Assembly: GCA_903895195.1 (NCBI GenBank)
Contig: CAITSZ010000046.1
Location: forward strand, 1-64,000
Length of the DNA: 64,000 nt
DNA from: an uncultured Chlorobiaceae bacterium
Lineage (GTDB): Bacteria > Bacteroidota > Chlorobiia > Chlorobiales > Chlorobiaceae
Direction: 5' to 3'
The translations under genes and the position numbers were made by a program. Below the pieces are notes generated by a model. That model was not told where the DNA came from and did no database searches. It saw only the letters and a list, made by a program, of their open reading frames with translations. Positions 1 to 64,000 of the stretch are shown piece after piece. Every line of letters starts with the position of its first letter. Position 1 is the stretch's first letter.

Positions 1-2
1 CT

Positions 3-194
3 GCCACAAAGAGAGTGCTTGCCGAAAAGCATGCGGCTCTTTGCGGCAAGAAGCAGCAGGCTTATGAGTACAACACCAGCTGCAGCGAACCGGCAGTGCA
101 TGGCGGTGCCCGGCGGCAAGAGCATTGGCAGAGGAGCTTTGCATTGGCAGTTGGCCGCGCAGCAACAGGGCGCGGGTTATTATTGCGAATCTGA
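3..194 (+). CDS. Possible 3' end of a gene cut by the left window edge
   Basis: A frame open from the window edge ends at a TGA at 192-194 and reads as about 63 residues of ordinary charged protein sequence with no recognised motif. A second frame is also open from the edge to 258 but has a less protein-like composition. I cannot say which, if either, is real. The remaining bases up to 403 hold no gene I can support. Confidence 0.25.
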   Translation, partial: ATKRVLAEKHAALCGKKQQAYEYNTSCSEPAVHGGARRQEHWQRSFALAVGRAATGRGLLLRI

Positions 195-403
195 AAACAA
201 TCAATGCCAGGCAGCCCGTAATGGCGTTGAGATAAGTGTATTATTTGTAGATACCTGATAAAAATAATATACTTCATGTATATATGAGTCGCACCTCGCG
301 ACATATCACACAGTTCAACTAAGGCGAACATGCTGTCGCTATCGTTCCCTCTTCAACAGGCAAGGAAAAACCGTACAACAAACCGTTCCCCTCGACCGGC
401 ACT

Positions 404-3250
404 ATGAGAAAAAATAAAGAGTCTGCGGGCGATCGGCCTGCATTACGTAAGCAGGCTGAGGAGCGGCTAAAAAAAAACGGCCTCAATCTTGATATGCTCG
501 ACTCGAAAGAAGAGTTGCAGCGTATTGTGCATGAGCTCTCGGTTCACCAGATTGAGCTTGAGGTACAGTCAGAAGAGCTCCAGTATTCAAGAGATCAGTT
601 CGAAGAGGCTCTGGCCCAATACACCGATCTTTACGAATTTGCCCCTCTTGGCTACCTGACTCTCGAGCCTGACAGCACCATACGCAAGGCAAATCTGACT
701 GCTGAAAAACTCCTTGGCATAGACCGCGCTCTTTTGATTGGCGTCAGATTTATCTGTTTTGTTGATCATAACGATCGCACTTCTTTCAACGAGTTTATGG
801 AGATGGTGTTCAGCAAAAAGGAGCACCTCACTATTGAGTTGAAGCTGCAAAATGAGGAATATGGTGATGCTTCGGCACTATCGTTGTCGGGCAAGATCAT
901 GCGCCTTGATGCGATTGCTTCGGAGAATGGTCACGAGTGCCGGTTGACCCTTTCCGACATCACCCGCGAGCGGCATTTCGAAAAGGAGAGCGCCTCTCTA
1001 CAACAATCAAAGAAACTTTGGGAACAATCGATTCACTACCTTTTCAATAATTTTCAAGATCCCGTCTTTCTACTTGACCGTGACTGCACCATCCTTGCAG
1101 CCAATCCTGCATTTTGCGACTTGATAAGCAAACCTCTGGATGAGTTTCTCAACACAAACGGACTTGATCTGCTTCCGCCAGAGCTGGTAAAAACAAGAAA
1201 ACAGAAGGTGGATAAGGTTATTGAGTCAGGAAAAGCGCTCTTCTTTGAAGATGAACAGTATGGTGAGATTCTAAGAAGTTCACTCTACCCAATAAATGAA
1301 GGTGGAGGTCGAATCCTTGTTATAGTCCAGAATGTCACCAAAACCAGAGTGATAGAGCAGAAACTCAAAAGCCAGGAAGCCTTCAACCAGGCAATCATCA
1401 ACAGTATTCCCGGTGTTTTTTATATCGTCGATCATAACGGGCAGTTTGTTGGCGGTAACGATTATCTGCGTGAAACGGTCATCGGAGATTTGGGGTCTGA
1501 TCTCAATAGTATCCAGGGGCTTGAACTCATTCACCCCGATGACAGGGAAAAGGGGAGAGTAGTACTGGAGCGCCTCATTGAGAAAAACATTCCACCCGAA
1601 CCCTTTGAAGAAAGAGTGCTTTACCATGGGGGCCCCGAGTACCACTGGTATTTAACTACAGCGGGCAAAGCCCTTATAGACGGTGTGGATTATGTCATCG
1701 GTATGGGCATAGATATTAACCATCATAAGGCGGCTGAGCTGGCTCTCATCGAGAGTGAAGAACGGTTCAGAAAACTATTTGAAAGTCATGCCGCCGTAAA
1801 AATGGTTATCGACTCCGCCACTGGCTCGATCATCGACGCCAATCAGGCGGCAGCAACCTTCTATGGCTGGAGGGTCGAAGAGCTCAAAAAGATGAAAATT
1901 GACGAAATCATCGTCGCCTCATATGAAGAAATAAAGGAGAGCTTGGAAAACGCCATTAACGAACAAAAACAAGAGAGTTCAGTCCGTCACCGCACTTCCG
2001 ACGGTTCCATTCGCGATGTAGAGGTCTACAGCAACAAAATCGAGAGCAAGGGTAAACTCCTCATTTACTCCATCATCATCGATGTCACAGAACGAAAACG
2101 CCTCGAAGCCCTTGCCGACGGCATCATCACAACCGACCAAAAAGGCACAATCACCAGTATTACACCCATGGCGGCCCTGATTTTTGGAGTGAAGGACAAG
2201 TCCAAACTTCTCGGTAAACCCTTTGCTACCCTTATTCATACCAGAGATACCAGCGATTGGCAAAATATCTTACAGCTGGCGCCCGAAAATTCGGCAACAA
2301 TTAATTTGGAGCTGTTATGCAAAAAAGGCAGAGAGGCCACCTTTCTGGCTGAAATCACCGCGCTGGCCATTCTTGATGTAGCAGGTGCACTTCAGTCATA
2401 TCAGCTCATCATCCGCGACATCACCCAAAAAAAACTCATCGAGCAAAAGCATCAGCAGACCATAAGCCTTATTGAACTTGGAGTGATGGCCTCAGGTGTT
2501 GCCCACGAAATCACGCAACCCATCAACACCATAAGCCTGCTCGCCGATAAAATGCTTGAAAAAGCTAAAACAGAAAGCCTTGATTTTAAAGAGACGGTAT
2601 CAAAACAAGCACAAAAAATAGTAAAGAACATCGCAAGGATGCAAACCATCGTCGATAACATCCGGAACTTTGCAAGCAAAGACCAAAAAGCCATAACAAC
2701 CCTGTTCGACTGCAAAGAACCTATACACTCAGCCATCACACTCACCAAGAGAGAGTGCACCGAAAAATCAATAGACCTCGCCTTCCATTGCGGTGCTCAT
2801 GAACTTCCCATCAAAGGTAACCTCTATAAAATGGAACAGGTAATCCTCAACCTCATCCGCAACTCAATAGACGCCCTTGAGGAAAAAAGGCAACAGTTGG
2901 CAGTGGGCAGTCGGCAGTCGGCACTTTCTTCCCTAAGCACTCAGAACTCAGCACTCAGTACTTCCCCCTTCATCTGCATTTCTGCAAAGCGCCAGAAAGA
3001 GAGAGTCATTATCAGCGTAGAAGATAACGGTATCGGCATCAGCCAAAAAAACATCGACTACATCCTGCAGCCTTTTTTTACAACCAAAGAATCAGGGAAA
3101 GGTACCGGACTTGGCCTCTCAATATCATCCCGCATCATCAAAGAGATGCACGGCCAGTTAAGTATTACAAGCACCCCGATGGAAGGTGCCACCGTTGAGC
3201 TGAGTCTTCCCCTCGTGAAGAGCCTTAAAGAGGGCTCGCCTATGCCATGA
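404..3250 (+). CDS. Multi-PAS sensor histidine kinase
   Basis: A 948-residue histidine kinase with no signal peptide or membrane segment, so probably a cytoplasmic sensor. After an N-terminal coiled stretch come about five PAS-like repeats, starting near residues 70, 210, 326, 454 and 570. The transmitter has the phospho-acceptor His701 (motif VAHEITQPIN), the N box with Asn820 (LIRNSIDALE), the G1 box VEDNGIGI near 872-879 and the G2 box GKGTGLGLSIS near 898. It has no receiver domain, and no response regulator gene is adjacent. Residues about 830-853, between the N and G1 boxes, are encoded by an inserted copy of an intergenic-type repeat that keeps the frame open. The ligand is unknown. 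Start: ATG without a clear Shine-Dalgarno sequence. Confidence 0.9.
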   Translation: MRKNKESAGDRPALRKQAEERLKKNGLNLDMLDSKEELQRIVHELSVHQIELEVQSEELQYSRDQFEEALAQYTDLYEFAPLGYLTLEPDSTIRKANLTAEKLLGIDRALLIGVRFICFVDHNDRTSFNEFMEMVFSKKEHLTIELKLQNEEYGDASALSLSGKIMRLDAIASENGHECRLTLSDITRERHFEKESASLQQSKKLWEQSIHYLFNNFQDPVFLLDRDCTILAANPAFCDLISKPLDEFLNTNGLDLLPPELVKTRKQKVDKVIESGKALFFEDEQYGEILRSSLYPINEGGGRILVIVQNVTKTRVIEQKLKSQEAFNQAIINSIPGVFYIVDHNGQFVGGNDYLRETVIGDLGSDLNSIQGLELIHPDDREKGRVVLERLIEKNIPPEPFEERVLYHGGPEYHWYLTTAGKALIDGVDYVIGMGIDINHHKAAELALIESEERFRKLFESHAAVKMVIDSATGSIIDANQAAATFYGWRVEELKKMKIDEIIVASYEEIKESLENAINEQKQESSVRHRTSDGSIRDVEVYSNKIESKGKLLIYSIIIDVTERKRLEALADGIITTDQKGTITSITPMAALIFGVKDKSKLLGKPFATLIHTRDTSDWQNILQLAPENSATINLELLCKKGREATFLAEITALAILDVAGALQSYQLIIRDITQKKLIEQKHQQTISLIELGVMASGVAHEITQPINTISLLADKMLEKAKTESLDFKETVSKQAQKIVKNIARMQTIVDNIRNFASKDQKAITTLFDCKEPIHSAITLTKRECTEKSIDLAFHCGAHELPIKGNLYKMEQVILNLIRNSIDALEEKRQQLAVGSRQSALSSLSTQNSALSTSPFICISAKRQKERVIISVEDNGIGISQKNIDYILQPFFTTKESGKGTGLGLSISSRIIKEMHGQLSITSTPMEGATVELSLPLVKSLKEGSPMP
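2891..2962 (+). repeat. GGCAGT-type intergenic repeat inserted in frame in the histidine kinase
   Basis: About 72 bp made of GTTGGCAGTGGGCAGT-like units followed by ACTCAGCACTCAGTAC-like units. The same two-part composition occurs in non-coding DNA at 25923-25965 and 27248-27405. Here it lies inside a coding region, its length is a multiple of three and it has no in-frame stop, so the kinase reads through it. Confidence 0.7.
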
Positions 3251-3265
3251 CATGCGCCTTACGCT

Positions 3266-3451
3266 TTACCCGACATCAGTTTCATGGGCATGATCATCAT
3301 TACGCAAAGGGCGATTTTCACGCATATCCTGCCGAACCTTAATGAGTTCAAGACCGGTAAAGGTAAATCCCTCACGGCCGATATATGCCATCTTGGATTC
3401 CATATCCTCTATCCTTATGACTGCTTCCCTGAACGCTTCATCTCGCCTCAT
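3266..3451 (-). pseudogene. Nif11-like short protein, probably frameshifted
   Basis: A 61-residue frame from an ATG at 3451 with a charged helical segment and the phrase GREGFTFTGLELIKVR. This resembles the Nif11/nitrogen-fixation leader domain, which typically has a helix with D-x-x-F/L followed by an A-G-F-x-F-T-x-x-E-L-type end. The same frame continues upstream with FRAFIAR but meets a stop before any normal start. A neighbouring frame supplies a plausible missing N-terminus (SISLQS), which suggests a frameshift near 3468. It lies between the kinase and menE. The family call is from memory of the motif and is tentative. Confidence 0.4.
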
Positions 3452-3638
3452 TCTTGCAATGAAGGCTCTGAAGAGATATAGAGAGCTTGTGGTAAAAGCG
3501 TGGCTGAAAGCCCTGAGACGCCGGAGTCAGAAAGGTCGCACTCTGAATTGGGAGCGCTTCACGTCCATAGTAGATGCTTATATTCCGCGCCTCCGAATAT
3601 GCCATGAATTTCCGGAGGTACGATTCGCCACAACGGAT

Positions 3639-5105
3639 CTATGCGGGGGGTGCTGGGTAACTGGCATCGCTACCGCGACTCTTATCGTGTTGTTCTCCCC
3701 GTTTTCTGTATAGGGCGCGGTCGATTTTTTGTGATCCGGGCAACGTTGACCACTCACTTACGCGATAATAACGAACCGGCGACTTAAGCTTTCCTATAGT
3801 TGCATTCATTGCCTGAGTAATAGCCTCGTCATCCGGAACACTCTCTTTTCCGGTCTGGATAAATGCGGCTGGACGCTCGCCATATTCCTGATCGGGAACC
3901 GGCACAACAACTGCCGAGTGGATTCCTTCAACCATCATCAGGGCTTTTTCTATCTCTTCAGGATGGATGTTTTCGCCTCCTGAAATAAACATGTTATCCT
4001 TTCGGCCAAGTACTGTAACTGAGCCATCATCATCAATATGCCCGATATCGGAGGTATGGAACCATCCGTCACTGTCAGTTTGCGGCTGAATGATTCCCTC
4101 GAAGAGGTAACCTTGAAAAAGGCATGGACCTTTAACAAGCAGTTCGCCATTTTCTGCAGCCATGATCTCTCTGTAGGGGAGGAGAGTGCCACTGTTTTGG
4201 GTAAGGCGGCTTATCGGGGCTGGAGAGGTGCTGATCTGGGTAGTCATTTCTGTTGAGCCGTAGCTCAGGTAGAGAGGAATATTGTGCCGAATAGCCCGGT
4301 CAATCAGTGATTTAGGGGCGGGACTGCCTCCAAGGAGAACAGCTTTAAGACGGCGCAGCTTTTCGGTGCTTCCGGTGTCGTTAAGAAGCCTGTGGAGCTG
4401 GGTGGGCACCAGGGAAAGATGGGTAACAGGAAATCTCTGCATGGAGAGCTCAATAGTGTCATCGGGGGGGGAGACAGCAACGGAGCCGCCTGAGATGAGC
4501 GACCTGATGAGTATGGCATAGCCTCCGATATGGTAGAGGGGGAGCGAAAGCAGCCAGCAGTCACCGGAGCCGAAAGGGATGTTCTCATTGGAACCAAGGG
4601 CGCTGTACCAGTGATTTGCCACAGTGTGAACCGCAGCTTTAGCTTCTCCGGTGCTTGCGGATGTGTGGATAATGCTTGCCGGGCGATCCATTGTGTCAGG
4701 GAGCTCAAACTCCGGCTCGAGAGGGCAGCCCTCGGCATCATCAATAACAGAATGAATCGTTCCTGTGTTGATGCCAGGGAGTGAAAAGGGCTGGAGGGCA
4801 TCAGTCAGCAAGAGTTGTGGCCGGAGTTTGTCAAGCGTGACTTTCAGAATGGTTTCAGGAAAGCGGTTGTTGAGCGGTGCGGCAATCATTCCCGCTTTGA
4901 GTATTCCCGCCAGAAGAGTGACCATCGCGGGGCTGTTTGGCGACACAAGGGCAACAATATCGCCGGCACGAACTCCTTTGCGGTAGAGGAGGTTTGCAAT
5001 CTTTGCGGAGTGATTATTGTACTCTTCGAAGGAGAGGGTGTTCTCTCTTGTTCTCAGGGCTGGAGAGTGGCCAAAATGCCTTGCAGCTCTTTCTGGAAGG
5101 TCCAT
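3639..5105 (-). CDS. menE: o-Succinylbenzoate--CoA ligase (menaquinone synthesis)
   Basis: A 488-residue member of the ANL adenylate-forming superfamily, best matched to MenE, which activates o-succinylbenzoate with CoA on the menaquinone route. Visible motifs are the P-loop-like HTSASTGEAKAA, the YGSTEMTT adenylate-binding motif, DGWFHTSDIGHID and the hinge/A8 region GRKDNMFISGGENIHPEEIE. The C-terminal catalytic lysine region (GSQKIDR) is present. It follows argG on the same strand after an 80 bp gap containing a strong hairpin, so it may be read separately. Other men genes are not in the window. A generic acyl-CoA ligase is possible, but length and motifs favour MenE. Confidence 0.85.
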   Translation of the reverse strand: MDLPERAARHFGHSPALRTRENTLSFEEYNNHSAKIANLLYRKGVRAGDIVALVSPNSPAMVTLLAGILKAGMIAAPLNNRFPETILKVTLDKLRPQLLLTDALQPFSLPGINTGTIHSVIDDAEGCPLEPEFELPDTMDRPASIIHTSASTGEAKAAVHTVANHWYSALGSNENIPFGSGDCWLLSLPLYHIGGYAILIRSLISGGSVAVSPPDDTIELSMQRFPVTHLSLVPTQLHRLLNDTGSTEKLRRLKAVLLGGSPAPKSLIDRAIRHNIPLYLSYGSTEMTTQISTSPAPISRLTQNSGTLLPYREIMAAENGELLVKGPCLFQGYLFEGIIQPQTDSDGWFHTSDIGHIDDDGSVTVLGRKDNMFISGGENIHPEEIEKALMMVEGIHSAVVVPVPDQEYGERPAAFIQTGKESVPDDEAITQAMNATIGKLKSPVRYYRVSEWSTLPGSQKIDRALYRKRGEQHDKSRGSDASYPAPPA

Positions 5106-5133
5106 AGTGGAGTGCTATAAGTTTTCAGAAGCC

Positions 5134-5164
5134 GCGCAGGCCCCTGTGAGCGGGGAACCTGCGC
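5134..5164. other. GC-rich hairpin between argG and menE
   Basis: GCGCAGG at 5134-5140 pairs with CCTGCGC at 5158-5164, and an inner CCCC/GGGG extends the stem. No U-tract follows on the minus strand, so it is not a classical terminator. It could be an mRNA processing or stability element between argG and menE. Confidence 0.45.
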
Positions 5165-5185
5165 AATGCTACGGAATGATTCTCT

Positions 5186-6388
5186 TTATTTGCCTTGATT
5201 GACTTCGCTGAAGGTTTTAAGACCGAGGCCATACAGATGAATAAAGCCGGCAGCCGCCTTATGGTTAAAGGTATCAGCTTCTGTGTAGGTAGCAAGCTCT
5301 TCGTTATAGAGCGAGTAGGGAGAATTTCTTCCAAGAAGCGATACGCCACCTTTATAAAGCTTCAGGCGTACAAGACCGGTTACAGGGTTCTGTGTTTCAT
5401 TCACAAACGCGTCCAAAGACTTTCTCATTGGAGAGAACCAGGTGCCGTTGTATATAAGGTTGGCATAATCCTGGCTGATATTCTTTTTGTACTGGAATAC
5501 CGATTTTTCAAGGGTAAGGCGTTCGAGTTCGCGGTGAGCGAAATGAAGGATCGTTGCTGCCGGTGCTTCATAAATTTCACGTGATTTGATGCCGACAACA
5601 CGGTTTTCGATCATGTCAAGCCGGCCGACGCCATTAGCGGCACCGATCTCGTTAAGACGGATGATAAGGTCGAGGCCGCTCAGCTTTTTGCCGTCGAGCG
5701 AAACAGGAATACCTTTTTCAAACTCGATATCGACAACCGCAGGAGTGTCGGGAGCATTCTCGGGGGAGGTGGTTATCTGATAGGCATCTTCAGGTGGCGC
5801 AACCATTGGATCTTCAAGCACGCCGCACTCGATACTGATTCCCCAGATATTTTCGTCGATGGAGTAAGGGCTCTTTTTGGTGGCGGAAACCGCAATGTTG
5901 TGTTCGTTAGCATAGGCAATTTCAGCTTCTCTTGAGGTGAACTCCCATTCGCGCAGGGGAGCCAGCACCTTGAGATGCGGGGCAAGAGAGGCGAAGGTGA
6001 CTTCAAAGCGAACCTGGTCATTTCCCTTTCCGGTGCAGCCGTGGGCAAGCATGGTGCAATCTTCAGCGAGAGCTGCATCGACAATAGCTTTGGCAAGCAG
6101 GGGACGACCAAGCGCTGTTGCAAGGGGGTAAACATCTTCGTAAAGAGCTCCTGCTTTGAGTGCACGCCAGATATACTCTTCAACAAACTCCTTGCGCAGG
6201 TCGACAAACTGGAATTTTGAAGCACCTGTCGACAGAGCCTTTGACTCAAGGTTTTCAATCTCTTTCTGCTGACCGAGATTGCCGGTAACAGCAACAATTT
6301 CGGCATCATACTTGTCTTTCAGCCATTTGATCATAATGGATGTGTCAAGTCCACCGGAATAGGCTATTGCAATTTTTTCCTTGCTCAT
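5186..6388 (-). CDS. argG: Argininosuccinate synthase
   Basis: A 400-residue enzyme joining citrulline and aspartate with ATP to give argininosuccinate. The N-terminal PP-loop AYSGGLDTS is intact, followed by family motifs such as [15 protein letters not shown] and [11 protein letters not shown]. Length is normal. It is the last gene of the arg operon, starting 17 bp after the argR stop. argH, needed for the last step, and argD are not in this window. Confidence 0.97.
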
Positions 6389-6405
6389 TGTTTTTCTTTG
6401 AATTA

Positions 6406-6852
6406 TCAGTTTTTGGAAAGATTTTTATGAATATATGATATCAAAGCCGGAATATTCGCTACAGATGCTGGAATTAGCAGCACTGTATCATCTCCGGCAA
6501 TAGTGCCGAGAATAAGGGGACTTCTCAGCTGATCAAGATAGGAGCCGACTCCGTGAGCCCTGCCGGGGAGTGTTTTTATAATCACTGTGGTTTCATTGGA
6601 ATGAACAGCCAGCACCTCAATCCCTACAAGGCCCTTTATAATCCTGTCGGCGTTATCATCAGGAAACCGCAGCCTGTAGTTTCCGTCCGTTTTTGAACGG
6701 ATCAGTCCAAGCTCGGCACAGTCTCGCGAAAGAGTGGCCTGGGCAACTTTCATTCCTGAATCGCAGAGAAACTGCAGAAGGTCATGCTGATTTCCAACAC
6801 TGTACTGCTGCAATATCTCCCTGATCTTTAACTGCCTTGCATGCTTGTTCAT
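6406..6852 (-). CDS. argR: Arginine repressor ArgR
   Basis: A 148-residue ArgR. The N-terminal winged helix contains the [13 protein letters not shown] recognition helix, and the C-terminal oligomerisation and arginine-binding domain contains [11 protein letters not shown]. It lies inside the operon it probably controls (14 bp after argF), and an ArgR-box-like palindrome lies upstream of argC, which fits autoregulated arginine-dependent repression. Confidence 0.95.
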
Positions 6853-6866
6853 TCTTACTCCTTAGT

Positions 6867-7874
6867 TCATGACCTGATTTTTTTGGAAGCATTCAGCAGT
6901 CTATGGGTAAGATGAAATTTTTTGTACTCATCATGGTTTAACAGCTTTACCAGCAGTGCTTTTTGAACATGAAGCCGGTTTTCCGCCTGATCGAGAATAA
7001 TGGATTGCGGTCCATCCATGACCTCTCCGCTTATCTCCTCGCCACGATGAGCCGGCATGCAGTGCATGACGACGGCTTCAGGCTTAGCCTTGGAGAGTAG
7101 GGCGCTGTTGATCTGAAAAGGTGCGAAGATTCTGAGGCGCGCCTGTTTTTCTTCCTCCTGGCCCATGCTTGTCCAGACGTCGGTATAGAGTACATCGGCA
7201 TCGGTGGCGGCAGCTGCAGGATCGTGCAGAATCTCGATCCGGCTGACTCCTTTTGCTCTGGCAGCAGCAAGCAGTCCCTGATCAGGCATGTATCCTTCAG
7301 GACAGGCAAGCACAAAATGAAAGGGGAGCACTCCTGCCAGCTCAATCCAAGAATTGGCAACATTATTGCCATCGCCTACAAAGACAACCTTGATATTTTC
7401 ATGCCATAACCCCCTTTCGTAAAGGCTAAAGGCGTCGGCAAGCACCTGACATGGATGCGACAGATTGGTAAGAGCATTGACAACAGGAATTGAGGCGTGC
7501 TTTGCGATTCCCTCAATAATTGCATGTTCATGCAGTCGGGCGACAATGGCACTGTTATAGCGCGAAAGGAGCCGGGCGACATCTTCAACAGATTCACGCG
7601 AGCCCAGACCGATTGATTGACCATCGAGGTTTATAGCATATCCACCCAGCTCATGAATGCCCAGTTCAAATGAAACCCTTGTTCTCAAGGACGGCTTGCT
7701 GAAAATCATGGCTACCGTTTTATCGCGAAGGGGTAGAAAGCCTGAAGAGCCCTCTTTTCTCTTTTTCTTGATAAACAGGGAATAATCGAACAACTCAATA
7801 ATTTTAGAGCCGTCCAGATGGGAAAACCCTATAAAATCACGTTTTCCGAACTCTTGTTTTTGAACCTCTTGCAT
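6867..7874 (-). CDS. argF: Ornithine carbamoyltransferase
   Basis: A 335-residue transcarbamylase converting ornithine and carbamoyl phosphate to citrulline. The carbamoyl-phosphate loop is KPSLRTRVSFE, with Leu in place of the commoner Thr (a known OTCase variant). The catalytic HCMPAHRGEE motif and the HPCQVLAD motif are present. It lies between argB and argR on the same strand with short gaps. Confidence 0.96.
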   Translation of the reverse strand: MQEVQKQEFGKRDFIGFSHLDGSKIIELFDYSLFIKKKRKEGSSGFLPLRDKTVAMIFSKPSLRTRVSFELGIHELGGYAINLDGQSIGLGSRESVEDVARLLSRYNSAIVARLHEHAIIEGIAKHASIPVVNALTNLSHPCQVLADAFSLYERGLWHENIKVVFVGDGNNVANSWIELAGVLPFHFVLACPEGYMPDQGLLAAARAKGVSRIEILHDPAAAATDADVLYTDVWTSMGQEEEKQARLRIFAPFQINSALLSKAKPEAVVMHCMPAHRGEEISGEVMDGPQSIILDQAENRLHVQKALLVKLLNHDEYKKFHLTHRLLNASKKIRS

Positions 7875-7901
7875 TCCAATAGCTGTTAAAGGATTGATTA
7901 C

Positions 7902-8795
7902 TTAGTCCTGTTCTGCTATAAACTGTGTACCTACCCCTTCGTGAGTGAATACTTCAAGCAGAAGCGAATGTGTTGATTTTCCGTCGATCAGATGGATTTT
8001 TCCGACTCCGCCATCAAGCGTGTTGAATGCAGAGACCACTTTTGGAATCATTCCGCCCGAAATAATGCCCTGTTCGATAAAGTCAGCAGCTTCAGCCTTG
8101 CAGATGGTTTTCAGAATTCTATCGCCTACATGAATGCCCTCCACATCGCTGACGTAAATAAGCTTTTCAGCTTTCAACGCAATGGCAATGGCGCTGGCGG
8201 CATCATCGGCATTGATATTGTAGATATTGCCCTTTTCATCAAACCCGATGGGAGCGATTACAGGAATCAGTCCTGCGTGGCACAGCAGATCGATATAGCC
8301 TGTATTGATCTGTTCCACATCACCGACCATGCCGAGGGTTTCAGCATTCTGATGCGGAACAGCCCTTATGGTATCGGCATCCAGGCCGGTAACGCCTACA
8401 GCTTTGCCGCCGTGCTGGCTGATAAGCTGCACAATATCCTGATTAACCTTGCCGGCAAGGGTCATCTGGATAACGGAAATCATCTCCTTGTCAGTGACAC
8501 GCCTGCCCTGAACAAAGCGGGAGTTGATGCCAAGCTTTTCAGCAGTCCTCGTTATGGCGTCGCCGCCGCCGTGCACCAGAACAACGTTGATGCCGACCTT
8601 GCGCAACAGCGTCACATTCTGGGCAAAGGTGTTTTTGAGGCTGGCCTCCTTCATTGCCGAGCCGCCATATTTGATGACAAAGGTTGTTCCTTCAAACTTG
8701 CGTATGTAGGGCAGCGCCTCAATGAGTACCTGTCCGATAGCTGCTTGAGGAGCCTTTCTTACCGATTTCAGTTCACCACACTCTAAATGTTCCAT
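7902..8795 (-). CDS. argB: N-acetylglutamate kinase
   Basis: An amino-acid kinase that phosphorylates N-acetylglutamate. It shows the Lys/Gly-rich start [10 protein letters not shown], the [10 protein letters not shown] loop and the [12 protein letters not shown] segment. I place the start at the ATG at 8795 (297 residues). The open frame extends to 8888, but those 31 residues are basic and not typical of the family, and would overlap argJ. A feedback-sensitive ArgB is usual when ArgJ recycles acetyl groups. Confidence 0.95.
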
Positions 8796-8830
8796 TCCAG
8801 GAAATCTTCTCTTATTGATTAAAGAAAGTT

Positions 8831-10039
8831 TCAGCTTCTGTAGCTTCCGTTGATATCGACATATTCCTTGCTCAAATCGCAGGTCCATATTCTTGCACGT
8901 CCCGGTCCGCTGCCAAGGCGAAGGGTGATTGAATAAGAACTTTTGGCCATGATTTCGGCCGCGGCCTCTTCGGAGAAGTCGGCTATAAAGCAGGGCTTAA
9001 GAACAATAAGGTCATTGAACGAGAGCTCAAGTTCATCCTGATTGAAAACAGCCCCTGAACGGCCCGCTGCGGCAACAACTCTTCCCCAGTTGGCATCTTC
9101 GCCGTGAATGGCGGTTTTAACCAGACTCGACTGGGCAATAGTTCTGGCAGCAAGCTCTGCGTCACGATCGTCCGCAGCTCCGACAACAGTGACCTCGACC
9201 AGTTTTGTTGCACCCTCTCCGTCAATGACAATCAGCTTTGCAAGAAAGGTCATCAAGGATTCCAGGGCTTCTGCAAACACCCTGTAGTCGTCGCTTCCGG
9301 CCTCAATTGAGGCTCCTGTGCCACTTGCAAGGATAGCGACCATATCGTTTGTGCTTGTATCGCCATCGACCGTAATGGCATTAAAGCTGCTGCTGTTTGC
9401 ATGGCGAAGCGCTTCCTGAAGGAGGGCGGGAGCGATGGTCGCATCAGTGGCAATAAAAGCAAGCATGGTTGCCATGTTCGGGCAAATCATCCCGGAGCCC
9501 TTGGCAATGCCGCTCAGACGGACAGTTCCTTTTGAAAGCCTGACGTCAAGGGTGAAAAACTTCGGAAACGTATCCGTCGTCATAATGGCACGTGCAGTCT
9601 CAATAACAGAGTTCTGCTGCAGGCTTGAGGGCAGCTCGGCAATTCCAGCCAGAACGTTATCCATTGGCAGAAGCTGGCCGATAACCCCGGTTGAAGCAAC
9701 CAGAACCTCTTCGGGCTTGATGGAGAGCTCTCTGGCTACCGCTTGAGCCATTGCCCTGGCATCATCCATTCCCTGAACGCCGGTAGCCGCATTGGCATTG
9801 CCGCTGTTGCAGACAATAGCGCGCATGGACGAAGAGGAGCCCAGAAGATGCTGGCGTGAGAGCAGTACAGGGGCTGCGCAGCAGAGGTTTGTGGTAAAAA
9901 GTGCAGCAGCACTGCCGGCCGCATCGGTAGTGAGCAGCATCAGGTCTTTGCGGCCTGTGTATTTAATTGCGGCTCCGACGGCGCCCGACGAAAAACCTTT
10001 TGGCCAGAATCCGTCTGTTCCGTCAGATTGAGTCGCCAT
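8831..10039 (-). CDS. argJ: Bifunctional ornithine acetyltransferase / N-acetylglutamate synthase
   Basis: ArgJ moves the acetyl group from N-acetylornithine to glutamate. The self-cleavage and nucleophile motif is [12 protein letters not shown], with the cleaving Thr in GDTSTN, and the conserved [14 protein letters not shown] lies upstream. I chose the ATG at 10039 (402 residues, normal size, starting just before [12 protein letters not shown]). The frame continues upstream to ATG 10174 and TTG 10177, overlapping argC by 26 bp, so a 448-residue form coupled to argC cannot be excluded. Confidence 0.93.
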
Positions 10040-10151
10040 AGGGATGACTGGTGTCGGCCAGGATGTTGAGGCTGCAAGGTCACGGATGACTTTAAGCCCT
10101 TTGTTGAGTTTCTCCAATGCAGTAAAAAGCTTTACGTTATTATAAAATTGA

Positions 10152-11198
10152 TCATCCGAGTCCGGTTGTTTCATCAATGCCGAGCATGATGTTCATGTTC
10201 TGCACCGCCTGACCTGCAGCACCCTTCATCAGGTTATCGATTGCCGTTACAATGACGAGTGATCCGCTTCGGGTGGCGTGTGCAATATGGATATCACACA
10301 GATTTGTCCGGGTTACATGCCTGACTTCGGTCATGCTTTCGCGAACCCTCACAAATGGAGCGTCTCTGTAAAACTCTTTGTAGAGCGCCATGATACCCGC
10401 TGTTTCAGCAGGACTCTGGAGCTGAACATTAAGAACGCTGTATATGCCTCTCACCAGAGCCCCGATCATGGGCGTAAAGGTAAATTCAAAGGATGGGCTT
10501 GTGGCGGACGAGCCTAAAGCCTGCATGATTTCCGGGGTGTGCTGATGGACGCCTACCTTGTATGCCCTTACGTTTTCACTCATTTCGGAAAACGAGAGTT
10601 CTGTTTTGCTGCTGCGGCCGGCTCCGGAAATACCGGAAGTGGACGTGCAGTTTATTGCCTTGACCTTTAGAGCAGGGTCAGGGCCGAGAAAGAGGGGAGC
10701 GACACCGAGAATAATGCTGGTGGCAAAACAACCGGGGTTGCTGATTGCTTTCGAATTTTTAATCTTGTCACCGAAGAGCTCGGGCATTCCGTAGGTCAAC
10801 ACAGCCTCAGGCGATTTAACCTGGTTATAGAACTGCTCATGTTCAAGGACGCTTTTGAGCCTGAAGTCACCTGAAAGGTCAATGACGGTTTTGCCTGCTT
10901 TCAAAAGAGCGGGAACAAGCTGCAGGGCCTCGCCATGGGGGAGCGCAAGGAAATAAATATCGCTATGGGTTTCTCCGCTGTACTTTTTGTAAATTTTATT
11001 GCACGAAAGAGCAGGGTAGAGCTCTCCAGCAGATGCCCCTGCCTGCGAAAAAGCATAGAGCTCCTGAAGCTCAACATGAGGATGATGAAGCAGCAGCCTT
11101 GTCAGTTCAGCACCGGAATAGCCTGAAGCTCCGATGATTGATACTGAATATTTTTTGGAACTCGCCACAATAGAATCGGTCATCTTAAGGGTATGCAA
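10152..11198 (-). CDS. argC: N-acetyl-gamma-glutamyl-phosphate reductase
   Basis: A 348-residue ArgC that reduces N-acetylglutamyl phosphate to the semialdehyde with NADPH. It has the Rossmann start [17 protein letters not shown], the catalytic cysteine in [13 protein letters not shown] and the HQHTPEI motif. It is the first gene of the arginine operon on the minus strand. The 280 bp upstream region, shared with a divergent gene, carries an ArgR-box-like palindrome and a terminator-like hairpin. Confidence 0.95.
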
Positions 11199-11220
11199 TT
11201 AAAAAAATCATTGAAAACGG

Positions 11221-11250
11221 AAAAAACCCGAATCATGTTACAGTGATTCG
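11221..11250 (-). promoter_or_regulatory. Terminator-like hairpin in the argC leader (candidate attenuator)
   Basis: Read on the minus strand, CGAATCA (11250-11244) pairs with TGATTCG (11235-11229) across an 8-base loop and is followed by GG and six T residues (11226-11221). This ends 23 bp before the argC start. No gene lies upstream on this strand before the divergent gene at 11482, so a terminator here would act only on the argC leader RNA. Function is inferred. Confidence 0.5.
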
Positions 11251-11298
11251 AGCCGGTCAACCCAAAAAAGAAGGATGATCTTATTCTTTTCTTTGCCA

Positions 11299-11316
11299 AA
11301 TGAATAAATATTCAGT
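11299..11316. promoter_or_regulatory. argR binding site: ArgR-box-like operator
   Basis: TGAATAAATATTCA at 11301-11314 is a perfect palindrome of TGAAT/ATTCA arms with an A/T spacer, matching the known ARG-box pattern (TGAAT-WWWW-ATTCA). It lies 100 bp upstream of argC and 170 bp upstream of the divergent lipoprotein gene. argR is in the same operon. I do not see a convincing second box at helical spacing. Confidence 0.6.
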
Positions 11317-11481
11317 TACATGAAAATAATAAGCTTTTTTGACGGATTTTCAAGCAGAGAAATAATTTTTTTCACGATAGACACAATGGCGTTGATTGGT
11401 ATTGCAACATCTTTTTTCTGGCTATCTTAGCCGGCAGGCCATTCCAGAACAAGCCGGCCGAATTTTTGACTATGAATTGCA

Positions 11482-12381
11482 ATGAATATTAAAGCATATT
11501 GGAAAGCTCAGTTCAAGGTCACCAATGCTCTCTTTCTTCTGTTTTCCCTCTTTTTGTTAACGGATTGTTCGCAAGAGAAAGCAGGTGAAACCGCCCGAAG
11601 CGGCAAGATGACCATGGCTGTGGATCGTCAACTTGGCGATGCTGCCGGGAATCAGATCAAAATGTTTACCGCTTATTATCCGGATACAAAAATTACACTT
11701 CTGGGTTCCGGTTCCGGAAAGACAGTCAAACATCTGCTTGATCGCAGTGCCCGTGCCGCATTGATCAGCGGGGACCCTGATGCGGTTGAGGACTCTTTGT
11801 TCGCAACCATGCCGCAAAGGCTTCGACGCGAACCGGTTGCCCGCGATGCTATTGTCTGTATTGTCAATCGCACGAGTCCGATCAGCAAGCTCTCGCTGAA
11901 AGAGCTCGGAGCACTTTTTGCAGGCAAAGAGAGCAGTGGCGTAACTGCTCTTGTAACAGCTGATGATTATCGTCTCCTCTCAATGTTTGCAGCCGCCACA
12001 GGCATCGGTAAAAAAGAGATTACGGCCCGAGGCTGCATCAGTGAAGGGGAGCTGATAAAGAGGGTCTCCAGCGACCGCAATGCGATCGGGCTGCTTTTTC
12101 GCTCCTCTCTTGATGGAGTGCTTAACGATCGGGTAGGGGAAAATGAGATTAGAATCATTCATATAGCAAAAGAGGAGGGCTCAACGCCTTATCCGCCGAC
12201 TCAGCAAAATATATTTGAAGGGCTCTATCCGCTTGTAACGACTGTTTACTATGTGTATTATGCCGGGGATGCTCTTGCTGCCGGGTTTGGCTCCTGGCTC
12301 AGCACATCAGGGCAAAAAACATTTGAAAAAAGCTCTCTCGCCCCTTACAGGGCGTTTCAAAGGACGATTATTTTGAAATAA
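11482..12381 (+). CDS. PstS-like periplasmic binding lipoprotein
   Basis: A 299-residue protein with an N-terminal hydrophobic segment ending in a lipobox-like LLTDC, so probably a lipoprotein exposed outside the inner membrane. The rest resembles the PBP-like (PstS-type) phosphate-binding fold, with GSGSGKTVKHLL and a SPISKLSLKELGALFAGK segment typical of PstS-family proteins. It is not next to pstCAB. Its stop is 4 bp before the GGDEF gene start, so the two are almost certainly cotranscribed. It may be a ligand sensor rather than a transporter component. Confidence 0.75.
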   Translation: MNIKAYWKAQFKVTNALFLLFSLFLLTDCSQEKAGETARSGKMTMAVDRQLGDAAGNQIKMFTAYYPDTKITLLGSGSGKTVKHLLDRSARAALISGDPDAVEDSLFATMPQRLRREPVARDAIVCIVNRTSPISKLSLKELGALFAGKESSGVTALVTADDYRLLSMFAAATGIGKKEITARGCISEGELIKRVSSDRNAIGLLFRSSLDGVLNDRVGENEIRIIHIAKEEGSTPYPPTQQNIFEGLYPLVTTVYYVYYAGDALAAGFGSWLSTSGQKTFEKSSLAPYRAFQRTIILK

Positions 12382-12385
12382 TTCT

Positions 12386-13681
12386 ATGGATGTTCTGCGT
12401 TCTATAAAAAAAATATCCGCCTTGCAGTCTATTGTTTTTACCGGGACAATCAGCATTCTGATTGTTATAGCCGGTACGGTGGGCTTTCTTGTGATGCAGA
12501 AGAACCTGCTTCTAAAGGTTGAAAAAAAACAGACATGCTATCTTGAGCTCGTTGATTTCAGAGGCAGACTGATAGAGTACGATCTTTCCCGAAACATGGA
12601 ACATACCATGACGGTTGGCGTAGAAGAACGAAAAATAAGCGTCAAACAGTATGCGGGAATACTCCGGTTCATTTACGAAAAACTTCTTGTTCAGATGCAG
12701 GATGCCGGATTGCGCCCTGTTGCTCCGATGCAGGCCGACAGACAGAATTGGGCGGGGGTTCTTGCCGGAGAAAATCTGGATCTGTTCAAGTTGGGATTGG
12801 AAAATACCATAGAGCAGGCAAAGAGAGAGACAAAAGCCGCTGCGGATGATCTGGTTGTTATCAATCAGTATTTTCTTTTTTTCATTCTCACCGTGCTTCT
12901 CACCTTAAGCATTACAGCGGGATGGCTGCTGCACAACAATTACCGGAAAACGCTTTTGCCTCTTGCCCAGATTTCCGGTCAGCTGAAACTGCTTAACCGC
13001 GACATACCGGAGAGTATCCACGATACGGCCAAGGAGATCAAAAAGGAGTTGACTGAAACAGAGGCATACTCCAGCGAAATTGCCCAGATTACTGAGTCGA
13101 TCATGGGCTTTTGTGATGACATTGAGGAAAAAAATAAAAAGCTTGATGAACTTCATATCCGCGACGAAAAGACAAACCTCTACAACTACCGGCACTTTAA
13201 GGAACATCTTATTATTGATGTTGAGCGGGCAAGGCGGCATGGAGACAAAGTATCCCTTGCGATGATCGATATCGATCATTTCAAGGAGTATAATGATACC
13301 AATGGCCATATTGCCGGTGATCATGCCCTTAAGCGCATTGCTGATCTCATTATCAGTCAGAGCAGGGTATCGGATGTGCCTGCACGCTTTGGCGGTGACG
13401 AATTCGCAGTTTTATTGCCTGACACCGATTTCGTGAAGGCAATGGATGTGGCTGAACGTCTCCGGAAGATTGTCAGTGATGCAAAATTCCCTCATAAAGA
13501 GGAAAACCTTGCAGGCCATCTTACGGTGAGCATCGGCGTCGCAACATTTCCCATTGATGCAGCAGACAGGGAAACACTGATCGACAATGCAGACAGGGCG
13601 CTCTATATGGCCAAGGCCACAGGAAGAAATACCGTTGTCACTTTTGCCTCCATGAGCATTCCAGTGAGCAACGCAGGATGA
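12386..13681 (+). CDS. Membrane diguanylate cyclase (GGDEF)
   Basis: A 431-residue protein with a transmembrane helix near residues 15-37, a periplasmic region to about 155, a second helix near 158-180, a HAMP-like/coiled linker and a C-terminal GGDEF domain. The active-site FGGDEF is intact. The RVSD five residues upstream fits the RxxD product-inhibition site, so it should make cyclic di-GMP and be feedback inhibited. It lies 4 bp after the PstS-like lipoprotein gene and overlaps the next gene by 4 bp, which suggests coupled expression. No EAL or PilZ protein is visible in the window. Confidence 0.9.
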   Translation: MDVLRSIKKISALQSIVFTGTISILIVIAGTVGFLVMQKNLLLKVEKKQTCYLELVDFRGRLIEYDLSRNMEHTMTVGVEERKISVKQYAGILRFIYEKLLVQMQDAGLRPVAPMQADRQNWAGVLAGENLDLFKLGLENTIEQAKRETKAAADDLVVINQYFLFFILTVLLTLSITAGWLLHNNYRKTLLPLAQISGQLKLLNRDIPESIHDTAKEIKKELTETEAYSSEIAQITESIMGFCDDIEEKNKKLDELHIRDEKTNLYNYRHFKEHLIIDVERARRHGDKVSLAMIDIDHFKEYNDTNGHIAGDHALKRIADLIISQSRVSDVPARFGGDEFAVLLPDTDFVKAMDVAERLRKIVSDAKFPHKEENLAGHLTVSIGVATFPIDAADRETLIDNADRALYMAKATGRNTVVTFASMSIPVSNAG

Positions 13682-14958
13682 AACCTGAGTTTTATATTGC
13701 AAGGCGCTTTGCTTTCAAACAGCGTTCAGCATCAAAGCCTACCTTTATCGTTATGGTTGCCGTTATCGGTATTGCCGTAGGAACCGCAGCTCTTATACTC
13801 ACTCTTTCCATCGTTCAGGGCTTTGCTGTCAGTGTCGAAAATAAACTGATCAGCTTCAGCTCTCACCTGCAGGTTCGTCATCCCGAGGAACAGCTCTTTC
13901 TGGAGCGACGATCGGACCTTTCGAAGCTTAAGGATCACGCAAACGTAGCGGGCGCAAGCCCGTTTCTTGAAAAAAGTTTTGTTCTGCGCTGCCGCTCAAA
14001 TGCTGACGGCGATGAGTACCGCAGCAAACCGGTTGTCGTTAAGGGAATCAGCGAAGAGCAGCAGCAGAGCTTCCTGACAAAATTTCTCAAGGCTGGCACT
14101 ATTGCCCCGTTTGATGAGAAAACAAAAAGTGAAGGAATTGCACTTTATGCAGGAGAGACACTTGCCGAAAACCTTGGTCTCAGAGTAGGGTCGAAGGTGA
14201 TGCTTGTCGGTCTTGGAGCCCAGTCATCAAGCTCAAAGCTTATTGCAGGGAATAAAAGCATTGTTGATCTGCTCTCATCCCTTGACCTTGAAGTCGGAGT
14301 CATTCGGGGAATTTATGATACCGGTCTCCAGGAGGGGTTTGATGATTTTGTCGTGATCTCTGATATCAAACAGCTTCAGCAGCGCTTTAACCCGATGATG
14401 ATCAGCGGTTATGATGCAAACGTCCTCAAGCTCTCTAAACTCTCAACAACTGTTAAAGAGGTGACAGCTTCTCTTGGAGCTCCTTTTTACGGGTTTACGG
14501 TTTTTGAGCGCTATGCAAACCTATTTGAGTGGCTGAAACTTCAAAAAAACATAACGCCGCTGCTGATAGTAACCATTACCATCGTAGCCGTTTTTAACAT
14601 CATCTCGACGCTTCTGGTGCTGATTATTGAAAAAACACGTGAAATAGGTATGCTGAGTGCTTTAGGGCTCGAACCAGGTAAAATAAGCAGGGTGTTTATG
14701 GCTCAAGCATTTCTGATATCACTCTCAGGGGTTGCTGCCGGCAATATTCTTGCTCTCTCTCTCTCTCTGTTCGAATTGAGGTTTCACCTCATCACCCTGC
14801 CTGAAAAAAGCTACTTTATCAAATATGTGCCCCTACTGGTTGACCCGCTCGATTATGCCCTGGTTTCCCTTGCAGTAATAGCGCTGACTCTTCTTTTCGC
14901 CTTCATTCCTGCCCGAATAGCCGCATCCCTGAAGCCCGGAACTGCCCTCAGTACCTGA
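13678..14958 (+). CDS. LolC/LolE-family ABC transporter permease
   Basis: A 426-residue permease with one N-terminal transmembrane helix (near 23-45), a large periplasmic domain and three C-terminal helices (FtsX fold). The KTREIGMLSALGLEPGKI segment is the typical cytoplasmic coupling region of the LolC/E family, which releases lipoproteins from the inner membrane. It overlaps the GGDEF gene by ATGA. A LolD ATPase gene is not nearby, so the partner is encoded elsewhere. Confidence 0.88.
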   Translation: MKPEFYIARRFAFKQRSASKPTFIVMVAVIGIAVGTAALILTLSIVQGFAVSVENKLISFSSHLQVRHPEEQLFLERRSDLSKLKDHANVAGASPFLEKSFVLRCRSNADGDEYRSKPVVVKGISEEQQQSFLTKFLKAGTIAPFDEKTKSEGIALYAGETLAENLGLRVGSKVMLVGLGAQSSSSKLIAGNKSIVDLLSSLDLEVGVIRGIYDTGLQEGFDDFVVISDIKQLQQRFNPMMISGYDANVLKLSKLSTTVKEVTASLGAPFYGFTVFERYANLFEWLKLQKNITPLLIVTITIVAVFNIISTLLVLIIEKTREIGMLSALGLEPGKISRVFMAQAFLISLSGVAAGNILALSLSLFELRFHLITLPEKSYFIKYVPLLVDPLDYALVSLAVIALTLLFAFIPARIAASLKPGTALST

Positions 14959-14997
14959 TCAGAGTCTGCTATAGATATTCTCTACGGGATATAAATT

Positions 14998-15057
14998 CCC
15001 CTTTTCAAGCCCGAAATCTTCAGGTTAACAGAAGGGGAATGGTCTGTTGAAAAGGGG
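14998..15057. terminator. Inverted repeat between convergent genes
   Basis: CCCCTTTTCAA at 14998-15008 is perfectly inverted at 15047-15057 (TTGAAAAGGGG), with a further ATTCCCC/GGGGAAT pairing inside. It lies between the convergent permease and radical SAM genes and probably serves as a bidirectional transcript end, although the U-tract is weak. Confidence 0.45.
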
Positions 15058-15085
15058 TTCATGAATTCCGGCAGACCGAGAAGAG

Positions 15086-16474
15086 CTATTTTCTGCTGAT
15101 GTTGTTATCTCTCTCAAAAGTATCAAGTTGCTCACGAATGTTAGTCCTGAAAGCAAGGCTTGTGACAAGGTTAAGCAGTTTATAGGGGTTGCGCCGTACC
15201 CTGTTGGCAATTTTTTTCCATGAATAGACCTTGTAATAGCTTTTTATGAATTTGTGCTGAAATTCAACAGGGTCGTATTTCTCGGAACGGATCACAAGAT
15301 TCATGGCATTATACTTTTCCCAGTCCTCGCTGGTAATCCAGCCGTTTTTCTTGTATTCCCAGTACATTGATGTCCCCGGATAGGGGGTGATAATCTGAAA
15401 AATCGGCATGAATACACTGTTCTTGCCGACGAACTTGACCAGATTATCCATGTCTTCGAAACTGTCGAGCTCAGGGTTTATTAAAAAATTACCCTGAACG
15501 TTGAGTCCGGCCTGCCGACACTCCTCAATAAGCCGTGAAAATTTGTCAGCAGAGTTGACATGCCCTTTATTGTAGGCTTCAAGAGTGCTTTGGTTTATGG
15601 ATTCAAAACCGACAAGCACCATGATGCATCCGGCATCAACCAGCCTTTTGACGGTCTCCTTGTCTTCCAGAAAATTGATGCTGAAAAAGACGCTGAAGTT
15701 GATATTGCACTCTTTGATGAGGTCAAGCGCTTCCCATAACTTCTTTTTGCTGACCCCGATATTCTCATCAGTCAGCATGAACCATGGTTTCGACGACTTT
15801 CTATTCGGCTTGAAAAATACCTTTTTAGCAATTTCAATCTGCTTTTTAAGCTCTTCGGGTTTCTGCGTTCTGTAAAGCTTTCCGGTAAAATTCGGGGTCA
15901 CGCAAAATGAACATTCAAAAGGACAGCCGCGGGTTATATAGATAGGAATGGATTTGGTTCCATCTACTTTTCCGCGTTTGGACGCTTTTGCTATCCGTTC
16001 ATAATCAATGGGAATGATGTCATGAACAGGCGGAAAGTCAGTGGAGTTGTAGAGTGGTTGCAAGCGGTTAAGGGCAACATCTTCAAGAATGGTCAGCCAG
16101 AGATTTTCGGCTTCGCCGCAGACGATGCAGTCGGCATGGGGGCGGGCTTCTTCGGTATTAAACGATACATGCAACCCTCCAAGCATGACTTTTTTCCCTT
16201 TTTTCCTGAAGCTGTCCGCAATTTCATACCCTCTTGATGCATCGATAGTTCGCGACGTTATGCCGACAATGTCGTAATCTCCGTCGTAATTGATGGTGTC
16301 ACCAAAATGTTCATCGACGATCTCAATGTGATGTTGGGCGGGGGTCAGGCTCACCAGAACGCCTATGGCCATATTGAACAAGGGCTTCTGGTTTGTTTTA
16401 GAGTCTTTTTTGCCTTTAGGAGCTATGAGGAGGATTTTGAGGGGGTTAATACGAGGAAGTTCATGGTTGCTCAT
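15086..16474 (-). CDS. B12-binding radical SAM protein
   Basis: A 462-residue protein with an N-terminal cobalamin-binding-like domain (residues 10-150, with DEHFGD and LGGLHVSF) and a radical SAM domain with the cluster motif [10 protein letters not shown] (CX3CX2C) near residue 190. The C-terminal part has the long-tail segment usual in BchE/P-methyltransferase-like proteins. In green sulfur bacteria this family includes BchE and the bacteriochlorophyll side-chain methylases BchQ and BchR. Position beside chlorosome genes makes a pigment role plausible, but I cannot assign which substrate. Confidence 0.8.
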
Positions 16475-16582
16475 GCTTGAGTTATATATTTAAATCGTTT
16501 TGTGATTAATTAATAAAAGTAGCATCACGGTTAACTCTTGCGTTCCTTAGTATGTAACCCCCGAGCACCTTGTCACAATAGC

Positions 16583-17806
16583 TTATTTCAGCGCCTTGTC
16601 ATAATCCTTTTGTTTGTGGTTCTCATCATGCTGGTTAAGATCAAAAGGAATGTGAAGCCATTTATCCTTGAAAAAGGCGTCGCCGGGTTCAAGGCCGGTA
16701 AGGCTGATCGGAAGGGTAATGATTTTTCGCTGGTTGCCGATATGAATGTAAAGCTCCTCTCCGGTAACCCAGACATCCAGGTCGACAGGATTGGCAAACA
16801 TCAGCTTCAACTGTACTTCGTAGACATTGCCTTTGCGGATAAACTTGATCGGTGGTTCATCATACATCATCTCAGACGGATCGGTATCGCCATACATATC
16901 TTTTGCAAACTGCTCCAGTGACTTGAGGCCTACAATTTCCTGCTCATACATTCTGAGCTTTTTAACAGGAAGGGGAGAGAAGCCCTCCTCTATCTCTCCA
17001 AGGTAGGTCTGCTGAATAGACTTCCATTTCTCAAGATATCCGCTGTTCTCGTTGGTATCCAGCAGCCTGTTGACAAGCACCATATCCACCTTGAATCCAT
17101 AGAGGTTCAGATAGGTCAGTGCCCGCATAGTCTCCTTGATCGACATTTTCTCCGCATTCATGACAAGGCGCACCGTTGATGTAGCATTATCCGTAAGGAT
17201 TTCACGGATATCGACAAGCTCATCAAAAACCTGATCCACTGAATCCACAGCATCTGCGGGGGGAATATAGAACGCAATTTTATCGCCCATCTTTGAAAGG
17301 GGCTTCCTCAGCGGCTTGATAAGATATTTATTGATATTCTTCACTGCTTTCATGCCCCATGCGAGAGTATCGGGAAGGGAGAGAAGTCGCAAGGTTTCGC
17401 CGGTTGGTGCGGTATCGAGCACAAGGACATCATATTGACCGGATGCTTTATAACGTTTGATTCTCAAGAGAGAAAAAAGCTCTTCCATGCCAGGCAGGAT
17501 AGTCATTTCATCGACCATTACTCCCGAAACTCCCTGACCTACAAAAATCTTTGAATAGAATTTCTGTACCGACTGCCAATTTTGCTTAAGGTCGACATAT
17601 GGGTTAACCTCAATGGCATGGAGATTTTCCTTGATTTTTACAGGCTCTGAGCCGAGGGGGAGATTAAACGAATCAGAGAGACTGTGAGCCGGGTCGGTTG
17701 AAAGAATAAGAGTGCGGTAGCCGAGCTGAGACAAGCGGACAGCCGTAGCCGCAGAGACACTTGTTTTGCCTACTCCACCTTTACCTGTGAATGTTAAAAT
17801 ACGCAT
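16583..17806 (-). CDS. ArsA/GET3-family ATPase with HSP20-like C-terminus
   Basis: A 407-residue single-domain ArsA-type ATPase. The deviant Walker A is FTGKGGVGKTSVSAATA at the N-terminus, the switch region STDPAHSLSDSF follows, and VLVLDTAPTGETLRLL carries the Walker B/switch II. The last 90 residues (VYEVQLKLMFANPVDLDVWV onward) resemble the alpha-crystallin-like ArsA_HSP20 domain. No arsB or arsenite-binding cysteine set is seen, so a delivery or assembly ATPase is more likely than arsenic export. It is upstream of and divergent from the chlorosome cluster. Confidence 0.85.
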   Translation of the reverse strand: MRILTFTGKGGVGKTSVSAATAVRLSQLGYRTLILSTDPAHSLSDSFNLPLGSEPVKIKENLHAIEVNPYVDLKQNWQSVQKFYSKIFVGQGVSGVMVDEMTILPGMEELFSLLRIKRYKASGQYDVLVLDTAPTGETLRLLSLPDTLAWGMKAVKNINKYLIKPLRKPLSKMGDKIAFYIPPADAVDSVDQVFDELVDIREILTDNATSTVRLVMNAEKMSIKETMRALTYLNLYGFKVDMVLVNRLLDTNENSGYLEKWKSIQQTYLGEIEEGFSPLPVKKLRMYEQEIVGLKSLEQFAKDMYGDTDPSEMMYDEPPIKFIRKGNVYEVQLKLMFANPVDLDVWVTGEELYIHIGNQRKIITLPISLTGLEPGDAFFKDKWLHIPFDLNQHDENHKQKDYDKALK

Positions 17807-18221
17807 GACTATTGCATTCGGTGAGTTAGGAATAGAGAGATCAATTCGAATAAAAGTAACCGACAGATTGAGCCAGCTCCATAGCTATCAGGTGCTTTAT
17901 ATATGATTGGTTTACTTCAGGAAATAAAAACAGAAAGAGTAGATGAAGTTTTTAACAAAATCGACTTCATAATAGTTTTAAATATCTTTTAAGCTAATAT
18001 CTGCATGTTTAAAAAGCAACTCTATCTCCTTCAATGAGCATGCTATTGAAATATTGACCGGCCTTTAAAAATGGCGCAATAGCAAGCAGAAATTCTGAAA
18101 AAAATTCTTAGCTTCATTGCAGTTCTTGTATTGAAAAAACAGAGCACGACATCCAATACGCTCTATTACAACATCAGGAAATCACAATAATCCTGAAGCA
18201 ACGGTTCCATAAACTCCAGAT
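17807..18221. other. Non-coding AT-rich region upstream of the small membrane protein
   Basis: About 415 bp with stops in all frames. It must hold the promoter of the minus-strand ArsA-type gene and possibly of the small ORF at 18222. I see no clear operator, RNA gene or repeat. Confidence 0.4.
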
Positions 18222-18347
18222 ATGCCCGAAATAATCAAATACACGACAGTGTTTGCTCCTGTGGTTTTTTTTATGGGAGGTATTTTTATTGTCATCCTTC
18301 TCAACAAGTTTATCGGAAAGCAATCATCCAATAAAAAATCGGGATGA
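18222..18347 (+). CDS. Small single-span membrane protein (41 residues)
   Basis: An ATG-initiated frame of 41 residues: a short polar start (MPEIIKYTT), one hydrophobic span of about 20 residues with a central MGG, and a basic, Ser/Asn/Lys-rich tail (GKQSSNKKSG). The positive tail suggests that the C-terminus faces the cytoplasm. It sits alone between the ArsA-type gene and the first chlorosome gene. No Shine-Dalgarno is obvious. The amphiphilic layout makes chance less likely, but homologues are not known to me. The following 18348-18609 holds no other gene. Confidence 0.45.
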   Translation: MPEIIKYTTVFAPVVFFMGGIFIVILLNKFIGKQSSNKKSG

Positions 18348-18609
18348 TATAAGCTGGGGCATCAGTGTCAGGTTGCCCATTCCGCCCATTCTGCCGAAAA
18401 AACCACTCCATAATATCTGCTAAAGCGCTTCGGCTTGCCTCAAAAACAGAGCCACCTTGCAATAGAGCATAAGCCAGGGCGGCATGTGGAATTAATTTTT
18501 AAAGTAATTGTTTGAAATATTTTAACTTGCATGTAAACGATAGGGGATATCGAAATAATTTTTAACCGTCACTCTTCCTTAATCATAACAATCAAAAACA
18601 GTTACCATC

Positions 18610-18837
18610 ATGGCAGACTTTACAAACAATGAGTTCACCGTAGCTCTCAACAATTATTTTAAGACACTTGGAACACTTGCTCAGCAGCTTGTTGACCTTG
18701 CAAGTGCTGTAATTAATACAGCGGGATCACTTCTTGCGCCTATCACCAAGTCAGCGACAGGTCTCGTAGGTAGTGCTTCAAACACAGTTACCCAGGTTTA
18801 CCAGGGTGCAGCTGCAGCTATTGCTCCTAAAAAGTAA
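18610..18837 (+). CDS. Chlorosome envelope protein, CsmB/CsmF family (copy 1)
   Basis: A 75-residue hydrophobic, Ala/Thr/Val-rich protein ending in AAAAIAPKK. Its pattern (short polar N-terminus, long amphipathic/hydrophobic middle with EP- or AP-type turns, and the IAPKK end) matches the CsmB/CsmF proteins of the chlorosome envelope. It lacks a signal peptide, as chlorosomes are cytoplasmic organelles. The first 90 bp are nearly identical to copy 3 at 20371. The start lacks a Shine-Dalgarno and is preceded by a TTACCATC leader shared with copy 3. A strong terminator follows. Confidence 0.85.
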   Translation: MADFTNNEFTVALNNYFKTLGTLAQQLVDLASAVINTAGSLLAPITKSATGLVGSASNTVTQVYQGAAAAIAPKK

Positions 18838-18871
18838 TATCCAGTTGTAGTATTTATTCTGCCTGTTTACC

Positions 18872-18911
18872 AAAAAAAGCACTTTATGCAAACACATGAA
18901 GTGCTTTTTTT
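18872..18911 (+). terminator. Rho-independent terminator after CsmB/F copy 1
   Basis: AAGCACTT (18877-18884) pairs with AAGTGCTT (18899-18906), with inner TATG/CATG extending the stem, followed by a run of T. Confidence 0.85.
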
Positions 18912-19005
18912 ATTTCTTTGAAGTAAAGGAGTCCTTTCACTCAACAGTAGCTTAGTGCCGCTCTCCTGCTCTCTTTATTGCAGGTTAAAATCAAGCCCTG
19001 ATGCA

Positions 19006-19048
19006 TAAAAAAAAGCACCCTGAGCGGTTAACTCAGGGTGCTTTTTTT
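19006..19048. terminator. Bidirectional terminator between convergent csm genes
   Basis: AAGCACCCTGAG (19013-19024) pairs perfectly with CTCAGGGTGCTT (19032-19043), with an A-run before and a T-run after. It mainly serves the minus-strand gene ending at 19062. Confidence 0.9.
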
Positions 19049-19061
19049 CACGCAGATGCGC

Positions 19062-19289
19062 TTACTTTTTTGGTGAAATAGCAGATGTGACGTTCTGGAC
19101 TACAGAACCAATCGTGTTGATTCCACTTCCAATAAGGTCAATAGCTGTTTTGCCAAGGGGTTCAATAACCTGTACAGCTCCTTTGACGGTGTCGCTGACG
19201 AGTCCCAGAGATTGCTGAACAAGTGTGCTGCCGGCGTGTAAAAAATTCGATAGTGCAGCTGAAAGATCGTTGTTAGTTTCGTTTGCCAT
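19062..19289 (-). CDS. Chlorosome envelope protein, CsmB/CsmF family (copy 2)
   Basis: A 75-residue protein with the CsmB/CsmF layout: polar start MANETNNDLSAALSNF, hydrophobic middle with IEPLGKTAIDLIGSGIN, and the family end TSAISPKK. It is the copy with the EPLGKTA-type turn, which I associate with CsmB-like members. It converges on copy 1 across shared terminator DNA. No Shine-Dalgarno is visible; the leader ends ATTACAATA before the ATG. Confidence 0.85.
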   Translation of the reverse strand: MANETNNDLSAALSNFLHAGSTLVQQSLGLVSDTVKGAVQVIEPLGKTAIDLIGSGINTIGSVVQNVTSAISPKK

Positions 19290-19520
19290 TATTGTAATTA
19301 TTTAGAGTTTTGGAAAAAAGCTTGAATACTTCTGGATTTCTACTACCTCTTTACAATAATTTATCAATTTACATTTGAATTCACTAACCATCAAGCACGA
19401 ATGGTTTTCTATTCTATCGATGAAATTTGTATCGGTAGCCTGAAGCGGACATCTTAAGATGTCGTTTTTTTTGAAGGTATTGAAAGGGAAGTGAATGAGG
19501 TGAGTAAGGGAGAGGAACGT

Positions 19521-19820
19521 CTATTGAAAGCGCTTTTCAATTGCCTTGGATGGATGGGCATAACCGCTTGATTGAGGCGAAGAACCTTTGGCTCCCAATG
19601 AGGCGCTGAAGAACGAAGGGCTACCCTCAAAACTCATATCCATCTCGTTTTCAACTATATCACATGAGGGTTGTTGCATCTCTTCGAGTGCACAGCACAA
19701 CAGCTCAGAAAAAAGGAACTCCATGCGTTCAGCACCATCCTCTTTCGCCATCAACTCAGTGCGAAACAGGGAATCACCTTTCATCCTTTCAAGGATTGCT
19801 TCCAGGGGTTCATAAGGCAT
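19521..19820 (-). CDS. Unknown protein with a CsmA/CsmE-type C-terminal tail
   Basis: A 99-residue protein. The first 60 residues are acidic and helical with two adjacent cysteines (LLCCALEEM) and are not CsmA-like; the D-x-x-F helix faintly recalls Nif11-type leaders. The last 23 residues (start KGSSPQSSGYAHPSKAI, ending EKRFQ) closely follow the tail of the CsmE-like protein encoded just upstream (GSSPEASGFAKPTKEVE, then SRFKD) and the tail I recall for CsmA, which is cut off during maturation. The gene begins 17 bp after the CsmE-like stop, so they form one transcript. This suggests that the tail works as a shared sorting or maturation tag. Function is unknown. Confidence 0.75.
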   Translation of the reverse strand: MPYEPLEAILERMKGDSLFRTELMAKEDGAERMEFLFSELLCCALEEMQQPSCDIVENEMDMSFEGSPSFFSASLGAKGSSPQSSGYAHPSKAIEKRFQ

Positions 19821-19837
19821 AACCTGAGCGATTGCTA

Positions 19838-20092
19838 TTAATCCTTGAATCGAGATTCAACTTCCTTGGTAGGCTTGGCGAAGCCTGACGCTTCAGGAGA
19901 AGATCCTCTGAAGGGAGATGAACTGCTGCCGCCGTAAATAAAAGGATAGGCATTAACCAGAAGGCGCTTGGTGCCTTTACCTACATTTTCCAGATAATCG
20001 CCTACTGTCCACCATGTGCCATCAATGTAGGTTTCGACTAATCTTCCGTATGCTTCTCCCCAGTTGGTAAAAACGCCTGATATTTTACTCAT
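19838..20092 (-). CDS. csmE: Chlorosome envelope protein, CsmA/CsmE family
   Basis: An 84-residue protein with the CsmA/CsmE layout: VFTNWGEAYGRLVE helix, a WWTVGDYLENVGKGTKR segment, a Gly/Ser-rich linker and the tail SSPEASGFAKPTKEVESR that is processed in CsmA. CsmA forms the baseplate and carries a histidine (His25) thought to ligate bacteriochlorophyll a. Here the aligned residue is Thr26 (IDGTWWTV against EGHWETV as I recall it). It is therefore unlikely to be CsmA itself and is better called CsmE-like. It is the first gene of a two-gene transcript with the protein that shares its tail. Confidence 0.8.
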   Translation of the reverse strand: MSKISGVFTNWGEAYGRLVETYIDGTWWTVGDYLENVGKGTKRLLVNAYPFIYGGSSSSPFRGSSPEASGFAKPTKEVESRFKD

Positions 20093-20370
20093 GGCCAGTG
20101 GTTTTGTTGTTTACTTACAAGTCTTTAACTAATTTACCAGAAATAACGAGATACAAAAAATTATTTATTGAATAAACGGCCTGTGATTACTCTTTTTTTT
20201 GCTATAAAAGGCCGAAAACATGGTTCTGAAAGTTTGCCTTGACACCAGATTCGCTTTTAACCCTATTCAAAGAGCAGTAATCGACCGCTGCAATCAATAG
20301 GAATAGTTATAAATTTTCTGCATTTCCATTACATAGTTCCATTAACCAAACAATCAAACCAATTACCATT

Positions 20371-20619
20371 ATGGCAGACCTGACAAACAACGAGTTCACC
20401 GTAGCTCTCAACAACGTATTTCAGAGTGTTGGAACACTTGCACAGCAGTTGCTTGACCTGGCTGGTGCACTCATCAATACAGCTGGATCAATTGTTGAGC
20501 CGATCACCAAAGCCGCATGCGGTCTATTTTGTAATTGTACCAGCTCAGCCCCTGCAGCATCAGCTCCGGTTGAAAAGGTATACCTCGGTTCAGCTGCAGC
20601 AGCTGCTCAAAAAAAGTAA
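20371..20619 (+). CDS. Chlorosome envelope protein, CsmB/CsmF family, cysteine-rich (copy 3)
   Basis: An 82-residue paralog of copy 1. The first 45 residues are almost the same (MADLTNNEFTVALNN), followed by IVEPITKAACGLFCNCTSSAP with three cysteines, and then VEKVYLGSAAAAAQKK, so the usual AIAPKK end is changed. The divergence is confined to the C-terminal half. The cysteines could bind a cofactor or form disulfides. The same non-Shine-Dalgarno leader as copy 1 precedes the ATG and a strong terminator follows. Confidence 0.8.
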   Translation: MADLTNNEFTVALNNVFQSVGTLAQQLLDLAGALINTAGSIVEPITKAACGLFCNCTSSAPAASAPVEKVYLGSAAAAAQKK

Positions 20620-20641
20620 GCTCCTGAAGCATTCAAAAAAA

Positions 20642-20679
20642 AAGCACCTTATACTTTTCATGGTATAAGGTGCTTTTTT
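20642..20679 (+). terminator. Rho-independent terminator after CsmB/F copy 3
   Basis: AAGCACCTTATAC (20642-20654) pairs perfectly with GTATAAGGTGCTT (20663-20675), followed by six T. Confidence 0.9.
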
Positions 20680-20714
20680 CATTTTCACCAGTCAACATTC
20701 TTGTCGCACCTTCA

Positions 20715-20747
20715 TTTGTCATCCTGAACCGAAGGTGAAGGATCTCA
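20715..20747. repeat. Dispersed intergenic repeat (GTCATCCTGA type)
   Basis: TTTGTCATCCTGAACCGAAG followed by GTGAAGGATCTCA is a member of the palindromic GTCATCCTGA...GAAGGATC repeats scattered in many bacterial genomes. A degraded relative (GTCATCCCGAATGC) is at about 27291-27305. Confidence 0.5.
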
Positions 20748-20937
20748 AAATATTCAGAATATTTTAACAGTTTCGTATGCCCTTAATCAAAGCTAAACGT
20801 CAAATTGATAACGCTTAAAGAGCCAAAGTGCTCTTAGCTCGGCCAGATTAAACAAGCGCAGTAAAGTCCATATCTCGGGTAAAAAATATTTTTGTACATC
20901 TTTTGTTTTATGCAACAATTAAGGTACAACTATAAAA

Positions 20938-21135
20938 TTGCATAAAATGATTGCGCGTCATCTCATGTCTACTCTGCGGCTTAGGGCTGCACAATATCCT
21001 GTTATAACTCTTACCGGTCCAAGGCAATCAGGTAAAACTACTCTCTGCAGAACAGCGTTTCCTGAAAAACCATACAGCAATTTGGAGCGGATGGTGGTCA
21101 TGAACAACAAAAACGGAGCAACGCCGAGGTTGTGA
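20938..21135 (+). pseudogene. N-terminal fragment of an AAA_14/DUF4143-type ATPase
   Basis: 65 residues with ITLTGPRQSGKTTLCRTAFPEKPY, the Walker A start of the AAA ATPases that normally carry a DUF4143 domain and run to about 400 residues. After YSNLERM the sequence departs from the family (VVMNNKNGATPRL) and stops. This is a truncated remnant. The following sequence to 21204, which includes TGTTGCATAAATC, may be the scar of a lost mobile element. Confidence 0.6.
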
Positions 21136-21204
21136 GTTATCTCCACGCCGGTAGAACACGAGTCAGCGACGATATAATCGACAGTGTTGCATAAATCTAT
21201 CGTT

Positions 21205-21239
21205 CGTCAGCGGTCAAAACCGCGCTGATGGTTTTTTTT
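21205..21239 (+). terminator. Hairpin with T-run downstream of the ATPase remnant
   Basis: A TCAGCGGT-CAAA-ACCGCGCTGA stem (one bulge) is followed by eight T on the plus strand. It looks like an intrinsic terminator left behind by the gene that was disrupted here. Confidence 0.55.
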
Positions 21240-21272
21240 ACAAAGATAGAGCAATATAGGGAGCGTTCATAC

Positions 21273-21839
21273 TCACGGCTTTATGTCCGAAGCGAGCTTC
21301 ATTCGTACTATTCTGGTGGGATTGGACACAGCGCCGTTGTTGTATTGCGAGCCGGCCTTGATCTTGTCCACAAATTCCATTCCGGAGACAACACGTCCCC
21401 ATACGGTGTACTGCCCGTCGAGAAATGGCGATGGGGCGAAGCAGATGAAAAACTGGCTGTCGGCACTGTTGGGATCAGAGGCTCGAGCCATTGAGACGGT
21501 GCCGCGGAGATGCTGCTCGCGTGAAAATTCAGCTTTAAGCTGTTGGCCGGAACCGCCGGAGCCGTTGCCTTGCGGATCGCCGGTCTGGGCCATAAATCCA
21601 GGGATAACGCGGTGGAAGGGGAGTCCGTCATAAAAACCCTTGCGGGTCAACTCTTTGATGCGTAAGACGTGCCGAGGGGCTGTTTTTGGAAGCATCTGTA
21701 TGACGACCCGCCCTGATGGGAGATCGAGATAGAGAGTGTTTTCGGGATCGGGTGCCGGTGCGGCAGAAAGGGACAAGGGCAGTGAAGCGGCCAAAAGCCC
21801 CAAAAAGATGGCAAGAATTCGAAATGGTTTGATCAACAT
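21273..21839 (-). CDS. Exported cyclophilin-type peptidyl-prolyl isomerase
   Basis: A 188-residue cyclophilin with a signal peptide (MLIKPFRILAIFLGLLAASL onward). The catalytic region FYDGLPFHRVIPGFMAQTGD and the SADSQFFICF motif are intact, so it should catalyse proline isomerisation in the periplasm. I place the start at the ATG at 21839 because it opens the signal peptide; the frame extends 16 codons further. It lies downstream of the metal permease gene on the same strand after a gap of about 95 bp. Confidence 0.93.
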   Translation of the reverse strand: MLIKPFRILAIFLGLLAASLPLSLSAAPAPDPENTLYLDLPSGRVVIQMLPKTAPRHVLRIKELTRKGFYDGLPFHRVIPGFMAQTGDPQGNGSGGSGQQLKAEFSREQHLRGTVSMARASDPNSADSQFFICFAPSPFLDGQYTVWGRVVSGMEFVDKIKAGSQYNNGAVSNPTRIVRMKLASDIKP

Positions 21840-21933
21840 TGGTTGCCGGTTACGTTTTTGATGAAAACTGTTTTCGAATAATAGCAAGAATGAAGTAAGA
21901 TAGCAATTGTAAACAGACTTTTTTCCTCCAGAC

Positions 21934-23016
21934 TTAATGCGTATGAGCTTTCACCGGCAGCATAGCCTTCACTACCAGCACCACCAAAACAATTGCCGAA
22001 GCGATGGATAACGGACCGCCTTCCTCGTGTGCGGATGCAGATAGCCAGCTGGTGATGCCGATACCAAGAGAGGCATAAAGCGCATTTACCCCGATGCCGG
22101 CAAGAAACGACATTACAACGATTACCGCAACATAGACGACGGTGGCGCGTCTGCCGATCAATTTGGCAATAACGGTTATAGCCGCAGCATTGGTTGCCGG
22201 CCCGGCAAGCAGGAACACCAGGGCTGCACCCGGCGAAATGCCTTTCAAGGCAAGCGCGGCCGCAATTGGAGTCGATGCAGTAGCACACACATAGAGCGGC
22301 ACTGAAATGGCCAGCATGAGCAGCATGGCAAGATATTCGTTCGATAGATATCGGCTCACAATTTCAGGAGAGAGAAAGACGGAAATCAAGCCTGAAAGCA
22401 CTATTCCAAAAAAAAGCCATCCGCCGATATCCTTCAGCAGATCTCCAAAAGCGAAGCGCATCCCGTTTTTAAATTTATTGCTGAGTCCAACAGGCTCAAG
22501 CTCCTTATGGCTGCAGCAGCAGCTGGACGAGCATGTATCCGCATTTTCATTCGCTGAATTTTGTACGGCATCAGGGATTTCTGTTCCTGAATATTTTTCA
22601 GTAAAAGCCACAGCAATGCCTGCAGCCACAGCAGTAAAAAACGCGACAACCGGCCGTATGACGGTCATAAGAGGATCAAGCAGGGCATAGGATACTGCAA
22701 TGGAATCTACACCGGTTTCGGGTGTCGATATGAGAAACGAAGTGACGGCGCCTTTTCCCGCACCTTGCTTCTTCAGCCCTGCAGCCGCTGGCAGAACCCC
22801 GCAACTGCAGAGGGGAATGGGTATGCCCATTGCCGCCGCCTTGAATATGGATGCCGTGCTGCCTCCACCGAGATGGCGGGCAACAAAATCGTCCGGAAGA
22901 AAAGCCTTAAGAAGACCGGCAACAAAAAAGCCGAGCAGCACAAAAGGGGCTGATTCCAGAAGCACATTCCACGAAGCCAGAAGTACAGAAATAAATGAAT
23001 CGATAATGGTATTCAT
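21934..23016 (-). CDS. Permease of the SO_0444/DUF318 family, probable metal efflux
   Basis: A 360-residue membrane protein with about ten hydrophobic segments in two halves. The first half has the conserved GIPIPLCSCGVLPAAAGLKKQGA and the second PLYVCATASTPIAAALALKG. Between them lies a cytoplasmic loop with a cysteine/histidine cluster (DTCSSSCCCSHKEL), a likely metal-binding loop. The family is linked with Cu/Zn or arsenic efflux. An ArsR/SmtB regulator gene is immediately upstream, with operator-like sites before both genes, so the likely job is metal-induced export. Confidence 0.85.
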   Translation of the reverse strand: MNTIIDSFISVLLASWNVLLESAPFVLLGFFVAGLLKAFLPDDFVARHLGGGSTASIFKAAAMGIPIPLCSCGVLPAAAGLKKQGAGKGAVTSFLISTPETGVDSIAVSYALLDPLMTVIRPVVAFFTAVAAGIAVAFTEKYSGTEIPDAVQNSANENADTCSSSCCCSHKELEPVGLSNKFKNGMRFAFGDLLKDIGGWLFFGIVLSGLISVFLSPEIVSRYLSNEYLAMLLMLAISVPLYVCATASTPIAAALALKGISPGAALVFLLAGPATNAAAITVIAKLIGRRATVVYVAVIVVMSFLAGIGVNALYASLGIGITSWLSASAHEEGGPLSIASAIVLVVLVVKAMLPVKAHTH

Positions 23017-23046
23017 AAAAGAGGCTTTACCTTATTACGCATTTTC

Positions 23047-23066
23047 ATATGATAATATGTTCATAT
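23047..23066. promoter_or_regulatory. ArsR/SmtB-type operator before the permease
   Basis: ATATGA-N8-TCATAT, 31 bp upstream of the permease start. The same arms and spacing recur at 23469-23488 before the regulator gene. Confidence 0.65.
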
Positions 23067-23086
23067 ATAAAACAAAAAAAAGAGAG

Positions 23087-23455
23087 CTATCTTTTCAGTT
23101 CACTGACATGCTCTGAACCCATGCGTACAAGGCCTGATATATGCTCATCGTCCAGACTGTACAGCACATTTTTCCCCTGCTTTCTTGATTTTACGATCCT
23201 TGCGTCACGCAGCACCCTGAGCTGATGTGACACAGCTGACTGGTTCATGCCAAGCAGGGCAGTCAGGTCGCACACGCAGAGTTCAGAGCGGTAGAGCGCA
23301 TCGAGTATCCTTATTCTCGTATTGTCGCCCAGCACCTTGAAAAGTTGCGCAAGCTCATCAGCCGGAACACTGCCAAGCATATCACGCCGAACCGATTCTA
23401 CCACCTCAGGATGAAAACACTGCTCCTGACAACTCTCCTCAATATGTTCCTGCAT
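23087..23455 (-). CDS. ArsR/SmtB-family metal-sensing repressor
   Basis: A 122-residue winged-helix repressor. The DNA-reading helix region MNQSAVSHQLRVLRDARIV is intact. Two metal sites are visible: the alpha3 motif ELCVCDL with N-terminal cysteines and histidine (ESCQEQCFHPE), and an exact SmtB-type alpha5 spacing of D-x-H...H-x2-E in DEHISGLVRMGSEHVSE. This pattern is typical of SmtB, ZiaR and CadC zinc/cadmium/lead sensors. It should release DNA and allow permease expression when metal is bound. It precedes the permease gene by 70 bp. Confidence 0.92.
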   Translation of the reverse strand: MQEHIEESCQEQCFHPEVVESVRRDMLGSVPADELAQLFKVLGDNTRIRILDALYRSELCVCDLTALLGMNQSAVSHQLRVLRDARIVKSRKQGKNVLYSLDDEHISGLVRMGSEHVSELKR

Positions 23456-23468
23456 GTTTTCTCTGCTT

Positions 23469-23488
23469 ATATGAACTGTTGGTCATAT
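23469..23488. promoter_or_regulatory. ArsR/SmtB-type operator before the regulator gene
   Basis: ATATGA-N8-TCATAT, 14 bp upstream of the regulator start codon. It has the same geometry as the site at 23047, which fits autoregulation. Confidence 0.65.
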
Positions 23489-23516
23489 GATACTGAATTA
23501 CAAATAGATCTCAAAT

Positions 23517-23582
23517 TATTTCCTTCCCCTTCCCCTTCCCATTCAAGGAGGGTGTGTTCGGGTGTTTCGCTCCCTGAATTTT
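23517..23582. repeat. Pyrimidine tandem tract and imperfect hairpin
   Basis: A CCCTTCC-type tandem tract (about 23522-23540) is followed by TTCAAGGAG (23543-23551) and its near inverse CTCCCTGAA (23571-23579, one mismatch). This looks like an intergenic repeat or stem-loop of unknown role between the regulator and the next kinase. Confidence 0.4.
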
Positions 23583-23697
23583 AAGGCAATTATAGGCTTA
23601 ATTAATGAATTCCTTAAGAATTCATAAAGTAAATTTACACTCATTAAATGTAGATATCTCTACCTGATATCTTACAGTGTATCATTCAGGAAGCACA

Positions 23698-25140
23698 ATG
23701 TTGCCTAACAAAAACAGAACGAGTTCATCTATGCTGAAAACTAAATCCCCATGGAAAAGATTTCTGGTGATGAATTTACGGAACCGAATTGCCTTTAATT
23801 ACACCTTTGCAACAGCATTATTAATCGCATTGGTCTTTACTGTAACCTACCTTATTGTTGAAAACGTTGTCTATAGGCAGTTTGATGAAACAATTAAGAA
23901 TGAAGTTTCAGAAGTGCTTTCGAAAGCCCATATCAATACCAATGATTTCCAGGGGTTTGAAAGCTTTCACGATCTTGACAACAAGGAAAGCATAGATACG
24001 GAATTTATTCAGTTGGTAAGCCGTACCGGGGAAGTGGTAAAAAAATCATCGACACTATCCTGGTGTGCACTGGCTTTTGATCCCAGCCATTCGGGTAAAG
24101 ATTACTTCAATAACAGTTTTTCAGAGTCAATAGTGCGTCAGGCACAAATTCCTCTGCTCAATAAGAGTGGTGTTATCGAAGGTTACCTGATTGTAGCTGT
24201 TCCCCTCAAAAACGCAATTATTGTTTTGCAGGATCTGCGGAACGTTTTTCTTTTTTCTTTCCCCTGTATTATTGTTACGCTTTTTGTTTTAACCATCATG
24301 ATTGCTGGTAAAAGCATAAGTCCTATTAAAGAGGTTATTGCTACTGCTGAAAGAATCACACAGCAAAATCTCCATCAAAGGATAGGTCTGCCATATCACC
24401 GAGATGAATTATACCGTCTCTCTGCAACCATCAATGACCTGCTGGACAGACTTCAGGAAGCTTTTCACCGTGAAAAACAGTTTACTTCCGATGCTTCTCA
24501 TGAACTTAAAACACCCCTTGCCACAGTAAAGGGCACTCTTGAGGTATTGATTCGTAAACCAAGGGAGAAAGAGCACTACGAAACAAAAATTCAGTTCTGC
24601 CTTATGGAATTGAACCGCATGGCCAAACTGATTGATCAGCTCCTGATGCTTGCCAGATATGAAAGCAGCAGGATCAAGCCTAATATTGAATCCGTGGCGC
24701 TTGTGCCTCATCTTGAAGAAGTCATTCTGAAAATGATGCCCTTTGCAATTGAAAAAGAGATTTCAATCAAAATGGATCATAATGATCCTGTATCTGTTCC
24801 AGCAGATACAGCCTTTCTTGAACTGATTTTGGTCAACATTCTCTCTAATGCAATCAAGTACTCCCGGAACGCTTCTACTATTACTATTGCTGTAGAACGT
24901 AAAGCCAAGACTATAGTCTGTAGTATTGCCGATCAAGGGATAGGTATCCCTGAAGAAAATATTACTACGGTTTTTGAAAGGTTTTATCGGGTTGATACCT
25001 CAAGAAATTCGAGTACCGGTGGTTTTGGATTGGGTTTGTCTATTGTCAAAAAACTGGCAGATCTTCAGAATATCAAAGTATCTCTGAAAAGCGAACCCAA
25101 CATTGGTACAACATTTTTCCTGATTTTCCCTTCAACATGA
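23698..25140 (+). CDS. Membrane sensor histidine kinase (HAMP, orphan)
   Basis: A 480-residue kinase with an N-terminal transmembrane helix, an extracytoplasmic domain of about 150 residues, a second helix near residues 185-210, a HAMP domain and a HisKA/HATPase transmitter. The phospho-acceptor is in FTSDASHELKTPLATVKG, and the G1/G2 boxes (DQGIGIPEEN, GGFGLGLSIV) are present, as in CusS/QseC-like kinases. I chose the ATG at 23698 because AGGAAG lies five bases upstream; a GTG at 23677 would add seven residues. No response regulator gene is adjacent, so its partner is elsewhere. Confidence 0.9.
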   Translation: MLPNKNRTSSSMLKTKSPWKRFLVMNLRNRIAFNYTFATALLIALVFTVTYLIVENVVYRQFDETIKNEVSEVLSKAHINTNDFQGFESFHDLDNKESIDTEFIQLVSRTGEVVKKSSTLSWCALAFDPSHSGKDYFNNSFSESIVRQAQIPLLNKSGVIEGYLIVAVPLKNAIIVLQDLRNVFLFSFPCIIVTLFVLTIMIAGKSISPIKEVIATAERITQQNLHQRIGLPYHRDELYRLSATINDLLDRLQEAFHREKQFTSDASHELKTPLATVKGTLEVLIRKPREKEHYETKIQFCLMELNRMAKLIDQLLMLARYESSRIKPNIESVALVPHLEEVILKMMPFAIEKEISIKMDHNDPVSVPADTAFLELILVNILSNAIKYSRNASTITIAVERKAKTIVCSIADQGIGIPEENITTVFERFYRVDTSRNSSTGGFGLGLSIVKKLADLQNIKVSLKSEPNIGTTFFLIFPST

Positions 25141-25399
25141 TCTACTCCCCCTTTCATCGACTCCAAAAAAATAATAGTTCGTGTGACGGTAATGCACATT
25201 GTTGCGTTGGCTATTCTTCAATTTATCGCTAAATATCAATAGAGCTTTTGAACACTTCCAGTCAATAAATAAAGGGAGAAAGGTTCATTGGAAAGCGCAC
25301 GTTAAGAGTGCCTTGGCTATGCAACCGATGCCGACCTGCTCGAACGAAACAAACCTGATCCTGAGTTTGAATCAGCAATAAAACAGCACAAACAATACC
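25141..25399. other. Intergenic region, no gene recognised
   Basis: About 260 bp with only short frames. I see no RNA gene or clear operator. Confidence 0.4.
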
Positions 25400-25921
25400 A
25401 TGATTGAACTCTTACGCAAACGCCGCAGTATAAGGAAATTCACCGACGAAAAAATATCCCCTGAAACAATTGCCTTACTATCAGAAGCAGCTCTCAGGTC
25501 ACCCTCTTCAAAAGGGAGTAATCCTTGGGTTTTCATTCTGGTGGATGACCCGCTACTGCTTGAGAAGCTTTCAGCAGTTAAACAGTCTGGATCGGGATTT
25601 CTGAAAAACGCTCCATTGGCCGTAGTTGTTTGTGCCGACAGCAGCTCTTCAGATGTATGGATTGAGGATTCTTCAATTGCGGCGATCATTATCCAGCTTG
25701 AAGCGGAATCATTGGGACTGGGCAGTTGCTGGATTCAAATCCGGAACCGCTCACACGATGACGGAAAAACTGCTGAGGCCCATATTCAGGAACTGCTTGG
25801 TATGCCTGAACATTTGAAAATTACCTCAATAGTAGCCATCGGACATCCGGTTGAATTGAAACCACCTGTCCCGGCTGAAAAGCTGTTGCATGAGAGAATA
25901 AAATATAACCGATGGGATTGA
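25400..25921 (+). CDS. Nitroreductase-family protein
   Basis: A 173-residue FMN-dependent nitroreductase fold. RKRRSIRKFTDEKIS at the start binds the FMN phosphate, LRSPSSKGSNPWVFILV follows, and LGLGSCWIQIRNR is the usual mid-protein motif. The substrate is unknown. It ends 2 bp before a dispersed repeat and precedes the BciB-like gene on the same strand. Confidence 0.85.
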   Translation: MIELLRKRRSIRKFTDEKISPETIALLSEAALRSPSSKGSNPWVFILVDDPLLLEKLSAVKQSGSGFLKNAPLAVVVCADSSSSDVWIEDSSIAAIIIQLEAESLGLGSCWIQIRNRSHDDGKTAEAHIQELLGMPEHLKITSIVAIGHPVELKPPVPAEKLLHERIKYNRWD

Positions 25922-25922
25922 A

Positions 25923-25965
25923 GGCAGTGGGCAGTTGGCAGTGGGCAATTGGCAGTTGGCAGGAA
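25923..25965. repeat. GGCAGT-type intergenic repeat
   Basis: Tandem GGCAGTGGGCAGTTGGCAGT-like units directly after the nitroreductase stop. Related to the copies at 2891-2962 and 27248-27405. Confidence 0.7.
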
Positions 25966-26034
25966 GACGGATATCTCATTGCATATCGGGATGACAGTGT
26001 TCGGTAGTGGGTTGGGAGGAATTTTACTTTTAAC

Positions 26035-27246
26035 ATGATGAAGCAGATAGAAAAAGGGCTTTGCAGTTCATGCGGGCTTTGTTCAGTTAAGAGTTGGCCA
26101 GTTGAAGAAAGTCTGCAGAGCTGTGTGTTTGCAAACGGCTGGCTCGGTGAACGGGAGAAAAAGCTTTTTGGTCGCCAGAGAAGCCTTGAAGACCCGGTGG
26201 AGATGCGATTCGGTATTGTTGCTGAGCGCTTTACAGCCCAGCTGAAACATCAGGTTTCGGGGGCGCAGTGGAGTGGCATTATTACCCGCATGGCCATGAG
26301 GGCTCTGGAAGAGAAGCTGGTTGAAGGAGTCGTTTCGCTGCATCGCTCCTCTGATCATCATTTTTTCTCTGTTCCCGTATTTGCTGAAACCATTGAAGAA
26401 GTCTATGCTGCCAGAGGCAATAAGCCGGTTCTCTCGCCGGTTCTGCAGTCACTCGAGAATGCTTATAAGCTCGGGAAGAAAAAAATTCTTGTTATCGGAG
26501 CTGCATGCCACCTGCATACACTGAGGGATTTTCAGGAGCGCTTTGCTCACCTCAGGGATATGGAGATCCTTACCATCGGCATCCCTTGCGTGGACAATGT
26601 TGCGCGTTCAAAATGGCCGTGGATCCTTGAGCGAATGAGCGGGTCGCCAGGTAGTGCCCGACATATGGAGTTTATGCAGGATTTCAGGATACACATCCGC
26701 CACGATAATGGCAGAGTGGAAAAAATTCCTTTTTTCAGTCTTCCTGAAGAGCTTTCCGACCCGGGTATTTTTCCCCCTGCATGCATGAGCTGCTTTGACT
26801 ATCTCAACAGCCTTGCGGACATCACCGTTGGCTATATCGGTGCTGAACTGCTACCTGGAGAGAACAGGCAATGGGTATTGGTGAGAACTGAAACAGGTAA
26901 AAAACTGCTGAAATTGATTGAACATGAGCTGGATCGTTTTCCTGAAACGGGCAGATGGGAGTGCCATTCATTTGTCAAGAGCACTTCGCAACGCATCATC
27001 GAGAGCATGAGGGATGTGAACAAGCAGTTTTCGGCAAAAAGAAAAATACCCTTTCTGATAGGCCACATGCTTGCCGGAGTGCTTGGCATGATTGGCCCGA
27101 AAGGAATAGGGTTTGCTCATTATTCAGTTGATTTTCATCTTATCCGGCACTACTATTTTGTAAAATACCGCTATCCCGACCAGCTCGAAAAACTCGTCCC
27201 CCGTCATGTTCCTGTTATTCTTGCAGAGTACGGCCTCCCGCTTTGA
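26035..27246 (+). CDS. bciB: BciB/HCAR-type ferredoxin-dependent (bacterio)chlorophyllide reductase
   Basis: A 403-residue member of the F420-hydrogenase beta-subunit-like family. N-terminal cysteines [10 protein letters not shown] (10, 13, 16) start the Fe-S cluster set. Later Cys motifs include [21 protein letters not shown] and [12 protein letters not shown]. The C-terminal [18 protein letters not shown] is, as I recall it, typical of the cyanobacterial/green sulfur 8-vinyl reductase BciB (Slr1923 type). The plant 7-hydroxymethyl chlorophyll a reductase (HCAR) belongs to the same family, so the substrate position (C8 vinyl or C7 hydroxymethyl) cannot be fixed from sequence alone. It converges with a NYC1/NOL-like SDR gene. 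Start: ATG at 26035 or 26038. Confidence 0.78.
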
Positions 27247-27247
27247 A

Positions 27248-27405
27248 AAGTTGGCAGTGGGCAGTTGGCAGTCAACTCCCTGTTTCCTCAAGTCATCCCG
27301 AATGCAATAAGCGATCTATCTTCTCCCAACACTCACCACTGCCAACTGCCAACTTCTTTCTTAACTCAGCACTCAGCACTCGCAACTCAGCACTCTCTTC
27401 CTCCC
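27248..27405. repeat. Composite GGCAGT / ACTCAGCACT repeat forming an inverted pair
   Basis: TTGGCAGTGGGCAGTTGGCAG at the left end is inverted near 27338-27354 (CACTGCCAACTGCCAAC), and ACTCAGCACTCAGCACT units follow. A GTCATCCCGA element lies inside. The block fills the whole gap between the two convergent reductase genes and may act as a transcript end. Confidence 0.65.
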
Positions 27406-27414
27406 TGCCCACTC

Positions 27415-28200
27415 TTATGAAAAGAGGTCCCTCTTGCGGAACGGGGCGATCAGCATCTTTCCAATCATTCCCGGTTTGGTCAGCCATTTGATTCTCGGCG
27501 ATTGAGCGGTGGATGAAAGTATTCTGCTGCACAGAAATTCTGAAACGGTATCCACATCGTCAGCCATCATATTGAAGAATTTCTTTTTTTTCATGTTCTC
27601 CACTGAGCCTTCAATGATGGTGCTCCGAAGCATGTCGGTCACAACCATGCCGGGGCTGAGCGTACCAACAGCGACCGAACTCCCGATTGCTTCGTGGGCG
27701 AAAGAACGGGTGAAATAGGTTATGGCGCTTTTGGTCGTGCCGTATATTGTCATGCCGTCCTGCATATACCCGTCGCTGCCAAGCCCTTCCATGTTGAATA
27801 TCTTTCCTCCACCTTGTTGAACCATGCGCTGGTAGGGAATAATTGTACCATTGACAATACCTTGTATGTTAACGGCTAAAATCCGGCTTATTGAGCGAAG
27901 GTCGACCTCCCATGCATTGCGCATTTCATTGACTATACCGGCATTGTTGATCCATATGTCTACACGCCCGAAATAGCGGAGAGCCTCTTCATAAAGATGT
28001 GTAATGCCCTCAGGGGTACTTATATCGGCTGGAACACCGGCAGCATTCTTGCTGTAGCGCTGAAGTTTGGCCATAGCCGTGGTGGTGCTTTCTGGAGTCG
28101 TTCCGTTAAGGACGACATTGCAGTCGCGCTCAAGAAAACGGAGTGCAAGACCAAATCCGATACCCCTGGTACTGCCTGTAATAACAACTGTTTTTCGCAT
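27415..28200 (-). CDS. NYC1/NOL-like short-chain dehydrogenase (chlorophyll b reductase family)
   Basis: A 261-residue SDR with the Rossmann motif TGSTRGIGFGLALRF, NNAG, and the active-site YGTTK. Outside the general fold it shows phrases I associate with plant NYC1/NOL chlorophyll b reductases: GKIFNMEGLGSDG before the catalytic Tyr, LSPGMVVTDMLRS, the KKFFNMMAD segment, and a C-terminal IKWLTKPGMIGKML block. Those enzymes reduce the C7 formyl of chlorophyll b. In a green sulfur bacterium the counterpart would be 7-formyl pigments such as bacteriochlorophyll e. The neighbouring convergent BciB/HCAR-type gene supports a pigment role. Confidence 0.78.
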   Translation of the reverse strand: MRKTVVITGSTRGIGFGLALRFLERDCNVVLNGTTPESTTTAMAKLQRYSKNAAGVPADISTPEGITHLYEEALRYFGRVDIWINNAGIVNEMRNAWEVDLRSISRILAVNIQGIVNGTIIPYQRMVQQGGGKIFNMEGLGSDGYMQDGMTIYGTTKSAITYFTRSFAHEAIGSSVAVGTLSPGMVVTDMLRSTIIEGSVENMKKKKFFNMMADDVDTVSEFLCSRILSSTAQSPRIKWLTKPGMIGKMLIAPFRKRDLFS

Positions 28201-28377
28201 TGTTCAGCGGTAAATGGTGTGTTGTGTTAATTAAAAGTCTATAATTAAATAGAATAATAAAAGTGCTGAACATCAGCAGCTTTGCTGCGAGCATTTGAGG
28301 TCAAGCAATATCAAGAGACAAATAATAACTATTTTAACGCATCTGTCTTTTAGTTTTTTCACTAATCAGGGAGTGAT

Positions 28378-29841
28378 ATGCACAGAAAGTTTGGCAAATC
28401 CGACATTGTCAGAATTGCTGACCATGCGATGCAGATCAATGGGTTGGAGCCTGGTTTTTCACTTCAGATAGAGAAGCAGATTGCCTCCATTACCGGGCCT
28501 GCTCGAGAAAACAGTTCCGATATTCTCGATCTTACGTCGTTGCTCTGGTGCTCCATCGACAATGATGACTCTCTTGATCTTGATCAGTTAACTGCATGTG
28601 AGCAGCAGAGCGACTCGTCGGTTATTATCTATGTAGCTGTAGCCGATGTGGATGCGTTGGTAAAAAAAGGCTCGGCAGTTGATAGCCATGCCCTTAACAA
28701 TACAACGTCAGTCTATACGTCTGCTGCGGTCTTTCCAATGCTGCCACTGCGTCTTTCGACCGATCTGACCTCTCTCAACCCCGATCAAAACCGCCTTGCA
28801 CTGGTTACCATTATGAAGGTGGATCTGCATGGTACGGTTATCAGCTCTACGGTTGAACGTGCACTGGTGAGGAATAAGGCGAAGCTTGCTTACGATGCCG
28901 TTGCTGCATGGATTGAGGGTGAGGGTGATCTGCCGATGGAGGCCTCGGTTGTGTCTGGTATGGACAAACAGTTGCGCTGTCAGGATAGGGTGGCTCAGCA
29001 ATTACGTCTGCACCGGCACAATAAAGGGTCTCTTGAATTTCAGACATTTCAGCCTCAAGCGGTTTTTGAAGGTGACCGGGTTGTTGCCATCAAGCAACAG
29101 GAGCAGAATAGAGCACGGCAGTTGATCGAAGAGTTCATGATAGCGACCAACGCCTGTACTGCGCATTTTTTGGCAGACAGAGGCGGTGCATCGCTCCGCA
29201 GGGTGGTCAGGTCACCTGAACGATGGATGCGGATTGTGGCCGTGGCTGAAGAATATGGTTATTCATTGCCCTTTGAACCGAGCGCTCAGGCTCTTGAAGG
29301 TTTTCTGGCTGAACGGCATAAGGCGGATCCTTTGCGTTTTCCTGACCTCTCTCTGGTGATTATCAAGCTTATGGGGTCAGGGGAGTATGTTGTAGAAGTT
29401 CCCGGCCAGGAGTCGTTTGGACATTTCGGTCTTGCTGAGCGCGACTATACTCATTCGACCGCACCTAACAGAAGGTATCCTGATTTGATAACCTTGAGAA
29501 TGATGAAGGCAATTCTCTCCAATAGTTCCTCCCCGTATACCGTCGATGAGCTTGAATATCTTGCTGCGCATTGTACACGTCAGGAGGATGCTGCACGTAA
29601 AGTTGAGCGCCGTGTTCGAAAGTCTGAAGCGGCTTTATTACTTCAGTCAATGCTTGGTCATCATTTTGATGCCATTGTTACAGGCCACTCAGAGAAGGGG
29701 ACATGGGTGAGAATAGTCACGCCTCCGGCAGAGGGCCGGCTGATGAGGAAGGCTGGAAAAATCAAAGTCGGCCAGGAGATTAAGGTTAAACTTGTTCTGG
29801 CGGATGTTGAACGCGGGTTTATAGATTTTGAGAGAATGTAA
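28378..29841 (+). CDS. RNase II/R-family exoribonuclease
   Basis: A 487-residue RNB-domain protein. The catalytic acidic cluster is seen in LTSLLWCSIDNDDSLDLDQL near residues 49-70, and the RNB end motif HFGLAERDYTHSTAPNRRYPDL is intact. A short S1-like domain closes the protein (GTWVRIVTPPAEGRL). The N-terminal cold-shock domains of full RNase R are missing, giving a compact form as in cyanobacteria-type RNB proteins. AGGGAG lies upstream of the ATG. It should degrade RNA 3' to 5'. Confidence 0.9.
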   Translation: MHRKFGKSDIVRIADHAMQINGLEPGFSLQIEKQIASITGPARENSSDILDLTSLLWCSIDNDDSLDLDQLTACEQQSDSSVIIYVAVADVDALVKKGSAVDSHALNNTTSVYTSAAVFPMLPLRLSTDLTSLNPDQNRLALVTIMKVDLHGTVISSTVERALVRNKAKLAYDAVAAWIEGEGDLPMEASVVSGMDKQLRCQDRVAQQLRLHRHNKGSLEFQTFQPQAVFEGDRVVAIKQQEQNRARQLIEEFMIATNACTAHFLADRGGASLRRVVRSPERWMRIVAVAEEYGYSLPFEPSAQALEGFLAERHKADPLRFPDLSLVIIKLMGSGEYVVEVPGQESFGHFGLAERDYTHSTAPNRRYPDLITLRMMKAILSNSSSPYTVDELEYLAAHCTRQEDAARKVERRVRKSEAALLLQSMLGHHFDAIVTGHSEKGTWVRIVTPPAEGRLMRKAGKIKVGQEIKVKLVLADVERGFIDFERM

Positions 29842-29933
29842 ATATCCTCTCAAAAATTTGATAGCAGCTTCGGGATCCATTACTTACTCTTCTCTCTTAT
29901 TGATCCGCCCTTCGTTCCAATAAGACACAGATG

Positions 29934-30239
29934 TCAGCTCCCGGCTTTCAGGCTTTCGCTTACTGCCAGCTTGAACTCTTTAGAGATTTTAAATACCGGA
30001 ACATCTTTAGCTGCAACGGTTACCTTCTCTCCTGATCTCGGGTTTCGTGCATCGCGAACATTTTTGTGCCGGATATTGAACGATCCGAAGCCTCTGATTT
30101 CAATACGTTTTCCGGATTTCAGCGAATCGATGACGCTTTCAAAAAAAGCATCAACCACTGATTCTGTTTCATATTTCGTGAGACCGGTTTTGTGTGCAAT
30201 GGCATTAACCAAGTCAGCTTTTGTTGTTGTCGTTCCCAT
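29934..30239 (-). CDS. HU/IHF-family DNA-binding protein
   Basis: A 101-residue HU/IHF protein. It has the KADLVNAIAHKTGLTKYET start, the GFGSFNIRHKNVRDARNP beta-arm with the DNA-intercalating proline, and a slightly extended C-terminus. It bends DNA as a dimer. The gene stands alone between two plus-strand genes. Confidence 0.93.
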   Translation of the reverse strand: MGTTTTKADLVNAIAHKTGLTKYETESVVDAFFESVIDSLKSGKRIEIRGFGSFNIRHKNVRDARNPRSGEKVTVAAKDVPVFKISKEFKLAVSESLKAGS

Positions 30240-30602
30240 GGTCGTGGAGAGTTATATTGTTGTGTGTGACTCCTTAGGGGTGATGTCCAATACAATTTTC
30301 CTGCGTTTCATTCACAATTTACGCTTCTTTTTTTTAATCCAAATATTTTTGGGAGCCTATAGTTAAATATTTCTGTGACTTATAGCATATTTGAACATTT
30401 TTTTACCTTAAAATGGTATGATTGTCCAGTGCAGTGATGTAATCCATGAATATCCATTGCGAGCTGTTTGTACAGAAAATTGCACTCCCCATTCGTTTTG
30501 GCGTGTATGGCGTGTATATTATGTATTATATGCCGAGATACTCAGGTAACTTATTATAAGTCAAGAAAGATAGCTTCGTGTTAAAACTTTGATGAGAAAA
30601 CT
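30240..30602. other. Intergenic region with shared promoters
   Basis: About 360 bp, AT-rich in the left part, between divergent genes. A TGGCGTGTATGGCGTGTATA direct repeat lies near 30500-30520. No gene recognised. Confidence 0.4.
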
Positions 30603-31862
30603 ATGTTTCGCTTTCTGCATGCTGCAGATATACATCTCGACAGTCCGCTAAAAGGACTGGAAGAGTATCAGGATGCTCCGCTTGAACAGATCCGTCAGGC
30701 GGCCCGTCGGGCTTTTGATAATCTTGTGCAGTTGGCTGTCGATGAGAAGGTGGCTTTTGTCCTGCTTGCCGGAGATCTCTATGACGGGGATTGGAAGGAC
30801 TATAATACAGGGATTTATTTTATAGCTAAAATGGGGAAATTGCGTGATGCAGGTATTCCGGTATTTATGGTATCTGGAAATCATGATGCTGCCGCGCAGA
30901 TAACCCGATCGCTGAAGCTGCCGGAAAACGTCACCCTTTTCCCCCACGCGCATGTGGGAAGCCACATTATAGATCGCTTCGGGGTTGCTCTGTACGGGCA
31001 GAGTTTTTCAGCTCGATCGGTGACGGATGATCTGGTCCGGAACTATCCCCAGGGCGATCCATCGCTCTTTAACATCGGACTGCTTCATACCGGTCTTAAC
31101 GGACGTCCCGGTCATGAACCCTATGCTCCTTGCACACTGGACGCGTTGCGCTCAAAAGGCTATCAATACTGGGCGTTAGGACATGTTCATCAACGCGAAG
31201 AGGTCTGCCGCGATCCCTGGGTTGTGTTTCCGGGCAATATTCAGGGACGTCATAGCCGCGAAACAGGCCCCAAAGGATGTACGCTGGTGTCGGTTGAGGA
31301 TGGACGGGTACTCTCTGTAGAGCCCAGAGAACTTGATGTTCTTCGATGGGTAGTCTGCCATGTTAATGCTGCAGGCATCAATAGTATGGAGCAGTTGATC
31401 GAGCTTGTCAGGGAAAACCTTGAGGGTGAAAGAGTTCGAGCTGATGGCCGTCCGTTGGCAGCAAGAGTGGTTATAGAGGGAGTTACAACACTGCATGGCC
31501 GGCTTTATGAAAATGCCCTTCAGTTGCATGAAGAGTTTCGGGCTATAGCGGCAGGGCTTGGTGATGTTTGGATTGAAAAAGCTCTCTTCAAAACCCAAAA
31601 ACCTCAGAATGCCGCTGCACTTATTTCAGGTGATTCGCCTGTCGAATTACTGATGAAGTCAATTGAAGCGATTCAGTTTGAAACCGCCAGCCTTATTGAA
31701 ATTATTCCTGAGTTCGAGAAATTGCGCTGCAAACTTCCTGTTGAACTGCTGAACGATGGCGATCCATTCCTGCCCCGGGAGGAAGAGCTTTCGGCCATGC
31801 GCGAAGAGGTGCAGGAGCTTCTGATGGGCAAAATACAGCAGCGGGGCCACCATGAAAATTAA
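30603..31862 (+). CDS. SbcD/YhaO-type DNA repair exonuclease subunit
   Basis: A 419-residue calcineurin-like phosphoesterase with metal-binding motifs in Mre11/SbcD order: LHAADIHLDSP, VLLAGDLYDG, VSGNHDA and the ALGHVHQRE histidine pair. Its 11 bp overlap with the following long coiled-coil ATPase gene indicates a two-subunit Mre11-Rad50-like complex. The architecture is closer to YhaO than to classical SbcD. Start: ATG with a weak GATGAG upstream. Confidence 0.9.
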   Translation: MFRFLHAADIHLDSPLKGLEEYQDAPLEQIRQAARRAFDNLVQLAVDEKVAFVLLAGDLYDGDWKDYNTGIYFIAKMGKLRDAGIPVFMVSGNHDAAAQITRSLKLPENVTLFPHAHVGSHIIDRFGVALYGQSFSARSVTDDLVRNYPQGDPSLFNIGLLHTGLNGRPGHEPYAPCTLDALRSKGYQYWALGHVHQREEVCRDPWVVFPGNIQGRHSRETGPKGCTLVSVEDGRVLSVEPRELDVLRWVVCHVNAAGINSMEQLIELVRENLEGERVRADGRPLAARVVIEGVTTLHGRLYENALQLHEEFRAIAAGLGDVWIEKALFKTQKPQNAAALISGDSPVELLMKSIEAIQFETASLIEIIPEFEKLRCKLPVELLNDGDPFLPREEELSAMREEVQELLMGKIQQRGHHEN

Positions 31863-34800
31863 AAGCCTTGCACTGAAAGCCTTTGGCCCTTTTTCGGGTA
31901 CTGTTCTTGATTTCTCTTCATCCTTGCCGGGTCTGCATATAGTATATGGGCCGAATGAAGCCGGCAAAAGCACAACCATGAGAGCACTTCATGCGCTCTT
32001 ATTCGGCTTTCCCCAACGTACCAATGATAATTTTATTCACCATAACGCTCAGCTTCTGGTCGGAGGATGCCTTGAGGGCGGTGACGGAAAGGAGCTGACT
32101 TTTTTTCGTCGGAAAAGAAACAAGAACGATCTGTTTGACCTGCACGACAACACAATCGATCCATTGGCGCTGACCCCTTATCTCGGTGGACTTGACAAAA
32201 ACATTTTTGAAGACCTTTACGGGATTGATCATGAAAAGCTCGTTTCAGGAGGACAAGGCATTCTTGATCAGCAGGGAGAGGTTGGAAAAGCCCTTTTTGC
32301 CGCTGGTGCCGGTCTGGCTTCGTTGAAACCTGTTATGGATGAGCTTGACTCTGAAGCTGACAGCCTGTTCAGACCTCAAGGATCGAGCAAATCCATCAAT
32401 GAAGCGTTGGCTTTTCATAAGGTGTTGCAGCTTCAATTAAAGCAGGCAACGCTTCCGAGCAGGGAGTGGGATGACCACCAACGTGCCCTCGATGAGGCGT
32501 TAAGAAAAAAATTTGAACTCCAGACTACCCGTCAAAATCTGGAAACTGAAAAACTGCGGCTCGAGCGATTACTGCATGCTATGCCTGATCTGTGGGAGCG
32601 CAAGAGTATCCTCAAACAGTTTGCTGAGCTGGGAGCGGTGCGGACCCTGCCGGCTGACTTCAGCGAGCGCCGCACTACTTTAGAGCAAAAAGAGCGGGAA
32701 GTGCGCATGCTGAATGAAGAGCAGCAGGCAATGCGCCATTTTCGTCTTGAAAAAATCAAGGCGCTTGCTTTTAACTCCGGTGTTCTCGATGAGGCGGTCA
32801 CAATCGAACAGCTGCATCAGCGACTTGGTGAGTACCTGAAAGCGCAAAGTGACCGGCCGCTGCGAGACGGGCAGCGAATGGCATCCCGTTCTGAGGCTGC
32901 GAATCTGCTTCGACAGATTAAGCCGGAATTATCTCTTGTTGAGGTCGAAAGCTTGCGTCCCGGCCTGGCAAAAAGAAGGAGTGTTCATGAGCTTGATACC
33001 AGCTATGCAGCTCTCAGGCAGGTAATCCGGGGAGCCAGGGTTCAGGAAGAGGATGCTCAGAAGGCATTGGATGAGGCCTGGAGTGAACTGCAGAGGCTTT
33101 TGCCGGTAACTGAAACTGCAGGGCTTTCTGTTGCGGTTTCGGCCGCAGAGAGAGCTGGTGATCTTGACAGGGAGATAATGATTCTCCGCCTTGAAGGTGA
33201 AAATGCTGAAAGAGAGTGCCGTGCTGCACTCAACCGTCTGGGACTCTGGAATGGAACGCTCGAACTTGCCGGGCATCTCTCTATTCCTTTGCCTGAAACT
33301 GTAAATCTGTTTGATGATGAGCTTCGCTTACTCGGTGATAAAGTGCGGCAGCTGGACATTGAAAAAGAGGCTCTTGCAAAGGAGAGGAGTGCAGTAAAGG
33401 AGCAGTTGCTTAATCTTGAGGTTGCTTCTGATGTGCCTGATGAAGAAGAGTTACGAAGAAACAGGAATCGGCGTGACCATGGCTGGATGCTTTTGCGTCG
33501 TCAATGGATTCAGCGGGAGGATGTTGCTGAAGAGAGCCGTGCCTATGACCCCGGACTTTCGCTTCCGGAGTCGTATGAACGGATGGTCTCTGTTTCCGAT
33601 CATATTGCAGACAGGCTTTACCATGAAGCCGATCGAGTTCAGCAGCATGCAGCATTGAAAGCCAGGGTTGAAACTATAGAAAAAAGGCTGACTGAAATTG
33701 GTGAGTCTGAGGCAGCAGCGCAACGTGCAGTTGCTGAGGTGAGCCGCCGCTGGCTTGAGGTTTGGGTTCCTTTTGCCTTTACCCCGTTATCGCCCGGAGA
33801 AATGCGGGCTTGGATCGGTGCTTTTGAAAGTCTGCGTTTGCAGGTCGCTGCCTTTGACAGGAGAGCAAAGGAGCTGTTGATAAAGGTTTCTCGACGCAGG
33901 GAGTTGAGAAAAGAGCTGATAAAAGAAATTGACGGAACAGCGACAGAAAAAGAGTTTCCGGGAGAGGAGCTGAACGATATTCTTGCATACTGTCGTACTC
34001 TTCTTGATCTGCATGAAACAGCTAATAACCGCCGCGAATCTTTAGAGGTAAAAATCCACGGTCTGAAGAGAGCTTTAGAACAGGCAAAGGTAAGCGTTAC
34101 AAGGGCTGAACGAGAAATAGCAGGGTGGCGCTCCGATTGGGAGGAGGCCGTTACTCCTCTCGGGCTCAGCATCAAGATGCGTCCTGTAGAGGTGCTTGAT
34201 TTTATTGATACTCTTCAGCGCTGTTTTGACAAATTGAAGGAAGCTGATGAGTTCAGAAAAAGGATAGAGGGAATTGATAGGGATATATTGTGTTTTGAAG
34301 CTGATGTTGCTGTTCTGGCCAACAAAATTGCTTCTGATCTTGCACTCTTCGATGCACGCTCAGCGGTCAACGAACTTAAAAGCCGGCTTGCCACTGCCAG
34401 AGAGGAAAAAGCAGTTTTACAGCAGGATAGTGAAGAACTCAACACTCTGGATAATTCCATACTGAAAAGTCAGTCGGAGCTGAAGAGCTATAAGGAGGAG
34501 ATGACGGTAATGTTGCAACAGGCTGGTTGTGATAGCCGAGAAGGGTTGATTGAGGCTGAGCAGCGGGCCGTTCACTTTGCCCTTCTTACCAGTAGCCTCA
34601 TTGAGGTGGAACGCCGTCTGAGCAGGATTGCTGAAGGTCTTCCGCTTGGCGATCTGGAAGTGCAGGCTGAAACTGTGAACTCTCTCGAACTTCCCGGTCT
34701 GATTGAGCAAATGAACAACGAGATTAAAAATATACTCGACCCTGCAATACAGGAGTGTTCAGAGAGTATTGGAAGAAAGCGGAATGAACTTGACCGGATG

Positions 34801-35379
34801 GACGGGAGTTCGAAGGCTGCTGATCTTGCAGAAGCTTTACAGTGCTCAATAACAAAAATACGACGATTGACTGAGCGCTATATCCGTATTAAACTTGCCT
34901 CTAAAATTCTTCGTGAAGAGACAGAACGATACAGGGCTGAAAATCAGGATCCTGTGCTGAAAATTGCAGGCCGGTACTTTATGGAACTGACTATGGGCTC
35001 ATTTACCGCATTGCGCACTGATATTGATGACCATGGCGGGTTGGTATTGGAAGCGATTCGTTCGAACAGCAACAGCCTGCATGTTGAAGCTATGAGTTCG
35101 GGAACTCGAGACCAGCTCTATCTTGCCCTGCGTCTTGCGACTCTTGAATGGAGGATAGCGTCAAGTGAGCCGATGCCCTTTATTGTGGACGACATCCTTA
35201 TCAATTTTGACGACTGGCGTTCTGCTGCTACTATAAAAGCATTGAGCAGCCTTGGGGAAAAAACGCAGGTCATTCTTTTTACTCATCATAAGCAGATTGT
35301 TGAAACTGCCAGAGAGTTGCAATCTTCAGGAAAAGTCTTTATTCATCAACTTCAAGCTGAAACGGAAAACTTGAGCTAA
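31852..35379 (+). CDS. YhaN/SbcC-like coiled-coil ATPase
   Basis: A 1175-residue SMC/Rad50-type ATPase. The N-terminal Walker A is GPNEAGKSTTMRALHALLFG, long coiled coils fill residues 200-1000, and the C-terminal half carries the signature MSSGTRDQLYLALRLAT and the Walker B PFIVDDILINFDDW. I see no CxxC zinc hook at the apex, as in the YhaN subfamily and unlike true SbcC. It works with the upstream nuclease in DNA end processing. Confidence 0.9.
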   Translation: MKIKSLALKAFGPFSGTVLDFSSSLPGLHIVYGPNEAGKSTTMRALHALLFGFPQRTNDNFIHHNAQLLVGGCLEGGDGKELTFFRRKRNKNDLFDLHDNTIDPLALTPYLGGLDKNIFEDLYGIDHEKLVSGGQGILDQQGEVGKALFAAGAGLASLKPVMDELDSEADSLFRPQGSSKSINEALAFHKVLQLQLKQATLPSREWDDHQRALDEALRKKFELQTTRQNLETEKLRLERLLHAMPDLWERKSILKQFAELGAVRTLPADFSERRTTLEQKEREVRMLNEEQQAMRHFRLEKIKALAFNSGVLDEAVTIEQLHQRLGEYLKAQSDRPLRDGQRMASRSEAANLLRQIKPELSLVEVESLRPGLAKRRSVHELDTSYAALRQVIRGARVQEEDAQKALDEAWSELQRLLPVTETAGLSVAVSAAERAGDLDREIMILRLEGENAERECRAALNRLGLWNGTLELAGHLSIPLPETVNLFDDELRLLGDKVRQLDIEKEALAKERSAVKEQLLNLEVASDVPDEEELRRNRNRRDHGWMLLRRQWIQREDVAEESRAYDPGLSLPESYERMVSVSDHIADRLYHEADRVQQHAALKARVETIEKRLTEIGESEAAAQRAVAEVSRRWLEVWVPFAFTPLSPGEMRAWIGAFESLRLQVAAFDRRAKELLIKVSRRRELRKELIKEIDGTATEKEFPGEELNDILAYCRTLLDLHETANNRRESLEVKIHGLKRALEQAKVSVTRAEREIAGWRSDWEEAVTPLGLSIKMRPVEVLDFIDTLQRCFDKLKEADEFRKRIEGIDRDILCFEADVAVLANKIASDLALFDARSAVNELKSRLATAREEKAVLQQDSEELNTLDNSILKSQSELKSYKEEMTVMLQQAGCDSREGLIEAEQRAVHFALLTSSLIEVERRLSRIAEGLPLGDLEVQAETVNSLELPGLIEQMNNEIKNILDPAIQECSESIGRKRNELDRMDGSSKAADLAEALQCSITKIRRLTERYIRIKLASKILREETERYRAENQDPVLKIAGRYFMELTMGSFTALRTDIDDHGGLVLEAIRSNSNSLHVEAMSSGTRDQLYLALRLATLEWRIASSEPMPFIVDDILINFDDWRSAATIKALSSLGEKTQVILFTHHKQIVETARELQSSGKVFIHQLQAETENLS

Positions 35380-35395
35380 ACAAGGAGGAACAACT

Positions 35396-35887
35396 TTGGG
35401 ATATGTTGAAAAAAACCTGATGCAGGGAGAAAAGGTCTTTGTGGTAGGACGACTCCACTGGACTATTTTTTTGAAGGCGATATTTTTCAGCAGTGCCGCT
35501 GTCGCACTGTTTATCTATGCGCTGAAAACATCGATGGCAGGGGAGACTCAGGTCTCTCTGCTGGTAAGGAACGCAGGCTTTCTGGCTTTGATTCCAGCCT
35601 TGTGGTATCTTGCTGATGCGGCGATCAAACATCACTCAACTGAGCTTGCGGTGACCTCCAAAAGAGTGATAGCTAAATTCGGATTTATCAAACGGAGCAC
35701 CATCGAGCTGAATCACAGCAAGGTTGAGAGCTTCCATGTGGAACAGAGTGTCCTTGGCCGAATTCTGGGGTTCGGTACCCTGCACATCAACGGTACCGGG
35801 GGGGGAATAACGCCGATCCCGCAGATTTCCGATCCGCTTGGATTCCGCAGGAAGGCTATGGAGGCGATTGATGCTTCGCAGAATTAA
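35396..35887 (+). CDS. Membrane protein with bacterial PH (bPH2) domain
   Basis: A 163-residue protein starting at a TTG with AAGGAGG eight bases upstream. Two hydrophobic spans (near residues 23-42 and 55-75) are followed by a bPH2 domain (LAVTSKRVIAKFGFIKRSTIEL). The family is common in bacteria without a clear role. It lies 16 bp after the YhaN-like gene, which suggests co-expression. Confidence 0.8.
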   Translation: MGYVEKNLMQGEKVFVVGRLHWTIFLKAIFFSSAAVALFIYALKTSMAGETQVSLLVRNAGFLALIPALWYLADAAIKHHSTELAVTSKRVIAKFGFIKRSTIELNHSKVESFHVEQSVLGRILGFGTLHINGTGGGITPIPQISDPLGFRRKAMEAIDASQN

Positions 35888-35956
35888 CTAAGAATAGGTC
35901 CTATAAGTCCCATAAGTCCTATAGTACCTATTCTTTGAACTTGACTAAGATCATGG

Positions 35957-38900
35957 ATGGCGCTTAATCTCTTTACAAGCAACCGGATGGAAGTTCTGGT
36001 TGATGCTCTGGCTTCAACGCTGCGGGAGCCCCCGGAATCCCCTTTTACAAAGGAGGTGATTGTTGTTCAGAGCAAGGGAATGCAGCGGTGGCTCTCGATG
36101 CAGCTTGCCTCCCGGTATGGCGTTTGGGCCAACGGTCATTATCCGTTTCCGAACGCCATGGTTCAGGAGCTGTTTGAGAAGTTTTTTTCTCCCTCTCCCG
36201 ACTCATCCTCCTTTGCCCCGGAGGTTATGACCTGGAGGATATTGCGGCTTCTCGATGATCTTCTTGATTCAGCACCTTTCGCATCTCTCAATCAATACCT
36301 TGCCGATGACCATAACGGACTGAAGAGGTTTCAGCTTTCAGAAAAAATAGCAGATACCTTTGACCAGTATACGCTCTATCGTTCAGAAATGCTTGGCCGC
36401 TGGGAAAAGGCACTTCCTGAGCCTGCCGAAGAGGCCTGGCAGGCAATACTCTGGCGGCAACTGGCCTTGGGAAATGATGGTCAGCATCGGGGAAAACTGA
36501 AGGAGATATTCTGCTCCGAAAGGGGCTTCAGGGCAGTGGAAATGCATGATGTCCCTGAAAGGATTGCACTTTTCGGCATTTCATATCTCCCGAAATTCCA
36601 TCTTGATATTCTTTCTGCTGTCTCAACCGCGACGGAGGTGAACCTCTTTCTGTTGAGTCCGACACGTGAGTACTGGGGCGACATTATGTCAAAAAAGGCA
36701 AGTGCAAGGCTTTCAGCTTCAGAGCGTCCATTACGGAGTGAAGGAAACCCTCTGCTCGCTTCTCTTGGGACGATTGGTCGTGACTTTTCCGAGATGATAA
36801 TCGACCTTAGTGACGAGGCGTTTATCAATGAGGAGAGCTATGTGGATCCCGGGGAATCAACATTGCTGCATGCCCTGCAGTCAGATATTCTGAAGCTGTC
36901 CGGAACCGGTGAGGATGGCGATAAAAGAGTGCTTGACAGCCTGGACCGCTCTCTCTGGATACACTCCTGCCACAGTCCGCTTCGTGAAATTGAGATTCTG
37001 CATGACAACATTCTCTTTCTGCTCGAACAGCACGGGGAGTTGAGTCCGAGAGATATTGTGGTGATGACGCCTGATATCGAGACCTACTCGCCCTACATTT
37101 CAAGCGTTTTTGGTGGAGGAAGTGACGGTGCTGCCGGACTTGCTTATTCGATTGCCGATCGGCGAATGATGAACGAGGGTGAAATTGCCGGTGCAGTACT
37201 CAAAGTGATCGCTCTTTACGGAAGCCGCTTTCGGGCATCTGAACTCTTTGATCTGCTCGCTTCGCCACCGGTCAGCCGGCGTTTTTCGATGGATGATGAT
37301 GAACTTCAGCGTATACGAGGCTGGATTGAAAAGAGCGGAATCCGCTGGGGAATGGATGAGGGAGATCGCAGTGGCATTGCAATACCAGCTTATCGTGAAA
37401 ACTCCTGGATGGCTGGGCTGGACAGACTGCTGCTTGGATATGCTATGCCTGATGAAAGTCTGCTTTTTAACGGCATTCTCCCCTATGATGACAGTACAGG
37501 TTCTCATGCTGAGACGCTCGGTAAATTTGCAGAGTTCGTGCATACGGTTGATCGTTTTGTTAAACAAATGGCACCCTCACGGTCACTGCATCAGTGGAGC
37601 GCTCAGTTCAACCGGTTGCTGAGTGATTTTATTGCTCCTGATGAGAGTTCTGAACGGGAATATACCGCTATTGCCATGCTTGCGGAGCAGATCACAGCGA
37701 CAGCCTGTTCAGCCGCTTTTACCGGGGATGTGGAGCCTGCCGTTATGATCGCCTTTCTCAGATCACGTCTTGAACTGCAGGAGCAGGGTGTGGGGTTCAT
37801 GACCGGAGGAATTACCTTTTGCGCCATGCTTCCGATGCGGAGCATCCCTTTCAGGGTTGTTGCTCTTATCGGTATGAATGATAGTGCATTCCCCCGACAG
37901 AGTCGACCTCCGGGGTTTGACCTCATTGCAAAAAGCCCTTCCAGGGGAGATAGATCGCTGCGCAATGAGGATCGTTATCTTTTTCTTGAATCCATCCTTT
38001 CTGCTCGTGACTCTCTGTATATCAGCTATGTCGGTCAAAGTATCAGGGATAACAGCGATTTGCCTCCATCGGTGCTTGTCAGTGAGCTGCTTGATGCGGT
38101 TCGAAGGGGATTTTCTCTGCCGGATGTACAACATTCAGTGGAAAAGCATCTGGTGATTCGTCATCGTCTGCAAGCCTTCAATCCCGAATACTTTACTGCA
38201 GACTCTCCGCTTTTCAGCTATTCGGCTGAAAATTACCGGGCACTTGTTGAAAAGGTAAGCAGCACACAAACAATTCGTCCATTTATAGGTGAGTCGTTAA
38301 AGGAGATTCCGGATATGCGTCAAGAGGGATTGACAGAACTATCTCTTGAGCAGCTGATGCGGTTTTACGATAATCCTTCGGCATTCTTTCTTGTGAACAG
38401 GCTTGGCATCAGGATTGAGTCAATGGCACTGCCGCTTGAAGATCGGGAGCATTTTGATCTTGAGGGACTGGAGCTTTACCAGATGAAGCAGGAGATGCTT
38501 GAGTTTGAACTTGAAGGCGGCAATGCAGGGGAGATGCTGCCGTTGTTCAGAAGCCGGGGGATGCTTCCTCCTGCCCGGCATGGAGAGCTGCTTTTCCGGA
38601 AAATTGCTGATGATGTGCAGGCATTTGCGGGCGTTGTTCGACATAATACAGGAATTGAGATACCGCTTCCCCCGCTTGAGATTGACGTTGAAGTCGGCGA
38701 ATTCCGTCTGACCGGTAAGCTTGATAGGCTGTGGCCTCGGCACTTGCTGCACTATCGGTGTGCAAGATTGAAAATGAAGGATCAGATGAGGAGCTGGATT
38801 GAACATCTGGTACTTAATACAGTGACTCATCCGGGGTACCCGCTCGAAACAACTCTGGTTATGGCCGATGAAGTCAGAAGCTTTACAAAATTGCCCGATG

Positions 38901-39175
38901 CCCGCGGCCATCTTGAGAACCTGATGAAACGTTACCGGGAGGGAATGCAGAGGCCTCTGCATTTCTTTCCCCGTTCATCGATGGCTTATGCGGCGAAGGA
39001 CTCTCTTGATGAGGCCCGGAAGATATGGAGGGATTCACCCTTCAATCCGAATCCTGGCGAGGGTTCTGACCCTGCAATCCGTCGCTGTTTCGGTTCAGGG
39101 GAGCCTTTTGATGATGAGTTCTGCCGCCTCTCGGTTGAGCTGCTCAGGCCGATGATAGATAACAGTGCGGAGTGA
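35957..39175 (+). CDS. recC: Exodeoxyribonuclease V subunit gamma
   Basis: A 1072-residue RecC, the chi-scanning subunit of the RecBCD complex. It has the family N-terminus (NLFTSNRMEVLVDALASTL, then VVQSKGMQRWLSMQLA) and the IALFGISYLPKFHLDIL, GGITFCAMLPMRSIPF and LIGMNDSAFPR segments that recur in RecC. No ATPase motif is expected. Length is close to the E. coli protein. recB and recD follow, interrupted by one short foreign-looking gene. Confidence 0.93.
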   Translation: MALNLFTSNRMEVLVDALASTLREPPESPFTKEVIVVQSKGMQRWLSMQLASRYGVWANGHYPFPNAMVQELFEKFFSPSPDSSSFAPEVMTWRILRLLDDLLDSAPFASLNQYLADDHNGLKRFQLSEKIADTFDQYTLYRSEMLGRWEKALPEPAEEAWQAILWRQLALGNDGQHRGKLKEIFCSERGFRAVEMHDVPERIALFGISYLPKFHLDILSAVSTATEVNLFLLSPTREYWGDIMSKKASARLSASERPLRSEGNPLLASLGTIGRDFSEMIIDLSDEAFINEESYVDPGESTLLHALQSDILKLSGTGEDGDKRVLDSLDRSLWIHSCHSPLREIEILHDNILFLLEQHGELSPRDIVVMTPDIETYSPYISSVFGGGSDGAAGLAYSIADRRMMNEGEIAGAVLKVIALYGSRFRASELFDLLASPPVSRRFSMDDDELQRIRGWIEKSGIRWGMDEGDRSGIAIPAYRENSWMAGLDRLLLGYAMPDESLLFNGILPYDDSTGSHAETLGKFAEFVHTVDRFVKQMAPSRSLHQWSAQFNRLLSDFIAPDESSEREYTAIAMLAEQITATACSAAFTGDVEPAVMIAFLRSRLELQEQGVGFMTGGITFCAMLPMRSIPFRVVALIGMNDSAFPRQSRPPGFDLIAKSPSRGDRSLRNEDRYLFLESILSARDSLYISYVGQSIRDNSDLPPSVLVSELLDAVRRGFSLPDVQHSVEKHLVIRHRLQAFNPEYFTADSPLFSYSAENYRALVEKVSSTQTIRPFIGESLKEIPDMRQEGLTELSLEQLMRFYDNPSAFFLVNRLGIRIESMALPLEDREHFDLEGLELYQMKQEMLEFELEGGNAGEMLPLFRSRGMLPPARHGELLFRKIADDVQAFAGVVRHNTGIEIPLPPLEIDVEVGEFRLTGKLDRLWPRHLLHYRCARLKMKDQMRSWIEHLVLNTVTHPGYPLETTLVMADEVRSFTKLPDARGHLENLMKRYREGMQRPLHFFPRSSMAYAAKDSLDEARKIWRDSPFNPNPGEGSDPAIRRCFGSGEPFDDEFCRLSVELLRPMIDNSAE

Positions 39176-39272
39176 TGAGTTCTGAGTGGGATAGATATTT
39201 CCCTTGCGCTCATTATCATATTTTTAGAAGTATAAAGAGATGAGGTGACAGTGCCTGGAAATTTAAACCTAT

Positions 39273-39800
39273 ATGAGGAAGCTGATCATGAGTGAAGAAG
39301 AATCGCTGATTGCTTTTGAAAATATACCCATCCGCCGCCACTTTGATGATGCTACTGAAACCTGGTACTTTTCAATTATTGATGTTGTTGCAGTTCTGAC
39401 AGAGAGCTCTAATCCACGAGATTATTGGTTTAAAATGAAGGTCAGGGTAAAAAGTGAAGATGGGTTTCAGTTGTCGACAAATTGTCGACAACTGAAACTG
39501 AAATCTTCAGATGGTAAAAAATATGCTACAGATTGTGCAAATGTTCAGGGGCTTTTACGGATTATCCAATCAATCCCGTCTCCCAAAGCAGAGCCATTTA
39601 AACAATGGTTGGCCAAAGTGGGCTATGAACGCATTCAAGATATGACGGATCCAGTTCGATCCCTCGATCGGGCCCGTGATTACTGGCAACAACATGGCAG
39701 AAGCGAAAAATGGATACAGCAGCGGATGATGGGTCAGGAAACCCGCAATAATAAAGGGAGCTGTTCTGGTTCAGAAGATTGTGGAGTTGATCGTGCTTAG
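39273..39800 (+). CDS. BRO-N/DinD-like protein, C-terminally truncated
   Basis: A 175-residue protein with the BRO-N antirepressor fold (RRHFDDATETWYFSIIDVVAV, then NPRDYWFKMK) and the conserved RMMGQETRN. Full-length relatives (DinD-like, around 280 residues) continue well beyond this point, whereas here the sequence turns to an unrelated NNKGSCSGSEDCGVDRA tail. DinD of E. coli is SOS-induced and acts on RecA filaments. The gene sits between recC and recB. Degraded GAGTGATGAGTTCTGAGTG repeat-like DNA lies just upstream. Confidence 0.75.
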   Translation: MRKLIMSEEESLIAFENIPIRRHFDDATETWYFSIIDVVAVLTESSNPRDYWFKMKVRVKSEDGFQLSTNCRQLKLKSSDGKKYATDCANVQGLLRIIQSIPSPKAEPFKQWLAKVGYERIQDMTDPVRSLDRARDYWQQHGRSEKWIQQRMMGQETRNNKGSCSGSEDCGVDRA

Positions 39801-39815
39801 GGCTGAGGGGGGTGG

Positions 39816-42800
39816 ATGGAACGACTGAACCATGCCTCTGTTGAGCTGGCGGGGATGAATTTGATTGAGGCCAGTGCAGGAACAGGCAAAACTTATGCTA
39901 TTGCCTCTCTTTATCTTCGCCTGCTTGTGGAGAAGGGGCTTCGGCCTGAAGAGATTCTTGTTGTAACCTATACCGAGGCAGCGACCAAAGAGCTGCGTGC
40001 AAAAATCCGCAGCCGGATAAGGGAAGCGCTCGATGTTATAGAGGGCTCGATAACGGAAGATGCTTTTCTTCTTTCTTTCTCAGAGAAAGCTCGGCTCTCT
40101 GGCATTGCGGGCGTTAAGGATATTCTTGAGCGGGCACTCGGAGATTTTGATACAGCTTCGATTTATACCATTCACGGCTTTTGTCTGAGAGCACTGCAGG
40201 ATAATGTTTTTGAAACCGGATCGCTCTACGACACGGAGTTGATTAAAGATCAGAGGGCACTGCTTCAGGAGCTTCTTGATGATTTCTGGAGGATTCACTT
40301 TTTTACTGATTCTGCGCCTCTGCTCACTTATGCTCTTCAGAATAAAGCGCCAGAATTGTTCGCCTCTCTCCTTAAGGAGCTTCAGGCCGGTTCAGCTGTC
40401 AAGGTCATTCCTGAATTCAGTGCCGATGCTGTTGCTGTGCTTGAAGCTCTATGCCTCAATGCTGGGAAAGAGATAGCGGAGATGTGGCAAAATTCGAAGG
40501 AGTCCGTACAGGAGGTTATGAGGAGTGACAAAGGACTGGGGAGAGCTGCAGAGTCATATCGGCTTGACCTTATTGAGCCGCTTTTTCTGCTGATGGATGC
40601 TTTTGTTGCAGAAGGCAATCCTTTCGATCTTTTCAAGGGCTTTGCAAAGTTCACCCGTTCCTCTATTGCAAAAGGAACTAAACCAAAAAGCTCCCCGCCC
40701 GTTCACCCCTTTTTCGGACTCTGTGAAACACTTTATGCCGGTATGGAGCAGCGGTTTCTCGCTTTGCAGGCCGAACTTGTAAGCTTTTACCGCAACAATC
40801 TTCCGATTCTCAAACAGGCTGGAAACGTACGGTTTTTCAATGATCTTCTTGACGATCTCCTTCATGCGCTTGTGTCGAAAAGCGGGGGAGAGGCGCTCGC
40901 CCTTCTGCTCCGGAAAAAATATGGCGCAGCTTTGATTGATGAGTTCCAGGATACTGATCCGGTACAGTATGAAATTTTCCGAACGATATATTCCGGATCT
41001 GATGCACCCCTTTTTCTGATAGGTGATCCAAAACAGGCTATCTACAGCTTCCGTGGGGCCGATATTTTTGCCTATATGAGCGCTGCACGCGAAACAGGAA
41101 AAGAGAAGCGCTTTACCTTAGCCGAAAACTGGCGCTCCACACCCCGGCTGCTTAAAGCTTTTAACATCCTGTTTGATCAAAAGAAAAATCCTTTTCTCTT
41201 TGAAGGTATCGCCTATCATGCGCTGAATGCCGGAAGCACTAAAGTGGGTGAACTTCTGGAAGATAGAGTGTTGGCGCCCCTTCAGCTCTGGTTCATGGAT
41301 GCTTGTGACGGCAAGAGTGGTGCAATGACGGTAGATGATGCCGGCACGTTTGCTTCTCGAGCTGTAGCCAATGAAATATGCCGGCTTTTGCAGGATGTCC
41401 GGATAGCTGAGGAGTCTGGCCAACGGAATGTTAAGGCGGGAGATATTGCCGTTATTGTGCGGACACATCGACAGGCTGGAATTGTGTCGAATGCTCTCAA
41501 GGCAAGGGGCATTGCCGGGGTGATGCAGAGCGATATGAGCATATTTGCCTCAGCGGAGGCCATGGAGGTTAGTATCCTTCTTTCGGCCCTGTGTGATCCT
41601 GGAAACGAGACGAAGGTGCGCTCAGCACTGGTGACCGATATTCTTGGCCGATCGGGCAACGATATTGCGGATTTGATTGATGATGAAGAGAGGTGGATAG
41701 AGTGCCTGAAGAATTTCCGGCACTATCATCATTGTTGGGTTGAACGGGGATTTATGGTGATGATTCGGGAGCTGATGGCTGCGGAAGGGGTTCGGGGGCG
41801 CATGTTGAGCTTGCCGGATCGCTCAGGTGAACGCAGGTTGACGAATCTCCTGCACTGTTTTGAACTGCTGCACAATGAGGATCATGAGCAGAGGCTAGGG
41901 ATGGAAGGGCTTGCCGCATGGTTTGGCGAAAGAATTGGCGCCGCCGATGTTGCCGATGAGTACCAGATACGTCTTGAAACAGATGAAGCTGCGGTAAAAA
42001 TTGTTACAGTCCATGTCAGTAAAGGACTGCAGTACCCGATAGTCTTTGCTCCTTTTCTGTGGGGAAAAGTAAGCAACAGAGGAAATGTGGTGATGTTTCA
42101 TGATGAGGAGTGGCAGCTCGTCAAGGATTTCGGGTCAGGCGAGTTTGCCCCTCACCAGTTGGCTTCGCTAAAAGAGACGCTTGCTGAAAGCCTCAGACTG
42201 CTTTACGTCGCTTTGACCAGAGCAAGGAATAGATGTTATCTGTTAACCACTAAAACAGGTGCGGATATATCGCCGATCAACTATCTTTTTCATGCCTCTC
42301 CTGAAGTAAGGGCGGCAGAAAATCAGGCATCTCTTCTTGCCGGAGTGGCGAAGAGCATAACGGCAGAGACCATGACGCGCCATCTGCAGGAACTGGCAGA
42401 CAGCTCTGATGGGTCAATCTCATTTGAGCGGTTGAACAGTGAAAGTATTGCGGCTGCCCAGGCTCGTTTTGATCTTCCGTCAACGCCGAAGGTTTTTTTG
42501 CCCCGGTTGCGAACATTCACCGGGACTATCGACACCAGCTGGAGGGTATCAAGCTTCACTTCGTTCAGCCGGAATGAACAGAAACATGCTTCAAAACATG
42601 CTGAACTGCCCGACAGAGATGAGGCAAGGGGTGAAAATATCACACCGCGGGCAGTTGATGAAGGGAACACTATTTTCAGCTTTCCGCGAGGTGCGCAGGC
42701 GGGAATATTCATGCACTGGATTTTTGAAAAACTTGATTTTGCCTCTCCTTCGCAGGACAGCGTGCTTGATCTTGCTGAAAAAGGGCTTGAGCGCTTCAGT

Positions 42801-43418
42801 TACCCGAAGGAGTGGCTGCCCTCCATTACAACTATGGTTCATAACGTTCTCTCGACAACACTCGCATCAGCGGAAAAAACCTTTACCCTCGGCAGCTTAC
42901 GTCCTGAAAGCTGGATAACGGAATTGGAGTTTTTCTTTCCGCTCCGGCTTGTCTCGTCGCCTCGGCTCGGTGAGGCACTTGCGCGTCATGGCGTTTTTTC
43001 GGGAGGTGTTGATACTATTGCCGCACATGCCGGAAAATTGCAGTTCAAAGCGGTGAAGGGTATGCTGATGGGATTTATCGATATGGTGTTCGAGCGAGAA
43101 GGCAAATACTACCTTGTTGACTGGAAATCAAACCACCTTGGCAATACGATAGAGAATTACGGACAGGAGGCCATGAAAGATGCAATGGGAAATAATCTTT
43201 ATGCTCTTCAGTACCTTCTCTATACTGTGGCGCTTAACCGTTACCTCTCCCTGAGGGTGAAAAACTATCGCTACGCCACCCATTTCGGAGGGGTAATCTA
43301 TGTTTTTCTGCGTGGGGCAAGCATGGAGATGGGCGAAACAACAGGCTTTTGCCGTGATCGTCCTTCAGAAGAGCTTATTTTGGAGTTGACGCAACTGCTT
43401 ATAGATGAGGAAGGATAA
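39816..43418 (+). CDS. recB: Exodeoxyribonuclease V subunit beta
   Basis: A 1200-residue RecB. Superfamily 1 helicase motifs are intact: EASAGTGKTYAIASLYLRLL (Walker A), ALIDEFQDTDPVQYEIF (motif II), LIGDPKQAIYSFRGAD (motif III) and LYVALTRARNRCYLL (motif VI). The C-terminal nuclease domain has MGFIDMVFEREGKYYLVDWKS, the catalytic D...D-W-K set. It provides the 3' to 5' helicase and the nuclease of RecBCD. The stop overlaps the recD start by 14 bp. Confidence 0.95.
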   Translation: MERLNHASVELAGMNLIEASAGTGKTYAIASLYLRLLVEKGLRPEEILVVTYTEAATKELRAKIRSRIREALDVIEGSITEDAFLLSFSEKARLSGIAGVKDILERALGDFDTASIYTIHGFCLRALQDNVFETGSLYDTELIKDQRALLQELLDDFWRIHFFTDSAPLLTYALQNKAPELFASLLKELQAGSAVKVIPEFSADAVAVLEALCLNAGKEIAEMWQNSKESVQEVMRSDKGLGRAAESYRLDLIEPLFLLMDAFVAEGNPFDLFKGFAKFTRSSIAKGTKPKSSPPVHPFFGLCETLYAGMEQRFLALQAELVSFYRNNLPILKQAGNVRFFNDLLDDLLHALVSKSGGEALALLLRKKYGAALIDEFQDTDPVQYEIFRTIYSGSDAPLFLIGDPKQAIYSFRGADIFAYMSAARETGKEKRFTLAENWRSTPRLLKAFNILFDQKKNPFLFEGIAYHALNAGSTKVGELLEDRVLAPLQLWFMDACDGKSGAMTVDDAGTFASRAVANEICRLLQDVRIAEESGQRNVKAGDIAVIVRTHRQAGIVSNALKARGIAGVMQSDMSIFASAEAMEVSILLSALCDPGNETKVRSALVTDILGRSGNDIADLIDDEERWIECLKNFRHYHHCWVERGFMVMIRELMAAEGVRGRMLSLPDRSGERRLTNLLHCFELLHNEDHEQRLGMEGLAAWFGERIGAADVADEYQIRLETDEAAVKIVTVHVSKGLQYPIVFAPFLWGKVSNRGNVVMFHDEEWQLVKDFGSGEFAPHQLASLKETLAESLRLLYVALTRARNRCYLLTTKTGADISPINYLFHASPEVRAAENQASLLAGVAKSITAETMTRHLQELADSSDGSISFERLNSESIAAAQARFDLPSTPKVFLPRLRTFTGTIDTSWRVSSFTSFSRNEQKHASKHAELPDRDEARGENITPRAVDEGNTIFSFPRGAQAGIFMHWIFEKLDFASPSQDSVLDLAEKGLERFSYPKEWLPSITTMVHNVLSTTLASAEKTFTLGSLRPESWITELEFFFPLRLVSSPRLGEALARHGVFSGGVDTIAAHAGKLQFKAVKGMLMGFIDMVFEREGKYYLVDWKSNHLGNTIENYGQEAMKDAMGNNLYALQYLLYTVALNRYLSLRVKNYRYATHFGGVIYVFLRGASMEMGETTGFCRDRPSEELILELTQLLIDEEG

Positions 43419-45177
43419 CATGGCCATACTGATTCAGGAGCGTGCCATTGACCGGCAGTTCGCAGCATTTATTTGCAGAGAGAGCGGCGGCACCTCCAAT
43501 GATCTGTTCCGTCTGCTTGTCTCTCTGGCGAGCAGAGCCGTTGGAGAGGGGAATAGCTGTCTTGCTCTGGCCGAATGCGCAGGGCAGACGCTGTCACTGG
43601 ATGGAAAAGAGATTGCTGTGCCGGTGGTTGATGCTCTTGAGGCATTACTCAGAACTATGCCTACAGTTGGATGGCCGGGTCAGCAGCGGCCTCTTGTGCT
43701 GGATGTGTGCAATCGATTGTATCTTTATCGATACTGGCGTTATGAACAGGAGCTTGCCCGAAACATTCTTCACAAAGCCTCATCGCTCAATGAGGGCATT
43801 GATGAGGCAATCCTGCAGGAGGGTCTTGAGCGACTTTTCCCGGGTTGTGAGGGTGAAAAGAGTGATCGCCAGAAGGAGGCTGCTTCAATGGCGCTGCATA
43901 AGCAGTTTTCGGTTATTTCAGGAGGGCCCGGCACAGGAAAAACATCGACGGTTGTCAGGATTCTTGCGCTGCTGCTTGAGCAGAATGATGGCCGTAGGCA
44001 AAAGATTGCCATGACCACCCCGACAGGCAAGGCCGCTGCACGCCTGAAAGCATCTGTTAATGATATGAGGCCGACTCTTGCGTGTTCAGAAGAGATAAAG
44101 GCCGCAATACCTGACAGTGTCGTGACGATTCAGCGTCTGCTTGGCGCTCTTTCAGGATCATCCCGTTTTCGTCATTCATCAAAAAATCCGCTGCCGTTTG
44201 ATACTGTTATTGTTGATGAGGCATCTATGATTGCGTTGCCTCTCATGACCGCTCTCGTTGGAGCTCTCAAGCCTTCTGCCCGGCTAATTCTTTTGGGCGA
44301 CAAGGATCAGCTTGCTTCCGTGGAAGCGGGCGCAGTCCTTGGTGATATCTGCAGCGCAGGTGAGGAGGGGAGCGAGGCTTCGCTACTGAGTGGTTCACTG
44401 ATAAAACTTGAAAAAAACTACAGGTTTCAGGGTGAAAGCGGTATTGGCGAAATAAGCAGGGCGGTTAATGCCGGATTTGACCGGGATGCATTGGCGTTGC
44501 TGAAAGGTGAAAGACTGAATGGTATTGCCTGGCAGGATCTTCCGTCACGGGAGGAGCTGAGAGGGTTACTGAAGGAGAAAGTGCTTGAAGGATATCAAAG
44601 ATATCTTGCTGCTGAATCAGCTTCGGTGGCCCTGGAGCGTTTCGGAGGGTTCCGTGTTCTCTGTGCCTTGCGGGATGGACCTTACGGAGTATCAGGTCTT
44701 AACAGCACGGTTGAAACTATTCTTGCAAGAGGATGTTTGATTGATCCCCAGAGCAGTGTGTACCGGGGGCGTCCAATACTTGTAACCGTCAATGACTATG
44801 CAATGCGGCTTTTCAATGGCGATACAGGTCTGCTTTTTCCTGATCCTGATCGCGGGGGAGCACTCATGGCTTTTTTCCCTGCTCCCGATGGCGGAATGCG
44901 CAGCATCATGCCCGAGCGGCTTCCCCAGCATGAAACTGCATTTGCCATGACTATCCATAAAAGCCAGGGCTCGGAATTTAAGCGTGTAGTGATGGTTCTG
45001 CCTCCGGCGGACAGTGATGTTCTCACAAGGGAGCTGATCTATACCGGTATAACGAGAGCTAAAGAGAGTGTTGAAATCTGGGCCGGTGAAGATGTGTTTT
45101 GCCGTGCTGTCAGGAAAAAGACAGCACGGCATTCTGGTCTCAGGGATGCGTTGTTTATTTCAAATTCACGGTCATAA
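43405..45177 (+). CDS. recD: Exodeoxyribonuclease V subunit alpha
   Basis: A 590-residue RecD, the 5' to 3' SF1B helicase. Walker A is SGGPGTGKTSTVVRIL, motif II is TVIVDEASMIALPL, motif III LLGDKDQLASVEAGAVLGD and the C-terminal motif AMTIHKSQGSEFKRV. It begins inside the end of recB, and its stop overlaps the 3' end of the convergent cytochrome gene by 23 bp. The codon at 43405 is upstream of the ATG at 43420 that begins MAILIQERAID; the latter could be the true start. Confidence 0.95.
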   Translation: MRKDNMAILIQERAIDRQFAAFICRESGGTSNDLFRLLVSLASRAVGEGNSCLALAECAGQTLSLDGKEIAVPVVDALEALLRTMPTVGWPGQQRPLVLDVCNRLYLYRYWRYEQELARNILHKASSLNEGIDEAILQEGLERLFPGCEGEKSDRQKEAASMALHKQFSVISGGPGTGKTSTVVRILALLLEQNDGRRQKIAMTTPTGKAAARLKASVNDMRPTLACSEEIKAAIPDSVVTIQRLLGALSGSSRFRHSSKNPLPFDTVIVDEASMIALPLMTALVGALKPSARLILLGDKDQLASVEAGAVLGDICSAGEEGSEASLLSGSLIKLEKNYRFQGESGIGEISRAVNAGFDRDALALLKGERLNGIAWQDLPSREELRGLLKEKVLEGYQRYLAAESASVALERFGGFRVLCALRDGPYGVSGLNSTVETILARGCLIDPQSSVYRGRPILVTVNDYAMRLFNGDTGLLFPDPDRGGALMAFFPAPDGGMRSIMPERLPQHETAFAMTIHKSQGSEFKRVVMVLPPADSDVLTRELIYTGITRAKESVEIWAGEDVFCRAVRKKTARHSGLRDALFISNSRS

Positions 45178-45541
45178 AGTCAACGGCATTGGCTACCTCT
45201 TCATTGGTCAGGGTATCGTTGCCGCCTTTTGGAGGCATGACTCCGGTTTTCCCTTCATACCCTTCAATTGATTTCTTTACCATAGCGGCGATGCCTGGTG
45301 TAATCCGCTCACGCCACGCGTCCTTGTCTCCAGGTTTTGGAGCTCCTGATACACCGCTGTCATGGCAGCCGGCACAATTTGATTCGTAGATTTTTTTGCC
45401 TGTTTCTATTTTCTGTTCAGCTAAAGCCTCGGCCTTGGATTCCAGAGCCTCATCAGAAGGCGGAAGTTTTTCAGGGCTGCAGGCACCGAGGGAAATAAGT
45501 CCGACGATAAAAAAAGCAGGTACAAATAATTTCATTGTCAT
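45155..45541 (-). CDS. Membrane-anchored small cytochrome c
   Basis: A 128-residue protein with a lipoprotein-type signal (ISLGACS) followed by a cytochrome c domain: heme motif CAGCH near residue 57 and the axial Met in GVMPPKGGND. It resembles c5-type/c-555-like cytochromes of green sulfur bacteria that carry electrons on the outer face of the membrane. It may be attached by lipid at the cysteine. It is convergent with recD and not in an obvious operon. Confidence 0.88.
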   Translation of the reverse strand: MTMKLFVPAFFIVGLISLGACSPEKLPPSDEALESKAEALAEQKIETGKKIYESNCAGCHDSGVSGAPKPGDKDAWRERITPGIAAMVKKSIEGYEGKTGVMPPKGGNDTLTNEEVANAVDFMTVNLK

Positions 45542-45603
45542 CGTCGTGATGCAGTATGGTTATTGGGGTTGGCAATAATCTTTCTGTGACTTACAGTTGC
45601 AAA

Positions 45604-45783
45604 TTATTTCTTTGGCTCCCAGAAACAACGCTTAGGGGAGACAATTAGCTCCTCATCTTTCAGCGCTTTCAAAGCCTTGTCCACCTCTTTGCGATCCAGT
45701 CCGCTAATTTCGGTAATCCGGCCTGCATTGAGAGGGGTTCCTTCTTTTTTCATTACATCAAGAATGGTGTTTTTTACGCTCAT
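45604..45783 (-). CDS. Small winged-helix protein (59 residues)
   Basis: A 59-residue frame: [19 protein letters not shown], then [27 protein letters not shown] and a short [12 protein letters not shown] end. The helix-turn-helix followed by a beta-wing matches a MarR/LexA-like winged-helix fold reduced to its minimum. Relatives occur as stand-alone transcription-factor-like proteins. It is divergent from the binding-protein gene at 46045, with a 260 bp gap. Target unknown. Confidence 0.75.
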
Positions 45784-46044
45784 TTTCCCTCCAGATTTAA
45801 GATGTCATTTTTTTATAATTCGGTTAATGTACATAATTTTCAGTTATAACGAGAGCATCACCGATAATATCAAAAGGGTATCTTCGTCTTTTCTGTAAAA
45901 TATTTGAAAACTCTGATTACGTTGATTGCGGATTATTTTGTTGTAAATTAAATCTCGTGACAGTTTTTTTATATCTCATGGAATAGGCCGTTTTTAAGTA
46001 GAACTCAGCAGTGTCAATAACTCAAACATCAGGAGTAACAGCAT

Positions 46045-47190
46045 ATGAAGAAAAACTTTCTTTCAATTGTCGCCGCAGCCATGTTGGCTTTACCCATACT
46101 TGCTCAGGCTGCTCCGGTGAAAATCGGCTTTATCAACTCCATTACCGGCAAAGAGGCTCAGATTGGAGAAAACCTCACTAATGGCGCGGCAATGGCCATT
46201 GAAGACTTGAAAGCAAAAGGCATTCAGGTCGAACTGATCAAGGAGGATGACGGCGGTGATCCGAAAAATGCCCTCGCTGCCTATGAAAAGCTTGTAACAC
46301 GTGATGCCGTTATTGGTGTTGTCGGGCCTTATACCTCCGGCGCTGCAAATGTGGTTGCTTCAAGGGCCGACCAGTATCAGGTGCCTATCCTTGTGCCTGC
46401 GGCAGCAAAAGAAGAAATTACAATGAAAGGGTACAAAAACGTTTTCAGGCTGAATGCTCCTGCCAATGTTTATTCAAGCGTACTGATGTCGGCAGTGGCA
46501 GCATATAAGCCGAAAACAATTGCATATGTCTATGCGGCTACGGATTTTGGCGTTTCGACGGTGAAAACCGCTCAGGATAACGCATTGAAAATGGGCTTAA
46601 AGGAAGTTGCCAATGAAAAGTACCAGCAGGGACAGCCTGACTACCGCCCTTCACTCGCTAAAGTAAAAGCAGCAAATCCGGATCTTATTTTTCTTGTCTC
46701 CTATGATGCTGACGCCATTCTGCTGATGCGTCAGGCCAAGGAAATCGGACTTACTCCAAAAGCCTTTCTTGGTGCAGGAGCCGGCTATACAACAGCCCAG
46801 TTTGCCCAGCAGTCTGAAATATCCAATCTGGTGGTTTCCGCTACACAGTGGACTGATGATGTCAACTGGCCGGGAGCAGCAGACTTTGCTGTGCGTTACA
46901 AGGCAAAATTTGCCAAAGAGCCATCCTATCACGCAGCCTGCGCCTATGAGGCAATGAGGATTATGGTTGAAACCGCTAACAAAAACAATACTTCAGCCAA
47001 ACTTCGTGCAGGCCTTAAAGCCGGAAGCTGGAATGGTATTTTAGGTCCTGTAAAATTTGCAGACTACAGCGGCTTTACAAACCAGAACAATCACCCAATG
47101 CTGGTTCAGCAGATTATAAACGGCAAGTATGAAACAGTTTTTCCTGCTAAATTCAGCAAGAAGAAACTGGTTTATCCTTTCACCCGGTAA
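46045..47190 (+). CDS. Branched-chain amino-acid-type ABC binding protein
   Basis: A 381-residue type I periplasmic binding protein (LivJ/LivK family) with a signal peptide ending near AQAAPV. Family segments are KIGFINSITGKEAQIGENLTNG and IGVVGPYTSGAANVVASRAD. AGGAG stands before the ATG. The matching permease and ATPase genes (livHMGF) are on the same strand but start 5.5 kb further on, beyond an island of mobile and defence genes. A terminator directly follows. The ligand could be leucine-type amino acids or another small amide. Confidence 0.9.
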   Translation: MKKNFLSIVAAAMLALPILAQAAPVKIGFINSITGKEAQIGENLTNGAAMAIEDLKAKGIQVELIKEDDGGDPKNALAAYEKLVTRDAVIGVVGPYTSGAANVVASRADQYQVPILVPAAAKEEITMKGYKNVFRLNAPANVYSSVLMSAVAAYKPKTIAYVYAATDFGVSTVKTAQDNALKMGLKEVANEKYQQGQPDYRPSLAKVKAANPDLIFLVSYDADAILLMRQAKEIGLTPKAFLGAGAGYTTAQFAQQSEISNLVVSATQWTDDVNWPGAADFAVRYKAKFAKEPSYHAACAYEAMRIMVETANKNNTSAKLRAGLKAGSWNGILGPVKFADYSGFTNQNNHPMLVQQIINGKYETVFPAKFSKKKLVYPFTR

Positions 47191-47229
47191 GTTCAAGACG
47201 AATACGTGTACCAGAAAATCCAGTACCAA

Positions 47230-47261
47230 AGCGCCTTCATCATTTATGAGGGCGCTTTTTT
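47230..47261 (+). terminator. Terminator after the binding-protein gene
   Basis: AGCGCCTTCAT (47230-47240) pairs with ATGAGGGCGCT (47246-47256; one G-U pair), followed by six T. Confidence 0.85.
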
Positions 47262-47764
47262 AATTCCAGCAATAAATAGAGAGTTGCCCCTGGCTGAATG
47301 CAGTGGAATTATAAAGGGTGGTTGGGGTGATTTTCTAACTGTCTCATTAAACGGAAATTTATTGTGACGCTGCTTCTGTCACGCATCCACTGCCCCGTAC
47401 ATCTCCGTCAACCAACCTCTTTTGCCCATAAATGTTGCTGGTTTTGTAGGTGATCATAGTCTGATTTGTTCAAATGTTGACGCAGACCAGTGGAAGCAGC
47501 TGGGAGAAAGCCTGATTATTTGCCGTTATAATGGTTCGAGACGCTCCGATCAAGCCTCGAAAACCTCTGGGGAAAATATCATCAGCCATTGCACAGCATT
47601 CTGAAAGAACGGGATGCGGCGAGTGTTGAGCTGGCAGGGTATTTGAAGGAGTTGTGGGGTATGAGTGAACAATTCGAAGTGACCGAATTTCCGGAAATGA
47701 AGGAGCCTTCCTTAAGCCATATAAATATATTGCTGAATAAGCCATATAGTGGTAAATTAATCTT
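47262..47764. other. Gene remnants at the left end of the island
   Basis: About 500 bp without an intact gene. Frames near 47422-47604 and 47582-47764 read as protein-like pieces (for instance RDAASVELAGYLKELWG) ending just before brnT, but none has a recognisable domain. I regard them as debris of one or two accessory genes. Confidence 0.4.
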
Positions 47765-48043
47765 ATGAAAAGTGCGCGTTTTGAGTGGGATGCAGAAAAG
47801 GACAGGGAAAATCAAGAGAAACACAATGTCCCTTTTTCATTAGCACAATACGCCTTTCTCGATCCAAAGCGTATAATTGTCGAAGATATTAATCACAGCA
47901 CTGAAGAAAGTCGATTTTTTTGTATCGGGCGCGTTGATGAAGGAATAATGACGGTAAGGTTCACCTATAGATATGATATTATCAGAATATTCGGAGCCGG
48001 ATACTGGAGAAAAGGGAGAAAAATATATGAAGACCAAAATTAA
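47765..48043 (+). CDS. brnT: BrnT-family toxin
   Basis: A 92-residue BrnT ribonuclease toxin. It has the start FEWDAEKDRENQEKHNVPF, then IGRVDEGIMTVRFTYR and a RIFGAGYWRKGRKIYE end, the family hallmark. The stop lies 17 bp inside the next gene, the antitoxin, which is the standard BrnT-BrnA order. The toxin inhibits translation when free. Confidence 0.88.
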   Translation: MKSARFEWDAEKDRENQEKHNVPFSLAQYAFLDPKRIIVEDINHSTEESRFFCIGRVDEGIMTVRFTYRYDIIRIFGAGYWRKGRKIYEDQN

Positions 48044-48266
48044 ATATACTGATGAACCACTTGGTGAATTAAAAGTAATTAAAGACTTTCTGCCTTCACC
48101 TGCTCAATTAATCCTGAAGGAAGAAAACGTCAAGATTACGATAGCTTTAAAAAAATCAAGTGTCGAATTTTTCAAGAATGAGGCAAAGAAAAATCATACC
48201 TCTTATCAAAAGATGATAAGACACCTCATAGACTGGTACGCATTACATAACGAAAAAAGCGCTTAA
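48027..48266 (+). CDS. brnA: BrnA-family antitoxin
   Basis: A 79-residue antitoxin starting at the ATG at 48027 and overlapping brnT by 17 bp. The C-terminal ribbon-helix-helix part KITIALKKSSVEFFKNEAKK followed by YQKMIRHLIDWYA is typical. It should neutralise BrnT and repress the pair. It marks the left part of the accessory island between the liv genes. Confidence 0.82.
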   Translation: MKTKIKYTDEPLGELKVIKDFLPSPAQLILKEENVKITIALKKSSVEFFKNEAKKNHTSYQKMIRHLIDWYALHNEKSA

Positions 48267-48278
48267 CACCGATGCAGA

Positions 48279-48527
48279 TTGCTGCAACACGGGCAGCCCG
48301 AACGGATTGTAACACGAATACCAACGGATGAAAAAAAAGCGCATGCGGCGAGATATGGCAACGATCTTGATAGTATTTTTGCGGCCATCAAAGAGTCTGA
48401 AAAGAAGTCTACCGCCAAGTTGGTTATTCGCGAGCCAATACTTCAACCATTATCTGTCCCAACCATTAAAGCTCAAATTTCGACAAATGAGATCGTAGAT
48501 TGTGTCCGTGAAGGGAGGGATAGGTAG
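48279..48527 (+). CDS. Unrecognised short protein or remnant
   Basis: An 82-residue frame from a TTG, without Shine-Dalgarno. The central ARYGNDLDSIFAAIKESEK and the end EIVDCVREGRDR are protein-like, resembling small accessory proteins encoded next to toxin or nuclease genes. The first dozen residues look like read-in noise, so the true N-terminus may be lost. Its stop is in frame with the DUF1016 remnant that follows. Confidence 0.4.
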   Translation: MLQHGQPERIVTRIPTDEKKAHAARYGNDLDSIFAAIKESEKKSTAKLVIREPILQPLSVPTIKAQISTNEIVDCVREGRDR

Positions 48528-48730
48528 AGCCCTCAAAAAGATATAATAAGCCAACAGCTTGTTGGACAATTACCCTGGGGTCATAACATTGCAATTATTG
48601 CCAAATGCAAGGATTGCAATGAAGCGCTTGTAGGCGGAAATTTGATTTCCGCATATTTCGGCAATTAACGACCAGCAGTTTGACGTAGTTTAATCTACAA
48701 GCTTTCGTTCATAAATTGAAGCCATTTACT

Positions 48731-49543
48731 TCATAAAACGACCTCTTTTTTTAGGACGGTTTCTCCTTTAACCAGATTTTGTTGTTTAAAGATAGTTTTT
48801 CGGTGCTCAAGCCGGTAGCTGTTATCAGCATTGAGTTTGATAACCTCGCATCGGTATAGCAGCCGATCAAGCAAAGCACTTGCCAACACCTCATCACCGA
48901 GCATCTCAGCCCACTCCTTTGGATTTTTATTGGTAGTAATAATAAAGGACGTTTGTTCATGTATCTGGTTGATAAGCTGGAACAGACCGACAGCAACCTC
49001 CTTTTCGAGCGGGAACATCATGATATCGTCGATAACCAGCAAGTGAGCCGTTTGCAATCGCTTATACTCCTGAGCAGCAGCACTGGTGATCTCCTTGAGT
49101 TTAATAGTCTGGATAATCTGATCCATAGTTCTGAACAGTGCCCGGTAGCCAAGCTGGAGCGCGTCATAACAAAGCCCGCCAGCAAGAAAGGACTTGCTTG
49201 TACCACTGGGGCCTATGAGCATCATGTTGAAGTGCTGGTCAAGCCAGAGCAGTTGACGCAGTTGCTTGAGCTGAGCCGGGATGATACCATTGACAAATGA
49301 ATGGTCGTATTTGTCCAGGTCATGGAGTAGAGGAAGTCTGGCAGTTTTCGTGCTCCGTTCAAGCTTGGCCTTGCGCCGGCACAGGATTTCCGTATGCAGG
49401 AGACTGTGTGCAAAATCGCTGTAAGCCGGCAACTGTCTGCGAGCATCTTCGAGTAATGGTTCCAACTCTAGAGCCAGCGCACTCAATCGAAGTTCCCGAG
49501 CGTAATCCTTTATGTTTTTGATCGTAGTATCCATGGGGTTCAA
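48731..49543 (-). CDS. istB: IS21-family helper ATPase
   Basis: A 270-residue IstB AAA+ ATPase. Walker A is [15 protein letters not shown], with Ser where many relatives have Gly before the Lys, and Walker B is [13 protein letters not shown]. It assists transposase in target choice and strand transfer. The start overlaps the istA stop by 4 bp, as usual in IS21. Confidence 0.95.
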
Positions 49544-51102
49544 TTCATAAGTTTTTCATAGGCCGTTATTTTGCTGCTTGCAGGTGTCAGTGCAAAGATG
49601 AGGTCCAGATCTCCCAGCGGGGTTATAGGCCGGAACTCTTTGAGGACAACATCCCTCTTTTTCTCTTGAGTCTTACCAAACCGCTGCAGGACATCATGGT
49701 ATTCACCTGAGGAAAACAGATGGTGTTCCATACAATATTCCAGCACGTTGTCGATGAGTTCTATTGGTCTACCACTGATCGATTTATGGATATGCTGAAA
49801 CTGATCGCGTGGATACCGGGGGAATCGATGATGAATCATTTCAAGAAACAGCCCTGCCTTTTGCTGATCGCTGAATTGCCGGCAGAGTTCTTCTTGAAGT
49901 GCTTTGATTTTGCTGGAGGTATCTCGGCGATGATGGTTATTCATGACAATCTTGCCTTTCGAATGCTCCATCATATGCTGTGCTAACAGCCTCGTATCTT
50001 CGTGAGTAAGAAGAAGTTGGTCGTCTTTAATACTGAGCAGTACCTTTGTACCAGGACCTTCGTATGAGCCCAGTGGTAGAGAATAAAAATTGCCTCGATA
50101 GGAGACCGTATTGTCTTTTCGGACGTTATAAAATTTACCGGCAACTCCCCCGAGGGGGATCGGGGTATACTGGCGCAAATAGCCGACTTCAGTCTTCCAT
50201 TCATCGTCAGGAATCAGACGGGTTGAGGCATGAACCTTGGTGTTGGCGGTACGATGAAGCCAGTCAACGGCTTGCTGGTTTAAGAGTTCCAGATTTACAA
50301 ATGTCCGTCCTTCCAGAAAGTTTCTTTTGACATATTTGACGCCGGCCTCAATTTTTCCCTTGCTTTGCGGGTCTGATTTTCGGCATAAATGAACCGTAAA
50401 TTTCCGTAACAGCACATATCGTTCGAACTCTGCCGTATGGATAACCGCACCTCTGTTTTCATCAACAACAAGGGTACAGTCCTGATCATAAACAAGAGTT
50501 TTTGGCATCCCTTCAAAGAAGGCAAATGCCAGTTCGTGAGCCTCGAGCACAAACCGAGTTGTTACCGGCTGATTGGTAAAACGGACATATTTTCTTCGAC
50601 TGCGTGAGAGCACCATGATCATGAAGTGCACTTTGATCCGATGTTTGTCTTGATCAATGAGCCATAACTCTCCAAAATCAACTTGACCCTGCTGACCATA
50701 GGGCAACTCCTCAACAGGATGACATTGCCGATTCCGCCCTTTGGGTTTCGGGTGATTATGGGTTTGGCGAACCCACTGCACAAAAGCATAAATGGTACGG
50801 GTGGTAACTTTCGGAAAGTCCAGGTAATGCTCTTTCAGCCAGTCTTCAATCTGCGCAGAACTACAGGCGGGATAATTCTTGATCCGATCTGCTACAAACG
50901 ACTCATAGGGCATCAGCTTGCGGTTACGCAGCTTCTGTTGCTGAAGAAATATCAAAAAATCATCATCGCTCATCAGCCGATATTTGCAGACTGTCTCCCG
51001 GTGAATGCCGGCTATACATGCGATCTGACTGTCGTTGAATCCTTTTCGGAAAAGTTCCTTAACTTGATTGTGCATTGTTAAGCGTTTTAACGGTGTCCTC
51101 AT
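49540..51102 (-). CDS. istA: IS21-family transposase
   Basis: A 520-residue IstA with an N-terminal helix-turn-helix ([20 protein letters not shown]), an integrase-core DDE domain ([12 protein letters not shown], then [10 protein letters not shown] and [20 protein letters not shown]) and a C-terminal beta domain. All catalytic acidic residues appear present, so the element may still move. Confidence 0.95.
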
Positions 51103-51300
51103 AGTCCCTTCGTTTAGTTTTGGTTCGCACCGTTAAACTACGAAGGACTATGGGTGTTATTTTACGCCAAACTGCCGGTTCTTATTTTCCGAAATGTGCT
51201 GGTTCTTAATTTCCGTTTACAGCGCTCTATTATGCACAGCAAACCGTGCTAAAAAACTGGATCAGGGCGGTTATGGCGTATCAAATCAGTAAATTGACTA

Positions 51301-52353
51301 ATGAGTGAACTGACATTTTACAAGACGCTGCTGATCGACATCAAGCAGCGAATACGGCAAGCGCAAACAAAAGCGATCCTCTCCGCCAATTCGGAACTGA
51401 TTTCCATGTATTGGGATATCGGAAAGATGCTTGCGGAAAAACAAAAGGTGGCCGGTTGGGGCGCTGCGGTTATTCCCAGGCTTTCAAAGGATATCCGAAA
51501 CGAACTGCCTGAGATCAAGGGCTTTTCGCAACGGAACATCGGGTATATGATCCGTTTTGCCAGAGAATACGGGACCTCAATTTTGCAACAGGCTGTTGCA
51601 AAATTACCGGAGCAGGCCTTGCTTGCAGGTATTCCCTGGGGTCATCACTGCTTGTTGATTGAAAAAATCAAGGATGTGCCGGTTCGATTCTGGTACATGG
51701 AGCAGACTGCAGCAAACGGCTGGAACCGCGATACCCTTGCCGCAATGATTAAAAGCGACCAGTATAGCCGTCAGGGTTCACTGGCCAACAACTTCAAACA
51801 AACGCTGGCCATGCCACAATCCGACATGGTACGGCAGGCTTTAAAAGATCCCTATATTTTTGATTTTCTTACACTGACAGAACCTTATGCCGAGCGTGAA
51901 CTCGAAACGGAACTGATCAAACACCTCGAAAAATTTCTGGTTGAACTGGGTGCCGGTTTTGCCTTTGTCGGCAGGCAGTACCATCTTGAAATCAGCGATA
52001 AAGACTTTTACATCGATCTCCTTTTTTATCATTTGCGGTTACGCTGTTTCATTGTCATCGAGCTCAAAAAAGGTGAGTTCAAACCGGAATATGCCGGAAA
52101 GATGAACTTTTACTGCTCCGCTGTGGATGATCTGCTGAAACATACAACCGATGAAAAAACCATTGGCTTGATACTTTGCGAAAGTAAAGACAAGGTATTT
52201 GCCGAATACGCTCTCAGGGATATCCATAAACCCATTGGCGTTTCAGAATACGAACTGACACGCTCACTGCCGGAAAACTTGAAAGGCAGCCTGCCGAGTA
52301 TTGAAGAAATAGAAAAGGAGTTGAGTCGGAATCAGGGGGCGGGAAATGAGTGA
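51301..52353 (+). CDS. DUF1016 (YhcG-type) PD-(D/E)XK nuclease
   Basis: A 350-residue protein with the DUF1016 N-terminal helical domain (MYWDIGKMLAEKQKVAGWG, FSQRNIGYMIRFAREYG) and a C-terminal PD-(D/E)XK-type nuclease core (DFYIDLLFYHLRLRCFIVIE). Such genes occur with type I restriction systems and in defence islands. It overlaps the following truncated hsdS-like gene by 8 bp, so it was likely part of a restriction cluster. It follows a second, broken DUF1016 fragment. Confidence 0.85.
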   Translation: MSELTFYKTLLIDIKQRIRQAQTKAILSANSELISMYWDIGKMLAEKQKVAGWGAAVIPRLSKDIRNELPEIKGFSQRNIGYMIRFAREYGTSILQQAVAKLPEQALLAGIPWGHHCLLIEKIKDVPVRFWYMEQTAANGWNRDTLAAMIKSDQYSRQGSLANNFKQTLAMPQSDMVRQALKDPYIFDFLTLTEPYAERELETELIKHLEKFLVELGAGFAFVGRQYHLEISDKDFYIDLLFYHLRLRCFIVIELKKGEFKPEYAGKMNFYCSAVDDLLKHTTDEKTIGLILCESKDKVFAEYALRDIHKPIGVSEYELTRSLPENLKGSLPSIEEIEKELSRNQGAGNE

Positions 52354-52498
52354 GTGGAAAGAATATGAATTTAGCGAACTAATTGAATCGATGCAATTAG
52401 GTACGAGTGCTATCGGTAATGAAGAAAATAGTGGCGTTCCTTTACTAAAAATGGGCAATCTACGAATTGGAGCGTTTAATTTTTGGCAAATGATTTAA
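52346..52498 (+). pseudogene. N-terminal fragment of a type I restriction specificity subunit
   Basis: 50 residues, MSEWKEYEFSELIESMQLG followed by NSGVPLLKMGNLRIG, match the start of HsdS target-recognition domains (a normal HsdS has about 400 residues). The reading frame ends at a TAA and the rest is missing. The start overlaps the DUF1016 stop as ATGAGTGA. Only a vestige of the restriction system remains. Confidence 0.65.
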
Positions 52499-52742
52499 CA
52501 GTTTCCAATATAGACCACCGGCAGAACATCCTCAACAACCCCTATGCTGTTGCTGAAATACAGAGAAAAGGAAGAGCTGAAGCTAAAACTGTTGAATGCG
52601 ATTCAGCGAGGCACTGACGATGGACGATAAATTGTAACTTGTTGTGTTGTTCATTTTTTCTGATTCTGAAACGTAAAATGTATTATTATAGGTAATCAGC
52701 TGCCCCCATCACTTTAGCAGTTCATTTCACAGGGAGATTATC
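52499..52742. other. Right boundary of the island and livH upstream region
   Basis: The first 120 bp hold a protein-like scrap (DHRQNILNNPYAVAEIQ) of an unidentified gene. The remainder is AT-rich and leads to AGGGAG before livH, so it probably now contains the livHMGF promoter. Confidence 0.4.
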
Positions 52743-53609
52743 ATGTTTTTTATTCAATCCTTGCTTTCCGGAATTTTGACCGGTGGAGTCTATGCCTTAG
52801 CCGGTATAGGTATGTCGCTTGTTTTTGGTGTCATGAATATCAGCAACTTTGCTCATGGCGATTTAATGATGCTGGGGATGTATTTGGCCTATTTTGCCTT
52901 TACCCTCCTTCATATTGACCCTTATCTGTCGCTTCTGCTGATTATTCCAACAGCTTTTCTGTTCGGCTTTATTATTGAAAAAGTATTTATCCACAGGATT
53001 ATTCATCATCCTCATCAGAATCAGATTCTCCTGACCATTGGTCTTGGTCTTATTATGAGTAATACCGCACTTCTGGCTTTTACCAGTGACCCGAAAATTC
53101 TGACAACATCGTATTCAAGCAGTGCAGTCAATATTGGCGGTATATCTTTATCAGTACCTTTGTTATTATCCTTTGCCATTACCGCCGGTATCACCGGAAT
53201 CCTTTTCCTCTTTCTTTCGAAAACCACTACCGGTCTTGCATTGTGGGCAACAAGCCAAAACAGGGAGGCTGCTCAATTGATGGGCATTAACGTCGCAAAG
53301 ATGAGTGCAATAGCATTCGGTCTTGGGACTGCTCTGGCCGCAACCGCAGGAGCCCTGATAGCTCCAGTCTATTACATTCATCCACTGGCAGGTCATACCT
53401 TTCTTCTGAAAGCCTTTACAATCTGTGTTCTTGGCGGTCTCGGTTCGGTTGTTGGAGCTGGAGTCGGAGGTATTATTATCGGGATTGTTGAATCAATGTC
53501 ATCAACCTACCTCTCAAGCGACTGGAAAGATGTTGTGGTTTTCATCATTTTTCTGATGGTTCTGCTGCTTCGTCCTCAAGGACTGTTAGGTAAAAAAGGG
53601 GAGCAGTAA
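52743..53609 (+). CDS. livH: Branched-chain amino-acid ABC permease LivH
   Basis: A 288-residue LivH-type permease with about eight membrane helices. The start MFFIQSLLSGILTGGVYALAG and the NREAAQLMGINVAKM coupling loop are diagnostic. Together with LivM it forms the channel fed by the binding protein encoded at 46045. The stop abuts the livM start. Confidence 0.93.
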   Translation: MFFIQSLLSGILTGGVYALAGIGMSLVFGVMNISNFAHGDLMMLGMYLAYFAFTLLHIDPYLSLLLIIPTAFLFGFIIEKVFIHRIIHHPHQNQILLTIGLGLIMSNTALLAFTSDPKILTTSYSSSAVNIGGISLSVPLLLSFAITAGITGILFLFLSKTTTGLALWATSQNREAAQLMGINVAKMSAIAFGLGTALAATAGALIAPVYYIHPLAGHTFLLKAFTICVLGGLGSVVGAGVGGIIIGIVESMSSTYLSSDWKDVVVFIIFLMVLLLRPQGLLGKKGEQ

Positions 53610-54605
53610 ATGAAACAGATCATAATTATTGCTGTTATCGCAGGGTTTGCTGCACTGTTGCCACTTGCGATAGGGGATAGTCCATATTTTATTGGCGTAT
53701 TGATTTCGGTGCTTATGATGGCTGCGCTCTCTTCTGCCTGGAATATTCTGGGTGGATATGCCGGCCAGTACAGCTTTGGTCACGCAGCCTACTTTGGTGC
53801 CGGGGCATATACCACCATGATCCTTATTTCAAAATTCAATTTCAATCCGCTAGTCGGCATGGTAGCCGGCATCATTGTGGCCTGCATTATTGCCCTGATT
53901 ACCGGAAGCATTGTGTTCAGGCTTCGTGGTCATTACTTTGGTCTCGCATCAATTGCTGTTGCCGAAATTGTCCGTCTTTCAGCGTTAAATTTTGATTTTA
54001 CCGGGGGAGCACAGGGAATTCTGCTTTCTGACGTATCTCTGTGGGGCATGGATCTGAACAGTAAAATTCCGTTTTACTATGGAATGCTGCTGGTGCTTGT
54101 TTTTACCTTGGGCATAGCTCTTAATCTCCGAAAATCGAAAACCGGTTATTATCTGCAGGCTATCCGTGAGGATCAGGATGCAGCTGCCTCTTTGGGAATT
54201 AATCTTTCATTCTATAAAAACAAGGCCCTACTGATCTCTGCCGGGTTGACCTCCGTTCTTGGAAGCCTTTATGCGGTCTATATCCGTTTTATCGATACGT
54301 CTGCTGTCCTTGATCTTCGGCTCTCAATTGAAATTATTCTAACGGCAATTATTGGCGGGGTTGGTACGGTATGGGGACCGGTTCTTGGAGCTGTACTGCT
54401 GGTGCCGCTTGCCGAAATGCTTCGTTCAAACGTCATTGGTGATGTGCTGGTAACACAAGGTATTGTTTCCGAAAACTCCGGTCTCGGAGTTTTTCTCAAA
54501 GGAAACCTGGCTCATGCCCACGTCCTTGTATACGGAATTATAACAGTACTTTGCATTCTTTATATGCCTAAAGGGATTCTTGGGCTTTTCCGGAGGAAAA
54601 AATGA
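53610..54605 (+). CDS. livM: Branched-chain amino-acid ABC permease LivM
   Basis: A 331-residue LivM-type permease. GYAGQYSFGHAAYFGAGAYT and the coupling loop AIREDQDAAASLGINL are typical. It overlaps livG by 4 bp (ATGA), so the two are translationally coupled. Confidence 0.93.
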   Translation: MKQIIIIAVIAGFAALLPLAIGDSPYFIGVLISVLMMAALSSAWNILGGYAGQYSFGHAAYFGAGAYTTMILISKFNFNPLVGMVAGIIVACIIALITGSIVFRLRGHYFGLASIAVAEIVRLSALNFDFTGGAQGILLSDVSLWGMDLNSKIPFYYGMLLVLVFTLGIALNLRKSKTGYYLQAIREDQDAAASLGINLSFYKNKALLISAGLTSVLGSLYAVYIRFIDTSAVLDLRLSIEIILTAIIGGVGTVWGPVLGAVLLVPLAEMLRSNVIGDVLVTQGIVSENSGLGVFLKGNLAHAHVLVYGIITVLCILYMPKGILGLFRRKK

Positions 54606-55330
54606 TTCAGCACCTTCTTCACATCAATCATGTTTCCAAGCACTTTGGCGGCAACGTTGCTGTTTCAGACATCAGTTTTTCGGTAGATGAAAAGCAGATA
54701 TTCGGGCTTATCGGTCCTAACGGTGCAGGTAAAACAACCCTCTTTAACTGCATTTCCGGTTTTTATCCTGTAACCTCCGGAGATATCATTTTCGATAACA
54801 GGGCAATCAACAACCTGCGGCCTGATGAGATTTGCCATATGGGAATGGCTCGCACCTGGCAGAGGGTAAAGCCTCTGGGCAGCCTTACGGTTCTTGAAAA
54901 TGTGATTATCGGAGCCTTTTCTATTACGAATTCGACCAAAGAGGCTGAAGAGATAGCAATTGAGCAGTTACTGGCAGTAGGGTTGAGTGATTATGCTCAA
55001 AAAACCGCGGGTTCACTCCCTATCGGACTCAAAAAGAAGCTTGAACTCGCAAGGGTGCTGGCAACTCACCCTAAAATGCTGCTGCTTGATGAAATATGCG
55101 GAGGCTTGAACCATACGGAAACGGAAACCATTCTCGGCATTATCCGCGAGGTTCGAAATAAAGGCGCAACCATTGTTTTTATCGAACATGACATGAAAGC
55201 GGTGACAGCTGTCTGTGACTGGATTGTTGTTCTGAATTCCGGCGAAAAGCTTGCGGAAGGAACCCCGCAAGAGATTACAGGAAATCCTGAAGTCATAGCA
55301 GCATACCTTGGAGGTGGACATAATGCTTAA
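54602..55330 (+). CDS. livG: Branched-chain amino-acid ABC ATPase LivG
   Basis: A 242-residue ATPase with Walker A GPNGAGKTTLFN, the LivG-specific ARTWQRVKPLGSLTVLENV segment and Walker B MLLLDEICGGL. The signature is LPIGLKKKLELARVLA, a variant of the usual LSGGQQ form. Its last codons contain the livF Shine-Dalgarno GGAGGTGG. Confidence 0.93.
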   Translation: MIQHLLHINHVSKHFGGNVAVSDISFSVDEKQIFGLIGPNGAGKTTLFNCISGFYPVTSGDIIFDNRAINNLRPDEICHMGMARTWQRVKPLGSLTVLENVIIGAFSITNSTKEAEEIAIEQLLAVGLSDYAQKTAGSLPIGLKKKLELARVLATHPKMLLLDEICGGLNHTETETILGIIREVRNKGATIVFIEHDMKAVTAVCDWIVVLNSGEKLAEGTPQEITGNPEVIAAYLGGGHNA

Positions 55331-56018
55331 CATAAAAAATCTTAATGCCGGATACGGCGAAATGCCTGTACTGAAGGATATCAACATCACTATTGCCCAA
55401 GGTGAGATAGTTTCAGTTGTAGGCAGTAACGGCGCAGGAAAGTCGACGCTGCTCAAGGCAATTTCAGGTCTGATAAAGTCAAAAGGTACAATCACGTACA
55501 ACAACGAATCACTTCATACTCTTGCTGCGCATACGATAGTGCATCGTGGAATTATACATGTCCCTGAAGGCCGGAAAATTTTTCCTGAAATGAGTGTTAC
55601 TGAAAACCTCATTATGGGAGGTTATCTCCATCCAAAAGATCGGAAAAAGAACATGGAGCATGTTTTTGCCTTGTTTCCAAAACTTGCTGATCGCCGCAGT
55701 CAGCTTGGAGGGACAATGTCTGGCGGAGAACAGCAGATGCTTGCCATCGGGAGAGGATTGATGGGCAATCCGAAACTGCTTCTTCTTGATGAACCAAGTC
55801 TTGGCTTGTCGCCTTTGTTCACCGAAGTGGTGTTCGGCGCAATTCAAAGCATAAACAAAAGCGGCGTTACCGTGCTTCTTGTAGAACAGAACGTCTATCA
55901 GTCACTGAGTATCAGCAACAAAGGATACGTTATCGAAATCGGCTCTATTGTGCTCACAGGAACAGGGGAAGATCTTCTGAATAACCAGGATGTCAAGAAA
56001 GCGTTTCTGGGGATGTAA
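55323..56018 (+). CDS. livF: Branched-chain amino-acid ABC ATPase LivF
   Basis: A 231-residue ATPase with Walker A GSNGAGKSTLLKAISG, signature TMSGGEQQMLAIGRGL and Walker B LLLLDEPSLGLSP. I chose the ATG at 55323, which follows GGAGGTGG; an upstream ATG at 55308 is less likely. It is the last gene of the transporter operon and is followed by a broken antitoxin gene. Confidence 0.94.
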   Translation: MLNIKNLNAGYGEMPVLKDINITIAQGEIVSVVGSNGAGKSTLLKAISGLIKSKGTITYNNESLHTLAAHTIVHRGIIHVPEGRKIFPEMSVTENLIMGGYLHPKDRKKNMEHVFALFPKLADRRSQLGGTMSGGEQQMLAIGRGLMGNPKLLLLDEPSLGLSPLFTEVVFGAIQSINKSGVTVLLVEQNVYQSLSISNKGYVIEIGSIVLTGTGEDLLNNQDVKKAFLGM

Positions 56019-56029
56019 GTTGCGATGAA

Positions 56030-56230
56030 ATGAAATCAATACGAATTAATCATCATTTGTATGAGCAAGCCAAACTAAAAGCTGTGGCTGAGCATCGCAT
56101 AGATGCCAAATAGATAGAGTTTTGGGCTCAGGTGGGTCGTGCCGTTTTTCCCTAGAGTGGTCGGAGATGATATGGTCAGTCGGTTGGTATGACTGAAGGG
56201 AACTCTGCTCGTACGAGAAATTATATCTGG
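56030..56230 (+). pseudogene. Degraded ParD-like antitoxin gene
   Basis: The frame from the ATG at 56030 reads MKSIRINHHLYEQAKLKAVAEHR, has a stop at 56111, and continues in frame with IEFWAQVGRA before further stops. This is the layout of ParD-like ribbon-helix-helix antitoxins (L-Y-x-x-A...x-x-Q-x-E-F-W-x-x-x-G). It is inactivated by stops and no toxin partner is intact. Confidence 0.6.
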
Positions 56231-56943
56231 ACATTAATACTGCAACTAAATTCTTTTCAATAAGTTACAGTGCGACAAGTAAAAAATCCAATCTTTCCTA
56301 TTTTTATTTAGAATCTTTTTTATATATTCAGTAAGTATATAAATAATACACCAACCTACATCCTATCTGTACATAGTAGTTCCGTAGTAACTGTTGTGAC
56401 CTTATACATCGTATTGTTCTTAGAGATTTTTTTGTTTGACTTGACTAAAACTACAGAATCGTTTTTTAGGATAGGTTATCTCTCATTTATTAGTTGCTGT
56501 TGCTTGTAGTTGCATTATTATTTCTTACCCACAAGAAGAAAGCAATGACTGAGGAACTCTTAAGCGCTACGTTTCAACTCAATCATTCTTAAAAGGATAT
56601 CGTTCTTCTTAAGAGATTAGTAAGTGATATTACCGAATTGCCAGAACTCTACGAAATGGATGCTATGCATGGCGTTACGTCAATGCTTTGCTATGCTCTT
56701 AATCAAAAAGCGCTAACCTCAATTCTCCCGCAGGATGGTTACAAAAGATTCTACCTCATATGCCTAAAAATATATCTCATAGTTCAAGACCTACTTGCGT
56801 TCCATGATACGAAGTGTCTTTAAGCAAAGTCTGCGCATTAACGGTTAAATTTGGCTAAAGGGCTGAATTAATAGATTTCCAATAAATCTGAAGTCCTGTA
56901 AAATAGTGGAAGTTAACGGCAGAACTCAAAACATCATACACTC
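56231..56943. other. AT-rich non-coding region with a decayed reading frame
   Basis: About 700 bp. A frame beginning at 56545 (MTEELLSATFQLN) is broken by a stop and resumes as DIVLLKRLVSDITELPELYE up to 56823, with no domain I know. The composition becomes clearly AT-rich towards 56900, marking the left edge of the sulfur-gene cassette. Confidence 0.4.
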
Positions 56944-57948
56944 ATGAATAAATTAGTTGAAACAATTAATCAATTAAAAAAAAACAATGAGTACGACTGT
57001 ATATTAATGTTTAGCGGAGGAAAAGACAGTTCTTATTTATTATATCATCTTGCAGTTGAATTGAAATTAAGAGTAATGACAGTAACATTGACTCATAATT
57101 TTATGCCGAAAGAAACACTTGAAAATATAGAGTCATTTGCTGGCAGGTTTGCAAAGAAACACGTTACAATAGAGAATTTATGGTTAAATAAATCAGGTAA
57201 ACATTTTCTTGAAACATGGATAAATAAACCCGATGAAGGAAGTTTAATTACGTTATGTACAGGTTGTAGATTAGGTCTTATTAAGCCAATTATAGAGACA
57301 GCTAAAAAAGAAAAGATCAATGTAGTTGTTTCTGGTGAAACCCCTTTTGAAGCAACTGATGCCCGAACAAGCCTTGTTAACTACCCAAAAGGGAAAAAAG
57401 GTCAAATATATTTTATAATAGGGTATTTTAGGCTTATCATAAGAAACCCAAGTCTACTTAAAAATCTAAATGCATTTATGAATCAATTAGTGGAGTTTTA
57501 TTATTACAAAAATAAAAAGACTATCTATAATAAAAATAAAATCAATCGAGTTTATCCGTTTTATGATGATTGTATTTATGACGAAACAAAAATTATTGAA
57601 AAACTTTTAGAGCTTGGTTGGAAAAAGCCAACATCTACAACCAATAATTCCTATTGGCGTTCAGATTGTGATATGTACGCAATAAGACATTATTTTTATA
57701 ACCAAGTTGCTGGGTATAATGAAATGAAAGACTATTACGGCAAACTATATGAAAGTAAAATGATTAGTGAAGAATATTTGCTAATGAATATCCATAGACA
57801 TTATGAAAAAGAAGAGATAATTAATTTACTAAGGAAATTAGGTATACCGATAAAAGCACTGAATAAATACGAAGAATTTGTTAAAAACTTTGGTAATTCC
57901 GACATACCATATCCAGCATGCGGTAGTTGCAAAGGGTTGGTTTCATAG
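56944..57948 (+). CDS. PP-loop ATPase of a sulfur-transfer cassette
   Basis: A 334-residue N-type ATP pyrophosphatase. The PP-loop FSGGKDSSYLLYHL is at residues 23-36. Two cysteine pairs stand out: LCTGCRLG (Cys105, Cys108) and the C-terminal PACGSCKG (Cys326, Cys329). The second half (GWKKPTST, YWRSDCDMYAIRH) resembles the tail of adenylating amidotransferase/thiolase-like PP-loop proteins. It probably adenylates a substrate that then receives sulfur or an amide nitrogen. SufE and SufS genes follow at once. Codon use is very AT-rich compared with the rest of the window. The substrate is unknown. Confidence 0.8.
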   Translation: MNKLVETINQLKKNNEYDCILMFSGGKDSSYLLYHLAVELKLRVMTVTLTHNFMPKETLENIESFAGRFAKKHVTIENLWLNKSGKHFLETWINKPDEGSLITLCTGCRLGLIKPIIETAKKEKINVVVSGETPFEATDARTSLVNYPKGKKGQIYFIIGYFRLIIRNPSLLKNLNAFMNQLVEFYYYKNKKTIYNKNKINRVYPFYDDCIYDETKIIEKLLELGWKKPTSTTNNSYWRSDCDMYAIRHYFYNQVAGYNEMKDYYGKLYESKMISEEYLLMNIHRHYEKEEIINLLRKLGIPIKALNKYEEFVKNFGNSDIPYPACGSCKGLVS

Positions 57949-57988
57949 TATATAATTTCTTTTCAGTTTATACAATTGAAAAACTAAA

Positions 57989-58402
57989 ATGAGTATACAA
58001 GCAAAGCAGGATGAAATAATAGCAGAGTTTTCCTCCTTCAACTCACCAGTCGACAGATATGATCATATCATTAAAATTGCAAAGGAGCTGCCAATTATTG
58101 AGAAACAATATAAAAACGAAGATTGTCTTATTAAGGGATGCCAATCAAAAGTTTGGTTGCACTCAGAATTCAATAATAACATAGTTGCTTTTACCGCTGA
58201 TAGTGATACTGTTATAACAAAAGGGATTATTGCCTTGTTAATTCGTGTTTTATCTGGCCATACACCAAAAGAAATATTTGAATCAGATTTATATTTTATA
58301 GATAAGATTGGTATGAATAAGCTTTTTTCACCAATAAGAAACAACGGTTTATTGGAAATGGTTAAGCAAATTAAATTATATTCTAAACAATATATGGGCT
58401 AA
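57989..58402 (+). CDS. sufE: SufE-family sulfur acceptor
   Basis: A 137-residue SufE that takes persulfide sulfur from SufS. The acceptor cysteine is in IKGCQSKVWL near residue 51. It is AT-rich and placed between the PP-loop and SufS genes, which suggests that it hands sulfur to the PP-loop enzyme rather than to an Fe-S scaffold: no sufBCD genes are here. Confidence 0.9.
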   Translation: MSIQAKQDEIIAEFSSFNSPVDRYDHIIKIAKELPIIEKQYKNEDCLIKGCQSKVWLHSEFNNNIVAFTADSDTVITKGIIALLIRVLSGHTPKEIFESDLYFIDKIGMNKLFSPIRNNGLLEMVKQIKLYSKQYMG

Positions 58403-58439
58403 TAATTATATTTTTTAAAAAAAGGCAGCATTCTGATAG

Positions 58440-59657
58440 ATGTTAAACATTAAAAAAATCAGACGCGATTTCCCCATTCTCAAAAGAAAAATCTACGGCC
58501 ACCCTCTAGTTTATTTTGATAATGCTGCTACAACTCAAAAACCTCAGAAAGTAATCGATACCATTAATAAATTTTATATATATTCAAATAGCAATATTCA
58601 CAGAGGCGCTCATTATATGTCTGATGAGGCTACAATCTCTTACGAAAAAGTAAGGGCAAGTGTTAAATCTTTTATTAATTCAAAACATTTAGAGGAAATA
58701 ATATTTACAAAAGGAACAACTGATAGTATAAATCTCGTTGCCTCATCATTCGGGAGGCTTATTATTAGTGAAGGTGATGAAATAATAATTACAATTATGG
58801 AGCACCATTCAAATATTGTTCCATGGCAGATGATTTGTGAAGAAAAAAAGGCAAAACTATTAACTATTCCTATAAATGATAAAGGAGGTATGTTATTTGA
58901 TGAATTCGAGAAACTACTATCCATTAAAACAAAATTTATAGCAATTACTCACGTTTCAAATACATTAGGAACAATAAATCCCATAAAAAAAATAATTAAT
59001 AAGGCCCACTTATTTAATGTTCCTGTTTTAATAGATGGAGCACAAGCCGTTGCTCATACTAAAATTGATGTACAAGATTTAGATTGCGACTTTTATGTAT
59101 TTTCTGCGCATAAAATGTATGCCTCGACTGGTGTAGGAATTCTTTATGGTAAAGAAAAATGGCTAAATGAAATGCCTCCTTATCAAGGAGGCGGTAGCAT
59201 GATAAAGTCTGTTAATATAAATAAATCCATTTACTCTGAATTACCTCATAAATTTGAAGCTGGCACACCAAATATAGCAGGTATTATGAGTATAGATCCA
59301 GCTATATTATATATGGAAGATGTTGGCTTACATGAAATTGAAGATTATGAGCATCAGTTATTGGAATATGCTACTCAGGAAATTATGAAAATTAAAGGCG
59401 TTAGCATTATAGGTATAATGGATGATAAAACTAGTATTCTGTCATTTATTGTAGATGGTAAACATCCTTCAGATATTGGTATTATATTAGATAAATTAGG
59501 AGTTGCGGTCAGAACAGGGCATCATTGTACAGAACCACTAATGCGCTGTTTAAATATTTCTGGTACAGTGAGAGCATCATTCGCTTTTTATAACACCTTT
59601 CAAGAAGTGGATATATTTATAAATGCGGTTAAGTTAGCTATAAAGATGTTAAATTAG
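58440..59657 (+). CDS. sufS: SufS-type cysteine desulfurase
   Basis: A 405-residue group II cysteine desulfurase. The PLP lysine is in FSAHKMYASTGVG and the active-site cysteine in VRTGHHCTEPLMRC; FDNAATTQKP opens the family. It releases sulfur from cysteine and passes it to SufE. It is the third gene of the AT-rich cassette, read in the same direction with gaps of about 40 bp. Confidence 0.93.
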   Translation: MLNIKKIRRDFPILKRKIYGHPLVYFDNAATTQKPQKVIDTINKFYIYSNSNIHRGAHYMSDEATISYEKVRASVKSFINSKHLEEIIFTKGTTDSINLVASSFGRLIISEGDEIIITIMEHHSNIVPWQMICEEKKAKLLTIPINDKGGMLFDEFEKLLSIKTKFIAITHVSNTLGTINPIKKIINKAHLFNVPVLIDGAQAVAHTKIDVQDLDCDFYVFSAHKMYASTGVGILYGKEKWLNEMPPYQGGGSMIKSVNINKSIYSELPHKFEAGTPNIAGIMSIDPAILYMEDVGLHEIEDYEHQLLEYATQEIMKIKGVSIIGIMDDKTSILSFIVDGKHPSDIGIILDKLGVAVRTGHHCTEPLMRCLNISGTVRASFAFYNTFQEVDIFINAVKLAIKMLN

Positions 59658-59770
59658 AGCATTTGCTTTGAATTCAATTGGTCATCGACATATTCGTCAG
59701 GTTTTAAATGGGGTTTGTTTATATTTGCTTTACATAATATATATTATACAACAAATGATGTACAAAAGAA

Positions 59771-59798
59771 AGGAGAAGGTTTAATGGATCCTTCTCCT
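59771..59798 (-). terminator. Hairpin closing the TPM-LemA transcript
   Basis: AGGAGAAGG (59771-59779) pairs with CCTTCTCCT (59790-59798). On the minus strand it is followed by a T-rich stretch, so it probably ends the minus-strand transcript. Confidence 0.55.
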
Positions 59799-59831
59799 GA
59801 AATTCTTGATGCTATTGGTACGATTGTGCTT

Positions 59832-60512
59832 CTACCAATCGTCTGAAGAACCGCCACCGCCGAAGCTTCCGCCGCCTCCACTGAAACTGTCGTCGTTGCC
59901 GCCTCCGCCTCCGCCAAAACCAGTGCCTCCGCCGAAGTACCCTCCACCAATACCACCGCCGAAAAATCTTCGGAAAATCTGAAAAATAAAAAAGATCACC
60001 AGGAAAATGATTCCAAGCAAAGGCATTGAAGGAGAATCCCCCTTACGTCCTGCCTTTGGCGTTCCCTTGTATTCCCCATGAACGGCTGCAATAATTGCCG
60101 TAACGCCTTTAGTGAACCCTGCATCAAACTGACCGGCTTTAAAAGCAGGAACAATCTCATTCCTTGTGATATGTCCTGAAACAAGATCTGTCAGTTTGCC
60201 TTCGAGGCCAAAGCCTACCTCAATGCGCACCTTATGGTCATCTTTCGAGACAATGAGCAGAACTCCGTTATCTTTGCCTTTCTGACCTATTTTCCATGCC
60301 TCGACTACGCGAATAGAGAAATCTTCTATTACGTCGCCCTTAAGCGATGGAACGGTAAGAATAACAATCTGCGTGGACTCAGCTGTTTCAAACTGCTTGA
60401 TCTTTGCTTCAAGCTCAGCCTTGACAGGCGCAGAAATCATTCCGGCATAATCATTTACCCGTCCAGAAAGGGCGGGCACAGGAAGTGCTGCAAAGAGATT
60501 GCTTAACGTCAT
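59832..60512 (-). CDS. TPM-domain membrane protein (YgcG family)
   Basis: 226 residues from the ATG: a TPM domain (LSGRVNDYAGMISAPVKAE, VLLIVSKDDHKVRIEVGFGLE), one hydrophobic span (LGIIFLVIFFIFQIF) and a glycine-rich tail ending SSDDW. The frame is open for 29 more codons upstream to a CTG at 60599, just inside the lemA stop. Those residues (SIITRV, then WAVSTILLVAVLQF) would complete a signal peptide, so a non-ATG start coupled to lemA is likely. LemA/TPM pairs are common; their exact role is unclear. Confidence 0.87.
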   Translation of the reverse strand: MTLSNLFAALPVPALSGRVNDYAGMISAPVKAELEAKIKQFETAESTQIVILTVPSLKGDVIEDFSIRVVEAWKIGQKGKDNGVLLIVSKDDHKVRIEVGFGLEGKLTDLVSGHITRNEIVPAFKAGQFDAGFTKGVTAIIAAVHGEYKGTPKAGRKGDSPSMPLLGIIFLVIFFIFQIFRRFFGGGIGGGYFGGGTGFGGGGGGNDDSFSGGGGSFGGGGSSDDW

Positions 60513-60595
60513 GAATTGCAGTACGGCGACAAGGAGGATCGTGGAAACTGCCCACGACCCTCTACCCGCTACTCGTGTTATGATACTTTTCCTGA

Positions 60596-61183
60596 TCAGA
60601 ATTTTACCCCCGGTACAACTTTAGCCGCTGCATCAGCCTTATAATACTCTTTTGGTTTCAACTTAAGAATCAGTGAGTTTGTAAGAGAGTTAGGAAACTG
60701 TCTGATTGAAAAATTAAAAGTTTCTGCAGTTCCATTATATCTCTGGCGTGCCACGCTGATACGGTTCTCTGTTCCCTCAAGCTGATTCTGCAGGTCCCTG
60801 AAGTTCTGGGTTGCCTTGAGTTCAGGATAGCGTTCGACCGTTACCATAAGGCGTGAAAGCGTTGATGATAGATTACCCTGTGCTTCACGGAATTTTGTCA
60901 TTGCTGCAGGGTCACTGAGCATTGCCGGAGTAAGCTGAATGCCTGTAGCTTTTGATCTTGCATCAATAACTGCGGTCAAGGTCTCTTTTTCAAAATTTGC
61001 TGCACCTTTGACTGTAGCTACCAGGTTAGGTACGAGATCAGCCCTGCGCTGCAACTGAGACTCAAGATCACCCCAGGAGCGGTTAACCGCCTCTTCATTC
61101 TGCTGAATGCTATTGTAGCCGCATCCCGACAGGGTGCTGAAAAAAAGAAAAAACGCAATTAGTTTAGCCAGTGTAGTTTTCAT
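60596..61183 (-). CDS. lemA: LemA-family lipoprotein
   Basis: A 195-residue LemA protein. The signal ends in a lipobox (STLSGC), and the coiled-coil domain has [20 protein letters not shown] and [11 protein letters not shown]. The family is usually encoded with a TPM-domain protein, as here. Confidence 0.92.
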
Positions 61184-61229
61184 AAATATCTTGCCTCATT
61201 TTTATTAATGCTGTTTATTTACATGCGAA

Positions 61230-61472
61230 TCACTTGTTAGATACTGTATCTTTTTCTTCACTCTTTTCTGCGGTTGTCTCTAAAGGTTTTTTAGGGGGCT
61301 CAGGCGCCTCCACAGCTTTATGGAATTCATCTTCAAGGTCAGCTTGCGCCTTTTTAAACTCCTTCATGCCTTTGCCGAGGCCTCGCATGAGTTCGGGCAA
61401 TTTCTGAGGGCCGAAAAACAGCAGCACAACAAAGAGAATAAGCAGTAATTCCTGTCCTCCCAATCCAAACAT
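61230..61472 (-). CDS. tatA: Twin-arginine translocase subunit TatA/E
   Basis: An 80-residue TatA-type protein: an N-terminal membrane helix ([20 protein letters not shown] with the conserved FGPQKLPEL hinge), an amphipathic helix and an acidic/lysine-rich tail. It forms the pore for folded proteins with TatC, which is encoded elsewhere. Confidence 0.92.
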
Positions 61473-61611
61473 ATATCAATCCCCTCTCGTTAATTAATCA
61501 AGAACTCTTTTCAGTACTTCCAAAATATACAATTGAAACAAACTCTAAAACAAAACATATTTTACTGCAGTACTCCTTTATCCATAAAGTCGGCAACCAC
61601 ACTCCCCTGCT

Positions 61612-63630
61612 TTACAATGTTGTGAGATCGGCAACTACTCCTGCAGCTTCATTGAGCAGAACATCCCTGGTTAGACCCTTTGCCGCATTCTGATCGGGAA
61701 CCCATTGCTTTTCAATCTTTTTAATGGTTTCTATTTCAGATTTAAACGCTGTGTCCTGAAGTGATACTGCCTTTTTATTGCGGATATGGTCAAGTGTTTT
61801 CAAATCCTGCAGATAGGTCTGATAGAGAGTGTTTTTAGATGCCCGTTCTGCTTCTTTTTCACGGAGCTTGTTTATTTTTTCAAGAGTGACCTCCGCAGTT
61901 GGATGATAGAGAGTCGAGGTTATCGTACTCCAGGGCAGACTGCTGGTATAGGTATCCTCTCCAATAGTTGCAGTATCGATCATGGAAGGCATGGTAATGT
62001 CGGGCACAACGCCCTTGTGCTGTGTGCTGCCTCCCGATATCCGGTAAAACTTTGCAATGGTGAGTTTTATCTCCCCAAGCTCAGGGGACTTTTCAAAGAA
62101 GGTTATCGGACGTACTATTTTTATGATGCTTTGAACTGTCCCCTTTCCAAACGTTCTCTCTCCTATGATAACACCACGACCGTAATCCTGGATTGCAGCA
62201 GCAAATATTTCAGAAGCTGACGCACTGTATCGGTTGACAAGGATGGCAAGGGTGCCGCTATATTGCTGTCGGGTGTCCTGATCATTAAGTACTGAATTGG
62301 CTCCAGCTGAGTTACTTATCTGTACCACAGGTCCGCTTGGTATGAAGAGTCCGGTGACCTTGACGGCCTCTTCGAGTGATCCTCCGCCGTTATTTCTAAC
62401 ATCGATAACTATACCGTCAACATGCTCGGCCTTCAATTCATTAAGAATGCGGCTTACATCACGGCTGGTGCTTGCGTAATTACTACTCTTTTTTTGCTGA
62501 CCATCGAAGTCGAGGTAAAATGATGGTATGGTAATAATACCGATTTTCCTCCCACCCTCTTGAATGATTGCTTTCTTTGCCGCCTGTTCCTGCAGATCAA
62601 CCTTGTCGCGCAGGAGTTGAATGATTTTTACCGGACCAAGGCCAGCCTGACTTGATGGAATAATTTTCAGTCTGACTATAGTGCCTTTTTTCCCACGGAT
62701 ACGTTTGACAACATCATTGATTCTCCATCCTATGACATCAACAATCTCTGCTGTTTTACCCTGTCCGACGCCAACAATTTTATCACCTTTTCTTAAAAGA
62801 TTGCTTTTGAATGCAGGGCCACCGGGAATGACCTCATTAACTACGGTATATTCAGCCTCAGTCTGCAGTTTAGCTCCTATTCCTTCAAGAGAACGACTCA
62901 TGTCAATCTGGAAGTTTTCATACTCCTCGGGTGAGAAATAGCTTGTATGAGGATCAAATGATGTTGTCAACGCATTGATATAGGCCTGAAAAGCATCATC
63001 AGGCTTCTGATGGTTCAGAACGTTAAGGCGGCTCTTAAAGCTTTTGACAAGGGCACTGCGAATGGCTTTTTTACTTTCTCCGGAGTATTTCAGGTTAAGC
63101 CATTGATATTTCAGCTCTTTTTTCCAGCGATCCGTCAGTTGGGTTTGGGTTGAAAGCCATTTCCCCCCCTTAGGTTCCAACGCAAGCGTATCGGGTGCTG
63201 CAAAATTAAAATGAACTGTATCAATTGCTGCCCTCATAAAGAGCATTCTTTCTTTTGCCCGAGTGAGAAAGCGGTTATATATGGCGAATCCTGCCTCTGC
63301 CTGGCCGGCAAGGAAGTCATCATCTATCTTCTTTCCATATTCTTTTCTCAGACTTTCGATATCGCTTGCCAGAAAATAGCTTCTGCTGGCATCAAGATTA
63401 TCGATATAACGATTGAATATCTCTGTAGAGAGAGAGTCATTAACCGATACCTTCCTGTAATGGCTGTGCTGTAAATATTGGGAAATATATTTACAGGCCT
63501 CATCCTCAACAGCGGTAGGCTTGAGTGTTGCGCTGGCTTTGATTGGTAATGAGGGGGCCGCAGTTCTGGCAACAACCGTAAAAGCACACCCTGCGACAAT
63601 GGCAAGAAAAAGCAGACTTTTTTTTAACAT
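61612..63630 (-). CDS. prc: Tail-specific protease Prc/CtpA (S41A)
   Basis: A 672-residue exported protease. I start at the ATG at 63630, which opens a signal peptide (MLKKSLLFLAIVAGCAF); the frame extends to 63669. An N-terminal helical domain, a PDZ domain (GIGAKLQTEAEYTVVNEVIP), the S41 core with catalytic Ser in RYSASASEIFAAAIQD and Lys in GERTFGKGTVQSI, and the C-terminal Prc domain follow. It cleaves proteins near their C-terminus in the periplasm. Confidence 0.93.
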   Translation of the reverse strand: MLKKSLLFLAIVAGCAFTVVARTAAPSLPIKASATLKPTAVEDEACKYISQYLQHSHYRKVSVNDSLSTEIFNRYIDNLDASRSYFLASDIESLRKEYGKKIDDDFLAGQAEAGFAIYNRFLTRAKERMLFMRAAIDTVHFNFAAPDTLALEPKGGKWLSTQTQLTDRWKKELKYQWLNLKYSGESKKAIRSALVKSFKSRLNVLNHQKPDDAFQAYINALTTSFDPHTSYFSPEEYENFQIDMSRSLEGIGAKLQTEAEYTVVNEVIPGGPAFKSNLLRKGDKIVGVGQGKTAEIVDVIGWRINDVVKRIRGKKGTIVRLKIIPSSQAGLGPVKIIQLLRDKVDLQEQAAKKAIIQEGGRKIGIITIPSFYLDFDGQQKKSSNYASTSRDVSRILNELKAEHVDGIVIDVRNNGGGSLEEAVKVTGLFIPSGPVVQISNSAGANSVLNDQDTRQQYSGTLAILVNRYSASASEIFAAAIQDYGRGVIIGERTFGKGTVQSIIKIVRPITFFEKSPELGEIKLTIAKFYRISGGSTQHKGVVPDITMPSMIDTATIGEDTYTSSLPWSTITSTLYHPTAEVTLEKINKLREKEAERASKNTLYQTYLQDLKTLDHIRNKKAVSLQDTAFKSEIETIKKIEKQWVPDQNAAKGLTRDVLLNEAAGVVADLTTL

Positions 63631-63761
63631 GTTTTGACTATATGGACTATTGTTATACCGGAACATCAAAACTGTTCTCTCTCTTTAGGCCGACTGCCGC
63701 CTGTCAGAAAAGGTGGTGTTTTACTTGCAAAGAGTAAAGAGGTTATAACCCGTAATACTGG

Positions 63762-64000
63762 TTATGAGTAAACCCAAACATGAGCGGGTGGAATATTCTG
63801 CAGAACAAATCGCTTCCGTTTTTTACTTTCAAAATTTACCTCCCCTAAAGGATCAGTCAACCCATAAGTAAATATAACGCACCATTTTAATAATCCCTTG
63901 CTGTAGAGATCATTTAACAGAGGAATAAATGATAATTTGAATGGATTGTTAATGAGAGGAATTGATACAACCAGGCCTACCCGCTCATTAATCTTTTTAA
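63762..64000 (-). CDS. C-terminal part of an unrecognised gene, cut by the right edge
   Basis: A frame open from the right edge to a TAA at 63762-63764. It gives 78 residues, with VGLVVSIPLINNPFKL, YSKGLLKWCVIFTYG and a basic KKRKRF patch. Codon use and composition are protein-like, but I do not recognise a family. The start lies outside the window. Confidence 0.5.
   Translation of the reverse strand, partial: KKINERVGLVVSIPLINNPFKLSFIPLLNDLYSKGLLKWCVIFTYGLTDPLGEVNFESKKRKRFVLQNIPPAHVWVYS

Follow-up and report, generated by a model that had tools for sequence, protein, structure and literature searches.

How a small protein without a chlorosome body comes to end in a chlorosome tail, and what that tail might do for it, is the question raised by a gene at 19521..19820 (minus strand, stop codon 19521-19523) in a window of 64,000 nucleotides, the whole stretch of DNA analysed here, from an uncultured Chlorobiaceae bacterium. 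An earlier note on this DNA had claimed that the N-terminus of the product is not of chlorosome type and that its tail tracks the tail of a CsmE-like protein encoded next to it, and both observations were borne out. The product has exactly 99 residues, of which the last 22 are KGSSPQSSGYAHPSKAIEKRFQ. The upstream CsmE-like ORF, a csmE variant of 84 amino acids (19838..20092, minus strand) matching PF02043 over its full length (E 6e-35), terminates RGSSPEASGFAKPTKEVESRFKD, with its own tail at 19841-19909 (minus strand). In the 99-residue product the match to Pfam PF02043 (Bac_chlorC) is confined to residues 73-99 (E 4.2e-7, 30.4 bits, cut-off 25) and spans profile positions 54-80, that is, 27 of the 80; no PF02043 match was found outside these residues. 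Aligned without gaps to the neighbouring CsmE, the product scores 77 (BLOSUM62), and 1000 shuffles reach a maximum of 47, so the likeness of the two tails is not due to chance. Only 17 bp separate the csmE stop from the start of the fusion gene, both on the minus strand, and a single shared transcript is therefore likely.

The tail (residues 78-99; 19524..19589, minus strand) corresponds to a defined part of the chlorosome precursors. With the CsmA of the window's genome as query, phmmer retrieved the solved mature CsmA (PDB 2k37 and 5lcb), a 59-residue chain ending in SLRGS59, and the CsmA precursor of the window's genome continues past LRGS as SPEVTGYAVPSKEV. According to a paper on the baseplate (PMC4992139), proteolysis takes C-terminal residues off CsmA in Cba. 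tepidum; the earlier note likewise stated that the equivalent tail is lost during CsmA maturation. The segment common to the fusion and CsmA runs from three residues before this processing point to the C-terminus. The processing points align (LRGS/SPE in CsmA and KGS/SPQ in the fusion), with a predicted cut at S80/S81 (19578..19583, minus strand), the position at which mature CsmA ends. The tail is conserved in orthologues: S80, S81, P82, G86, Y87, A88, P90, S91, K92, E95, R97 and F98 are invariant in ten full-length homologues, giving the unchanged pattern SSP..GYA.PSK..E.RF. The shared start near LRGS59 and the invariant residues show that the module carried by the fusion is the CsmA/CsmE pro-segment, including the processing point.

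Among the matches listed, this tail is found on three bodies only, namely CsmA, CsmE and the Nif11 protein discussed here, so that its description as modular rests on one type of fusion. Two candidates for a third tail-bearing body were rejected, the one in G062 (contig C341) being CsmA and the one in G084 (C28) a broken csmE (G and C numbers denote genomes and contigs). Repeated recopying of the tail from the adjacent csmE is unlikely, given that the fusion tails read PSK and those of the csmE variants mostly PTK, and that fusion tails persist where csmE has gone.

Nif11-type domains are best known from the precursors of peptide natural products. The body of the fusion had been called unrelated in the earlier note; this did not hold, since residues 1-48 (19677..19820, minus strand), with helices predicted at 5-15, 17-25 and 29-48, are recognisable as Nif11-like. 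When the fusion family was aligned with seven classical Nif11 proteins (six paralogues from the window's genome and one from G063), hhalign returned a probability of 97.5% (E 8e-12, 47 columns). The NCBIfam model TIGR03798 (Nif11-like leader) matches residues 1-36 of the fusion weakly (20.7 bits, under the cut-off of 32.3) and 10 of the 12 members of the fusion family (best E 2.3e-6), and Pfam Nif11 (PF07862) matches 8 of the 12. The AlphaFold (AF2) model shows three confident helices, then a disordered linker with pLDDT below 50 at residues 51-67 and 69-73, and a short tail helix. Its top PDB match by Foldseek is a Nif11 leader (9zn4), which is not significant (E 4), and the fusion profile found no useful match among PDB sequences. 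A double-Gly and a GF.CT motif are features of true Nif11 leaders (PMC2887384), and both are absent in all ten fusion homologues. The body is a degenerate Nif11-like domain, with three predicted helices. A diverged CsmA, which the earlier note had named as a finding that would refute its reading, was rejected on the clear Nif11 similarity and the confined PF02043 match, and the body of the full-length homologues is Nif11-like as well.

The description of the N-domain as acidic and containing Cys-Cys stands in part. Residues 1-75 have a pI of 4.05 (10.0 for the tail) and Cys-Cys lies at residues 42-43, but only 6 of 10 homologues have it at this position, so it does not define the family. The homologues of G034, G038 and G066, without the Cys-Cys in the helix, have a Cys-Cys in the acidic linker. 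This linker (residues 49-77; 19590..19676, minus strand) is variable in length and sequence and of low predicted order.

Clear full-length copies of the fusion occur in about ten of the 86 genomes of the family, in one genus (Chlorobium) throughout: the window's genome, G061, G033 (two copies), G075, G072 (two copies), G034, G038, G066 and G044. G031 holds a divergent copy, and G037 and G080 hold broken ones. Neither the second genus of the family nor the order's other families searched yielded a copy, and the named records with homologues are Chlorobium or Chlorobiaceae MAGs. The patchy spread and the broken copies indicate that the gene is not essential. Over all pairs, pN/pS (Nei–Gojobori-style counts from pairs that are not independent, and therefore descriptive) is highest in the linker, at 0.67, against 0.33 in the N-domain and 0.34 in the tail; for most pairs of the closest clade it is ~0.1-0.2 at both ends, with tail values of 0.07-0.2 in most close pairs. 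The N-domain and the tail thus look kept by purifying selection, the linker more loosely. An annotation artefact or pseudogene is ruled out by the open homologues together with this selection.

The partner csmE has itself changed. The His of CsmA/CsmE is a BChl a ligand (PMC4992139), and at its position the csmE variant of the window encodes Thr26 (codon 20015..20017, minus strand; GTWW for GHWW). The His is lost in five of five intact csmE copies beside a fusion (Thr in four, Ser in G072) and likewise in the csmE adjoining a tail-less Nif11 gene on contig C48 of the window's own genome (G000); about a hundred other csmE copies of the family keep GHWW. The CsmE tree indicates at least two losses, one in the fusion-linked group, which includes a copy not adjoining nif11 (G037 C89), and another in the nif11–csmE cassettes of G024 and G028. 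The GTWW or GSWW variants, in the window and in loci L038, L137 and L139, mostly adjoin Nif11 genes.

In four genomes (G061, G033 at C42, G075 and G072 at C13) the upstream csmE is internally deleted, with its upstream region and its first and last codons left, and the fusion downstream of these remnants is intact and under selection. The fusion therefore outlives its partner, and works without an adjacent csmE. Remnants of csmE also lie upstream of the fusion copies of G044, G031, G037 and G080. The start codon of the G075 fusion is ATA in the alignment, possibly an alternative start or recent damage.

Adjacency of nif11 and csmE without fusion was found at G000 C48 and in G041, G040, G049, G036, G024, G028 and G044. 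The last seven genomes carry a cassette in which a tail-less nif11 with an LWGN.I-type end is followed by csmE and by a B12-binding, BchE-like radical SAM gene, whose product falls far under every equivalog cut-off. The genes of these cassettes (loci L127, L135-L139 and L162) lie on the same strand with tight spacing, and may represent a chlorosome-linked modification pathway. In G027, a nif11 of the LWGN type is followed by just a degenerate csmE tail. The G000 C48 homologue was rejected as a second fusion: this Nif11 protein has an LWGN end in place of the tail, and its apparent tail match crosses a stop codon. The nif11–csmE linkage is thus wider than the fusion and is its probable source. 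Such linkage would offer a simple deletion route, by which a nif11 gene adjoining csmE may have shed its own C-terminus and gained the tail of the csmE copy.

Three further ORFs of the window are called CsmB-like by family resemblance: a small hydrophobic protein downstream of the fusion (19062..19289, minus strand), a paralogue at 18610..18837 (plus strand) and another with a Cys-containing insertion at 20371..20619 (plus strand). The first gave no match among the profile libraries searched, and CsmB-like genes are retained beside the fusion in syntenic loci. A B12-binding radical SAM gene of the BchE/HpnJ-like group (15086-16474, minus strand) adjoins the csm cluster, with synteny in G061, G033 and G072. 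Beside the cluster lies an ArsA/Get3-type ATPase gene with an HSP20-like domain (16583-17806, minus strand), and an 86% identical relative immediately precedes csmA elsewhere in this genome (L041, 1162-2391); this ATPase may help to target small chlorosome proteins. An ORF of 41 amino acids with one hydrophobic helix (18222-18347, plus strand) recurs near csm/nif11 loci of several genomes (L038, L043-L045, L052, L053 and L110), and a PDB search for it as a solved reaction-centre subunit gave no match. Finally, G000 C12 carries at ~45-71 kb (L040 and L114) what appears to be a RiPP cluster: an array of classical Nif11 leaders accompanied by a radical SAM/SPASM-like maturase, a C39 peptidase-ABC transporter and genes of HlyD/TolC-like type.

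Regarding function, the reading that we tentatively favour, with less than even confidence, is that the fusion is an accessory of the chlorosome envelope, with a tail that the CsmA/CsmE machinery recognises and may also trim. In RiPP relatives the Nif11 domain is a docking domain. In the favoured scheme the fusion would serve chlorosome-envelope assembly: the factor that targets and trims CsmA/CsmE precursors would recognise its tail, the tail would bring the Nif11 domain to the nascent baseplate, where it might dock, and a possible cut at GS/SP would free the acidic Nif11 part. The conserved tail could also act in binding instead of cleavage. The earlier note had proposed that the tail is a tag for sorting or maturation, and had placed the protein with the chlorosome; both we infer only, and the present data suggest that the tail can be a separable targeting or processing signal. 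To our knowledge, neither the protease trimming CsmA nor the route of envelope proteins to the chlorosome has been established.

A broader proposal, which we regard as somewhat unlikely, is a Nif11-based system of chlorosome assembly or maturation in Chlorobium, in which the Nif11 factor of the window's lineage would itself bear the CsmE pro-segment as a transferable address tag. Nif11 proteins encoded with CsmE variants would act on or guide CsmE/CsmA, the B12-radical-SAM enzyme would join this Nif11–CsmE variant system in some genomes, and the CsmE partner, free of pigment binding, would turn structural or be lost.

It is distinctly unlikely that the fusion is a decoy, occupying the CsmA/CsmE protease or an assembly factor and thereby tuning maturation without being a chlorosome part. 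A tail and processing point the same as those of the true substrates, a small acidic body and persistence without its own csmE would all suit such a role, but a body that is a mere carrier would leave the conserved Nif11 domain unexplained. A RiPP-type precursor, with the Nif11 half as leader and the CsmE-type tail in place of the core for a modifying enzyme, is improbable. The Nif11 homology of the N-domain and the tail-less LWGN.I relatives in cassettes with radical SAM genes elsewhere speak for it; however, the reading fails on the missing defining features (double-Gly and GF.CT) and on the C39 peptidase-transporters, which are present in only 4 of the 12 fusion genomes. Moreover, that of the window's genome lies on another contig, beside the classical Nif11 array, and the B12-radical-SAM gene of the window is ~3 kb away, with other genes intervening. 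There is only a slim prospect that an accident explains the gene, a nif11 having gained the 3' end of csmE and drifting with a functionless tail. The adjacency of nif11 and csmE would account for how it arose, and the patchy spread and the breakage in G037 and G080 speak for it; yet for most close pairs constraint on the tail equals that on the body and exceeds that on the linker, and the tail pattern is invariant in ten sequences. A similarly slim prospect attaches to an uncleaved adaptor, its tail kept solely for binding FMO or some other partner in the baseplate, which would fit the outward position of the C-terminal region of CsmA on that baseplate (PMC4992139) but would require lasting binding to be specific to the fusion, as the segment is absent from mature CsmA.

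No literature joining Nif11 with chlorosomes was found in a search that covered subscription journals poorly. The combination of Nif11 and a chlorosome tail, and its linkage with csmE, appear to be undescribed, each half being a known family. With the pro-segment alone on a foreign body, the fusion is a natural probe for the chlorosome signal, which would be defined if the tail proved sufficient for trimming or for association with the chlorosome. For Nif11 domains, it offers a likely setting beyond peptide natural products. The locus also highlights CsmE copies without the pigment ligand, lost at least two times and mostly linked to Nif11.

Compared with CsmA and CsmE (PF02043), the fusion has the C-terminal pro-segment with GS/SP and sits among csm genes, but it has neither the pigment-binding helix nor the GHW BChl a site, and does not match the whole domain. 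It shares with Nif11-like leaders (TIGR03798, PF07862) a homologous N-terminal stretch of 36-48 residues with predicted helices, and an array of true Nif11 paralogues is found in its own genome; in contrast to them, it scores under the curated cut-off, lacks GF.CT and double-Gly, and has the CsmE tail at its end instead of a variable core. The tail-less Chlorobium Nif11 proteins (LWGN.I[PS]G end) have the Nif11 domain and the direct csmE linkage in common with it, and the one at G000 C48 lies downstream of a GTWW csmE in the same arrangement; however, most of them retain GF.CT and the LWGN end and are without the chlorosome tail. Finally, CsmI, CsmJ and CsmX are chimeric envelope proteins of the chlorosome in which Fe-S domains are joined to chlorosome motifs, and provide a precedent for chlorosome segments on other domains, theirs being Fe-S and that of the fusion Nif11.
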